DNA from: Verrucomicrobiota bacterium
Lineage (GTDB): Bacteria > Verrucomicrobiota > Kiritimatiellia > SS1-B-03-39 > UBA6053
DNA: 41,787 nucleotides
Assembly (NCBI GenBank): GCA_020831625.1
Contig: JAFIGD010000045.1
Location: 1 to 41,787 of the forward strand
Reading direction: 5' to 3'
Made by a program: the position numbers and the translations under genes. Position 1 is the stretch's first letter, and every line of letters starts with the position of its first letter. Below are positions 1-41,787 of this stretch, in pieces. The notes under the pieces were generated by a model. The model was given only the letters and a program-made list of their open reading frames with translations, was not told the origin of the DNA and did no database searches.

Positions 1-83
1 GGTCGACGTGCTGCGAATGAGACCTACCAACATTGAGACAATTTCGACAAGCATTATTTCTCATGATCAAATTTTGTATTTAT
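1..83 (-). pseudogene. internally deleted four-helix-bundle gene copy, cut by window edge
   Basis: Bases 1-110 are identical to 814-923. On the minus strand this is the same deleted form of the gene that is intact at 254-652: about nine 5' codons joined directly to the last third. The start codon is changed (ATA in place of ATG) and a TAA stands at the deletion junction, so the full protein cannot be made. Only part of the copy is visible because the window starts inside it. Confidence 0.7.
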
Positions 84-156
84 GAGTGTTTTGTGAGGGA
101 GGGAGGGTGAGGGGGTGATGGGTGAAGGGGGGATGGGTGAGTTGGGGAGGGGGAGG

Positions 157-252
157 GATTAAGATTAAGATTAAGATTAAGATTAAGAGTAAGATTTTCG
201 GGGTTAAAACTGATATGACATGCTCTTAATCTTAATCGTAATCTTAATCTTG
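157..252. repeat. inverted GATTAAG hexamer arrays (long stem-loop)
   Basis: Five to six GATTAA units run forward from 157 to about 194, ending in the variant AGTAAGATT. Reverse-complement units (CTTAATC) run from 224 to 252. The two arms could pair into a stem of roughly 25 bp with a loop of about 27 bases just downstream of the minus-strand gene ending at 254. It may act as a transcription terminator or be part of a dispersed repeat element. The same inner sequence recurs at 690-761. Confidence 0.8.
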
Positions 253-359
253 CTCATTCTTGGGAGTGTACGCAATATTCAGCGGATTCTTCATAAACAC
301 GGCTGGTCGACGTGCTGCGAATGAGACCTACCAACATTGAGACAATTTCGACAAGCATT
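181..359. repeat. 179-bp direct repeat, copy 1 (partner 690-868)
   Basis: Read base by base, 181-359 and 690-868 are identical, with an offset of 509. The repeat covers the hexamer-array hairpin, the region after the stop codon, and the last 106 bases of the four-helix-bundle gene. Identity stops exactly at the edge of the internal deletion in the second copy, which points to a recent duplication or gene conversion. Confidence 0.9.
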
Positions 360-652
360 TCTTTTCCGGGGGTTGGGGTTTTGATGAGCTTTTTTGAAAC
401 CAGGACATCCAGACACGCCGCACATTCCAGAGCCGAACCACGTGCAATATCGAAGAATCTACAGCGGTCCGCTGCGGTGAATTTTCCATTTCCTTCCTCG
501 ATATTGAGAGGGATCGATGTAGATGCCCGATCCAACTGATTGTGTACCGCCAGACCCTTCGGAATGTGTTCAAGCAATTCGTCAACCCATGCCGTAAATT
601 CAATGGATGCCTGATAAACCTTCAGTTTTTCATGATCGAATTTTGTTTTCAT
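254..652 (-). CDS. four helix bundle protein (23S rRNA intervening-sequence protein family)
   Basis: The product is 132 residues, the usual size for the four-helix-bundle / S23 family. Family-like features are the start MKTKFDHEKLKVYQ, a central RASTSIPLNIEEGNGK segment, and RFFDIARGSALECAACLDVL further on. The family was named from proteins encoded in 23S rRNA insertions. Stand-alone copies of unknown function are common, and the fold resembles Avd of diversity-generating retroelements. No rRNA gene, reverse transcriptase or variable repeat is visible here, so neither role can be assigned. No Shine-Dalgarno is seen before the ATG at 652. The gene lies between two internally deleted copies and hexamer arrays, which suggests duplication or mobility. 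Confidence 0.85.
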   Translation of the reverse strand: MKTKFDHEKLKVYQASIEFTAWVDELLEHIPKGLAVHNQLDRASTSIPLNIEEGNGKFTAADRCRFFDIARGSALECAACLDVLVSKKLIKTPTPGKEMLVEIVSMLVGLIRSTSTSRVYEESAEYCVHSQE

Positions 653-687
653 GAGCGTTCTGTGAGGGATTGGGGTGAGGGGGGGGT

Positions 688-761
688 AAGATTAAGAGTA
701 AGATTTTCGGGGTTAAAACTGATATGACATGCTCTTAATCTTAATCGTAATCTTAATCTTG
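688..761. repeat. second copy of the inverted hexamer hairpin
   Basis: A shorter forward GATTAAG tract (688-705) faces a reverse CTTAATC tract (733-761). From base 690 on the sequence is identical to the segment starting at 181. It lies between the intact gene and the deleted copy at 763-896. Confidence 0.8.
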
Positions 762-762
762 C

Positions 763-896
763 TCATTCTTGGGAGTGTACGCAATATTCAGCGGATTCTT
801 CATAAACACGGCTGGTCGACGTGCTGCGAATGAGACCTACCAACATTGAGACAATTTCGACAAGCATTATTTCTCATGATCAAATTTTGTATTTAT
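763..896 (-). pseudogene. internally deleted four-helix-bundle gene remnant
   Basis: The last 106 bases (763-868) are identical to the end of the intact gene. The first nine codons (870-896) are recognisable but diverged, with ATA at the start position, and about 265 internal bases are gone. The junction keeps the GAAA-type sequence found at both deletion ends. A TAA at the junction closes the frame. An overlapping ATG at 865-867 could open a 34-codon frame encoding the last helix, but there is no evidence it is used. Bases 653-762 and 897-989 hold only repeats and G-rich spacer. Confidence 0.75.
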
Positions 897-942
897 GAGT
901 GTTTTGTGAGGGAGGGAGGGTGAAGGGGGGAGGGGGGAGGGG

Positions 943-981
943 GATTAAGATTAAGATTAAGATTAAGAGTAAGATTAAGAT
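943..981. repeat. GATTAAG hexamer array after a minus-strand gene
   Basis: About four GATTAA units end in AGTAAGATT and a further half unit. The array starts nine bases beyond the stop codon (990-992) of the minus-strand gene. The forward part has the same order of units and the same variant as the arrays at 157-194 and 37381-37427. Confidence 0.85.
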
Positions 982-989
982 TTTTGGGG

Positions 990-3536
990 TTAGACGCGGA
1001 AGAGTTCGACCCTTTGGGCGTAGACGTCGGCGCGGAGCCAGAGGTTCTGGGGGTAGGCGACGTGAATGATGTCGGAATAGGCGGCTGCTCCGGGCAGGAG
1101 GTCGGTGAGCTTGTTCCGGCAGGCTTTGAGGGGGGCGAGGTCGAGGTGGTTGTCCTCCTGACCGGGGCGGATGGCGGTGTACAGCATGTGGCTTTCGATG
1201 AGTTCGTTGAGGAAGTGGGTGCCGACGGAAACGTCGGGAATGAGGTGGTCGTGCATGACCGCGAGTTCGCAGACGGCGGCGGCGTGATTGATGTCAGTGA
1301 AGCGCACGGGAATGCCGAGGCTGGGCTGACTGGTGCCCCAGCGTCCGGGTCCGATGAGCACGAGGCGGGTGCCTTTGGGGGTCAGTTGATTCAGTTTGCT
1401 GATGGTTTTGGCGACGGAATAGCGCTTTTGCTCGGGGAGATTGGAGTAGGCTTCGGCGTCGACATAGATGACGCGGTCCACGGGGAACTGACGGCCGGCG
1501 CCGATGACGGGACCGCGGGCGTCGATCCAGCGCTGGGCGGGGGTGAGGTCGCCGCCGGGTCCGCCGCCTTCCGGCCGCACCTGGAAGGGGCGGCACTGGA
1601 GGAGATTGATGCGGTAGGTGCTGTCGGGCATGAAATTGACGGCGAATTCGACATCCACCGGCACGCCGTAAGCGGTTTCGAGGGTCTGGAGCATGTCGCG
1701 CAGGTCGTCGGTGAGCCGGGTGGACTCGAGCAGCGTCTTGAAGGTGAGGCGGCGCTCGCCGGTGCGCGGGTCGCGGCAGGTGAAGAGGTCGAGGGGGACG
1801 GAGGGATCATCGCCGACGATGTCTGAAAACCAGCCGGATTTCTCGCGGTTGAGTTTGAGGTCGAGGCAGTCCATTTTGCGCTGGACGTGATCGGATTTGG
1901 AGGGGAGCAGTTCGGGGGCGTTGAGGGCGACGAGGCGGGTGGGGTCGTCGTCGGCGCGGTCGACGGCGCGGGTGCCGAGGCCGAAGACCAGGCGGATGAC
2001 GCCGGCGGCGGGATCGATATCGCTGTGCCAGACGAAGGGGTTGTAGGAGAGGCCGACCCCGGCGAGGTGGGGGTAGAGGACGCCGTCGTTTTGCTGGCCG
2101 GACACGCGCATGAGCAGCAGCGCCATTTGTTCGTCGTGCTCCAGCAGGCCGCGGCGGCTGCGGTAAAGGAGGGCGTCCTCGCTGACGGTGCTGGCGTAGA
2201 CGGTGCGGACCGCGTTGAGGAGGGCCTCGAGGCGCTCTTCCGGGGGGCCCTGGTTGACGCAGAAGATGCTGTCGTATTTTCCGGCGAAGGCGTTGCCGTA
2301 GGCGTCCTCGAGAAGGGAGCTTGAGCGGACGATGAAGGGGGCCTCGCCGTAGTATTCGAGCATGTCTTTGAACTGTTCGACGGCGTAGTCGGGGAAGCGT
2401 CCGTTGAGGATGCGGGCGCGGGCCTCTTCGATGTCATCGAGAAAGTGGGCGGGATCGCGCTGGCGCTGGCGGATCCACCAGACCCGGTTGAGAATGAGAA
2501 AGGTGTGGTAGAGTTCGGCGCCGACGTAGAAGGAGTCCTGAGCCTCGAGGATCTGGTGGAGTTCGGGTTTGCGTTTGCGGAGGATGGCCTGGGCGATGAG
2601 CATGCCGGAGGCTTTGCCGCCGATCTGTCCGCCGCAGATGAGGCGGTTGCAGATGGTGACGAGATCCTCGAGGGTGAGGTGTTCGCGGGCGAGTTCGGCC
2701 ATGCGGGCCTCGGTGCCGATGAGTTCGTCGAAGAGATGGCGGAAAAGTTCGTGTTTTTCGGCGGCGGAGACGGGACGGCCCTGATGTTCAAGGCGGAGGA
2801 GATTGCGCGCGGCGAGGACCAGGAGGTGACCGGGGTCCTGGCGGGGTTCGGTGAGGAAGCCCTGCCAGTCGGAGCTGTGCAGAATTTCGGCGATATCGAC
2901 GCTGGAGTTGATGGGCAGAAAATCATCGCCGATGCGGCGGTGAATCAGGTTCATCGCGTCGGCGGAGCGGTACTGCACCTTGAGGGGGCGGATGTAGATC
3001 TGTCCTTTGTGGTGGAAGACATCCAGCATGAACTGGGTGGTTTCACGGATGGGCGTGAGCGCGCGCTCGCTGTGGGCGTGACGATAGAGGGCAAAGTAGG
3101 TGAGCGACTGATACTCCAGCAGCCTCGGGCAGGTGAGCATGAAGAAATTGCCGAGCATGGCGTCGTTCCGCCAGATGTCGCTGAGTTCCGAGAGGCAGTC
3201 GAACACATAGACCGCGTCCCCGGCACTGCCCATGTCGGAGATGACATCGTGAATGGCTTTGACGAAGGCCTCAAAACCCGCTTCGGGGTCGGGGCGGTAG
3301 ACCCGGTGGCACTGTTTGGCATCGAGGAGTTCCGGATGCGAGGCGAAGCGGAAGTAGATGAGTTTCTGGCCGGAGGCCTTGGCGGCGGCGGCATAGGGTT
3401 TCACGAGATCGCGGTATTCCTCCCAGGCGGCGACCTGCCAGACCACGTTGTCTCCGGGCAGGACGCCCTTAAGGACGCGGTCGAGACCGGGAAGGCCGGT
3501 GGTGCATGCGGGAACGGCGGGTGCCTCTTGACTCAT
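990..3536 (-). CDS. PEP/pyruvate-binding-domain protein with degenerate KaiC-like N-terminus
   Basis: The product is 848 residues. The N-terminus (about 1-200) looks like a RecA/KaiC domain: TGLPGLDRVLKGVLPG matches the KaiC lead-in, but the following GSGKT Walker A is replaced by DNVVWQV, so ATP hydrolysis there is unlikely. From about residue 305 a PEP-synthase/PPDK-type ATP-grasp region follows, with GGKASGM, PFIVRSSSLLEDAYGNAFAGKYDSIF near 400, YASTVSEDALLYR, and a closing LLQCRPFQVRP. The swivelling phosphohistidine domain and the PEP TIM barrel of true PEP synthase/PPDK are absent. A C-terminal region of about 170 residues (GPGRWGTSQPSLGIPVRFTDIN) closes the protein. It is therefore not a normal dikinase; a role in ATP- or PEP-dependent signalling is only a guess. 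No clear Shine-Dalgarno is seen at 3536. Confidence 0.8.
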   Translation of the reverse strand: MSQEAPAVPACTTGLPGLDRVLKGVLPGDNVVWQVAAWEEYRDLVKPYAAAAKASGQKLIYFRFASHPELLDAKQCHRVYRPDPEAGFEAFVKAIHDVISDMGSAGDAVYVFDCLSELSDIWRNDAMLGNFFMLTCPRLLEYQSLTYFALYRHAHSERALTPIRETTQFMLDVFHHKGQIYIRPLKVQYRSADAMNLIHRRIGDDFLPINSSVDIAEILHSSDWQGFLTEPRQDPGHLLVLAARNLLRLEHQGRPVSAAEKHELFRHLFDELIGTEARMAELAREHLTLEDLVTICNRLICGGQIGGKASGMLIAQAILRKRKPELHQILEAQDSFYVGAELYHTFLILNRVWWIRQRQRDPAHFLDDIEEARARILNGRFPDYAVEQFKDMLEYYGEAPFIVRSSSLLEDAYGNAFAGKYDSIFCVNQGPPEERLEALLNAVRTVYASTVSEDALLYRSRRGLLEHDEQMALLLMRVSGQQNDGVLYPHLAGVGLSYNPFVWHSDIDPAAGVIRLVFGLGTRAVDRADDDPTRLVALNAPELLPSKSDHVQRKMDCLDLKLNREKSGWFSDIVGDDPSVPLDLFTCRDPRTGERRLTFKTLLESTRLTDDLRDMLQTLETAYGVPVDVEFAVNFMPDSTYRINLLQCRPFQVRPEGGGPGGDLTPAQRWIDARGPVIGAGRQFPVDRVIYVDAEAYSNLPEQKRYSVAKTISKLNQLTPKGTRLVLIGPGRWGTSQPSLGIPVRFTDINHAAAVCELAVMHDHLIPDVSVGTHFLNELIESHMLYTAIRPGQEDNHLDLAPLKACRNKLTDLLPGAAAYSDIIHVAYPQNLWLRADVYAQRVELFRV

Positions 3537-3593
3537 GAATCTGCTTTCGTTGGGGGATCGTTAGTAATTTTGAGCCTTTGAGAGCTATCTGTA

Positions 3594-3615
3594 TTTCCTT
3601 GGGATTGCAAGGAAA
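3594..3615 (-). terminator. hairpin between two minus-strand genes
   Basis: Perfect 8-bp arms TTTCCTTG and CAAGGAAA flank a 6-base loop, 12 bases beyond the stop of the membrane-protein gene and 58 bases before the next start. There is no strong U-tract, so it may be a weak terminator or an operator-like site for the downstream gene. Confidence 0.45.
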
Positions 3616-3626
3616 AGAGAAGCGGG

Positions 3627-4184
3627 TTATTTTCTGTAGATGCGCCGGATCAGAATCAAATAGACGGCGAAAAGCGCGGCGCTGAAGAAGAGGGCGGCTT
3701 CAAGTTTGAGTTGAAAGGGATGCGTTTCCGGCAAATTGGCGGAGACAAGGGCGGCGAGGACGAACGCGGCCACGGCGGGGGCCTCCAGACGGATTTTCTC
3801 GCGGCAGTAGGCTTTGAGCGGTTCAGGAAGATCCGCGTTCAGGCACTGATGGTATTTCAGGATCGCGACCGCGAAGAGGCCCGCGAAAAACGAGCACCAC
3901 AAGGGTGTGTTGCCGGTCGAGGCCGCGGCGGCGAAGAGAAAGAGAAAGGCGAAGACATCGGCGGTTTTGTGCCAGGGCGTTACGGCCCCGAGCCTGTGCA
4001 GAAACACCCATACGCCGATGAGCAGATGGCCGACAATCGCAAACGATGCGGCGAGAATCCACGCCTCGCCGGGCGCTGGATTCCGCAGCGATTTTATCCC
4101 CAGCCAGAGGAGGAGCACCAGTCCTGCGGTCAGTCGGAGGTGCCATGCGTTCGGAGGGTTGAGCGGTTTCATTTGATGAATCAT
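3627..4184 (-). CDS. hypothetical integral membrane protein
   Basis: The product is 185 residues with about six hydrophobic segments, starting at LRLTAGLVLLLWLGI, ILAASFAIVGHLLIGVWVFL, VFAFLFLFAAAAS and LWCSFFAGLFAVAIL, then a pair near the C-terminus. It ends in basic RRIYRK. I do not recognise the family. Two starts compete: ATG 4184 has AGG directly against it, while ATG 4172 (MKPLNPP) has AGGA about 11 bases upstream and may be the true start. It follows the HEAT-like gene by 41 bases on the same strand. Confidence 0.65.
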   Translation of the reverse strand: MIHQMKPLNPPNAWHLRLTAGLVLLLWLGIKSLRNPAPGEAWILAASFAIVGHLLIGVWVFLHRLGAVTPWHKTADVFAFLFLFAAAASTGNTPLWCSFFAGLFAVAILKYHQCLNADLPEPLKAYCREKIRLEAPAVAAFVLAALVSANLPETHPFQLKLEAALFFSAALFAVYLILIRRIYRK

Positions 4185-4225
4185 CCTGTTGACATTTATA
4201 GACTTCTTGTTGGATAACAGGGAGG

Positions 4226-6097
4226 TCAGTATCCTGAGAATTGAATTCCAATCGGAGCGTCTTCCAACCAGCTTTGGGCCGCAGCCTGGAGCTCGGGCGA
4301 TTCACTGTGATGAAACATCGCTGCGATCCGTCCGCCTTTTCGTTTATTCAGCATTTGAATCATTTCGGGGAACAGTTCGGTCCGGTTTTGATCGATGATG
4401 ATCTGGCTGGCGAAAACGCGCCTGCGCACTTCCGTCGAATTCAGTTGGGACTCCAAAAATGTGTGGATTGAATCCCGGTGAGTGTCGAGAGGCTCGAGAG
4501 AATAGCGATAGATGAGTTGGAAAGCCTTTTCTTCATCGGTTGAAGGGGTCCATTCATGGCTTTCCAGCAATCGCATTGCCGGATGGAAGGTTTTGATATG
4601 CGGCAAATATGGAAGTAGTTCAGGAATCGTTCTGGGATCCTGTAGTGCAGCAAAGCCCCGGTATGTATCATGACTAAACGCGCGCCAAAAATTTAATTTC
4701 CTGGCCATCAGCAGATAGGCCTGCGGATATTGATTCCTGCTCAGGTACCCGAATCCGAGGCGTTCAGGTCGTCCGTGGCTCAGAAAATGATGTGAGGCAA
4801 TTATAACAGGACCGAGGTCGGGGTGATCGGTCGTTTCGCTCAAGGTCTGGATCCGGTCTTGAAGTGTTCGATGATGCTGATAATCCATATGCTTTTGCCG
4901 CAATACCTGAAGCATGTCGTTTTTAATTTTTTCGATCTCAGCCTCGATTTCCGAATGAGGAATCGCGTGAATTTCGGGAGACTTGGCTTGGTTGCTCTGT
5001 GGCCCGCTTCCGGCTCGTGTCCATCGCCGGGGGAATTCCGGTAATGTTTGGTCGATAAGATTTTGAATAACAGCATCATATCTGAAGACATCTTCTTCCG
5101 GTGTCTCTGCGTCGCTCAGGTCCCGGACAGTTCGGAACCGGAACCCTTTTTGAATGAGATCGGAATCAGGATTGGAGGCATACAGTTTCGCGATGGCTCT
5201 AATGACATCCGGGTGGTCCCGCCGTGTATAAATCGAAGATCGAAAGAATACGCTTTCTTTATCGTCTGAGTTGATTCTGCTCAGAATCAGAGGCAGCCAT
5301 CTGTCATCCGGCATGTAACGTATGGCGTCGTCGATCAATCGTATCAAAACGGGCCGAAAAGGCCAACCGTCCTCCTGTGGACCATGGTTTAACTGCTCAC
5401 TTTTTTGCAAGAGAACGGGAATGATCCCGTAGTCTCTGTAATAAACCAAATGCTGCAAGGCCGTATACCGAATCTGTTCCAGCGGGTGTTCGGTAAACTT
5501 GCGAATGAGAGGGACATCTTCTGCGGAACGAATATCACTTAAACGCTGCAGGAGGACTTGGACAGCAAGGGTTTCCCGCTTTTTTTCCTCTTCAGTCATG
5601 GATTCGACGGCTCGGATGTTTTGAAGGTGGTGGTGCGCTAAGCTTCTGCGGACCTCATGGATACGCGGGTCGATCCAGTTGAATACTTCCCCTGAAGGAA
5701 TACGGGGCTCACTCGATGTTAATTCCGGAGAGGACAGATAAAATTGAATGATCTCCTCATATTGGAAAGGGACGAGGTTGTATTGCCTGGATGCGATAGC
5801 GAAACGCAGCAAATCCTGGTCCGTTTCCGGTTCATATCCCAACCGCTTCAGGTTCCAGGCGGCTCGGAAGCGCACGTTGGCGTAAGCATGGCTGAGTAAT
5901 GACTCCAGTCTACGGAGGGCTCTGTTTTTTTGGTGGGAACCGTAGAATTTGAGCTCTGAACTCCGTTCAACGTTCGGATTGCCAAACCTTGCGAACTGAT
6001 ATTGAAAATAGATTTCCGTGTACGCCATTAAACCCAGAATCATAGAAATCAGGATTAGCGTCAGTTTTCGGGCAAATGGGGTGAAGAATGAAGGCAT
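4226..6097 (-). CDS. membrane-anchored HEAT-repeat-like protein
   Basis: The product is 623 residues. It starts with a signal/anchor (ARKLTLILISMILGLMAY) followed by a largely helical protein with recurrent HEAT-like units: NVRFRAAWNLKRLG, PLEQIRYTALQHLVYY, DVIRAIAKLYASNP and STEVRRRVFASQIII. This suggests an alpha-solenoid outside the inner membrane. No catalytic motif is visible and the partner is unknown. Base composition is clearly more AT-rich than in the neighbouring genes, which may reflect transfer. The 81-base AT-rich leader between dinB and this gene probably contains its own promoter, but no confident -35/-10 pair was found. Confidence 0.7.
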   Translation of the reverse strand: MPSFFTPFARKLTLILISMILGLMAYTEIYFQYQFARFGNPNVERSSELKFYGSHQKNRALRRLESLLSHAYANVRFRAAWNLKRLGYEPETDQDLLRFAIASRQYNLVPFQYEEIIQFYLSSPELTSSEPRIPSGEVFNWIDPRIHEVRRSLAHHHLQNIRAVESMTEEEKKRETLAVQVLLQRLSDIRSAEDVPLIRKFTEHPLEQIRYTALQHLVYYRDYGIIPVLLQKSEQLNHGPQEDGWPFRPVLIRLIDDAIRYMPDDRWLPLILSRINSDDKESVFFRSSIYTRRDHPDVIRAIAKLYASNPDSDLIQKGFRFRTVRDLSDAETPEEDVFRYDAVIQNLIDQTLPEFPRRWTRAGSGPQSNQAKSPEIHAIPHSEIEAEIEKIKNDMLQVLRQKHMDYQHHRTLQDRIQTLSETTDHPDLGPVIIASHHFLSHGRPERLGFGYLSRNQYPQAYLLMARKLNFWRAFSHDTYRGFAALQDPRTIPELLPYLPHIKTFHPAMRLLESHEWTPSTDEEKAFQLIYRYSLEPLDTHRDSIHTFLESQLNSTEVRRRVFASQIIIDQNRTELFPEMIQMLNKRKGGRIAAMFHHSESPELQAAAQSWLEDAPIGIQFSGY

Positions 6098-6178
6098 TAT
6101 ATATGCGACCTATTTCTAATGCGTATAAATTTCAAGAAATAAGAGGGGTGATTTCTTAAAGAAGATTTCAGCAAAAAA

Positions 6179-7363
6179 TTATCCTCCCCGTTTGAGGGCG
6201 TTTTTGCCGTATTTGGCGCGGAGGGCGTCGAGGATGTCGTCGAGTTTGGCGGGGTCGGGCTGAACGGGGGCGGGTTCGCTGAAGAGGTCGAGCTGTTGGG
6301 GGCCGGCAATTGAAGGGGTGTCGGTGAGGTGGGAGGCGCCGACGCCGAGGAGGCGAACCGGGCGGGCGGGGGCGTTTTGTTCGAGCAGGGCCATGGCGGT
6401 GTGGTGGATGTCGAGATCGCGGCGGGTGGGAAGGGGGAGTTTTTGCTGGCGGGTAATGGTTTCGAAGCGGTCGTTGCGGATTTTGATGTGAACGCATTGG
6501 GTCCAGAAGCCGGCTTTGCGGAGACGGCGGCCGACATCCTCGCTTTGTTCCAGCAGACAGGCGCGCCAGACGGCGGGGTCGGTTTGATCCTGATCAAAGG
6601 TGTGTTCGCTGGAAATGCTTTTCTCGGGGTCGCGTTCGTGGACCGGACGGTCATCGAGGCCGCGGGCGAGGGCGTGAAGGTGGCGGGCGGAGAGGTCTCC
6701 GAACCAGCGGGTCAACTGAGCGGGCGGGGCACGCTGCAAGTCGCCGATGGTGCGGATGTTGTGTTCGGTGAGCCGGGCTTCGGTCTTTTTGCCGACGCCC
6801 CAGATGCGGCCGACGGCGAGGGGGGCGAGAAAGGCTTCGATGTCGGGTTGGGGGCGGGGGACGAGGCTGAGGCCGTCGGGCTTGTTGATGTCGGAGGCGA
6901 GTTTGGCGAGGAATTTGTTGGGGGCGATGCCGACGGAGGCGGTGAGGTGCAGTTCGTTTCGGATGCGTTCGCGGATGTGTTCGGCAATGCGGACGGGGTC
7001 GTTTTGCCAGAGGTGAAGGGCTCCGGTCACATCGAGAAAGGCCTCATCCACGGAAACCGGCTGGACCATGGGGGTGATGTCTTCGAAAATGGCGAAGACC
7101 TTTTTGGAGACGGCGCTGTAGACGGACATGCGGCCTTTGACGAAGACCGCATCGGGACAGCGGCGGTGGGCCTCGCGGGTGGGCATGGCGGAGCGGATGC
7201 CGAATTTGCGGGCCTCGTAGCTGGCGGCGGCGACCACGCCGCGTTTGTCGGGCGAACCGCCGACCACCACGGGTTTGCCGCGCAGGGCGGGATTGTCCCG
7301 TTGTTCGACGGACGCGAAGAAGGCATCCATATCGACATGCAGGATGGTCCGCTCGGCGGGCAT
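6179..7363 (-). CDS. dinB: DNA polymerase IV (Y-family translesion polymerase)
   Basis: The product is 394 residues. Palm motifs are HVDMDAFFASVEQRDNP near residues 9-25 and VSVDEAFLDVTG near 103-114, supplying the metal-binding acidic residues. Then come the ASVGIAPNKFLAKLASDINKPDG thumb region and a little-finger domain. A beta-clamp-binding motif QQLDLF lies near residue 354. It copies damaged DNA without proofreading. Its ATG lies three bases after the stop of the nucleotidyltransferase gene, and GGGGAT in that gene's last codons can serve as the ribosome site, so the two are probably coupled. No LexA-type box was recognised. Confidence 0.95.
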   Translation of the reverse strand: MPAERTILHVDMDAFFASVEQRDNPALRGKPVVVGGSPDKRGVVAAASYEARKFGIRSAMPTREAHRRCPDAVFVKGRMSVYSAVSKKVFAIFEDITPMVQPVSVDEAFLDVTGALHLWQNDPVRIAEHIRERIRNELHLTASVGIAPNKFLAKLASDINKPDGLSLVPRPQPDIEAFLAPLAVGRIWGVGKKTEARLTEHNIRTIGDLQRAPPAQLTRWFGDLSARHLHALARGLDDRPVHERDPEKSISSEHTFDQDQTDPAVWRACLLEQSEDVGRRLRKAGFWTQCVHIKIRNDRFETITRQQKLPLPTRRDLDIHHTAMALLEQNAPARPVRLLGVGASHLTDTPSIAGPQQLDLFSEPAPVQPDPAKLDDILDALRAKYGKNALKRGG

Positions 7364-7366
7364 GGA

Positions 7367-8287
7367 TTATCCCCAGAGGTCGGCGGCGTAGATTCCCCGG
7401 GCGATGAGGGCCCGGAGTCCGGCTTTGACGGCGGGTTTGTCGTCCGGATAGGTGACCCCCAGCCAGGATTCGGTGGACTGAAGCACGCGGACGACCGCCT
7501 CCCCGCGGTCGATGCGGGTTTGAACCTCGGTGGGGATGTAGTACTCGGCGGTGAGGGGATTGGGCGGGGCGGCGAGGAAGGCCTCGAATCCGTTCATGGC
7601 TTTCTCAAAGAAGGCGGGTGTGAACCCCCACATGTTCATGGAAACGGTTTGAGTGCCGTCCGCGGTTTCGCGCGTCCCGTTGCGCAGGAGTTCGACGGCG
7701 CCGTCGGACAGGGGACGGATTTTTTCGCATTCCTCGATGTGGCGCAGATGTCCGTCCGCATCCACGGCGCACACGCCCCGGGAGACGGTGCCGTGTTCGC
7801 TGAGGGTGTTGCGCAGGGGGAAACCCACGAGGACGTACGGCTCGGGCGGCGCGGAGGCCGCGGGCGTTTGCAGGGCGTCGGCGAGGAGTTTGAAAGAATG
7901 CGGGCCGTAGAAATCATCGGCGTTGATGACCCCGAACGGTTCGCGGACGAGATGCCGGGCGGCAAGAATGGCGTGGGTGGTGCCCCAGGGTTTGGTGCGG
8001 CCCTCGGGAACAGTATGACCGCCAGGCAGGTCGTCGAGGGCCTGGAAGGCGTATTCGACGGGGATCTGTTTTTCGAGGCGTTGACCGATGCTTTCGCGGA
8101 AAGCCTCCTCGATGTCGCGGCGGATAATGAACACGACTTTCCCGAAGCCGGCGCGGACGGCGTCGTGCACCGAGTAGTCGAGGATGCCTTCGCCGGAGGG
8201 ACCGACGGGATCGATTTGCTTCAGGCCGCCGTAGCGGCTGCCCATTCCGGCGGCGAGAACAACAAGGGTGGGACGGGTCATAAGCAT
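7367..8287 (-). CDS. sugar-nucleotidyltransferase family protein
   Basis: The product is 306 residues with a Rossmann-like NTP_transferase fold. The nucleotide-binding signature VVLAAGMGSRYGGLKQIDP lies near residues 9-27, then SGEGILDYSV, and the metal-binding region GVINADDFYG. This is the family of glucose-1-phosphate uridylyl/thymidylyltransferase-like enzymes, but the sugar and nucleotide cannot be read from sequence, so GalU is not claimed. Two starts are close together (8287 and 8281), neither with a clear Shine-Dalgarno. It is the first gene of a pair with dinB. Confidence 0.85.
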   Translation of the reverse strand: MLMTRPTLVVLAAGMGSRYGGLKQIDPVGPSGEGILDYSVHDAVRAGFGKVVFIIRRDIEEAFRESIGQRLEKQIPVEYAFQALDDLPGGHTVPEGRTKPWGTTHAILAARHLVREPFGVINADDFYGPHSFKLLADALQTPAASAPPEPYVLVGFPLRNTLSEHGTVSRGVCAVDADGHLRHIEECEKIRPLSDGAVELLRNGTRETADGTQTVSMNMWGFTPAFFEKAMNGFEAFLAAPPNPLTAEYYIPTEVQTRIDRGEAVVRVLQSTESWLGVTYPDDKPAVKAGLRALIARGIYAADLWG

Positions 8288-8377
8288 AGAAAGGGGGTTG
8301 AACGTTGAACGGGTTATAAATTCGTATATGAATCCCGGGGTAAAATCGAGCGTTTTTTTTGCGGGGGTGTTCTGACT

Positions 8378-10378
8378 TTAGAGAAGAAACAGGCGGAGGG
8401 TCTGGTAGACGACGAAGGAGGCGAGGTAGGCGAGGGTGCTCATGTAGCCAAGCTGGAGGAGGGGCCATTTCCAGGAGCCTGTTTCGGATTTGGTGATCAC
8501 CTGGGTGGGGAGGCACTGCATGGCAAGGATGTAGAAGACGAGCAGGCTCCAGGAGGCGGGGCGGGTGAAGACGGGACTGCCGTCGGGATGCCGGGCCTGC
8601 CGGAGGGTGTCGACCAGCAGCAGGTTGTCCTCTTCGCCCTCCTCCCCGAGTCCGTAGACGATGGAGAGGGTGGAGACGATGACTTCGCGGGCGGCGAAGG
8701 AGGAGAGAATGCCGAGGCCGATGCGGCCGTCGAAACCGAGGGGGCGGACGAGGGGTTCGATGCCGCGGGCCATGTGTCCGGCGAAGGAGTGTTCAAGGGC
8801 GTGGCGGGCCTCTTCGCGGTCGGCTTGTCCGAGCAGCCCGTCGGGGGATTCGGCCTGTTCGGCCTGCGCGCGGAGTTCCCGGGCGGTTTCAGGGGGCTCG
8901 CTTTTGGGATAGGTGGAGAGAACCCAGAGGGCGATGGAAATGAGGAGAATGATGGTTCCGGCCTGTTTGAGGAAGGTGCGTCCTTTTTCGCAGGCGTGGA
9001 GGAGGGCGTTGGTTATGCCGGGGGACTTGTAGGCGGGGAGTTCGAGCAGGAGGGGTTTGCTTTCGCCGGGAAGGATGGTTTTTTTGATGAGAAAGGCGCT
9101 GCCGAGGGCGGCGGCGATGCCGAGGGCGTAGGCCCCGGTGAAGGCGAGGGCGGCGAGCAGCGGCTGATTGGGAAAGAGGATGCGGATGAGGATGACGTAC
9201 ACCGGAATACGGGCGGCGCAGCTCATGAGCGGGAGCACAAGAATGGTGGCGAGGCGGTCGCGCGCGTTTTCGATCACCCGGGTGGACATGATCGCGGGAA
9301 TGGCGCAGGCGTGGCCGGAGATCATGGGGACAAACGCGGTGCCGGGCAGGCCGACTTTGCGCATGAGGCGGTCCATCACAAACGCGGCGCGGGACAGGTA
9401 GCCGGTGTCTTCGAGGAGCGCGAGAAAGAAAAAGAGGATCAGGATTTGCGGGAGGAAGACGACGACGTTGCCGACCCCGGTGAGGATGCCGTCGGAGATG
9501 AGGGAGCCGAAATCATTGTCGGGGAGGATGCCGGCGGCGGCTTCGGCGATGCGGGCGAAGAGGCCCTCGATGAGCGCCATGGGAATTTCCGCGACCGTGA
9601 AAATCAGGGCGAACAGAAGGGTCATCACCCCGAGAAACGCGAAAACACCCCAAAGCGGATGGGTGAGGATTTCGTCCAGCCGGTCGGTGGAGCGGGGGCG
9701 GGCGACATGGTGTTTGCGGACCACTTCGGCGGCGAGCTGTTCGCTCCAGGTGAAGCGGCGGCTGAAGGGACAGCTTGAGCATCCTGCGCCGCAGAGCGCG
9801 GCTTGCTCGGGTTTGCGGGGGAGGGGGAGACCCTCGAATTCTTTTTGCCTCCACTGCGCAAGCTGATCGCGGAGGAGATCCAGGCCTTGATTTTCAGGAA
9901 TGTTGAGCGGAATGACCGGACAGTTCAGGCGTTCGGAAAGGAGGTCGAGATCGATGCGGATGCCCGCGTCCCGGGCGACATCGAGCATGGTGACCGCGAG
10001 GATCATGGGTTTTTCGCATTCCGCGAGTTGGCTGACGAGGAAGAGGTTGCGGTCCAGGTTCGAGGCGTCGACCACGGCGATGATCGCCCCGGCATGGGGG
10101 AAGTCGGGGTTTCGGCCGGTCAGGACTTCGGCGGCGACGGCCTCCTCCGGCGTGGCGGCCTTGAGACTGTAGATGCCGGGAAGGTCGAGGAGTTCGACGC
10201 CGTCGGTTTCCGGTCCCCGACTGCCGTTCTTTTTACCGGGAAGGCGGAGGCTGCCGGATTTCCATTCGACAGTGGTGCCGTGGAAGTTTCCGGTCCGCAT
10301 GCGCAGGCCGGTGAGGGCGTTGAAAAGGGTGGTTTTGCCGGCGTTGGGATTTCCGGCGAGGAGGATGCGCGGAATCAT
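8378..10378 (-). CDS. feoB: ferrous iron transporter FeoB
   Basis: The product is 666 residues and transports Fe(II) across the inner membrane. The N-terminal G domain has G1 GNPNAGKT (residues 9-16), G3 DLPG (65-68) and a G4-like TMLD near 130. About ten hydrophobic segments follow, with Gate-type sequences such as SGHACAIPAIMSTRVIENARDR and SSFAAREVIVSTLSIVYG. The linker carries a cysteine cluster CGAGCSSC near residue 196. The ATG overlaps the feoA stop as ATGA, so the two are translationally coupled. No feoC is seen. Confidence 0.96.
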   Translation of the reverse strand: MIPRILLAGNPNAGKTTLFNALTGLRMRTGNFHGTTVEWKSGSLRLPGKKNGSRGPETDGVELLDLPGIYSLKAATPEEAVAAEVLTGRNPDFPHAGAIIAVVDASNLDRNLFLVSQLAECEKPMILAVTMLDVARDAGIRIDLDLLSERLNCPVIPLNIPENQGLDLLRDQLAQWRQKEFEGLPLPRKPEQAALCGAGCSSCPFSRRFTWSEQLAAEVVRKHHVARPRSTDRLDEILTHPLWGVFAFLGVMTLLFALIFTVAEIPMALIEGLFARIAEAAAGILPDNDFGSLISDGILTGVGNVVVFLPQILILFFFLALLEDTGYLSRAAFVMDRLMRKVGLPGTAFVPMISGHACAIPAIMSTRVIENARDRLATILVLPLMSCAARIPVYVILIRILFPNQPLLAALAFTGAYALGIAAALGSAFLIKKTILPGESKPLLLELPAYKSPGITNALLHACEKGRTFLKQAGTIILLISIALWVLSTYPKSEPPETARELRAQAEQAESPDGLLGQADREEARHALEHSFAGHMARGIEPLVRPLGFDGRIGLGILSSFAAREVIVSTLSIVYGLGEEGEEDNLLLVDTLRQARHPDGSPVFTRPASWSLLVFYILAMQCLPTQVITKSETGSWKWPLLQLGYMSTLAYLASFVVYQTLRLFLL

Positions 10379-10644
10379 TCGGCGGCCTCCCAGCAGCGGG
10401 GGGCGCGGGAACAGGGTTCGACCATCACATGTTCGGCCATGCGGGCGGAGAGCCCGATCCGGGAACCGAAGACCCGGATGATTAAGGGATCGCCGGTCTT
10501 GATCACTTCTACCCGGCGGCCGATGCAGACGCCCATGGATTGGAGGCGGGACAGCTCGTCAACATTCTGAACTTCGGAAATGAGCCCGCAGGATCCTTTG
10601 GAAAGACGGGGGAGTGGTATAGTGTTGCATCCTTTCAGATTCAT
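10375..10644 (-). CDS. feoA: FeoA family protein
   Basis: The product is 89 residues, a single SH3-like FeoA domain: SRLQSMGVCIGRRVEVIKTG, then DPLIIRVFGSRIGLSARMA and HVMVEP at the end. FeoA is a small cytosolic partner of FeoB. The start at 10644 was chosen because the FeoA domain begins there; the open frame runs much further upstream only as a shadow of the opposite strand. CAGG lies about eight bases before the ATG. A palindrome 19 bases upstream (10664-10681) is a likely operator. Confidence 0.92.
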   Translation of the reverse strand: MNLKGCNTIPLPRLSKGSCGLISEVQNVDELSRLQSMGVCIGRRVEVIKTGDPLIIRVFGSRIGLSARMAEHVMVEPCSRAPRCWEAAE

Positions 10645-10663
10645 AGGACATGCCTGTATACGG

Positions 10664-10681
10664 TTTGATTTGCATATCAAA
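10664..10681. promoter_or_regulatory. near-perfect palindrome upstream of feoAB (candidate operator)
   Basis: TTTGATTTGCATATCAAA matches its reverse complement at 16 of 18 positions: half sites TTTGAT and ATCAAA around a TGCA core. It lies 19 bases before the feoA start, in the feoA/pfkB divergent region. The half sites resemble the FNR half site TTGAT, but the gap is six bases rather than four. Iron- or redox-responsive control of feoAB is inferred. Confidence 0.55.
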
Positions 10682-10800
10682 CAAAAAGTGGAGGGAATAA
10701 GCGGTTTGAAGGGATGAGACCCGGTGGCGGGAGGAATGGAGTATTGGAAGAATGGATAAAGTTTCTTGACGGAGCGGGGATGGGTGGCGATGGTGATTTG

Positions 10801-11733
10801 ATGAATTCGATGTTGCCAATTTTGTGTTTTGGACCGACACCCGCGTTGCAGCGGGGGCTTCGGTTTGCGGCGTGGGACGCGCCGGGGGATGTGGTGCGGA
10901 CGCGGGAGGTGGACTGGTCGGTCGGGGGCAAGGCGACGAATGCGGCGCGGGCGGTGTTGCGGGGTGGCGGGTCGGCGACGCTGTTGGGGCCTGCGGGGGG
11001 AATGAACGGGGAGCGGATGACGGCGTTGTTGCGGGAGGAGGGGATGGAGGCGGTCTGGGTGGCGGTGGAGGCGGAAACGCGGATTTGTCAGACCCTGCAA
11101 ACCTCGGAGGGGCGGCGGATTCGGGAACTGGTGGAGGATGCCCCGCCGCTGAGCCTCGGTGAGTGGGGTGAACTGTTTGCCAAGGCGGAGCAGGCGCTGC
11201 CGTTTCATGCGGGGCTGCTGCTGTGCGGCAGTCTGCCTTTGGAGGCTCCGAAAGAAGTCTATGCCACGCTGGTGGAACTGGCCAAAGCGGCGGGCCGGAA
11301 CGTGGTGTTGGATGTCAAAGGCGCGCCTCTGCGGGCGGCTTTGGAGAAGGGCCCGGATTTGGTGAAGATCAACCGGGATGAACTGCGGGAGACGACAGAG
11401 ACGGAGGATGTGGCGGAGGGGATGAGGTTGCTGCTGAAGATGGGGGCTGGGGCGGTGATGATCACCGACGGACCGCTTCAGGCCTATGTGGCCAAAGGGA
11501 AGAAGATTTGGCGGTACGAGCTGCCGGAGATTGAGCCGGTGAATCCCATCGGCGGCGGGGACACGGTCACGGGCATGACGGCGCTGAGCTGGCTGGGCGG
11601 GGCGTCGATTGAAGACGCGGCCCGGCTGGGGCTGGGCGCGGGAACGGCGCAGACGCTGCATCCGCGTCCGGCGGAATTCGAGTTGGAAGAGGCGCGGGGC
11701 TTTGCCGCGCGGATTAAACGATGCGTGGAATGA
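10801..11733 (+). CDS. PfkB-family hexose kinase (1-phosphofructokinase-like)
   Basis: The product is about 310 residues. Near the N-terminus ILCFGPTPALQ takes the place of the VTLNPAID-type start of 1-phosphofructokinases, then VDWSVGGKATNAARAV for sugar binding, and NPIGGGDTVTGM for the anion hole and catalytic Asp (canonical GAGD is GGGD here). Fructose-1-phosphate or tagatose-6-phosphate are the usual substrates of this branch; the actual one is unknown. The family start fits ATG 10801 or 10810. An ATG at 10780 has GGAG five bases upstream and is also possible. No partner PTS gene is present. Confidence 0.85.
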   Translation: MNSMLPILCFGPTPALQRGLRFAAWDAPGDVVRTREVDWSVGGKATNAARAVLRGGGSATLLGPAGGMNGERMTALLREEGMEAVWVAVEAETRICQTLQTSEGRRIRELVEDAPPLSLGEWGELFAKAEQALPFHAGLLLCGSLPLEAPKEVYATLVELAKAAGRNVVLDVKGAPLRAALEKGPDLVKINRDELRETTETEDVAEGMRLLLKMGAGAVMITDGPLQAYVAKGKKIWRYELPEIEPVNPIGGGDTVTGMTALSWLGGASIEDAARLGLGAGTAQTLHPRPAEFELEEARGFAARIKRCVE

Positions 11734-11738
11734 GTGCA

Positions 11739-11876
11739 ACCACGGATGAACACGGATGGACACGAATGCTGAGAGGCAGGGGGGGAGAGACCACGGATAA
11801 AAGACCGCGGATGCTGAGAGGCAGGGGGGTGAGAGACCACGGATAAAAGACCGCGGATGCTGAGAGGTAGAGAAAG
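11739..11876. repeat. 46-bp tandem repeat, about 2.7 copies
   Basis: The unit contains ACCACGGATAAAAGACCGCG and ends in GATGCTGAGAGGCAGGGG. Two clear units start at 11789 and 11835 (period 46), and a diverged one (ACGGATGAACACGGATGGAC) starts at about 11739. The copies fill the gene-free stretch 11734-12063 after the kinase. The rest of that stretch holds a GCGGC-TTC-GCCGC hairpin at 11911-11923 and the argD promoter. Confidence 0.85.
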
Positions 11877-11974
11877 CGGAAGCTTCGTTGCACTCGCTAC
11901 ACGCACCAAAGCGGCTTCGCCGCGCATATCCTCCGCATTCGTCATTTCTCCACCTTACTTTCAGGGGCGGGGAA

Positions 11975-12003
11975 TTGACAGTGGGGGTTCCTTTATCTAT
12001 AGT
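11975..12003 (+). promoter_or_regulatory. sigma70-type promoter of the amino-acid operon
   Basis: TTGACA (11975-11980), a 17-base spacer, and TATAGT (11998-12003). The -35 is a perfect consensus, the -10 matches five of six, and the spacing is ideal. Transcription would start near 12010, about 54 bases before the argD ATG. It is the only strong promoter seen ahead of the run argD to tyrA·cmk. Confidence 0.75.
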
Positions 12004-12063
12004 CGGCGTTTCTGTCCTTTTTTCCTGAATGCCCCTCCGAACGCTTTCCCTGAATGCCCCGCC

Positions 12064-13320
12064 ATGAGTGAATCTGAAGAATCCAAACCGACTCCGCCGG
12101 TGAAGCGGTCTTTATCCGAGCAGCTCGCGTATCTGCACGGGGAGTTTCACGCGCCGAATTATGCCCCTTCGCTGAGTCTGGTGAAGGGGAGGGGTGCCTA
12201 TGTTTGGGATGCGAACGGAAAAAAATACCTGGATTTTGTCTCGGGGATCGCGGTGACCGCACTGGGGCATTCGCATCCGGCGATTGTCAAGGCGGTCAAG
12301 CGGCAGGCGGGCCGCCTGATGCATGTCTCCAATCTCTATTATAATGACCAGGCTCCGTTTCTGGCGAAACAGCTTTGCGAACTCGCGGGCCTGGGCGGCA
12401 AGGTGTTTTTCTGCAACTCGGGCGCGGAGGCGAACGAGGGCCTGATCAAGCTGGCGCGGAAATGGGGCTCGGAGCAGGACCGCTTTGAGGTCATTACCTT
12501 TCGGAATTCGTTCCACGGCCGGACGCTGGCGACGCTGACGGCGACCGGTCAGGAAAAGGTGCAGTACGGGTTCGCCCCGCTTCCCGAGGGCTTTAAGTAC
12601 GCGCAGTACAACGATTTGGAGTCGGTCAAAGCGCAGTTGACCCCCAAGACGGCGGCGGTGATGCTGGAGCTGGTGCAGGCGGAGGGCGGGGTGGTTCCCG
12701 CCGATCCGGAATTTGTCAAAGGACTGGCCAAGCTGTGCCGGGAGCGGAATGTGCTGCTGCTGGTGGATGAGATTCAGACCGGCGTGGGGCGGACAGGCAC
12801 GATGTTTGCCTGGCAGGGCTACGGCATCGAACCGGACGGATTTTCGCTGGCGAAAGGCCTGGGCGGGGGCTTCCCGATCGGGGCGGTAATGATGGGTCCG
12901 AAACTGAAGGATGTTTTTCAGCCGGGCTCGCACGGCACCACCTTTGGCGGTCAGCCGCTGGGCTGCGCGGCGGCGCGGGCGGTTCTCGACACCATCGCCG
13001 AGAAGGCGCTGGACACCAATGCCGAGGCGATGGGGTATATGCTCCAGTCTAAACTGAAGAAGGTGGTGGACACCTATTCTTTCGTCCGCGCGGTGCGGGG
13101 CAAGGGGCTGCTGGTGGGTCTGGTGATCGACCGGCCCGCGAAGGACCTGGAAAAGATTCTGACCCGGCGCGGGTTGCTGACGGTCTGCACCGCCGGCAAT
13201 GTGATCCGCATGCTGCCGCCGCTGACGCTCACGGCGCGTCAGGTGAAACAGGCCGTGAAAATTATTGATAAAGCCTGTCAGGAATGGCAGGCCGAACTAC
13301 TTAACCAACAAGGAAATTAA
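12064..13320 (+). CDS. argD: acetylornithine aminotransferase (class III, PLP)
   Basis: The product is 418 residues. It transfers an amino group from glutamate to N-acetylglutamate semialdehyde in arginine synthesis; ArgD enzymes often also serve succinyl-diaminopimelate synthesis. Visible motifs are [48 protein letters not shown], and [15 protein letters not shown] with the PLP lysine at K264. The start MSESEESK was preferred because the upstream frame crosses the promoter; no Shine-Dalgarno precedes it. It is first in the operon, with argG five bases behind. Confidence 0.93.
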
Positions 13321-13325
13321 CGCAT

Positions 13326-14513
13326 ATGAAAATTGTTCTCGCATATTCCGGCGGTCTTGACACCTCGATTATTCTCAAGTGGCTTCAGGAAGAATATGAT
13401 GCCGAAGTGATTTGTTACGCTTCGGACGTGGGTCAGCAGGAGGAGCTGGACGGTCTGGAGGCGAAAGCACTCAAGCACGGGGCCACCCACTGCTATGTGG
13501 ACGATGTCCGGGCCGAGTTCGCCAAGGATTTTGTGTATCCGATGATCCGCGCCAATGCGGTGTATGAGTCCGGGTATCTGCTGGGCACCTCGATCGCGCG
13601 TCCGCTGATCGCCAAGCGGCTGGTGGAAATCGCCCACAAGCACGGTGCCACGCACATCGCCCACGGCGCCACCGGCAAAGGGAACGATCAGGTGCGTTTT
13701 GAACTCACCGCCTACGCGCTCGATCCGTCCATTCAGGTGATCGCCCCCTGGCGTTTCTGGAAGTTCAAATCCCGCACCGAACTGATGGAATACGCGGAGT
13801 CCCGCGGCATTGACATCCCCGTGAGTGTGAAAAAGCCCTATTCCATGGACCGCAATCTTCTGCACATTTCCTACGAGGGCGGCGTGTTGGAGGATCCCTG
13901 GCGCGCGCCGGACAAAGACATGTTCCTGCTGACTAAAGATCCGGAAGACGCGCCCGACGAGGCCGAGGAAGTTGTCATCGGCTACGAGGCCGGCAATGCG
14001 GTTTCGCTGAACGGCGAGGCGCTTTCGCCGCTGGATCTGATGCTGAAGCTCAATGTTATTGCCGGGAAGCACGGCATCGGCCGCGTGGACATTGTCGAAA
14101 ACCGCTACGTGGGCATGAAGAGCCGCGGCGTGTACGAAACCCCGGCGGGCACGATTCTCTACAAAGGCCGCGAGGCGGTGGAACAGTTGGCAATGGACCG
14201 CGAAGCGCTGCATCTGCGCGACAGTCTGGCTCCGAAATACGCGGAACTGGTGTACAACGGCTACTGGTTCGCGCCGGAGCGTCTGATGCTGCAGGCGGCG
14301 GTGGACGAGGCCACATCCGATGTCACCGGCGAAGCGCGGCTGCGTCTGTACAAAGGCAATGTGATCGTGGTCGGCCGCCGTTCGCCCAAATCGCTCTACG
14401 ACGAGCATGTGGCGACCTTTGAGAAAGACACCGTGTACGATCAGCAGGATGCGCACGGGTTTATCCGCCTGAACTCGTTGCGTCTGCGGATGCGCGCCAA
14501 CCGTCAGGGATAA
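13326..14513 (+). CDS. argG: argininosuccinate synthase
   Basis: The product is 395 residues, normal for the family. It joins citrulline and aspartate with ATP. The ATP pyrophosphatase loop [15 protein letters not shown] lies at the N-terminus, then [15 protein letters not shown]-type sequence ([14 protein letters not shown]) near 120, and [10 protein letters not shown]. The AAGGAA ribosome site lies ten bases before the ATG. It sits five bases after argD, so two arginine steps are co-transcribed. No argH lies in the window. Confidence 0.97.
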
Positions 14514-14518
14514 ATCCA

Positions 14519-15394
14519 ATGTTTTCAGGAGTTTATACCGCGCTGATTACCCCGTTCACGCCGGGCGGGGAGGTGGATTACGACACGCTGGACCGATTGG
14601 TGGATCATCAGATCGCCGGCGGGGTTCAGGGGATTGTGCCGGTGGGAACCACCGGGGAATCTCCGACGCTGTCGACGCCGGAGCACATCGAGGTGATCCG
14701 CCGGGTGCATGCCCGCGCCGCCGGAAAGGTGCAGATTGTGGCGGGCACGGGTGCGAATGCAACCGCAGAGGCCCTGGAGCTGACGCAGGCCGCCAAGGAA
14801 ATCGGGTGCGACGCGACTCTTCAAGTGACCCCGTATTACAACAAACCGTCGGATGCCGGTCTGATCGCGCATTTCACGGCGGTGGCGGATGTCGGCCTGC
14901 CGGTGATGCTTTACAACGTTCCCGGACGTGCGGGCAAGGAATTATCCTTCGACGTGATCGAAGCCTGTGCGCAGCATCCCGGCATTGTCGCGGTGAAGGA
15001 GGCGGGCGGAAGTGTGGACCGGGTGTCGTCGATTTTGTCGCGTCTGCCGAACATGTGTGTGGTGTCGGGCGATGATCCGCTGACCCTGCCGATGATGTCG
15101 GTTGGGGCGAAAGGCGTGGTGAGCGTGGCCTCGAACGCGTTCCCGGAAAAGGTGGTCGCTGTGGTCGCGGCGGCGCTGGCCGGTGATTATGAAACCGCGC
15201 GCCGTTTGCATTTGGCGAATCACGCGCTGTTCCAGACGCTGCTGTGTCTGGACACCAATCCCCTGCCGATCAAAACCGCGCAGGCTCTGCTGGGGCGCTG
15301 CGCGGAACAGTTCCGGCTGCCGCTGGTGCCGCTGGACGCCGACAAACGGGCGTTTCTGGAACAGACCCTGCGGAACGCGGGAGCGTTGTCATGA
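14519..15394 (+). CDS. dapA: 4-hydroxy-tetrahydrodipicolinate synthase
   Basis: The product is 291 residues, a TIM-barrel aldolase condensing pyruvate with aspartate semialdehyde in lysine/diaminopimelate synthesis. Motifs are GTTGESPTLS near 44-53, MLYNVPGR with catalytic Tyr132, and AVKEAGG with the Schiff-base lysine K160. AGGGA lies upstream of the ATG, which follows argG by five bases. Its stop overlaps the dapB start as ATGA. Confidence 0.96.
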   Translation: MFSGVYTALITPFTPGGEVDYDTLDRLVDHQIAGGVQGIVPVGTTGESPTLSTPEHIEVIRRVHARAAGKVQIVAGTGANATAEALELTQAAKEIGCDATLQVTPYYNKPSDAGLIAHFTAVADVGLPVMLYNVPGRAGKELSFDVIEACAQHPGIVAVKEAGGSVDRVSSILSRLPNMCVVSGDDPLTLPMMSVGAKGVVSVASNAFPEKVVAVVAAALAGDYETARRLHLANHALFQTLLCLDTNPLPIKTAQALLGRCAEQFRLPLVPLDADKRAFLEQTLRNAGALS

Positions 15395-16206
15395 CCCGGG
15401 TGGTGCTGATTGGCGCCGCGGGCCGCATGGGCCGCACCCTGGCGGCGGGTTTGCTGGACGGCGCGGTGCCGGGACTGACGCTGGCGGGCGGCGTGGATGT
15501 CGGTTCCAAACCGGAACAGGGCACGGATCTCGGGATTCTCGCCGGGCGTGCGCCCTGCGGGATTTCTTTGACCCAGGATTTGCCGGCGGTGCTGGACAAA
15601 GGCGATGTGTTCATTGATTTCAGTTTTCACACCGGCATCCGCGAGCGGGTGAATCTGCTTGCCGCCGCGCACAAGGCGGTGGTCATCGGCACCACCGGTT
15701 TGAGTGAAAAAGAGCTGGCGGATGTGAAAGAGCTGGCCACGCACTGTCCGATTCTGTTCTCGGCGAACATGAGCCTGGGGGTGAATTTGCTGGCTTCGCT
15801 GGTGGAGCAGGCGGCGGCGATGCTTAAGGACAAGGGTTATGATATTGAAGTCACGGAAATGCATCACCGGCTGAAAAAAGACGCGCCCAGCGGAACCGCA
15901 TTGTTGCTCGGCGAGGCGGCGGCGAAGGGATCGGGCTGGAAACTGTCCGAGGTCCAGAAAGACGGCCGCGGCGGCATCACCGGCGAGCGTCCGGCGAAAG
16001 AAATCGGGTTTCACGCGCTGCGCGGCGGGGATGTGGTGGGGGATCACACCGTCCGCTTCGCGGGAGACGGGGAGCTGATCGATCTGTCGCACCGTGCGAC
16101 CCGGCGCGAGACCTTCGCGTTCGGCGCGCTGCGGGCGGCGGAATGGCTGGTGAATCAACGACCCTCCCGCCTGTACTCCATGAAAGACGTTCTCGGAATC
16201 AACTGA
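15391..16206 (+). CDS. dapB: 4-hydroxy-tetrahydrodipicolinate reductase
   Basis: The product is 271 residues. The NAD(P)H-binding loop VVLIGAAGRMGRTL is at the start, FIDFSFHTG follows, and the catalytic stretch EMHHRLKKDAPSGTA spans residues 156-170, with the paired histidines at 158-159 and the lysines at 162-163. The start at 15391 was chosen by the family N-terminus and the ATGA overlap with dapA; the longer open frame is not used. It carries out the step after DapA. Confidence 0.96.
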   Translation: MTRVVLIGAAGRMGRTLAAGLLDGAVPGLTLAGGVDVGSKPEQGTDLGILAGRAPCGISLTQDLPAVLDKGDVFIDFSFHTGIRERVNLLAAAHKAVVIGTTGLSEKELADVKELATHCPILFSANMSLGVNLLASLVEQAAAMLKDKGYDIEVTEMHHRLKKDAPSGTALLLGEAAAKGSGWKLSEVQKDGRGGITGERPAKEIGFHALRGGDVVGDHTVRFAGDGELIDLSHRATRRETFAFGALRAAEWLVNQRPSRLYSMKDVLGIN

Positions 16207-16218
16207 GGAAGGACCTGA

Positions 16219-17286
16219 ATGAGCCTGGAAGACTGCCGCAAAAAAATAGACAGCCTGGATCGGGAGATCGTCCGGCTTTTGAACGACCGGATCCGCACCG
16301 CGATGGAGATCGGCCGTTTGAAGCAGGAGAGCAACGCCCCGGTGTATGTGCCCGCGCGGGAGCAACAGGTGTTTGAGAAGGTGATGCGGCTGAACGAGGG
16401 TCCGATGTCGGACGCGCATGTGCGGGCGATCTATCGGGAGATCATGTCGGCGGCGATTTCGATGGAAATGGAGTCCTCGGTTGCGTTTCTGGGGCCGGAA
16501 ACGACGTACACGCACCAGGCGGCGCTGTCGAAGTTCGGTCAGAGCCTGCGCTATCTCGCCTGCGAGACCATGGAGCAGGTCTTCGACGAGGTGGAGAAGG
16601 GCAATGCGCAGTACGGGGTGGTGCCGATTGAGAACAGCATCGAGGGCGGGGTGACCCCGACGCAGGACCGCTTGACCCGCACGCCGCTGAAGGTGGTGGC
16701 GGAGATTTATCTGCCGATACATCATTGCTTGATTGTGCAGCCGGGCTGTGCGTCGCCCGCGAAAATTTACAGCAATCCGCAGGCGCTGGGGCAGTGCCGG
16801 GGCTGGCTGAGTTCGCATTTTCCCGACGCGGAGATTCTGCCGACCCGCAGCACCGCCGGTGCGGCCTCGCATGTGCTGGAGGATCCGGGCGCGGCGGCGA
16901 TCGCCTCGCGGCTGGCGGCGGAGCAGAACGGGCTGGAGGTGTTGCACGAGAACATTCAGGACATCGCCGGAAACTGTACCCGCTTCCTGGTGCTGGGCAA
17001 GACCTACGGACCGCCTTCGGGCAGGGACAAGACCTCGATTTTCTTCGGCGTGGCCCACAAAACCGGGGCGCTGTATCATGCTTTGGAGAGTTTGCAGCGC
17101 GCGGGCCTCAATTTGACCAAAATCGAGTCGCGGCCCAGCAAGCAGCGGGCCTGGGAATATACGTTTTTTGTGGATCTGGAGGGGCACGCGGACGATCCGG
17201 CCGTGAAGGCGGCACTGGACGAGCTGGCGGCGCACTGTGTGGAATTAACCATTCTGGGATCGTATCCCGTCGCGTTCAGGAGCTGA
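16219..17286 (+). CDS. pheA: bifunctional chorismate mutase / prephenate dehydratase
   Basis: The product is 355 residues in three parts. Chorismate mutase (about 1-85) has the helical pattern CRKKIDSLDREIVRLLNDR. Prephenate dehydratase (about 92-270) has AFLGPETTYTHQAAL, VVPIENSIEGGV and NCTRFLVLGK. The C-terminal ACT domain (about 275-350) has HKTGALYHALESL and the ESRPSK motif that binds phenylalanine for feedback inhibition. The AGGAAGG ribosome site is strong. The enzyme turns chorismate into phenylpyruvate. Confidence 0.96.
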   Translation: MSLEDCRKKIDSLDREIVRLLNDRIRTAMEIGRLKQESNAPVYVPAREQQVFEKVMRLNEGPMSDAHVRAIYREIMSAAISMEMESSVAFLGPETTYTHQAALSKFGQSLRYLACETMEQVFDEVEKGNAQYGVVPIENSIEGGVTPTQDRLTRTPLKVVAEIYLPIHHCLIVQPGCASPAKIYSNPQALGQCRGWLSSHFPDAEILPTRSTAGAASHVLEDPGAAAIASRLAAEQNGLEVLHENIQDIAGNCTRFLVLGKTYGPPSGRDKTSIFFGVAHKTGALYHALESLQRAGLNLTKIESRPSKQRAWEYTFFVDLEGHADDPAVKAALDELAAHCVELTILGSYPVAFRS

Positions 17287-17290
17287 TGAT

Positions 17291-18379
17291 ATGCCGCTGA
17301 TGCCCAAACCCGGTCTGGACTCCCTGATGGTGTATGAACCCGGCCGACCGCTGGAGGAGGTTGCGCGCGCGCACGGTCTGGCGCCGTCGGAGCTGGTGAA
17401 GCTGGCGTCGAACGAGAACGCGCTGGGGCCGAGTCCGAAGGCGGTCGAGGCCATGCGGAACGCGGCATCGAAAATGCATCTGTACCCCGACGGCGGCGCG
17501 TTTTATCTGCGCGGGGCGCTTGCGGAAAAGCTCGGGATTCCGGCGGATCATTTGTTGTTTGGAAACGGCAGCAATGAGATTATCGAATTTTTGGGGCATG
17601 TTTTTCTGGGGCCGGGCACGAATCTGGTGATGAGTCAGGCGGCGTTCATTATCTACAAGCTGGTGGCGAACAGCTTCGGAGCCGAGACGCGGATGGCACC
17701 GATGAAGGATTTCACTCATGATCTGGACGCGATGCTGGGGTTGATCGACGAGCAGACGCGGCTGGTGTTTGTGGCGAATCCGAACAATCCCACCGGAACC
17801 CGGGTGGACAATGCCGCGCTGGACGCGTTTTTGGACCGGGTACCGGAGCATGTGCTGGTGGTGTTGGACGAGGCCTATGTGGAACTGTTGCCGCCGGTGG
17901 AACAGCCGCCTTCGCTGGACTGGGTGAAACAGGGACGGCAGGTTCTGGTGATGCGCACCTTTTCGAAGACCTACGGTTTGGCGGGCATCCGGCTGGGGTA
18001 TGCGGTGGCGCGGCCGGAACTGCTGGGGCTGCTGAACAAATTCCGTCAGCCGTTTAATGTCACCGCCATGGCGCTGGCGGCGGCGCAGGCGGCGCTGGAG
18101 GACGAGGCCTATGTGGAGCGGACCCGGGACCTGGTGCGGGAGGGGCTGGCGTATTTTGAAGCCGAATGCGCGGCGATGGGGCTGGAGACGGTGCCGTCGG
18201 TGGCGAATTTTCTGCTGATCAAAACCGGGGCGGGGCGGAAGCATTTTGACGCGCTGATGTCCCGGGGCGTGATTGCGCGTCCGATGGATGGATACGGGTT
18301 GCCGGCGTGGCTGCGGGTGACGGTGGGGACCCGCCCTGAAAACGAGCGGTTTATTGAGAAACTGAAGGAGATTTTATAA
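17291..18379 (+). CDS. hisC: histidinol-phosphate/aromatic aminotransferase
   Basis: The product is 362 residues, a class I/II PLP aminotransferase. Motifs are LASNENALGPSP, NPNNPTGT, and the PLP lysine K226 in TFSKTYGLAGIRLGY. AGGAG lies eight to nine bases before the ATG. Placed between pheA and tyrA, it probably serves phenylalanine and tyrosine transamination as well as, or instead of, histidine; this is the classic position of hisHb in the aromatic supraoperon. Its stop overlaps the next ATG by one base (TAATG). Confidence 0.93.
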   Translation: MPLMPKPGLDSLMVYEPGRPLEEVARAHGLAPSELVKLASNENALGPSPKAVEAMRNAASKMHLYPDGGAFYLRGALAEKLGIPADHLLFGNGSNEIIEFLGHVFLGPGTNLVMSQAAFIIYKLVANSFGAETRMAPMKDFTHDLDAMLGLIDEQTRLVFVANPNNPTGTRVDNAALDAFLDRVPEHVLVVLDEAYVELLPPVEQPPSLDWVKQGRQVLVMRTFSKTYGLAGIRLGYAVARPELLGLLNKFRQPFNVTAMALAAAQAALEDEAYVERTRDLVREGLAYFEAECAAMGLETVPSVANFLLIKTGAGRKHFDALMSRGVIARPMDGYGLPAWLRVTVGTRPENERFIEKLKEIL

Positions 18380-19911
18380 TGGAGTGTGTGGCATTGCTGG
18401 GGTTGGGTCTGATGGGCGGCAGCGTGGGGCTGGCATTAAAACAGGGCAAGGCGTCCCTGAAGGTTCGGGCGTATGCGCGGCGGGAGGAGACCCGGGCGGC
18501 GGCGCTGCGGCTGGGAATGGCGGACGAGGTGTTTGACGATCCGGCTGAGGCGGTTCAGGGCGCGGATTTGGTGATTGTGTGTGTGCCGGTGTGCAAAATT
18601 CCGGAACTGATCGCGGCTGCGAAGCCGGGGCTGAAGTCCGGAGCGGTGGTGACCGATGTGGGGAGCACCAAGGCTTGGCTGGCGAATGAAGTGCGTGAGG
18701 TTTTGGCGGGCAGCGACGTGGTGTTTGTGGGGAGTCATCCGATGTGCGGCAGTGAGAAAACCGGGCTGGAGGCCGCGTGTGCCGGATTGTACAACAAGGC
18801 GGTCTGCATTGTGTGTTCGGATGCCGAAAGCCGGTCGGTGGCGTGGAAGGTTACGCATTTCTGGAGCGGGCTCGGGGCCCGGGTGGTGGAAATGGATGCG
18901 GTCAAACATGATGAAATCGCGGCGGCGACGAGTCATGTGCCGCATTTGACCGCGACGGCGGCGGTGTTGGCCACGCGGGGCGAGGTTGCAGACCTTCGGG
19001 ATTTGATCGGGCCGGGGTTCCGGGACACCACGCGGGTGGCGGCGGGATCGCCGGAGATCTGGCGGGATATTGTACAGAGCAATGCGGACGCGGTGTTGAA
19101 GGGTCTGAAGTCGGTGCTCGATGCGGTTCAGGAAATGGTTGGGGTTTTGGAGGCGGGGGATTTCGCGGGAGTGGAGCGTCTGCTGGCGAGGGGGGCGGAG
19201 CGCCGGAAAGCGCTTTGTGATTGTGCGGACCCCAAAACGGTGGAGGCTCCGGCGCGGGTGGTGGCGATTGACGGGCCTTCGGCTTCGGGAAAATCCACGG
19301 TGGCCCGCGGGGTGGCGAAGGCCCTGGGCGCGCTGTATGTGGATTCGGGGGCGATGTACCGGGGAATGACCTGGAAAGTGCTGCGGGCCGGCGTGGATCC
19401 GGAGAACGAGGAGGCGGTGCGGGAGGTGATGCGGGACTCGACCTGGAGTTTTGAGACGGTGGACGGCGCGGTGCGCTTCACGATTGACGGGGAGGATCCG
19501 GGCGAGGAGATCCGCGGGGAGGCGGTGCGCGACACCGTGAGCTATGTGGCGCGGATTCCGGAGGTGCGGACCTTTATTGTGGACCGCATCCGCGGGATGC
19601 GGGGCATGGGGAAACTGGTGGTGGAGGGACGCGACATCGGAACGGTGGTGTTTCCGGACACGGCGTGGAAATTCTATCTGGATGCCGATCCCGATGAGCG
19701 GGCCCGGCGGCGGAACGCGGAATTGATCGCCACCGAAAGCGGCACGTCGGTGGAGGCGGTGCTGGCGAATCTGAAGATGCGGGACCACATCGACAGCACC
19801 CGCAAAACCGCGCCGCTGCAGGTCGCGCCCGGGGCGGTGGTGGTGGATACCACGCATTTGACCCTGGAGCAGGTGGTGGAGCAGATTTTGGGGCGGATAA
19901 GAGAGAGTTGA
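18379..19911 (+). CDS. prephenate dehydrogenase - cytidylate kinase fusion
   Basis: The product is 510 residues in two enzymes. TyrA (about 1-280) shows the NAD loop LLGLGLMGGSVGLALK, TDVGSTK, GSHPMCGSEKTGLEAA, and ATSHVPHLTATAA. From residue 294 a complete cytidylate kinase follows: VVAIDGPSASGKSTVARGVA (P-loop 299-306), YVDSGAMYRGMTWK, VEGRDIGTVVFPD, and DADPDERARRRNAE. No stop lies between them. A GGAGG 11 bases ahead of an in-frame GTG at 19258 falls exactly where a free Cmk would begin, so separate Cmk could also be made. In the known supraoperon pheA-hisH-tyrA-aroF-cmk, aroF (EPSP synthase) lies between these two; here it is missing. Confidence 0.93.
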   Translation: MECVALLGLGLMGGSVGLALKQGKASLKVRAYARREETRAAALRLGMADEVFDDPAEAVQGADLVIVCVPVCKIPELIAAAKPGLKSGAVVTDVGSTKAWLANEVREVLAGSDVVFVGSHPMCGSEKTGLEAACAGLYNKAVCIVCSDAESRSVAWKVTHFWSGLGARVVEMDAVKHDEIAAATSHVPHLTATAAVLATRGEVADLRDLIGPGFRDTTRVAAGSPEIWRDIVQSNADAVLKGLKSVLDAVQEMVGVLEAGDFAGVERLLARGAERRKALCDCADPKTVEAPARVVAIDGPSASGKSTVARGVAKALGALYVDSGAMYRGMTWKVLRAGVDPENEEAVREVMRDSTWSFETVDGAVRFTIDGEDPGEEIRGEAVRDTVSYVARIPEVRTFIVDRIRGMRGMGKLVVEGRDIGTVVFPDTAWKFYLDADPDERARRRNAELIATESGTSVEAVLANLKMRDHIDSTRKTAPLQVAPGAVVVDTTHLTLEQVVEQILGRIRES

Positions 19912-19929
19912 GAGGTGCGTGGTAAGAAT

Positions 19930-19943
19930 CCCGCCATGGCGGG
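19930..19943 (+). terminator. short GC palindrome after the operon
   Basis: CCCGCCATGGCGGG is a perfect 14-base palindrome that can form a 5-bp stem with a CATG loop, 18 bases after the tyrA·cmk stop. Only a weak, delayed T-tract follows, so intrinsic termination is possible but not convincing. Confidence 0.35.
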
Positions 19944-19970
19944 CGGGCGTTGAACGTTAATTTTTACGCT

Positions 19971-20468
19971 CTATTCCGTAAAGAATTCACGGACCGCCTC
20001 CGCCCGGGCGCGGAAGATTTTTTCGAGTTGGGGTTTGAAGAAATGCCGGTGGCCGATGCGGCATCCGTAAATTTTATAGCGGACTTCGTCGAGGATAAGG
20101 GTGCCGTTGTTTTGTGTTTCAAAACGGTGGGTGTGTATCCAGGCGCGGTACGGCCCTTTGAGCATGGTGTCGGTGAATCCATGGGGTGGGGTCACGGAAT
20201 CAATCTTCGCAATCCATTTCAGAGGGATTCCCATGACCTGAAGTCGATAGCTGAAGACATCTCCGGGTGACATGATTTCAGGAAACGGCGGTTCAATCCG
20301 CATTTTTTGCCCGGGTGGCGTGATTTTACCGAGATTTGCGGGCCGCTGAAAAAAATCAAACACTTCTTCAAGCGGGCGGGGGACCCATTGGGCGGCATTG
20401 AGCAGGCGGTACCCATCTTCAGCGGTGCTGAAAGACAGTTTGAAGGGCGGGGAATCAGGCGTGTTCAT
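19971..20468 (-). CDS. SRPBCC-fold protein (polyketide cyclase/START-like)
   Basis: The product is 165 residues. The N-terminal pattern NAAQWVPRPLEEVFDFFQRPANLGKITPP is typical of small SRPBCC proteins that bind a hydrophobic ligand in a helix-grip pocket; the ligand is unknown. The start MNTPDSPP at 20468 was preferred because the domain starts soon after; a longer open frame to 20549 has no family support. No Shine-Dalgarno is seen. It converges on the tyrA·cmk gene. Bases 20469-20644 upstream hold two TTTCCGA/TCGGAAA palindromes. Confidence 0.75.
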   Translation of the reverse strand: MNTPDSPPFKLSFSTAEDGYRLLNAAQWVPRPLEEVFDFFQRPANLGKITPPGQKMRIEPPFPEIMSPGDVFSYRLQVMGIPLKWIAKIDSVTPPHGFTDTMLKGPYRAWIHTHRFETQNNGTLILDEVRYKIYGCRIGHRHFFKPQLEKIFRARAEAVREFFTE

Positions 20469-20591
20469 GATGATGCATCGCGCATACACGAAAAAACTTA
20501 ATGGATTCTTATCCTGAAACGGCTTATCCGGCACCGGCTTCAGGAGCATTCAGACCGGATCCGCGTTTCCTAACGCTTGATGCGCCGTGGT

Positions 20592-20639
20592 TTTCCGACG
20601 CTCGGAAATGCATTCGGGTCCGTTTCCGATCTTCGGAAA
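20592..20639. repeat. pair of TTTCCGA-N3-TCGGAAA palindromes
   Basis: Two copies, at 20592-20608 and 20623-20639, each have perfect 7-base arms around three bases, separated by 14 bases. The same motif recurs at 34220-34240 and 34254-34268. They lie just past the end of the minus-strand glycosyltransferase gene and may act as terminators or protein-binding sites. Confidence 0.8.
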
Positions 20640-20644
20640 TCGGT

Positions 20645-21760
20645 TTAAGACGGTGACGGGCCGGTTTCTTTGGCGATGACGCGGGCGAGGCCGGTGAGGA
20701 AGTTCTGGAGATCGAATTTTTCGGCGCGGGCGCGGATGGCGCGGCGGTTCCAGGGGTGGGTTTCGGCTTTTTGGACGGCGGCGAGGAGGCTGTCCTCGGT
20801 CTGCTCGTCGAAAAAGAGGCCGCTGACGCCGTCTTCGACGGTTTCGGTGGCGCCGCCGCGGCGGTAGGCGATGACGGGGGTGCCGCAGGCCATGGCTTCG
20901 ACGGGGACGATGCCGTAATCCTCTTCGCCGGGGAAGAGGAGGAAGCGGCAGTGCTGATAGTGATGCCGCAGGATGTCGTCGGGCTGTCGGCCGAGGAATT
21001 CGATGTTGGGGCCGGCGACCGCTTTGAGCGCGTCGAGGCCGGAGCCGCTGCCCATGACTTTAAGGGGATGGCCGGAGCGGGTGTAGGCGCGGACGGCGAG
21101 GTCGACTTTTTTATAAGGCACGAGGGCGCTGATGATGAAGTCGTAGTCTTCGCGGGGGGCGTCGGTTGGGTGAAAATAACCAGTGTCGGCGGGGGGATAA
21201 ACCACATCGCAGTCGCGGCCATAGAAGCGCGCAATGCGGTCGCGCACGTGTTCGCTGATGGCGACGAAGCGGTGGACGCGGGCGGCGGTGCGTTTGTCCC
21301 AGGCGCGGAGGGCGGCGAGGACGGGTTTGAGCAGGGCGCGCTTGACGGGATGGGGAAAGTATTCCTCGTGAAAGAGCCAGGCGTAGCGCATGGGGGTGAA
21401 GCAGTAGCAGATGTGGCGGGTGCCGGGGGCGGTGCGGATGCTTTTGGCGACGCAGTGGCTGGTGCTCACGAGGACTTCGAGGTCGGCGGCGGGCTTCCAG
21501 AAGCGGACCATCAGCGGCATGACCGGCAGAAAATTCCGATACGATTCAAAGATGCCGGGGATGCGCTGCAGCGGGGTGGTGCGGATCGGATGCGAGGCAA
21601 TGCGGTCACTTACGGAGCCGGGGCTGTGGATCAGGGTGAACAGCGGCGCGTCGGGGTAGGCGTCGCAGAGGAGTTCGAGCACGCGCTCGCCGCCGCGCAT
21701 GCCGGTAAGCCAGTCGTGACAGAGTCCGGCTTTCAGAGGGGGAAAGACGGGGGGGCTCAT
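20645..21760 (-). CDS. GT4-family glycosyltransferase
   Basis: The product is 371 residues with a GT-B fold. The N-terminus GLCHDWLTGMRGGERVLELL is typical of WbaZ-like mannosyl/glycosyltransferases. The donor-site E-x7-E pattern is in FPGEEDYGIVPVEAMACGTP, followed by GGATETVEDGVSGLFF. It probably builds a surface polysaccharide or glycolipid using a nucleotide sugar. The start at 21760 was chosen by the family N-terminus and by its ATGA overlap with the upstream mutase; the longer frame is a shadow. Confidence 0.9.
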   Translation of the reverse strand: MSPPVFPPLKAGLCHDWLTGMRGGERVLELLCDAYPDAPLFTLIHSPGSVSDRIASHPIRTTPLQRIPGIFESYRNFLPVMPLMVRFWKPAADLEVLVSTSHCVAKSIRTAPGTRHICYCFTPMRYAWLFHEEYFPHPVKRALLKPVLAALRAWDKRTAARVHRFVAISEHVRDRIARFYGRDCDVVYPPADTGYFHPTDAPREDYDFIISALVPYKKVDLAVRAYTRSGHPLKVMGSGSGLDALKAVAGPNIEFLGRQPDDILRHHYQHCRFLLFPGEEDYGIVPVEAMACGTPVIAYRRGGATETVEDGVSGLFFDEQTEDSLLAAVQKAETHPWNRRAIRARAEKFDLQNFLTGLARVIAKETGPSPS

Positions 21761-22947
21761 ACCTCGCCGCGCAGCCAGGCGGGAATCCATTCGAAGGTGC
21801 GGAGATCGACCTTGCCATCGCGGACGAATTCGTCGAAGGGGACTTCTTCGGTGACGGGACCGACGGGGCCTTCGAGGGTGGCCAGGGGAACGGGCTCGGC
21901 GCTGTGGCCGCGGATTTCGACCGGAGTGCGGTGATCCATGGTCACCAGAAGCCGGTAGGGTTCGCCGCGGGATTCCATTTCCCGCCAAATCGGGCCGACG
22001 ACTTTGGCGTCGAAGGCCTCGATGGCTTCGGTTTTTAGCTTGGCGTCGCCGACATGGCCGCATTCGTCGGGGGCCTCGACGTGAACGTAGACGAAGTCCT
22101 GGGTTTTGAGGGCGTCGAGGGCGTAGGCGACTTTGCCGTCGTAGTTGGTGTCGATCCAGCCGGTGGCTCCGGGGACTTTGGGGGTGTCGAGTCCGGCGAG
22201 CACGCCCAGACCGCGGACGAGATCGACGGCGGTGATGACGGTGCCGGTCATGTTGTAGAGATCTGCATAGGTGGGGAGCTGGAGGGCGGGGCCCTGGCCC
22301 CAGAGCCAGATTTGGGTGACGGGGACTTCGCCGCGGGCTTTGCGGGCGAGGTTGACGGGATGGCCGGCGAGCACCGCTTTGGAGGCGTCCATGAGGCGTT
22401 GAAGATCCCCGGCCCGGTTGCCCTGCGGCAGATAGGGGATGATGTTCTGTTCGAGAATATCGTGCGGGGGCTGGGTGACCGGTTTGGCGGGTCCGTTTTT
22501 CCAGATGAGCAGGTGGCGGTACTGCACGCCGGGGTGGAAGGTGAGTCCTTCGCCGCCGAGGGCCTCCTGCAGGGCCTCGATCAGGGGCAGGGCATCCTCG
22601 TTGGAAATGTGTCCGGAGGAGTAATCGACCATGGTGTCGTCGGCGATGTGCACGAGGTTGCAGCGGATGGCCACATCCTCGGGCGCGAGTGGAATGCCGG
22701 CACCGGCGGCCTCGATGGGAGCGCGGCCGCTGTAAAATTCGCGGGCGTCGTAGCCCAAGAGGCCGAGGTTGGCGACATCGCTGCCGGGGGGAAGGCCTTC
22801 GGGAACGGTGTCGGCCAGATAGAGATTCCCGGCGGCGGCGATGCGCCGCATGTTGGGAATGTTTGCGGCCTGAAGCGGGGTGCGGTTTTGGAGAACGGGG
22901 CAGGGGCGGTCGCCCATGCCGTCTCCCACTAAGACAATCGTTTTCAT
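21757..22947 (-). CDS. apgM: cofactor-independent phosphoglycerate mutase, archaeal type
   Basis: The product is 396 residues of the alkaline-phosphatase superfamily. The metal-binding start VLVGDGMGDRP, the active serine in GSDVANLGLLGYD, VHVEAPDECGHVGD and the late TMDHRTPVEIRGHS are all present. It should interconvert 3- and 2-phosphoglycerate. This family has also been proposed as a non-homologous homoserine kinase, which cannot be tested here. AGGA lies eight bases before the ATG. It is transcribed away from manA and overlaps the GT4 gene. Confidence 0.9.
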   Translation of the reverse strand: MKTIVLVGDGMGDRPCPVLQNRTPLQAANIPNMRRIAAAGNLYLADTVPEGLPPGSDVANLGLLGYDAREFYSGRAPIEAAGAGIPLAPEDVAIRCNLVHIADDTMVDYSSGHISNEDALPLIEALQEALGGEGLTFHPGVQYRHLLIWKNGPAKPVTQPPHDILEQNIIPYLPQGNRAGDLQRLMDASKAVLAGHPVNLARKARGEVPVTQIWLWGQGPALQLPTYADLYNMTGTVITAVDLVRGLGVLAGLDTPKVPGATGWIDTNYDGKVAYALDALKTQDFVYVHVEAPDECGHVGDAKLKTEAIEAFDAKVVGPIWREMESRGEPYRLLVTMDHRTPVEIRGHSAEPVPLATLEGPVGPVTEEVPFDEFVRDGKVDLRTFEWIPAWLRGEV

Positions 22948-23007
22948 TTGCGGATTCCTATGCTATGGGACGGAGGATTTTAACCTCTGTAGCAAAGGAA
23001 TGTCTTG

Positions 23008-24000
23008 ATGGAAACCCTTTTTGTTCCCCTCCGTTTTCGCCCGGTGTATCAAACCTATCTCTGGGGCGGCGAGAACTTGAAAACCCGTCTCGGGCGCACG
23101 GATGCTCCGGAGGGCATTGTGGCGGAATCCTGGGAAATTTCCGACCGGGACGACGGCATGGGCGTGGTGGCGGAGGGGCCGTTTGAAGGAAAAACCTTCC
23201 GCGAGCTGATGGAGGCGCACGGTTCGTCGATTTTGGGGGCGCGTTGCGGGTCGGAGCGTTTTCCGCTGCTGATCAAGGTGCTGGACGCGGCGCAGACGCT
23301 GAGTGTGCAGGTGCATCCCAACGACGAAACCGCCAGAGAATTCGGGGGCGAGGCCAAAACCGAGATGTGGTATGTGCTGGAGGCGGAGCCGGACGCGGTG
23401 GTGTATTGCGGGTTGAAGGAGGGCGTGACCCCGGAGGCGTTCCGGGCCGCGATTGAGGCGAACACGCTGGAGGATTGGATGAAGACGATCCCGGTGAAGT
23501 CCGGAGACGCGATTTTTGTGCCCGGGGGCCGGGTGCATGCGATCGGGGCGGGCTGTCTGTTGCTGGAGGTGCAGCAGAATTCGAACACCACCTACCGGAT
23601 TTATGACTGGGGCCGGGTGGGCGCGGACGGGAAGGGCCGCGAACTGCACATCGACAAGGCCATGGAGGTGAGTCTCTGGGAGGATCCCGACAGCGCGCTG
23701 ACCCCGGCGGAGCCGCTGGAGCCGTTCTGCGGTCTGGCGCGTGAAAAAATTATGGAATCGCCCTATTTTCGACTGGAATCGTTAAAGGTGACCGGGGAGA
23801 CGGTGCTGGGATTTGACGGGGAGAGTTTTCAAGTGCTGTTCGCGATAGAGCAGGGGTTCACGGTGACCGGCAACGGGGAAACGGTGGATGTGCCTCAGGG
23901 CAGTTCGGTGCTGATCCCGGCGGCGCTGCGGGAGGTGTCGATTGTTCCGGACGCCGCCGACGCGCGGATGATGCGGGTGTTTTTGCCGGAGAGGGCATAG
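23008..24000 (+). CDS. manA: mannose-6-phosphate isomerase, class I (short form)
   Basis: The product is about 330 residues, a cupin enzyme interconverting fructose-6-P and mannose-6-P. Zinc-site motifs are VQVHPND, AKTEMWYVLEAEPD and GGRVHAIG, and NSNTTYRIYDWGR confirms the short bacterial class. The ATG at 23008 has AAGGAA eight bases upstream; a TTG one codon earlier is less likely. It could supply mannose units for the GT4 enzyme transcribed divergently. Confidence 0.93.
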   Translation: METLFVPLRFRPVYQTYLWGGENLKTRLGRTDAPEGIVAESWEISDRDDGMGVVAEGPFEGKTFRELMEAHGSSILGARCGSERFPLLIKVLDAAQTLSVQVHPNDETAREFGGEAKTEMWYVLEAEPDAVVYCGLKEGVTPEAFRAAIEANTLEDWMKTIPVKSGDAIFVPGGRVHAIGAGCLLLEVQQNSNTTYRIYDWGRVGADGKGRELHIDKAMEVSLWEDPDSALTPAEPLEPFCGLAREKIMESPYFRLESLKVTGETVLGFDGESFQVLFAIEQGFTVTGNGETVDVPQGSSVLIPAALREVSIVPDAADARMMRVFLPERA

Positions 24001-24042
24001 AGGGCGAAGGCCTTTCCACCGTATTTCTTTGCTTCCTTCTCT

Positions 24043-24504
24043 TTAAAATTTCTCCCGCACCAGTTTATCGAGTTGAGTCCAGTCGTGCCAGGGGTGGAGG
24101 TTGGGATGGGGTTCGGGACGGGGCATGTGGTTGTTTTTGGGGATGTCGCGCCAGAAGGCGAGCAGGCCCTCGTTGGCGGCAGCGGCGGCGGTGCCGGGCA
24201 TGTCGTCGATGAGCGCGGCTGCGCCGAGGGCGCGCAGGGCGGCGGGTTTGCCTTTGGGAATGTCCTCTTCGAAGAGGACCCGGTCGGGAAGCGGAAAGCC
24301 GTGTTCGGCAAGCCAGCCACAGGTTATTTCACGCCGCTCCCGCTTGCGGGAGGTGATGTAGACGATTTCAACAAGCCCTTCGTTCCGCCAGGCGTGGAGG
24401 ATGTCGGCGGCGCCGGGGGCGGGGTAGGCGGGATAGGGCGGCGTTTCACTCCAGAAGGCGGTGGTGTCGTCGATATCGACCCCGATCAGCGGTGGCCGGT
24501 TCAC
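24043..24504 (-). CDS. small HAD-like hydrolase
   Basis: The product is 153 residues. HAD motifs are visible: GVDIDDTTAF (motif I, nucleophile Asp), VYITSRKRERR (motif II), a lysine in DIPKGKPAALRAL (motif III), and ALIDDMPG (motif IV). There is no large cap domain. It resembles 5'-nucleotidase/phosphatase members, substrate unknown. It starts with GTG at 24504, which overlaps the stop of the upstream gene as GTGA, so it is coupled to the secreted GH-like gene. Confidence 0.75.
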   Translation of the reverse strand: MNRPPLIGVDIDDTTAFWSETPPYPAYPAPGAADILHAWRNEGLVEIVYITSRKRERREITCGWLAEHGFPLPDRVLFEEDIPKGKPAALRALGAAALIDDMPGTAAAAANEGLLAFWRDIPKNNHMPRPEPHPNLHPWHDWTQLDKLVREKF

Positions 24505-26522
24505 GGCAGCGCCTCCACCCAGGCGCGGTCGGTTACGCTGAGAGTGTCCAGCGGGAGCAGAAACTCGCGACCGTTCTCAAGTCGGATCATGACGGCGTTT
24601 TCAGAGCGCGTGATCATGCGGGCCTCGACCTGGCGGCCCTGAGTGTCGGTCCAGGTGCGCAGGGGGCCGGGCGGCCAGGCGCGCAGACCGGCGTCGCGGG
24701 TCGGCGGACTCAGTTCACCGGCCTGAAGGAGAATGGTCCGGGCTTGCGCCGCATAGCGGAAAAGGTCGCGCGCCTGATCGTACGCCACTTCGGCGGGAGC
24801 CCAGATGACATAATCTCCCCGGCCTTCCTGTGCCATCAGGGCATAACGTCCGTTTACACGGTCTTTGAGAAAGGTTTCGATTTCGGCGGCGACCCCCCGG
24901 GGGAGCTGGCTGCGCAGGGCGTTCCGGGAGAGGACGCGTTCGAGGGTGATGCGGGCCTCCAGTTCCTGAATGCCTTCGAGGACCATTTCGTAACGGGTCG
25001 TCTCCAGCGCCCCGTTCGGTCCCGGCGCGGCGAGGGCCCGGGTGTTATTGGTGTGCATGCGGGGCCAGCCGCGTCCGTGCTGAATCATGCTGCTTTCCCG
25101 GCGTCCGGTGCGGGGGTGGTCCACGACCCAGAAATCAATCCCCATGCCGGTGAATCCGCGCCACTCCGCCTCGGTCGATCCCTCGGCGGCGGTCCGGAAA
25201 TTGATCAGGGGGCGCCACGGCGCGAGCAGCCCGAAGCGGACACTGCTGATTTGCCGGAATTCATTGTCCCAGCCGCCGATGAGCGCGGGACGCTCCCGGG
25301 TGCGGCTGCCCCGGAAGGGGCCGAAGGGGGAAATGTAGTAGGTGACTTTCATGTTGCCGATCTGCATGTGGTCGCCCCGGGGCTTAGGATCTCCCCGTCC
25401 GTGGGTCAGCAGATACCAGCCGAGGTCCGGCGCCACCTGATTGAAAAAGGCGACGGTGTCGGCATTGGCCCGAACATCGCTGCCGACACCCAGGGTCAAC
25501 AGAGTGTCCTCCAATCCCAGGCCGTCCAGCATGCGGCGGGTGTCCCGGATGAGGGTTTCCCAGAACATGCGGGTTTCCGGGGGGCCGTACATGGGGAGGT
25601 CTCCGTCCGTGAAGACACCGTCTTCATCCACAAAGGAGACCGGAAGCCGGTCGGGCATCTGTCCCTGTCCGCCCGCAATCACCGGAAGCTGGGGCGACCA
25701 GACAATCAGGGAGACACTGTCGAGCGGTCCGGCGATGTCCAGATAGCGGCGCAGATAGCGTTCGGCATAGTTGAAGTCGGGCTCGATCACACCGTTGCGG
25801 TTTCGGAAGGGAATGTTGCTGGTGCGGCCGAAATATTGGTCGGGGTACACATACAGGTCGAGGTGTCTGGATCCGACCCGGCCCAGCAGGCGGAAGGATG
25901 GCTCCATCAAATCAAGGTGTTCATCGGACCACAGGGGAACGTTATAATGCCAGGCGACGCCTTCCGGGGACTGATAGAGGTAGGCATAGGTGATCATTTC
26001 GTAGGGATCGGGCATGACAAAGCCCGGGACTTCGACCGTGAACGGCACCCGTTCGGTATGCCCGCCGCCGCTGATTTCGATGACGCCGCGGTAGGTTCCC
26101 TCAGGTTGTTGCGGCGGGGGACGGACGGTCAGCCAGAGGACCTGCAGGTTGCCGACGGGGTCGGGCGCATCCGGGGTGAGGACGGAAAACTCCTCGATGG
26201 GACGGTCCAGACCTTGATTTTCCATGCCCGCGTAACGGAGGACAAATCGCTCGGCGCCAAGGCGGCCCCCGGGCCCCTGCGCATCGGAGATGCGGAAGGA
26301 CAGATCGCGGAGGGCACTGTCGGGGCCTTCGACCACGACCGGGGCGGAGGCGGTGCCGTTGGGCGGAGCCAGAAGGGAGAGATCGTATCCGGCGCCCTCG
26401 CGGGTTTCGGCCCAGTCCGGGCCGATGGACGTGAGCGGATAAACCGGGGTGACGGTGAGGTTTGCGAAGGTGAGCGGGGCGAGAAGAGGAATGAGCGGGA
26501 GGAATTTGAGGGAGAAGAACAT
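24501..26522 (-). CDS. secreted GH123/DUF4091-like protein with C-terminal SHD1-like module
   Basis: The product is 673 residues. A signal peptide (FFSLKFLPLIPLLAPLTFA) is followed by a beta-rich region with PPPQQPEGTYRGVIEISGGG, typical of the N-terminal part of GH123/DUF4091 glycosidase-like proteins. A probable TIM-barrel core follows (SRHLDLYVYPDQYFG, WYLLTHGRGDP, FWVVDHPRTG), then TRYEMVLEGIQELEARITLE, which matches the usual DUF4091 helical end. Residues about 622-673 (RTWTDTQGRQVEARMITR to the end) resemble SLA1-homology SHD1 modules seen in PVC bacteria. The substrate is unknown and the catalytic pair was not identified. Confidence 0.6.
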   Translation of the reverse strand: MFFSLKFLPLIPLLAPLTFANLTVTPVYPLTSIGPDWAETREGAGYDLSLLAPPNGTASAPVVVEGPDSALRDLSFRISDAQGPGGRLGAERFVLRYAGMENQGLDRPIEEFSVLTPDAPDPVGNLQVLWLTVRPPPQQPEGTYRGVIEISGGGHTERVPFTVEVPGFVMPDPYEMITYAYLYQSPEGVAWHYNVPLWSDEHLDLMEPSFRLLGRVGSRHLDLYVYPDQYFGRTSNIPFRNRNGVIEPDFNYAERYLRRYLDIAGPLDSVSLIVWSPQLPVIAGGQGQMPDRLPVSFVDEDGVFTDGDLPMYGPPETRMFWETLIRDTRRMLDGLGLEDTLLTLGVGSDVRANADTVAFFNQVAPDLGWYLLTHGRGDPKPRGDHMQIGNMKVTYYISPFGPFRGSRTRERPALIGGWDNEFRQISSVRFGLLAPWRPLINFRTAAEGSTEAEWRGFTGMGIDFWVVDHPRTGRRESSMIQHGRGWPRMHTNNTRALAAPGPNGALETTRYEMVLEGIQELEARITLERVLSRNALRSQLPRGVAAEIETFLKDRVNGRYALMAQEGRGDYVIWAPAEVAYDQARDLFRYAAQARTILLQAGELSPPTRDAGLRAWPPGPLRTWTDTQGRQVEARMITRSENAVMIRLENGREFLLPLDTLSVTDRAWVEALP

Positions 26523-26550
26523 GTAGAGGTCAGAGATTGGGTTGGGGGTC

Positions 26551-26596
26551 GATTAGGATTACGATTAAGATTAAGATTACGATTAAGATTAAGAGT
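26551..26596. repeat. GATTAAG/GATTACG hexamer array
   Basis: GATTAGGATTACGATTAAG is followed by further GATTAAGATTACG units and ends in AAGAGTGG. It is a more degenerate member of the family at 157, 943 and 37381. It sits in the 120-base gap between two minus-strand genes of the same cluster. Confidence 0.8.
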
Positions 26597-26642
26597 GGTT
26601 GTCGGGAACGTCTCCATGAGAGGTCAGGGATCGGGTTGGGGT

Positions 26643-27392
26643 TTAATCCCGCGGGTGCGCCAGATGAAGGACTCTGGGTCTGCCGTTGGAGTGCGAATGA
26701 ATGAGATAGAGATTGCCCGTGGCGTTTTCGCGCCGGACAGCGGTTGTGTGTATCATCCGGACTTCATTGCGGATGTCATCCTGGGCGTGAATATTGAGTC
26801 GAACGCGTTCTCCGGCATCCTGTGGGGGTGCGGGCAATCGAATGTCCCCTCCGGGAGAGATTGTGTGGATATCTCCGGCCAGTTCGATGGCCAACACCTG
26901 ATGGGTGAGGTTTAGAAAGCGGGATGTCCCGTTGGGAATCTCCAAGCGGGAGGTGGGAACCGCCAACGCGGCCCAGGTCCCGTCACGATCCCTGCGCTCG
27001 GGGTAGACAATCACAGTGGCTTCTGTCCAAGAGGGGTCAATCTTCGGCCGGACCCTGGGCACCGCCCGCTGCTGCGGCGGTCCTTCCGCCTGTGGCTGCG
27101 TTTCAACGCTGAACAGCATCGGAGGCTCCATCCCTTGATACTGCAGCGGCGGACTGAAACCTGACCGTTGCAGCTCCACCCGCTGAATACCGTGGATGTC
27201 CCGGAAAAACACAGGCGGAAGGCTTTGCAGATCTGCATCGCTGTGCAAAATTCCCGTCACCGGCCAGGTGTAGACCACAAGCCTGAGATCGTAAACGGGC
27301 GGCGGCGGGGCCTCCCCGGCGTCCTCTTCCTCATTCGCCCCTGCGTAACAGAACGGAATCAATATCAGCAGGAAAATCCGGAGATATTTCAT
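26643..27392 (-). CDS. hypothetical secreted protein of the cassette-A cluster
   Basis: The product is 249 residues. The signal peptide MKYLRIFLLILIPFCYAGA is followed by an acidic, proline-rich stretch (EEEDAGEAPPPPVYDLRLV), then beta-rich sequence with VIVYPERRDRDGTWAALAV and LIHSHSNGRPRVLHLAHP at the end. I do not recognise the family. Its ATG overlaps the stop of the large cassette-A-like gene (ATGA at 27389-27392), so the two products probably work together. Confidence 0.7.
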   Translation of the reverse strand: MKYLRIFLLILIPFCYAGANEEEDAGEAPPPPVYDLRLVVYTWPVTGILHSDADLQSLPPVFFRDIHGIQRVELQRSGFSPPLQYQGMEPPMLFSVETQPQAEGPPQQRAVPRVRPKIDPSWTEATVIVYPERRDRDGTWAALAVPTSRLEIPNGTSRFLNLTHQVLAIELAGDIHTISPGGDIRLPAPPQDAGERVRLNIHAQDDIRNEVRMIHTTAVRRENATGNLYLIHSHSNGRPRVLHLAHPRD

Positions 27393-30300
27393 ATTTCCTC
27401 CTGATTCAGCCAGCGGAAACTGACAATCTCAAAGCGTCGCCCGAAAAACTGGTTGATCAAAGTGACCGCATCCGGATGCAGTTCCGGCGCGTCCCGGGGA
27501 TCCAAATATGCGCCGCTGCGGCGCACAATGATTTCACAGGTTGCCGCGGCGCCCGTGGGGGAGCTGCCATGAGAACGAACGGTGAACGTATCGGAGCGGG
27601 TGGTCAGCACAGCACCAATGCGGGAGAGGAGATCGGCCTGCGTGAATGAACCCGGCGCGGAGTGATTGCTGGCCACAGAAGCGGCGGTGAGATCATAGCC
27701 CCGGAAGATCGGCTGTCCTGTGGTGTGGGATCCTGCAAAATCGGCGGGCACGATCCGCGAGGTGGGGTCGGAGGGGTGCTCTTGAGCGTCGTTGATGCCG
27801 GAGCGGTCAATGGCGGCCTGTAGAGCCCCCCGCAACCGATGTCCCGGTGTATCCTGCTCCGGACGAAGAAGCTGGCGGTTCACGAAATCCGCCAGTGAAA
27901 GGAAAGGCCCCCGGTCCCGAACCTCGTGCACGATCTCATTGGCAAGTGCGTCAATTTCGGATGGAGAGAGCCGCCGATAGCCGCTGTAATTTTCCGGGTC
28001 GTCATAGAGATCGCCACGCGCGGGACTGAAGGCGGGGCCAAGGGGACGGAGGAACCGCGTGAAGGGCACCCGCTCCACGCCGGGCGAGGCTTCAGCCCGT
28101 CCGGACTGATTCGGAATCTCCACATCGAGCAGACTGTAGAGCAGAGCCCGCCAGGCATCCACAGAGGTGGAATTCACATTGAAAGCCCCCTCGATGTGCA
28201 GTCTGGCTCCGGAAAGGTCAACGTCCCGTTCAGCAACGCCGTTTCTCCAGACGATGCGGCTGTTGGAGGCGGGCGTGAAAAAGAAGTCGTCCCAAAACAG
28301 ATGGTTCAAAATCCAGGAGTGATCATAGAAGGCACGGAAGGTGACAAATACATCGTTGCTGCTGCCTCCGAATCCGTCGGAGCCGCTCAAATGCTCCCGG
28401 GTGTAGGGAATGGAGGCGGGCGGTGTCTCCTCATCGCCGGGATAATGCGGGGTCGCGAAGAAAGAGCGTACCACCCGGTGCGAATGCATCAGGGGGGGCA
28501 GCAGGGCGTTTCCGAATGCATATGCAGGCGCGGCTCCGTTGTTCAGCCAGTGCTGGCGGGTGAGGCGGCTGTCCATATCGATCCCGTTCCCCGGATTTCC
28601 ATAGGACTGTGGATTGGCGTGCGCCAGGGATGCCACGCTCACCACTTCTTCCATGGAGCGGGGAATCTCATACAGAACGGCACGTGGAATTTCACCGGGC
28701 GCCAATCCGCCGGACACGCCGTCGCTGTGGCCGATAAAGGCGTGAACGTCGTCCAGGGTGTGCTCCGCCAGATCAAAGTAGGAGGGGTCGATGGTAAAAC
28801 CGCCGATGTAATTCGCAGGGGAATCGAACTCGAAACTGCCCCGGTCATAACCCTGTTCCCGTCCGAGACCGCTGCGCGTCTGGTGGGCGGCGGCGGGATT
28901 GTAGTGTGCCAGCCAGGCGGCGGGAGCCTCCAGATTCAGACGCTCCCCGCCACTGGTTGCGGCGAATTCATAGATATTGTCCGGAAGCCGCAATCCCCAG
29001 GAGAGTCCCCACATGGGAAATTTAGGGGAGTCGGTGGAATCGAAGCCAAAGGGCACGGAGGGATCGAACGATGGGGGGGGACCTACGATCTCCGGAAAGA
29101 GACCGGGATGGAAATGGGGCGTGGCGTTGTGCAGGACCTTGGGAACGGTATTGTGCAGACTGTGGATGTAGGTCCAGGGACGGCGGGTGATGTCATTGGA
29201 GTTGGCGTTGGTCTCCAGCGCGTTTCCCCCCAGCAGCAGATGGGCCTGTCCGAGGCTGGTGTGGCTCACAAGGTTTAACGCCCGGCGCGGAGAACCCATG
29301 CCGCGGATCATAATGGCGGCGGTGCGGTGGATTTCCCATCCGTTGTTCAGATCCAGCCCCCCCTCGTTGAAGCACATTGAGCGGTAGGCGGGGTCCGTGA
29401 CGGCGTTGTTCCAGGTTGTGTCAGGATCGGAAAAATAGAGCGGCGCTCCGGCATGACCCCACCAGTTGTAATGCCCCTGCGCCAGGCCGCTGTCCTGCGT
29501 GGAGGCGGAGTTGATGATTTTGGGCCGGATGTCGGGCTCCTCCACATAGAAACTGTATCCGCCCCCGTCATGCAGGCCCGGTGTGAGCTGAATCCATTTG
29601 TTTTCCACATGTCCCAGAACGCCATGGTCGATCCGGTGCTGCCAGAAGGTGTAGCCGGCCCGCCCGTCGTTTTTGACCACCTGAAAGCGTTCGTGCGCGG
29701 GAAGGCTGAAGATCACCGCGGCGCCCGCGGGAATTTCCGTGGCACCCAGACGGAAACGGAAGGATGGCTGATTTTCCACATGGAATTCCATCTTGTATTG
29801 CGGAGTCCAGAATCGGTTTCCGCTGTCCCAATCGGGATGACTGACCTGAAAACTTAAACTGAAGCCCCCCCCATGCTGGCCTTCGGGGGCCATTTCCGCC
29901 ACCATGAAATAATCGCGGGCGGCCAACGGCACTGAATAGGGATTCCACAGGATCACCGTCGGCACAAGATGCAGGCGGATCCGGGGGAAATCCATGGTGT
30001 GATAGACCCCGAGATTGAATTTCGCGATCACCGGCATGGGGTTGCTCACGGTCGCGGTCTGCCGCGCGGGCAGCACGCCCTGGCCCTGCTCTTGCCGATC
30101 ATGAACACTGATCCAGGACATCAACTGTTCCCAGCGGGGACCTCCCTGATCCCGGGCCACTGCCAAGTCCGAGAAGGGTGGAAAAAGTTGGACCCGATGC
30201 TCGTTTCCCCGCTGATCCGTCCGCGTCCGGATGGCGTTGAGCGCGTTCCACGCATGGGGGGGAAGCCCCGGGTTTGCGCCAGGCAGCGCGTCCTGCTCGT

Positions 30301-31192
30301 CAGCCATCCGCTGCATCCGCTGCCCGTGGTAGTCGAGCAGCGCCGCAAACTGGGGGCCGCCCGGCAAACGGTTCGCATTCCCAAGGGTTTCCTCAAAGAC
30401 GGCGGTTAAATCCCGTTTCAGACCTCCCCGGATTGGATGGGTGGGCAGGCCGTGTGCCAAGAGCGCGAAATCATGGAAGTGGTTCCGCACATCGGACGGG
30501 GCGTCCAGGCGGGCCAAATCGAACTGCGAACGGGTTAGAGCCCGCATCAAATCCGCCTGATGCAGCGCATTGTCCGGATCCGCGCCGGGAAGGAAGATTT
30601 CGGCGGCGGTGCGCTGCACCGTGTGCGAGCGCCAGGGCGTGGTCTCGGGTCGTCCGTCAAAACGGAAGGGATCCACCAGATTTATCTGCGCTTTGGTGTT
30701 TTCCTGACCCACCCAGAACGCAAAAGATCCCAGGGGTTCATTTTCGGACCCCCGCACCTCCTGCTCCGGAACCGCGATGGCATCCTCCGGGGCGTTGACC
30801 GATCCAGGTCCAACGACCAGCGCATGGCCCGGACGGGGTTGGAAGGGCGAAAGAAACATCTCGTCCTCCGGGTTGGGATTAACGCCCGACACCAGCCACC
30901 CGAGCGGCTCACCGTATTCCGGATTCAGTTGCAGGGCACCTCCAGCGTCCTGCCGAAACCGGGCCGTATCGACCACTCCCGTCCAAAAACGATTGTTCTC
31001 ATGCGGATTCATGGCGCTGAACGCATCCGGCGGAAAAGTGGTCCGTGTGTCCGGGCCCGCAAGCTCCTGTAAACGTGCGATGGCCAGTTCTCCGCCCAGC
31101 CGCGCATGGGCCCGGGCCTGCAGCAACTCCTGATGCTGAACCACTTTGCGCAGTTCCATGCGGACCGTCACCACCAGACCCAACACCAGCAC
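27389..31192 (-). CDS. Verru_Chthon cassette protein A-like, pilin-type N-terminus
   Basis: At least 1267 residues. The helix VTLLVVSLLLVLVLGLVV followed by RMELRKVVQHQELLQARAHARLGGELAIARLQELAGPDTR matches the N-terminus of the large Verru_Chthon cassette A family (prepilin-like anchor, then ARxNA..AL..LQ..LGPD). Further family-like points are FWTGVVDTARF, WLVSGVNPNP and FAFWVGQENTKAQINL. The given start is a GTG at 31192, which cuts the helix in half. In the same frame RSGSALLVTLL continues upstream, but from there to the in-frame stop at 31325-31327 there is only repeat-derived RHSSLDT sequence and no ATG, GTG or TTG codon. The true start is therefore unclear and may have been destroyed. 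It overlaps the GH31 end in another frame. Confidence 0.75.
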   Translation of the reverse strand: MLVLGLVVTVRMELRKVVQHQELLQARAHARLGGELAIARLQELAGPDTRTTFPPDAFSAMNPHENNRFWTGVVDTARFRQDAGGALQLNPEYGEPLGWLVSGVNPNPEDEMFLSPFQPRPGHALVVGPGSVNAPEDAIAVPEQEVRGSENEPLGSFAFWVGQENTKAQINLVDPFRFDGRPETTPWRSHTVQRTAAEIFLPGADPDNALHQADLMRALTRSQFDLARLDAPSDVRNHFHDFALLAHGLPTHPIRGGLKRDLTAVFEETLGNANRLPGGPQFAALLDYHGQRMQRMADEQDALPGANPGLPPHAWNALNAIRTRTDQRGNEHRVQLFPPFSDLAVARDQGGPRWEQLMSWISVHDRQEQGQGVLPARQTATVSNPMPVIAKFNLGVYHTMDFPRIRLHLVPTVILWNPYSVPLAARDYFMVAEMAPEGQHGGGFSLSFQVSHPDWDSGNRFWTPQYKMEFHVENQPSFRFRLGATEIPAGAAVIFSLPAHERFQVVKNDGRAGYTFWQHRIDHGVLGHVENKWIQLTPGLHDGGGYSFYVEEPDIRPKIINSASTQDSGLAQGHYNWWGHAGAPLYFSDPDTTWNNAVTDPAYRSMCFNEGGLDLNNGWEIHRTAAIMIRGMGSPRRALNLVSHTSLGQAHLLLGGNALETNANSNDITRRPWTYIHSLHNTVPKVLHNATPHFHPGLFPEIVGPPPSFDPSVPFGFDSTDSPKFPMWGLSWGLRLPDNIYEFAATSGGERLNLEAPAAWLAHYNPAAAHQTRSGLGREQGYDRGSFEFDSPANYIGGFTIDPSYFDLAEHTLDDVHAFIGHSDGVSGGLAPGEIPRAVLYEIPRSMEEVVSVASLAHANPQSYGNPGNGIDMDSRLTRQHWLNNGAAPAYAFGNALLPPLMHSHRVVRSFFATPHYPGDEETPPASIPYTREHLSGSDGFGGSSNDVFVTFRAFYDHSWILNHLFWDDFFFTPASNSRIVWRNGVAERDVDLSGARLHIEGAFNVNSTSVDAWRALLYSLLDVEIPNQSGRAEASPGVERVPFTRFLRPLGPAFSPARGDLYDDPENYSGYRRLSPSEIDALANEIVHEVRDRGPFLSLADFVNRQLLRPEQDTPGHRLRGALQAAIDRSGINDAQEHPSDPTSRIVPADFAGSHTTGQPIFRGYDLTAASVASNHSAPGSFTQADLLSRIGAVLTTRSDTFTVRSHGSSPTGAAATCEIIVRRSGAYLDPRDAPELHPDAVTLINQFFGRRFEIVSFRWLNQEEI

Positions 31193-34125
31193 CAGCAGCA
31201 GACTGACGACCAGCAGGGTGACCAGAAGGGCCGAACCGGAGCGAGTGTCGAGTGACGAATGACGAGTGTCGAGTGACGAATGACGAGAGTGGAGTGACGA
31301 ATGACGGGTGTGTAATGCGTTTCGTCAACGGGGATCTCCTGTCCGTCGATGGCGAGGCTCAGCGTTTCGGTCAGGGCTTTGGCCATGAATTTCACGCGGA
31401 GGGGTTCTGCCGTTTCGACTTCGGTGACCGCAGCCACATGAATCAGCTCTTCTTTCAGGGCATCCGCCTGAAGTTTGCCGTCCGGGGCGAACATGCCGAT
31501 GCTGCGCCCCAGCCGGTAGGCCAGTTTGGAATCGCACCAGAGGCGGGGGCCGTCGAGGAGCGATTCCTCGCGCAAATCGCGGTAGCGCTGCGGGAACCAT
31601 TCGGAGGCCTCGGCAACCGGAGCGTCCGGGTCGAGATCGGTGACCGCCGCCGCGTCGGGGGTTTTCAGAAGGGCGATGTCCCATTCGCCGAGACCGGTAA
31701 AGAGATCCCAGGCGCAGGCGCTTTTGTCGGTGCGCTCATGCGGACCCCAGGTCCAATTGACCTCCGCCTCCCAGCGGATCGCGCCCGCCTCCTCGTTCCA
31801 TGCAAAAGGACAGGGCATGACTGCGGGTTTGGAAATCAGGCCGGTGGACTGGGTGATGCGATCGGTATGCACCTGCTGTGCGGTCCAGGACACCACCGCC
31901 TCCGCGCCGTCCGCGGGGGGCAGGAGCACCAGATCCGCCAGCGAAACGCGGGCTTTGCGCAGGTCGTAGCGCGGACTCAATTCTGTGCGCGGTTCTGTGA
32001 TCGCCACCGGTGTGTGCCGGCTGGATGCAACCGGTGCGCACAGCCGGATTTCCGCGCCTTCCGACACCAGCTGCGGGGGAAGGACAAGGTGCAGATCGGT
32101 GCCGGAATGGGTCGTGGTCATGCCCTCCGGCCCCTCCACCCGTTCGGGCTTCCCACAATTTTTCAGGTGGATGTGGGTGGTGCGCCGCGCGGGCAGACCG
32201 GGGAAACGGCCCTCGGTCCCGTGGAGTGTGAGGGTGACCTCATCGCCGGTGCGCACCTGTTGCAGACGGGTGCGGGCGATCTCGCCGCGCCGCCAGCCGT
32301 CGCCTTCACCGGCGTCCTCGATGGCGGTGCCTTCGCCGCTGCCGGGCCAGCATTCGAAATGCACTTCGGAGGGGTCGAGATCGGCGATGGCACCGCGCGG
32401 ACGCGGATCGATGGGCAGGACCGCGCCTTCGCGGGCGAACACCGGGACGCGGTTGAGGTCGCCCTCCACCACGATAAAGGTTCCGCCTTCGTGTTTCGTG
32501 CCTGTCTGTATGTCGTACCAGGCGCCCGGCGGCAAATAGATGAGCCGCTCGGCGTGTCCGTCGGTCATGGGGGCGACGATGGGGGCGATGAGCAGATCCC
32601 CGCCGAGCATCGCCTGATGCTGAGCGGCGTGGGCGGCGGGGTCGGCCGGGTGTGCGAACCACATGGGGGTGAGCGGAGCGATCCCGGTTTCGGTGAAGCG
32701 GTGGCCGACGGCGATCCAGACCGGGAAATAGCGCAGGCGCATTTCCACCGCGACGCGGCAGGCGGTCTCGACTTCGGGGCCATAGGCCCAGGGGCGGCGC
32801 TCGTGATTGGGATTGTTGGAGGAATGCAGGCGGAGAGCGGGAGACCAGGCGCCCCACTGCACCCAGCGGGTGAAAAGCTCGGGCGGGGTGGGCTGCATGT
32901 GACCGCCGATGTCATGACTCCACCAGCCCGCGAGGGAGGCGGCGCTGTTGGCGGTGAAATCCACCTGCGAGGCCAGGGTTTCCCATTTCGTGTGGGTGTC
33001 GCCGGAGAATTGGATGGGATAGCGGTGGCCGCCCAGCCCGCCCCAGCGGGAGAGCATGACCCCGCGGCGGTCGCTGCGGTCGTGGTCGACATGGTGCAGA
33101 TGGTTCAGCCAGGCCAGCGGATCGAGACCGGGCATCTCGCAGACATCGCCCTGCTGCCAGTCCATCCACCAGAAATCCACGCCCTCGTCCTCGCGGGGAT
33201 GATGGAGGCGGCGGAAATACTGTTCCACGTAGGCGGGGTCGGAGCAGCGGAAGTTTACACGTGTGCCGTCGGCCGGATGGCCGAGGGCCTTCGCGAAGTC
33301 GGTGTAATCCTCGTCAAAGGCCTGCACCCCGTTGGAGGGATGGAGGTTGAGGGTGGTTTTCAGGCCTTCGGAATGGCACCAGTCCAGAAAGGCGGGCGGA
33401 TCGGGGAAGAGGTCTTTGTTCCAGGTGTAGCCCGACCAGTCCTTGGCCAGATGCCAGTCCATGTCCAGCACCAGCACATCCAGAGGGAAATCATGGGCGC
33501 GGAATTCGGCGACGATGTTCTTTAGATCCTGATCGCGGTAACGCCAGTAGCGGCTCCACCACATGCCCAGCACCGCACGCGGCGGCAGGGGCGGACGCCC
33601 GGAAAGTTTAATAAAATCCGCCAGTGCCGCCTGGAAATCGTGGCCGTGGAGGAAGAGGTAGAAATCCTGGCCGTCGGGTACGCCGGGCTGAATGACGAAT
33701 GACGAGTGACGAGTGTTGGGGAGTGACGAGTGTCGAGTGTCGAGTGACGAGTCGGGGAAGCGGACGGTACCGGAGTCGTCGACGAGGGCCCAGCCGTCGC
33801 GGGAGAGGATGCCGGGGGTGGTGGGCGGATCGCCGGCGGTGCCGTCGAGGGTTCGGGTGGTGCCGCCGAGGGAGCCGAAGGGCGCCATGCCCGGCCGCCA
33901 GACGCCCATGTCGAAATGCACCTCGGTGTTTTCGGTGGTGAAGGGCCCGCGGCCTTTCACGCGGATCTCCACGGAGTCGGTCCGGTAGATCCCGTCCGCA
34001 CCGGGGGTCAGCACCCGCCCGTGATCGCGATGCCGGGCGATAAAGGAAGGCCGGTCGTCAAAATGACCCTTGGGGTGAAATTGAAAACGGATGAGACTGT
34101 CGGAATAGGCGGTAAGGCGATGCAT
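31168..34125 (-). CDS. glycoside hydrolase family 31 with repeat-derived insertions
   Basis: The product is 985 residues, an alpha-glucosidase/alpha-xylosidase-type enzyme without a visible signal peptide. Core motifs are LPPRAVLGMWWSRYWRY, LDVLVLDMDWHL near residue 218, DFWWMDWQQGD near 321 carrying the likely nucleophile, WWSHDIGGHM, and LRLHSSNNPNHERRPW. Residues about 125-144 are read from the TGACGA repeat (RHSSL-type), placed in frame ahead of VPDGQDFYLFLHG. The C-terminus runs through three 21-bp repeat units as VIRHSTL and then reads cassette-A DNA out of frame (CCWCWCWVWW), so the natural end seems lost. The extra domain after the barrel (about 690-960) was not recognised. No Shine-Dalgarno is seen. 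Confidence 0.85.
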   Translation of the reverse strand: MHRLTAYSDSLIRFQFHPKGHFDDRPSFIARHRDHGRVLTPGADGIYRTDSVEIRVKGRGPFTTENTEVHFDMGVWRPGMAPFGSLGGTTRTLDGTAGDPPTTPGILSRDGWALVDDSGTVRFPDSSLDTRHSSLPNTRHSSFVIQPGVPDGQDFYLFLHGHDFQAALADFIKLSGRPPLPPRAVLGMWWSRYWRYRDQDLKNIVAEFRAHDFPLDVLVLDMDWHLAKDWSGYTWNKDLFPDPPAFLDWCHSEGLKTTLNLHPSNGVQAFDEDYTDFAKALGHPADGTRVNFRCSDPAYVEQYFRRLHHPREDEGVDFWWMDWQQGDVCEMPGLDPLAWLNHLHHVDHDRSDRRGVMLSRWGGLGGHRYPIQFSGDTHTKWETLASQVDFTANSAASLAGWWSHDIGGHMQPTPPELFTRWVQWGAWSPALRLHSSNNPNHERRPWAYGPEVETACRVAVEMRLRYFPVWIAVGHRFTETGIAPLTPMWFAHPADPAAHAAQHQAMLGGDLLIAPIVAPMTDGHAERLIYLPPGAWYDIQTGTKHEGGTFIVVEGDLNRVPVFAREGAVLPIDPRPRGAIADLDPSEVHFECWPGSGEGTAIEDAGEGDGWRRGEIARTRLQQVRTGDEVTLTLHGTEGRFPGLPARRTTHIHLKNCGKPERVEGPEGMTTTHSGTDLHLVLPPQLVSEGAEIRLCAPVASSRHTPVAITEPRTELSPRYDLRKARVSLADLVLLPPADGAEAVVSWTAQQVHTDRITQSTGLISKPAVMPCPFAWNEEAGAIRWEAEVNWTWGPHERTDKSACAWDLFTGLGEWDIALLKTPDAAAVTDLDPDAPVAEASEWFPQRYRDLREESLLDGPRLWCDSKLAYRLGRSIGMFAPDGKLQADALKEELIHVAAVTEVETAEPLRVKFMAKALTETLSLAIDGQEIPVDETHYTPVIRHSTLVIRHSTLVIRHSTLAPVRPFWSPCWSSVCCWCWCWVWW
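31244..31306. repeat. three 21-bp TGACGA-family units at a gene junction
   Basis: Two units of AGTGTCGAGTGACGAATGAC plus a final G, and a third with three changes at its left end. On the minus strand each unit is seven codons: VIRHSTL in the GH31 frame, and RHSSLDT in the cassette-A frame. The length is a multiple of three, so unit gain or loss would keep both frames. Confidence 0.9.
33691..33753. repeat. TGACGA-family repeat inside GH31
   Basis: AATGACGAATGACGAGTGAC is followed by further GAGTGACGAGTGTCG units. On the minus strand the DNA is translated as SSLDTRHSSLPNTRHSSF within the N-terminal domain of the GH31 protein. The reading frame is kept. Confidence 0.9.
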
Positions 34126-34166
34126 GGGGGGAAGGGAGAGGGTAGAGGGTGGAGTGCGGAATATGG

Positions 34167-34212
34167 GTCGGTCGGATCAGACGGATCAGTCAGATCGGTC
34201 GGCTCGGTTGGA
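34167..34212. repeat. GATCGGTCGG-type degenerate repeat
   Basis: GGTCGGTCGGATCAGACGGA is followed by TCAGTCAGATCGGTCGGCTC. It is a loose tandem of GATC(A/G)GTCGG-like units in the gap between the GH31 start and the PEP-CTERM gene end. It is a fourth short-repeat family in the window. Confidence 0.6.
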
Positions 34213-34219
34213 TGAGCAC

Positions 34220-34268
34220 GTTTTCCGAAGTTCGGAAAACCGGGGCGGTATTTTTCCGAAGGTCGGAA
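34220..34268. repeat. pair of TTTCCGA/TCGGAAA palindromes
   Basis: At 34220-34240 arms GTTTTCCGAA and TTCGGAAAAC pair perfectly around one base. At 34254-34268 TTCCGA-N3-TCGGAA follows. It is the same motif as at 20592-20639, and again comes as a close pair downstream of a minus-strand gene. Confidence 0.8.
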
Positions 34269-34271
34269 CGA

Positions 34272-34302
34272 AACACCCGGCAGGAGATCCGTGCCGGGTG
34301 TT
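34272..34302 (-). terminator. stem-loop after the PEP-CTERM gene
   Basis: AACACCCGGCA and TGCCGGGTGTT form an 11-bp GC-rich stem with a 9-base loop, 22 bases beyond the stop codon at 34324. A short T-containing stretch (GTTTCGTTCC) follows on the minus strand. It is the most convincing hairpin terminator in the window, though the T-tract is interrupted. Confidence 0.65.
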
Positions 34303-34323
34303 GGAGTTCAGAGCCGGAAACAC

Positions 34324-35094
34324 TTACTTGCGGCGGCGGAAGAAGAGCATGGAGCCCAGGGCGATCGCGACCAGCGCCAGGGTGCCGGGTTCGGGGATGG
34401 CGGTGACGGAAAAATCGTCAATGCCCATATACGTGTTGTTGTTTGCGGAATCTGTCCAGCGAAACCAAACGTTTTCTCCATCGGCAATATTCAGTCCGGT
34501 CAGAGTATGGGACAAAAACTCTCTGCCTGTTGCCGCATTCCCGTCAACGGCATTGCTATTGGGATTTGGTGTTGTGAAACCCAACTCCGAGACCTCCGTA
34601 AAGCCGGAGGAATCAATGGTCGGCACATCAATCGCGTAGGAAAACTGCATCGTATGTACATTATCTGAAGATCTCCATTGTTCTCCGAAGAATGAAATAT
34701 CGAGTTCGGTTAAAGTGGATCCGGTATTATTGACAAACTGCACCCCAAAAAAACCGCTTTCTCCCCTGCGAACCATTCCGAGTGCTCGTTCAGTGGTATC
34801 CTGTGCACCAAAACTTGCCACGGACAAGTGACCGCCGCCTATGGGTGCTGCAGAACCGTCGGATATGTACATGGTGTCGGTTACATTGCTTGAAGCAAAC
34901 CAGCCGGTAAGGGTGACATTGTCCTCCCAATCCTCAGCATTGGCATTGAGATAATCCACATGGGCACTTGATGAAGAAGGTAGAGCATTGAAATCCTGGC
35001 TATACGTCAGATTTCCCGGCGTGAAGGAAATTTGGGCTTGTGCGGCTGTCAGGGCGGTGATTCCCGCGAGAAGGGTGATGATTTGTGTTTTCAT
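34324..35094 (-). CDS. PEP-CTERM sorting domain protein
   Basis: The product is 256 residues. The signal peptide MKTQIITLLAGITALTAAQA is followed by a beta-rich, Ser/Thr/Asn-rich body with WFRWTDSANNNTYMGIDDFS near the end, like concanavalin-type surface proteins. The C-terminal tag is PEPGTLALVAIALGSMLFF followed by RRRK: PEP motif, helix, basic tail, the signal for exosortase processing. AGGAG lies nine bases before the ATG. Composition is more AT-rich than the neighbours. It is divergent from an AraC-type regulator that may control it. Confidence 0.93.
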   Translation of the reverse strand: MKTQIITLLAGITALTAAQAQISFTPGNLTYSQDFNALPSSSSAHVDYLNANAEDWEDNVTLTGWFASSNVTDTMYISDGSAAPIGGGHLSVASFGAQDTTERALGMVRRGESGFFGVQFVNNTGSTLTELDISFFGEQWRSSDNVHTMQFSYAIDVPTIDSSGFTEVSELGFTTPNPNSNAVDGNAATGREFLSHTLTGLNIADGENVWFRWTDSANNNTYMGIDDFSVTAIPEPGTLALVAIALGSMLFFRRRK

Positions 35095-35115
35095 TTGGTT
35101 TTTCTCCTGGATTTA

Positions 35116-35140
35116 GGATATGATTCGGATGGTCATATCC
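35116..35140. promoter_or_regulatory. inverted repeat GGATATGA-N9-TCATATCC
   Basis: Perfect 8-base arms with a 9-base gap lie 22 bases ahead of the PEP-CTERM gene start, in the 206-base region shared with the divergent regulator gene. The spacing puts the half sites about 1.6 helical turns apart. It could be an operator for the neighbouring AraC-type regulator or an mRNA hairpin in the leader. Confidence 0.5.
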
Positions 35141-35300
35141 GGGTGTTGTTGATAGAATCTGGTTATTGTTTGAGTATTGGGTGGATAGTGTTAAGACTTC
35201 TTTCAGTTTCTATTACGATGTTCTCACAAAAGATGATTTTCATCAATGCGTGCGGGCGAAAAAGATTTGTTTTAGAGCGAAATTGAGGTAGAATGACGGG

Positions 35301-36431
35301 ATGGAATCAAAGCGGATCTATTTTCTGGTGGATATACGGACGTCGTTTGAGGAGCGGATCCTGCGGGGGATTGCGCGGTTTACGCGGTCGCAACACCCCC
35401 GGTGGCGGGTAACCTGGGGGTCGAAACTGGATGCGGGTTTGGTTCGGGAAAATGACGGCATTGTGCTCTTCGCGAAAGATCCCGAGGAGCTGAAGGCGGT
35501 TCGCTCCCTTGGTCTGCCGATCGTGGCCACGAGCACGCGGCATCTCAAAGACGGGTTCCCCTGTGTGGTGACCGGGGATCAGGCGATCGGCGAAATGGCG
35601 GCCATGCATTTCCGGGAGAAGTTTTATCGGTCTTTCGCCTATTTGGGGCCGCGGGAACTTTCGTTCGGTCTGATCCGTGAGCGGGCCTTTGCGCGGGCGC
35701 TGGCTCCGGAACCGGTGCGGGTGTTGGAGTTGAATTCAGAAGTTGAACTTGAAACCCGCCTGCGGGAACTGAAGGAGGATCTGGAGCGTCTGCCGCCGCA
35801 TACGGCGGTGTTTTGCGCGAACGATGTGTTCGCCCGCATGGTGTTGAATGCCTTGCAGGCCAGTTCCCGCAAAGTGCCGGGCGATCTGGCGGTGCTGGGG
35901 GTAGACGCGGATGAGCTGGTGGGGCTGAGCTGCTCGGTGGATTTGTCGAGCATTGATTCCGCTCCGGAGGAGATCGGGTTTCAGGCGGCGGAACTGCTGA
36001 AACGAATACTGGAACATCCCGGGTCGGTTCCGCCGGACACGGTGATTCGGGTGCCGCCGGTGGGTGTGGTGGAGGGGGCATCCACGGATGCGCTGGCGAG
36101 CAGTGACGAACGGATTCTGCGCGCGGGAATGTTGCTGCGTCAGCACGCCTGTGACCGGAACTACGGCATTGATGAACTGGCGAGGGCCTGCGGCTGCTCG
36201 CGCCGGACGCTGGAGCTTCGGTTTTCGGAGGTGACGGGTCAGGGGATCAACGCCCATATTTGGAAGCTGCGGATGGACCGGGCCAAAGAACTTCTCCGCA
36301 CCAGCAATCTTCCGTTGGGTGAGGTGGCGGAGCAGTGCGGGTTCGCCAGTCCGTATCACTTCAGTCAGAAATTCAAACGGGACCTGGGCCTCACGCCGGG
36401 CGCGTTTCGTCAGAAGAAGGATTCCACGTAA
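35301..36431 (+). CDS. AraC-family regulator with periplasmic-binding-like sensor domain (XylR type)
   Basis: The product is 376 residues. The N-terminal part (about 5-255) is a LacI/ribose-binding-like domain: YFLVDIRTSFEERILRGIAR, FCANDVFARMVLNALQ, and VPGDLAVLGVDADELVGLSC, which normally senses a sugar. The C-terminal part (about 270-372) is an AraC double helix-turn-helix: LARACGCSRRTLELRFSEVT and LGEVAEQCGFASPYHFSQKF. Such regulators are numerous in PVC bacteria and often sit beside sugar-use or surface-protein genes. Targets may be the divergent PEP-CTERM gene or the GH31 cluster beyond it. GAGG lies 12-13 bases before the ATG, which is long. Confidence 0.92.
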   Translation: MESKRIYFLVDIRTSFEERILRGIARFTRSQHPRWRVTWGSKLDAGLVRENDGIVLFAKDPEELKAVRSLGLPIVATSTRHLKDGFPCVVTGDQAIGEMAAMHFREKFYRSFAYLGPRELSFGLIRERAFARALAPEPVRVLELNSEVELETRLRELKEDLERLPPHTAVFCANDVFARMVLNALQASSRKVPGDLAVLGVDADELVGLSCSVDLSSIDSAPEEIGFQAAELLKRILEHPGSVPPDTVIRVPPVGVVEGASTDALASSDERILRAGMLLRQHACDRNYGIDELARACGCSRRTLELRFSEVTGQGINAHIWKLRMDRAKELLRTSNLPLGEVAEQCGFASPYHFSQKFKRDLGLTPGAFRQKKDST

Positions 36432-36469
36432 AGGATGCCGGGACTTCCCCCATTTTTTGACAGGATAAC

Positions 36470-36512
36470 AGGATCAACTCCTGTTTTTACCCTGAAAAAC
36501 AGGGAGTATCCT
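36470..36512 (+). terminator. terminator-like stem-loop after the regulator
   Basis: ACTCCTGTTTTT pairs with AAAAACAGGGAGT with a one-base bulge and a six-base loop, and the outer AGGAT/ATCCT can extend the stem. It sits 38 bases after the regulator stop and before rsmI. The T- and A-rich arms would allow termination from either side. Confidence 0.55.
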
Positions 36513-36593
36513 GGTGAGGTGCGCGTTTTCTTTTTCACTTTTTTGTGCTATTGAATTGTTTTTTCCCACCCTCCGCCCGAAAGAAATCCCCTG

Positions 36594-37325
36594 ATGGACG
36601 TCCTGATGCCTGAACAAACAGAATCGAATGTGAAAACCACGCCGCCGGGCTTGTATCTGGTCGGTACCCCGATCGGCAATCTGGAGGACATGAGTTTCCG
36701 GGGGGTGCGGACGCTGAAGGAGGTGGACACGATTCTGGCGGAGGACACCCGCAAGACCGGAATTCTGCTGCGGCATTACGAGATCAGCAAGCCGATGGTT
36801 TCTTGCCATGAATTCAATGAGGCCTCGCGGGTGGCGCGGGTGGTGGAGGACATTTCGGCGGGAAGGGCGGTGGCGCTGGTGAGCGATGCGGGGATGCCGC
36901 TGATTTCGGATCCGGGGTACCGCCTGGTGCACGCGGTGCGGGAGGCGGGGCTGCTGGTTACCGCGATTCCGGGGCCGACGGCCCTGACGACGGCGGTGGC
37001 ACTGAGCGGCTGGGGCGGGGACGGCTTTGTGTACGTCGGCTTTCCGCCGAATAAAAGCGCGGGACGTCGGCGGCTGCTGGAGTCGGTTCGGGAGGAGGCG
37101 CGGCCGGTGGTGATGTATGAGTCCACGCACCGGATTGAAAAACTGATGGCGGATATTGACGAACTGCTCGGGGACCGTCCGGTGTTTTTTGGGAGGGAAC
37201 TGACTAAGAAATTCGAAACACTTCAGACCGGGACCGCAAAGGAACTGGGCGAATTTTTGACGAAGCACAGTTCGAAGGGAGAGTTTGTGGTGATTCTGGG
37301 GCCGATCAGTAGAAGCGCTGGATAA
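36594..37325 (+). CDS. rsmI: 16S rRNA (cytidine-1402-2'-O)-methyltransferase
   Basis: The product is 243 residues, a SAM-dependent tetrapyrrole-methylase fold. Motifs are YLVGTPIGNLEDMSFRGVR, ILAEDTRKTGILL, ALVSDAGMPLISDPGYRLV, AIPGPTALTTAVALSG, and VFFGRELTKKFE. It methylates C1402 in the decoding centre of the small ribosomal subunit. The start may be ATG 36594 or the in-frame ATG 36606 (MPEQTESN); neither has a strong ribosome site. It converges on the membrane-protein gene across a hexamer array. Confidence 0.96.
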   Translation: MDVLMPEQTESNVKTTPPGLYLVGTPIGNLEDMSFRGVRTLKEVDTILAEDTRKTGILLRHYEISKPMVSCHEFNEASRVARVVEDISAGRAVALVSDAGMPLISDPGYRLVHAVREAGLLVTAIPGPTALTTAVALSGWGGDGFVYVGFPPNKSAGRRRLLESVREEARPVVMYESTHRIEKLMADIDELLGDRPVFFGRELTKKFETLQTGTAKELGEFLTKHSSKGEFVVILGPISRSAG

Positions 37326-37380
37326 GAGGGGTTGCGCTCCCCAAGCAAGCTCGGAGATCGCTGGTTTGTGTGTGGGGGGG

Positions 37381-37427
37381 GATTAGGATTAGGATTAAGA
37401 TTAAGATTAAGATTAAGAGTAAGATTA
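37381..37427. repeat. GATTAAG hexamer array at a gene 3' end
   Basis: Two GATTAG units are followed by four GATTAA units and AGTAAGATTATTG. The array touches the stop codon (37425-37427) of the minus-strand membrane-protein gene. The order (array, AGTAAGATT, stop codon on the minus strand) equals that at 943-992. Confidence 0.85.
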
Positions 37428-40400
37428 TTGGGTTTGGTAGATTGTGGTGGCTCCGTAGCGGTGGACGGGGGTGAAGTGGGGGGTGTTTTCGAAGAGGTCC
37501 TGGGCGGCGGGGCCGTAGGTGATGCGTTCGAGGTCGCCGAAGATGACGTAGCGGACGCGGTGGCGGCGGGCGATGGCGCGGGCGGCGGCGGGGTCGGGGG
37601 CGCGGTAGAAGGCGTCGATGTCGCGCTGGCGCTGGTGGATGAGGGCATCGGCGCCGGGGCGGGGGCGCTGCTGGCGCATGTGCCAGGCCCAGCCGAGGAC
37701 GGCGGGGTTGCCGGTGTGCCAGCTGATGCGACCGCCCCACTGGTATTCGGGGCGGTGGGCTTCGATGAGGATGTCGAGGGGGGCGGCGTGGGTGCGGAGC
37801 CAGCGGATGGCGCGGAGGTCGTCGGCGAGGGGATGGAGATGGCCGTCGGTTTCGTGCATGGCGTGCTGGAGGTAGGCGAGTCCGTCGAGGCCGGTGCGGG
37901 GCTGGGTCCAGACGCGGTCGCGGAGTTTGGCGGGCAGGGCGGTGCGGGGATAGGCGAGGCCGAGGAGGCAGACGGCGAGGGCGGCGAAGGCGGGGGCTTT
38001 GCGGGTGGCGAGGGCGGCGGAGACGGTGAGGGCGGTGAGGAGGCCGAGGATCCACCAGACTTGATAGTAGAATTTGAAGACGGTGTTCATGCGGCCGATA
38101 TCGCCGTCGAGGACAAAGAATTCGACGAGGAGGATGAGGAGGAGGGAGCCGAGGCCGAGGGCGGCGGCGAAGAGGCGGTGGGGGCGCGGGGCGCGGCGGA
38201 GGGCGTCGGCGCGGAGGAGGAGGGGAAGGGTGAGGGCGAGGGGGATGAGGAAGAGGCCGTGGGCGAGAAGGAGGTCGGTAAGGGAACTGCGGGGGCCGTC
38301 CCAGAGGAGGAAGCGGGCGGGGTAGCTGAGGCTTTTGTGGTGGTAGGGGAGGAAGGCGAGGTGGGAGAGGAGCAGTCCGGCGGTCCAGCGGCCGGCGGCG
38401 TGCCAGGCGGTGAGGCGGCGGTGGGATTTGAGGAGGGGGAAGAAGGCGGCGGCGGTGAAGATTGCGGCCTGGACGGGGACATCCCAGGTGTTGGTGACGC
38501 GGAGGGTGCCGAGGAGGATGCCGCAGAGGAGGGCGTGGCGGAGGCGGGGGCGGCGGAGGAGCTGCCAGGCGGCGAGGAGGGTGATCAGGGCGAGGGGCAG
38601 GGCCATGACGTGGGCGTGGAGGTCGCCGTAGAGGAAGCTGAAGAAGGGGAATTCGGTGATGGGCTGGACGGCGCCTTCAGGAATCTGAATGACGCGGCTG
38701 GCCTGCCAATAGCCGTCGCGCGGGTGATGGGTGTCGCCCTGAAGGAGCCAGCGGAGTTGGCCGAGGTTGCCGCAGACGAGGATGAGGAGGACGGCGAAGA
38801 GGGCGGTGCGGCGGCGGCCTTTGTGGCCGGTGCGGGTGCGGAGGAGGGGATGGAGGGCGTAGGTGAGGGAGAGGACGGCGCCGGCGGTGAAGGCGGCGAA
38901 GGTGGGGAGGGCGAGGTTGTAGGCGATGTCGGGGGTGATGCCGGTCATGCGGACGAGGACGGCAACGAGAACGAATCCGTAGTAGTAGTAATTGATGAAG
39001 GCACCGGCGAGCCAGGGATTGTGCGGGGGGAACCAGGTGGTCTGGGCGGTGGCGTTGAGGAAGGCGAAGTCCATGGGTTTTTCGCCGCCGGCCCAGGGGT
39101 GCCAGAGTTCGGGTTGCATCCAGCGGAGGGCGAGGAAGGCGAAGAAGACGGTCCACCAGACGGCCTCGCCGAAGAGGGCGGTGCGGAGGTTGCGGCGGAA
39201 GGAGGCGATAAGGGCTTCGCCGTGGAGGGCGAAGAGGAGTCCGGAGGCGAGGAAGAGCAGGGCGGTGGCGAGGAGGATGGCCCGTCCGAAGGAGACGAGG
39301 CCGAGGGCGGAGAGGAGCCAGGCGGTGTGGGCGACGAGCAGGAGTCCGGTGAGGCGGCGGAGAAAGAGGCCGCGTGCGGGGAGGGAGGGGAAGAGGACGT
39401 GGGTGACGGGCGCTGCGGCGAGGCCGAGGAGGAAGAGGACGAGGGGCCAGATGACGACCGGATTCCGGTTGCCGATGCTGCGGGGATCGAAGCGGATGTG
39501 GAAGGCAGGGGCGTTTTGGCGTTTCTCCCATTCGGCGGGGGTGAAGAGTCCGTTGTTCCAGCGCTGGCCGTCGGTGAAGCGGATGTCGGGGATGCGGTTG
39601 AAATCGATGTTGTCGAGGAGGATAGCCCGGGCGCGGGCGGGATCCCAGTGGTCGGTTTTGCGGAAGAGGAGGACTTCGGGATTGTCGTAGACGGTGAGGG
39701 CCTCTTCGGCATGGAGGGTGTTGAGGCGGAGGGGGCCGAGTTGCGGGGAGGTGTGGAAGCGGGCGACGCGTTCGAGGCCGAGGTCGCCGGAGAAGAGGGC
39801 CTGGTAATAGCGGGTGGTGACGGGGTAGCGGAGGGGCAGGCGGGGGATGGACGCGGAGAGGCGGTTGCTGCTGAGGACGACGAAATCGGCTCGGTCGATG
39901 TCGTCGAGGATGGTGTCCCATTTTTCGCGGGTTTCGGGATCGCTCATGGGCAGGCCGATGAAGGTCTTGCGGGCGTGGGCGGCTTCGCGGCCGGGCAGGC
40001 GGAGGGGGAGGGGATCGTCCCAGATTTCGTAGGTGACGGTTCCGTGGGCGGGGAGGTTGTCGAGGAGCCATTCGCTGGCCTGAATGCGGGGGTGGGGGTC
40101 GCGGTGGATGCTGCGGAGGGTGAAGGCGTGGGCGGCGGTGGCGAGGGTGAGGGCGGCGAAGGCGAGGGTGCGGGTTCGGCCCCGGGTGTGGCGCTGGAGG
40201 ATGAGGCTTCCGCTGAGAATCAGGGCGGGAACGGCGGGGAGGAGATAGCGCTGAGTTTGCAGGAAGTACTGACTGTGGAAGAGGAGGAGCATGATTGGCC
40301 AGAGCAGAAGCAGTACCGCCCAGTGGCCGGGATCGTCGCGCAGACTCCAGAGGGTCCAGAGCGCGCCGCCGAGGACGAGGAGGCCGAGGGCGGGGCCGAG

Positions 40401-41294
40401 GCCCCAGAAGAGGAGTTGACCGAGCGGGTAGAGGCCGGGAGTGCGGCCGATCCATTGGAGAGTGTAGGGGACTTCGAGGTGGCCGCGGACGATGGCGTGT
40501 TCCATGCGGAGGCTGTCGAGCCAGACGGGGTTGAGGCCTGCGGGGAGAAAACCGGTGGCATCGAAGGCGTAGGGCTGGGCGATGCGGAAGGCGAGGAGGG
40601 CGAGGAGGCCGGCGCCGAAGAGGCAGGGGAGGGTGCGCGGGGTTTTGCGGCGGAAGGCGAGGCTGGCGGCGCAGAAGACGAGCCAGAGGCCGAGGAGCGC
40701 GAGGTTGAGGCGGCAGGCCATGGCCAGTCCGGTGGTGAGTCCGGCGGGCAGGAGGAGAAGAGGGCGGTTTTCGCGGGTGGCGGTGAGGCCGAGGGCGAGG
40801 GTGAGGGTGCTGAAAAACGCGGCGGGGGCATCGACGGTGTAGAAGTGGGCGTTTTGGATGCAGACTGCGGCGAGGGCGGCGAGGGCTCCGGTCCAGAGGG
40901 CGAAGGGGGCGTTGACGCGGCGGAGGGCGAGCCACATGAGCACCAGCAGGGTGGCGGTGGACCAGAGGGCGGAGAGGCGGCGGCCGGTGCGGGCGATGTC
41001 GGCCAGGGTCGGATTATCGGGGCGGGCGGTTAAAAAATGGGCGACAAAGACCGGCAGGGTGCCGTAGACAAAGCGGCTGTCGGCGGCGGTGTGCGGATTG
41101 AGGGGCGAGGTGTCGGTGTTAAAAGAGTCGCGGAGGGATGCCGGGGTTTCGAGCCGGGCGGTGACCATGCAGAGAAAGCGCTCGTCGGGATGGAGGAGTT
41201 GTCCCTGATCCCAATTCCAGGTGGCGTGGCGCAGGTAAAACGCGCTCAGAAGGATCAGAACTGCGCCGAGTCCGAAAAGCAGGCTGCGTTTCAT
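37425..41294 (-). CDS. GT39-like / DUF2298 fusion membrane glycosyltransferase
   Basis: The product is 1289 residues with more than 20 hydrophobic segments. The N-terminal half looks like a PMT/GT39-type GT-C transferase: after the first helix comes WDQGQLLHPDERFL with the acidic loop motif, then further helices (RRLSALWSTATLLVLMWLAL). The C-terminal half is a DUF2298 (Chlor_Arch_YYY) domain, with KPMDFAFLNA near residue 740, FINYYYYGFVLVAVLVRMTG, and FFSFLYGDLHAHVMALPLAL near 888. Both halves are predicted to use lipid-linked sugars; no substrate is known. The ATG overlaps the stop of the upstream GHMP kinase (ATGA at 41291-41294). Confidence 0.88.
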   Translation of the reverse strand: MKRSLLFGLGAVLILLSAFYLRHATWNWDQGQLLHPDERFLCMVTARLETPASLRDSFNTDTSPLNPHTAADSRFVYGTLPVFVAHFLTARPDNPTLADIARTGRRLSALWSTATLLVLMWLALRRVNAPFALWTGALAALAAVCIQNAHFYTVDAPAAFFSTLTLALGLTATRENRPLLLLPAGLTTGLAMACRLNLALLGLWLVFCAASLAFRRKTPRTLPCLFGAGLLALLAFRIAQPYAFDATGFLPAGLNPVWLDSLRMEHAIVRGHLEVPYTLQWIGRTPGLYPLGQLLFWGLGPALGLLVLGGALWTLWSLRDDPGHWAVLLLLWPIMLLLFHSQYFLQTQRYLLPAVPALILSGSLILQRHTRGRTRTLAFAALTLATAAHAFTLRSIHRDPHPRIQASEWLLDNLPAHGTVTYEIWDDPLPLRLPGREAAHARKTFIGLPMSDPETREKWDTILDDIDRADFVVLSSNRLSASIPRLPLRYPVTTRYYQALFSGDLGLERVARFHTSPQLGPLRLNTLHAEEALTVYDNPEVLLFRKTDHWDPARARAILLDNIDFNRIPDIRFTDGQRWNNGLFTPAEWEKRQNAPAFHIRFDPRSIGNRNPVVIWPLVLFLLGLAAAPVTHVLFPSLPARGLFLRRLTGLLLVAHTAWLLSALGLVSFGRAILLATALLFLASGLLFALHGEALIASFRRNLRTALFGEAVWWTVFFAFLALRWMQPELWHPWAGGEKPMDFAFLNATAQTTWFPPHNPWLAGAFINYYYYGFVLVAVLVRMTGITPDIAYNLALPTFAAFTAGAVLSLTYALHPLLRTRTGHKGRRRTALFAVLLILVCGNLGQLRWLLQGDTHHPRDGYWQASRVIQIPEGAVQPITEFPFFSFLYGDLHAHVMALPLALITLLAAWQLLRRPRLRHALLCGILLGTLRVTNTWDVPVQAAIFTAAAFFPLLKSHRRLTAWHAAGRWTAGLLLSHLAFLPYHHKSLSYPARFLLWDGPRSSLTDLLLAHGLFLIPLALTLPLLLRADALRRAPRPHRLFAAALGLGSLLLILLVEFFVLDGDIGRMNTVFKFYYQVWWILGLLTALTVSAALATRKAPAFAALAVCLLGLAYPRTALPAKLRDRVWTQPRTGLDGLAYLQHAMHETDGHLHPLADDLRAIRWLRTHAAPLDILIEAHRPEYQWGGRISWHTGNPAVLGWAWHMRQQRPRPGADALIHQRQRDIDAFYRAPDPAAARAIARRHRVRYVIFGDLERITYGPAAQDLFENTPHFTPVHRYGATTIYQTQ

Positions 41295-41787
41295 AGCACA
41301 TGCAGCTGCCGCCAGGTTTCGGGAACCGGCAGGGAATCGGGACCGATGACGAGCACGGTGCCGGCGGCAGGGCCGCGGACGGCACCGGCACCGCAGATTT
41401 TGGCGGCCCCGCCGGCGGTTTCAATCGCGGCGATGGCGCGGGCGACGGGTTCGGGAACGACCCCGATGCGCACGAGCAGTCGGTGGTTTTCGCGGACGGC
41501 GGCGGTGAAGGCTTCGGTGTCGTTGTCGATCAGGGCCTGACGCAGAGCAAGAGTGACGGATTCGAAGGCGTCCCAGACCGGGTCTTCGGGGGGGTGGGTT
41601 TGGCGGACGCGGGCGACGCATTCGCCGGTGGTGGTTTCCGGTTTTCCGGTTTGGTAGAGGGAGGCGTGACGAATGACGAATGACGAGTGGGGGGGAATGA
41701 CGAGTGACGAATGACGAATGTCGAGTGACGAGTGACGAGTGGGGGGAGTTTCGAGTGACGAGTGACGAGTGTCGAGTGACGAATGAC
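41291..41787 (-). CDS. GHMP kinase, mevalonate-kinase-like (5' part beyond window)
   Basis: Only about the last 165 codons are visible. After a repeat-coded stretch, ASLYQTGKPETTTGECVARV, FESVTLALRQALIDNDTEAF and FTAAVRENHRLLVRIGVVPE lead to GGAAKICGAGAVRGPAAG, the C-terminal glycine-rich loop of mevalonate-kinase-like GHMP kinases. The visible 5' end up to the window edge is one open frame through repeats (RHSSL, VIPPHSSFVIRH), so the repeat seems to be translated inside the gene. The isoprenoid role is an inference from the family. Confidence 0.75.
   Translation of the reverse strand, partial: HSSLDTRHSSLETPPTRHSSLDIRHSSLVIPPHSSFVIRHASLYQTGKPETTTGECVARVRQTHPPEDPVWDAFESVTLALRQALIDNDTEAFTAAVRENHRLLVRIGVVPEPVARAIAAIETAGGAAKICGAGAVRGPAAGTVLVIGPDSLPVPETWRQLHVL
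41664..41787. repeat. TGACGA-family repeat inside the GHMP kinase gene
   Basis: The stretch is made of GTGACGA, ATGACGA and GTGTCGA units with two short G-runs, and continues to the window edge. The minus-strand frame of the kinase is open through all of it. It is the third and longest tract of this family here. Confidence 0.9.

Follow-up and report, generated by a model that had tools for sequence, protein, structure and literature searches.

A TyrA·Cmk fusion protein in one Kiritimatiellota family, probably formed when the intervening aroA was displaced

An aromatic-pathway operon in the 41,787-nucleotide stretch of DNA analyzed here (the window) raises the question of how TyrA and Cmk came to be encoded by one reading frame, and what became of the aroA gene that separates them in relatives. 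The gene, at 18379–19911 (+), is a single 510-codon frame with no internal stop (ORF reading, Pfam, class scan and alignment), and, as the original prediction had it, the ORF and the Pfam and NCBIfam matches agree that it encodes complete TyrA and Cmk domains with a short linker between them. The predicted upstream order, pheA-hisC-tyrA·cmk, is also borne out by ORF, Pfam and NCBIfam assignments: pheA (chorismate mutase-prephenate dehydratase-ACT) lies at 16219–17286 (+) and hisC (histidinol-phosphate/aromatic aminotransferase) at 17291–18379 (+), and the hisC stop overlaps the tyrA ATG (TAATG), which is preceded by AAGGAG. The gene convergent with the fused gene, at 19971–20549 (-), has a marginal match to Polyketide_cyc (23.4 bits, at the cut-off of 23.4).

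The TyrA domain (residues 1–279; 18379–19215, +), delimited by Pfam, structure comparison and a model, is composed of a Rossmann PDH_N segment (residues 16–170; 9.7e-32, 110 bits against a cut-off of 26.5) and a PDH_C dimerization domain (residues 174–267; 4.1e-16, 59.6 bits against 22), and with both domains (PF02153 and PF20463) above their curated cut-offs the protein qualifies as a TyrA. The Cmk domain (residues 293–508; 19255–19902, +), delimited by Pfam, alignment and the model, matches Cytidylate_kin above its cut-off (residues 295–508; 7.4e-69) and scores 216.3 bits against the cut-off of 135.55 for the cmk equivalog TIGR00017, and with an intact P-loop it belongs to the (d)CMP kinases. 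The P-loop GPSASGKST is invariant across the fused proteins, as are TyrA residues H120, R215 and R219 (the GSHP histidine and the FRDxTR arginines), which align with solved TyrA chains and which we take to be catalytic. Values of dN/dS between close pairs are 0.07–0.19 for TyrA and 0.03–0.10 for Cmk, indicating that both domains are under purifying selection. The linker (residues 280–292; 19216–19254, +; alignment and model) differs in sequence among relatives, contains no visible AroA remnant, and is predicted to be disordered. In an AlphaFold model with a mean pLDDT of 92 the two domains are confident and values below 50 occur only at residues 285–290; the pTM of 0.67 suggests that TyrA and Cmk have no fixed relative orientation. 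A whole-genome search of the organism's own assembly (G000; 4.89 Mb, 96% complete) finds no second tyrA (PDH_N) or cmk, which disposes of the concern that another complete gene makes this copy redundant.

The gene order from which the fusion is derived is preserved in relatives. Most of the unfused relatives read have tyrA-aroA-cmk, with pheA and hisC ahead of it wherever they are visible on the contig, and G579, the only unfused genome of the family, keeps pheA-hisC-tyrA-aroA-cmk with overlapping junctions (ATGA for the aroA start and tyrA stop, GTGA for the cmk start and aroA stop). Two other lineages lack aroA at the locus and have tyrA and cmk adjacent and in the same frame: in G178 the tyrA stop TGA is followed by TGC and then the cmk ATG, and in G059 some 20 codons separate the TGA from the cmk ATG. 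Matches in both genomes spanned the two domains, and they were rejected as fusions on account of this in-frame TGA; a single stop-codon change would fuse the genes in either one. G178 has another AroA elsewhere, and a PF00275 search of G059 (94% complete) found MurA only and no AroA. G059 also carries a stand-alone chorismate mutase gene (107 aa; L135:6185-6505 (-)) before hisC, replacing the full pheA. These arrangements mark TyrA·Cmk as a fusion of supraoperon neighbors, and the intact order in relatives and G579 agrees with the earlier proposal that loss of aroF (here called aroA) from a tyrA-aroF-cmk arrangement joined the outer genes.

The substrate of TyrA is prephenate or arogenate and that of Cmk is CMP or dCMP, which it phosphorylates; no pathway intermediate is common to the two reactions. 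The protein is most likely bifunctional, with two independent active sites predicted from its sequence. Because the motifs are conserved and both domains appear to be under purifying selection, it would most likely form a TyrA dimer to which two Cmk domains are flexibly tethered, with TyrA and Cmk each performing its usual reaction, and the tether itself is in all likelihood a by-product of deletion and not a means of regulation. An alternative is that the fusion is adaptive, with the tether co-regulating tyrosine synthesis and CMP phosphorylation or keeping the two matched, through allostery or a fixed stoichiometry for instance. Its retention across at least three genera, and the presence in the class of other Cmk fusions with operon neighbors, speak for such a role; the lack of a common intermediate, the variable, predicted-disordered linker with the pTM noted above, and the two lineages that lack aroA at the locus and yet remained unfused all argue against it, and we regard it as unlikely. 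That the tether couples tyrosine synthesis to CMP/dCMP phosphorylation and has been kept by selection for that coupling, along the lines of the link to pyrimidine nucleotide supply first proposed, seems a little less likely again.

Similarly doubtful is the suggestion that free Cmk is also made from the same message. The motif on which the original prediction relied is present: GGAGG (19242–19246) stands 11 bases before an in-frame GTG at 19258 (proposed internal start, 19242–19260, +), and this valine codon is GTG in eight of the ten fused genes. Motif counts and comparison of the fused genes nevertheless weigh against initiation here. The 11-base spacing is long; of the 64 valine codons in the ORF 52 are GTG, and GGAGG occurs in it 11 times. 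The same GGAGG-GTG pairing is seen again at 19426, and in six ORFs together 4 of 228 in-frame start-like codons are paired with GGAGG. In the nine other fused genes no GGAGG precedes the start of Cmk, so that the motif at this site is confined to the organism's own genome, and G184 has no ATG, GTG or TTG within the 40 codons before Cmk. The sequence at 19258 is accordingly judged to be a chance match in GTG-rich coding DNA, and production of free Cmk, as distinct from the presence of the motif, finds no support.

The search for aroA elsewhere in the genome, suggested at the outset, locates it at G000:C30:18804-20003(-), outside the operon, with MurA at C32. In a PF00275 search of 44 genomes, most of the unfused ones have a class-typical AroA flanked by tyrA and cmk; in the fused genomes the operon aroA is gone and an AroA of about 400 aa is located elsewhere, and operon-type aroA is present in no fused genome examined. 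The fused-family AroA is about 22–28% identical to the operon type, about 30–36% identical to its counterparts in other classes of the phylum, and 45% identical to two Bacteroidales AroA proteins (Phocaeicola and Parabacteroides), with 37% or less to the others compared full-length. In a tree of 54 AroA sequences it groups with three from Bacteroidota (100/100), on a long stem branch, and the operon-type sequences, including those of G579 and G578, form a separate clade (100/100). The best model for it is TIGR01356 (aroA), with a score of 274.9, slightly under the curated cut-off of 287.25; together with the tree, this score is the basis for its presumed function as AroA. The aroA of the operon thus appears not merely to have been lost, as the original prediction held, but to have been displaced by a Bacteroidota-like copy elsewhere; absence from the operon stands, and the account of loss was incomplete. 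The donor and the direction of transfer are inferred from a tree with three sequences from Bacteroidota and a long stem. No context is conserved across most of the fused genomes among the neighbors of the acquired gene. Relocation of the original aroA within the genome would also account for a copy elsewhere, but its low identity to operon-type AroA and its clustering with Bacteroidota make this very improbable.

When 346 genomes of the class were scanned with the fused protein, a single frame matching both TyrA and Cmk turned up in 10 of the 11 genomes that make up the organism's own Kiritimatiellota family, across three genera, and the matches listed include no fused genome outside that family. 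The fused relatives among named genomes are Kiritimatiellota or PVC records, including Kiritimatiellaeota bacterium B1221. In G580 a contig end truncates the fused gene at residue 41, and only the part beyond the contig end is absent. Matches in Omnitrophota (L047 and L050) also spanned both domains, and these were rejected as fusions, the genes being adjacent but unfused. In quick trees of Cmk and of TyrA, which included ten fused genes, the fused genes form one clade each with G579 as sister (SH-aLRT 97 and 94), and because of this a single origin of the fusion is most likely, in the ancestor of most of the family once the G579 lineage had branched off. That a stop between two separate genes was lost to a sequencing or assembly error, for example by a hidden frameshift near residues 280–293, can be dismissed, as ten genomes share the one-frame fusion, one of them (G184) assembled as a single 4.4-Mb contig, and aroA is also missing between the two domains.

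We therefore favor, at a probability of roughly 85%, a single fusion in the family ancestor that produced a TyrA·Cmk protein, most likely bifunctional, with aroA displaced and the tether a by-product. In the proposed history a stand-alone aroA would have been acquired by horizontal transfer, making the operon aroA dispensable, and an in-frame deletion would then have taken out the tyrA stop, the whole of aroA and the start of cmk. We infer that the foreign aroA was gained before the operon aroA was lost; no genome with both types was encountered among those examined.

Related fusions are known. In Pseudomonas and relatives and some Burkholderia, TyrA is joined to its downstream neighbor AroF (AroA; PRK14806), as it is to a neighbor here, within a pheA-hisH-tyrA-aroF-cmk supraoperon (PMC1173090, Song et al. 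2005); the partner in the Kiritimatiellota protein is instead Cmk, with AroA absent, and the protein scores 215 bits against the 902 required by PRK14806, over residues 2–284 only. The AroA·Cmk fusion (PRK11860) likewise joins the Cmk N-terminus to an aromatic-pathway neighbor, with AroA in the place that TyrA takes here, and the match to PRK11860 is 177.6 bits against 943, over residues 287–508 only. PanC·Cmk (PRK13477) and Cmk·Der (PRK09518) are also Cmk fusions but have other partners, and in Cmk·Der another order; the panC-cmk and cmk-der NCBIfam models each match one domain of the fused protein, far under the cut-off. A parallel for the displacement is known from P. syringae, where the operon aroF has decayed in association with a stand-alone aroF that was probably laterally acquired; there the AroF domain of tyrA-aroF is truncated, whereas here the operon has lost the whole of aroA and its former neighbors have been joined (PMC1173090).

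Cmk is found in other composite frames within the class. In G268, from another family, a 670-aa frame (L098:1444-3453 (+)) combines AroA (20–439) and Cmk (454–667) in an AroA·Cmk fusion, and the two are unfused in its genus-mate G587. In G029 a 445-aa frame (L120:143-1477 (-)) combines Cmk (7–217) with a PlsC-like acyltransferase domain (252–378), and cmk frames of similar length (445–459 aa) recur in its genus, g4. No TyrA·Cmk fusion was found in the open-licence PMC literature, no TyrA·Cmk model is among the NCBIfam matches of the fused protein, and the structures searched hold no record of the pairing. We judge that fusion of supraoperon neighbors is of a known kind and that the pairing of TyrA with Cmk is probably new.

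The locus documents almost stage by stage how a fusion protein can result from horizontal gene replacement: a sister genome retains the ancestral operon, an aroA of foreign type lies elsewhere, the neighbors are joined, and two unfused lineages are without aroA at the locus. Annotation libraries would gain a missing TyrA·Cmk architecture. The case also carries a caution that a gene fusion need not prove a functional partnership, because its simplest cause here is the removal of an intervening gene.
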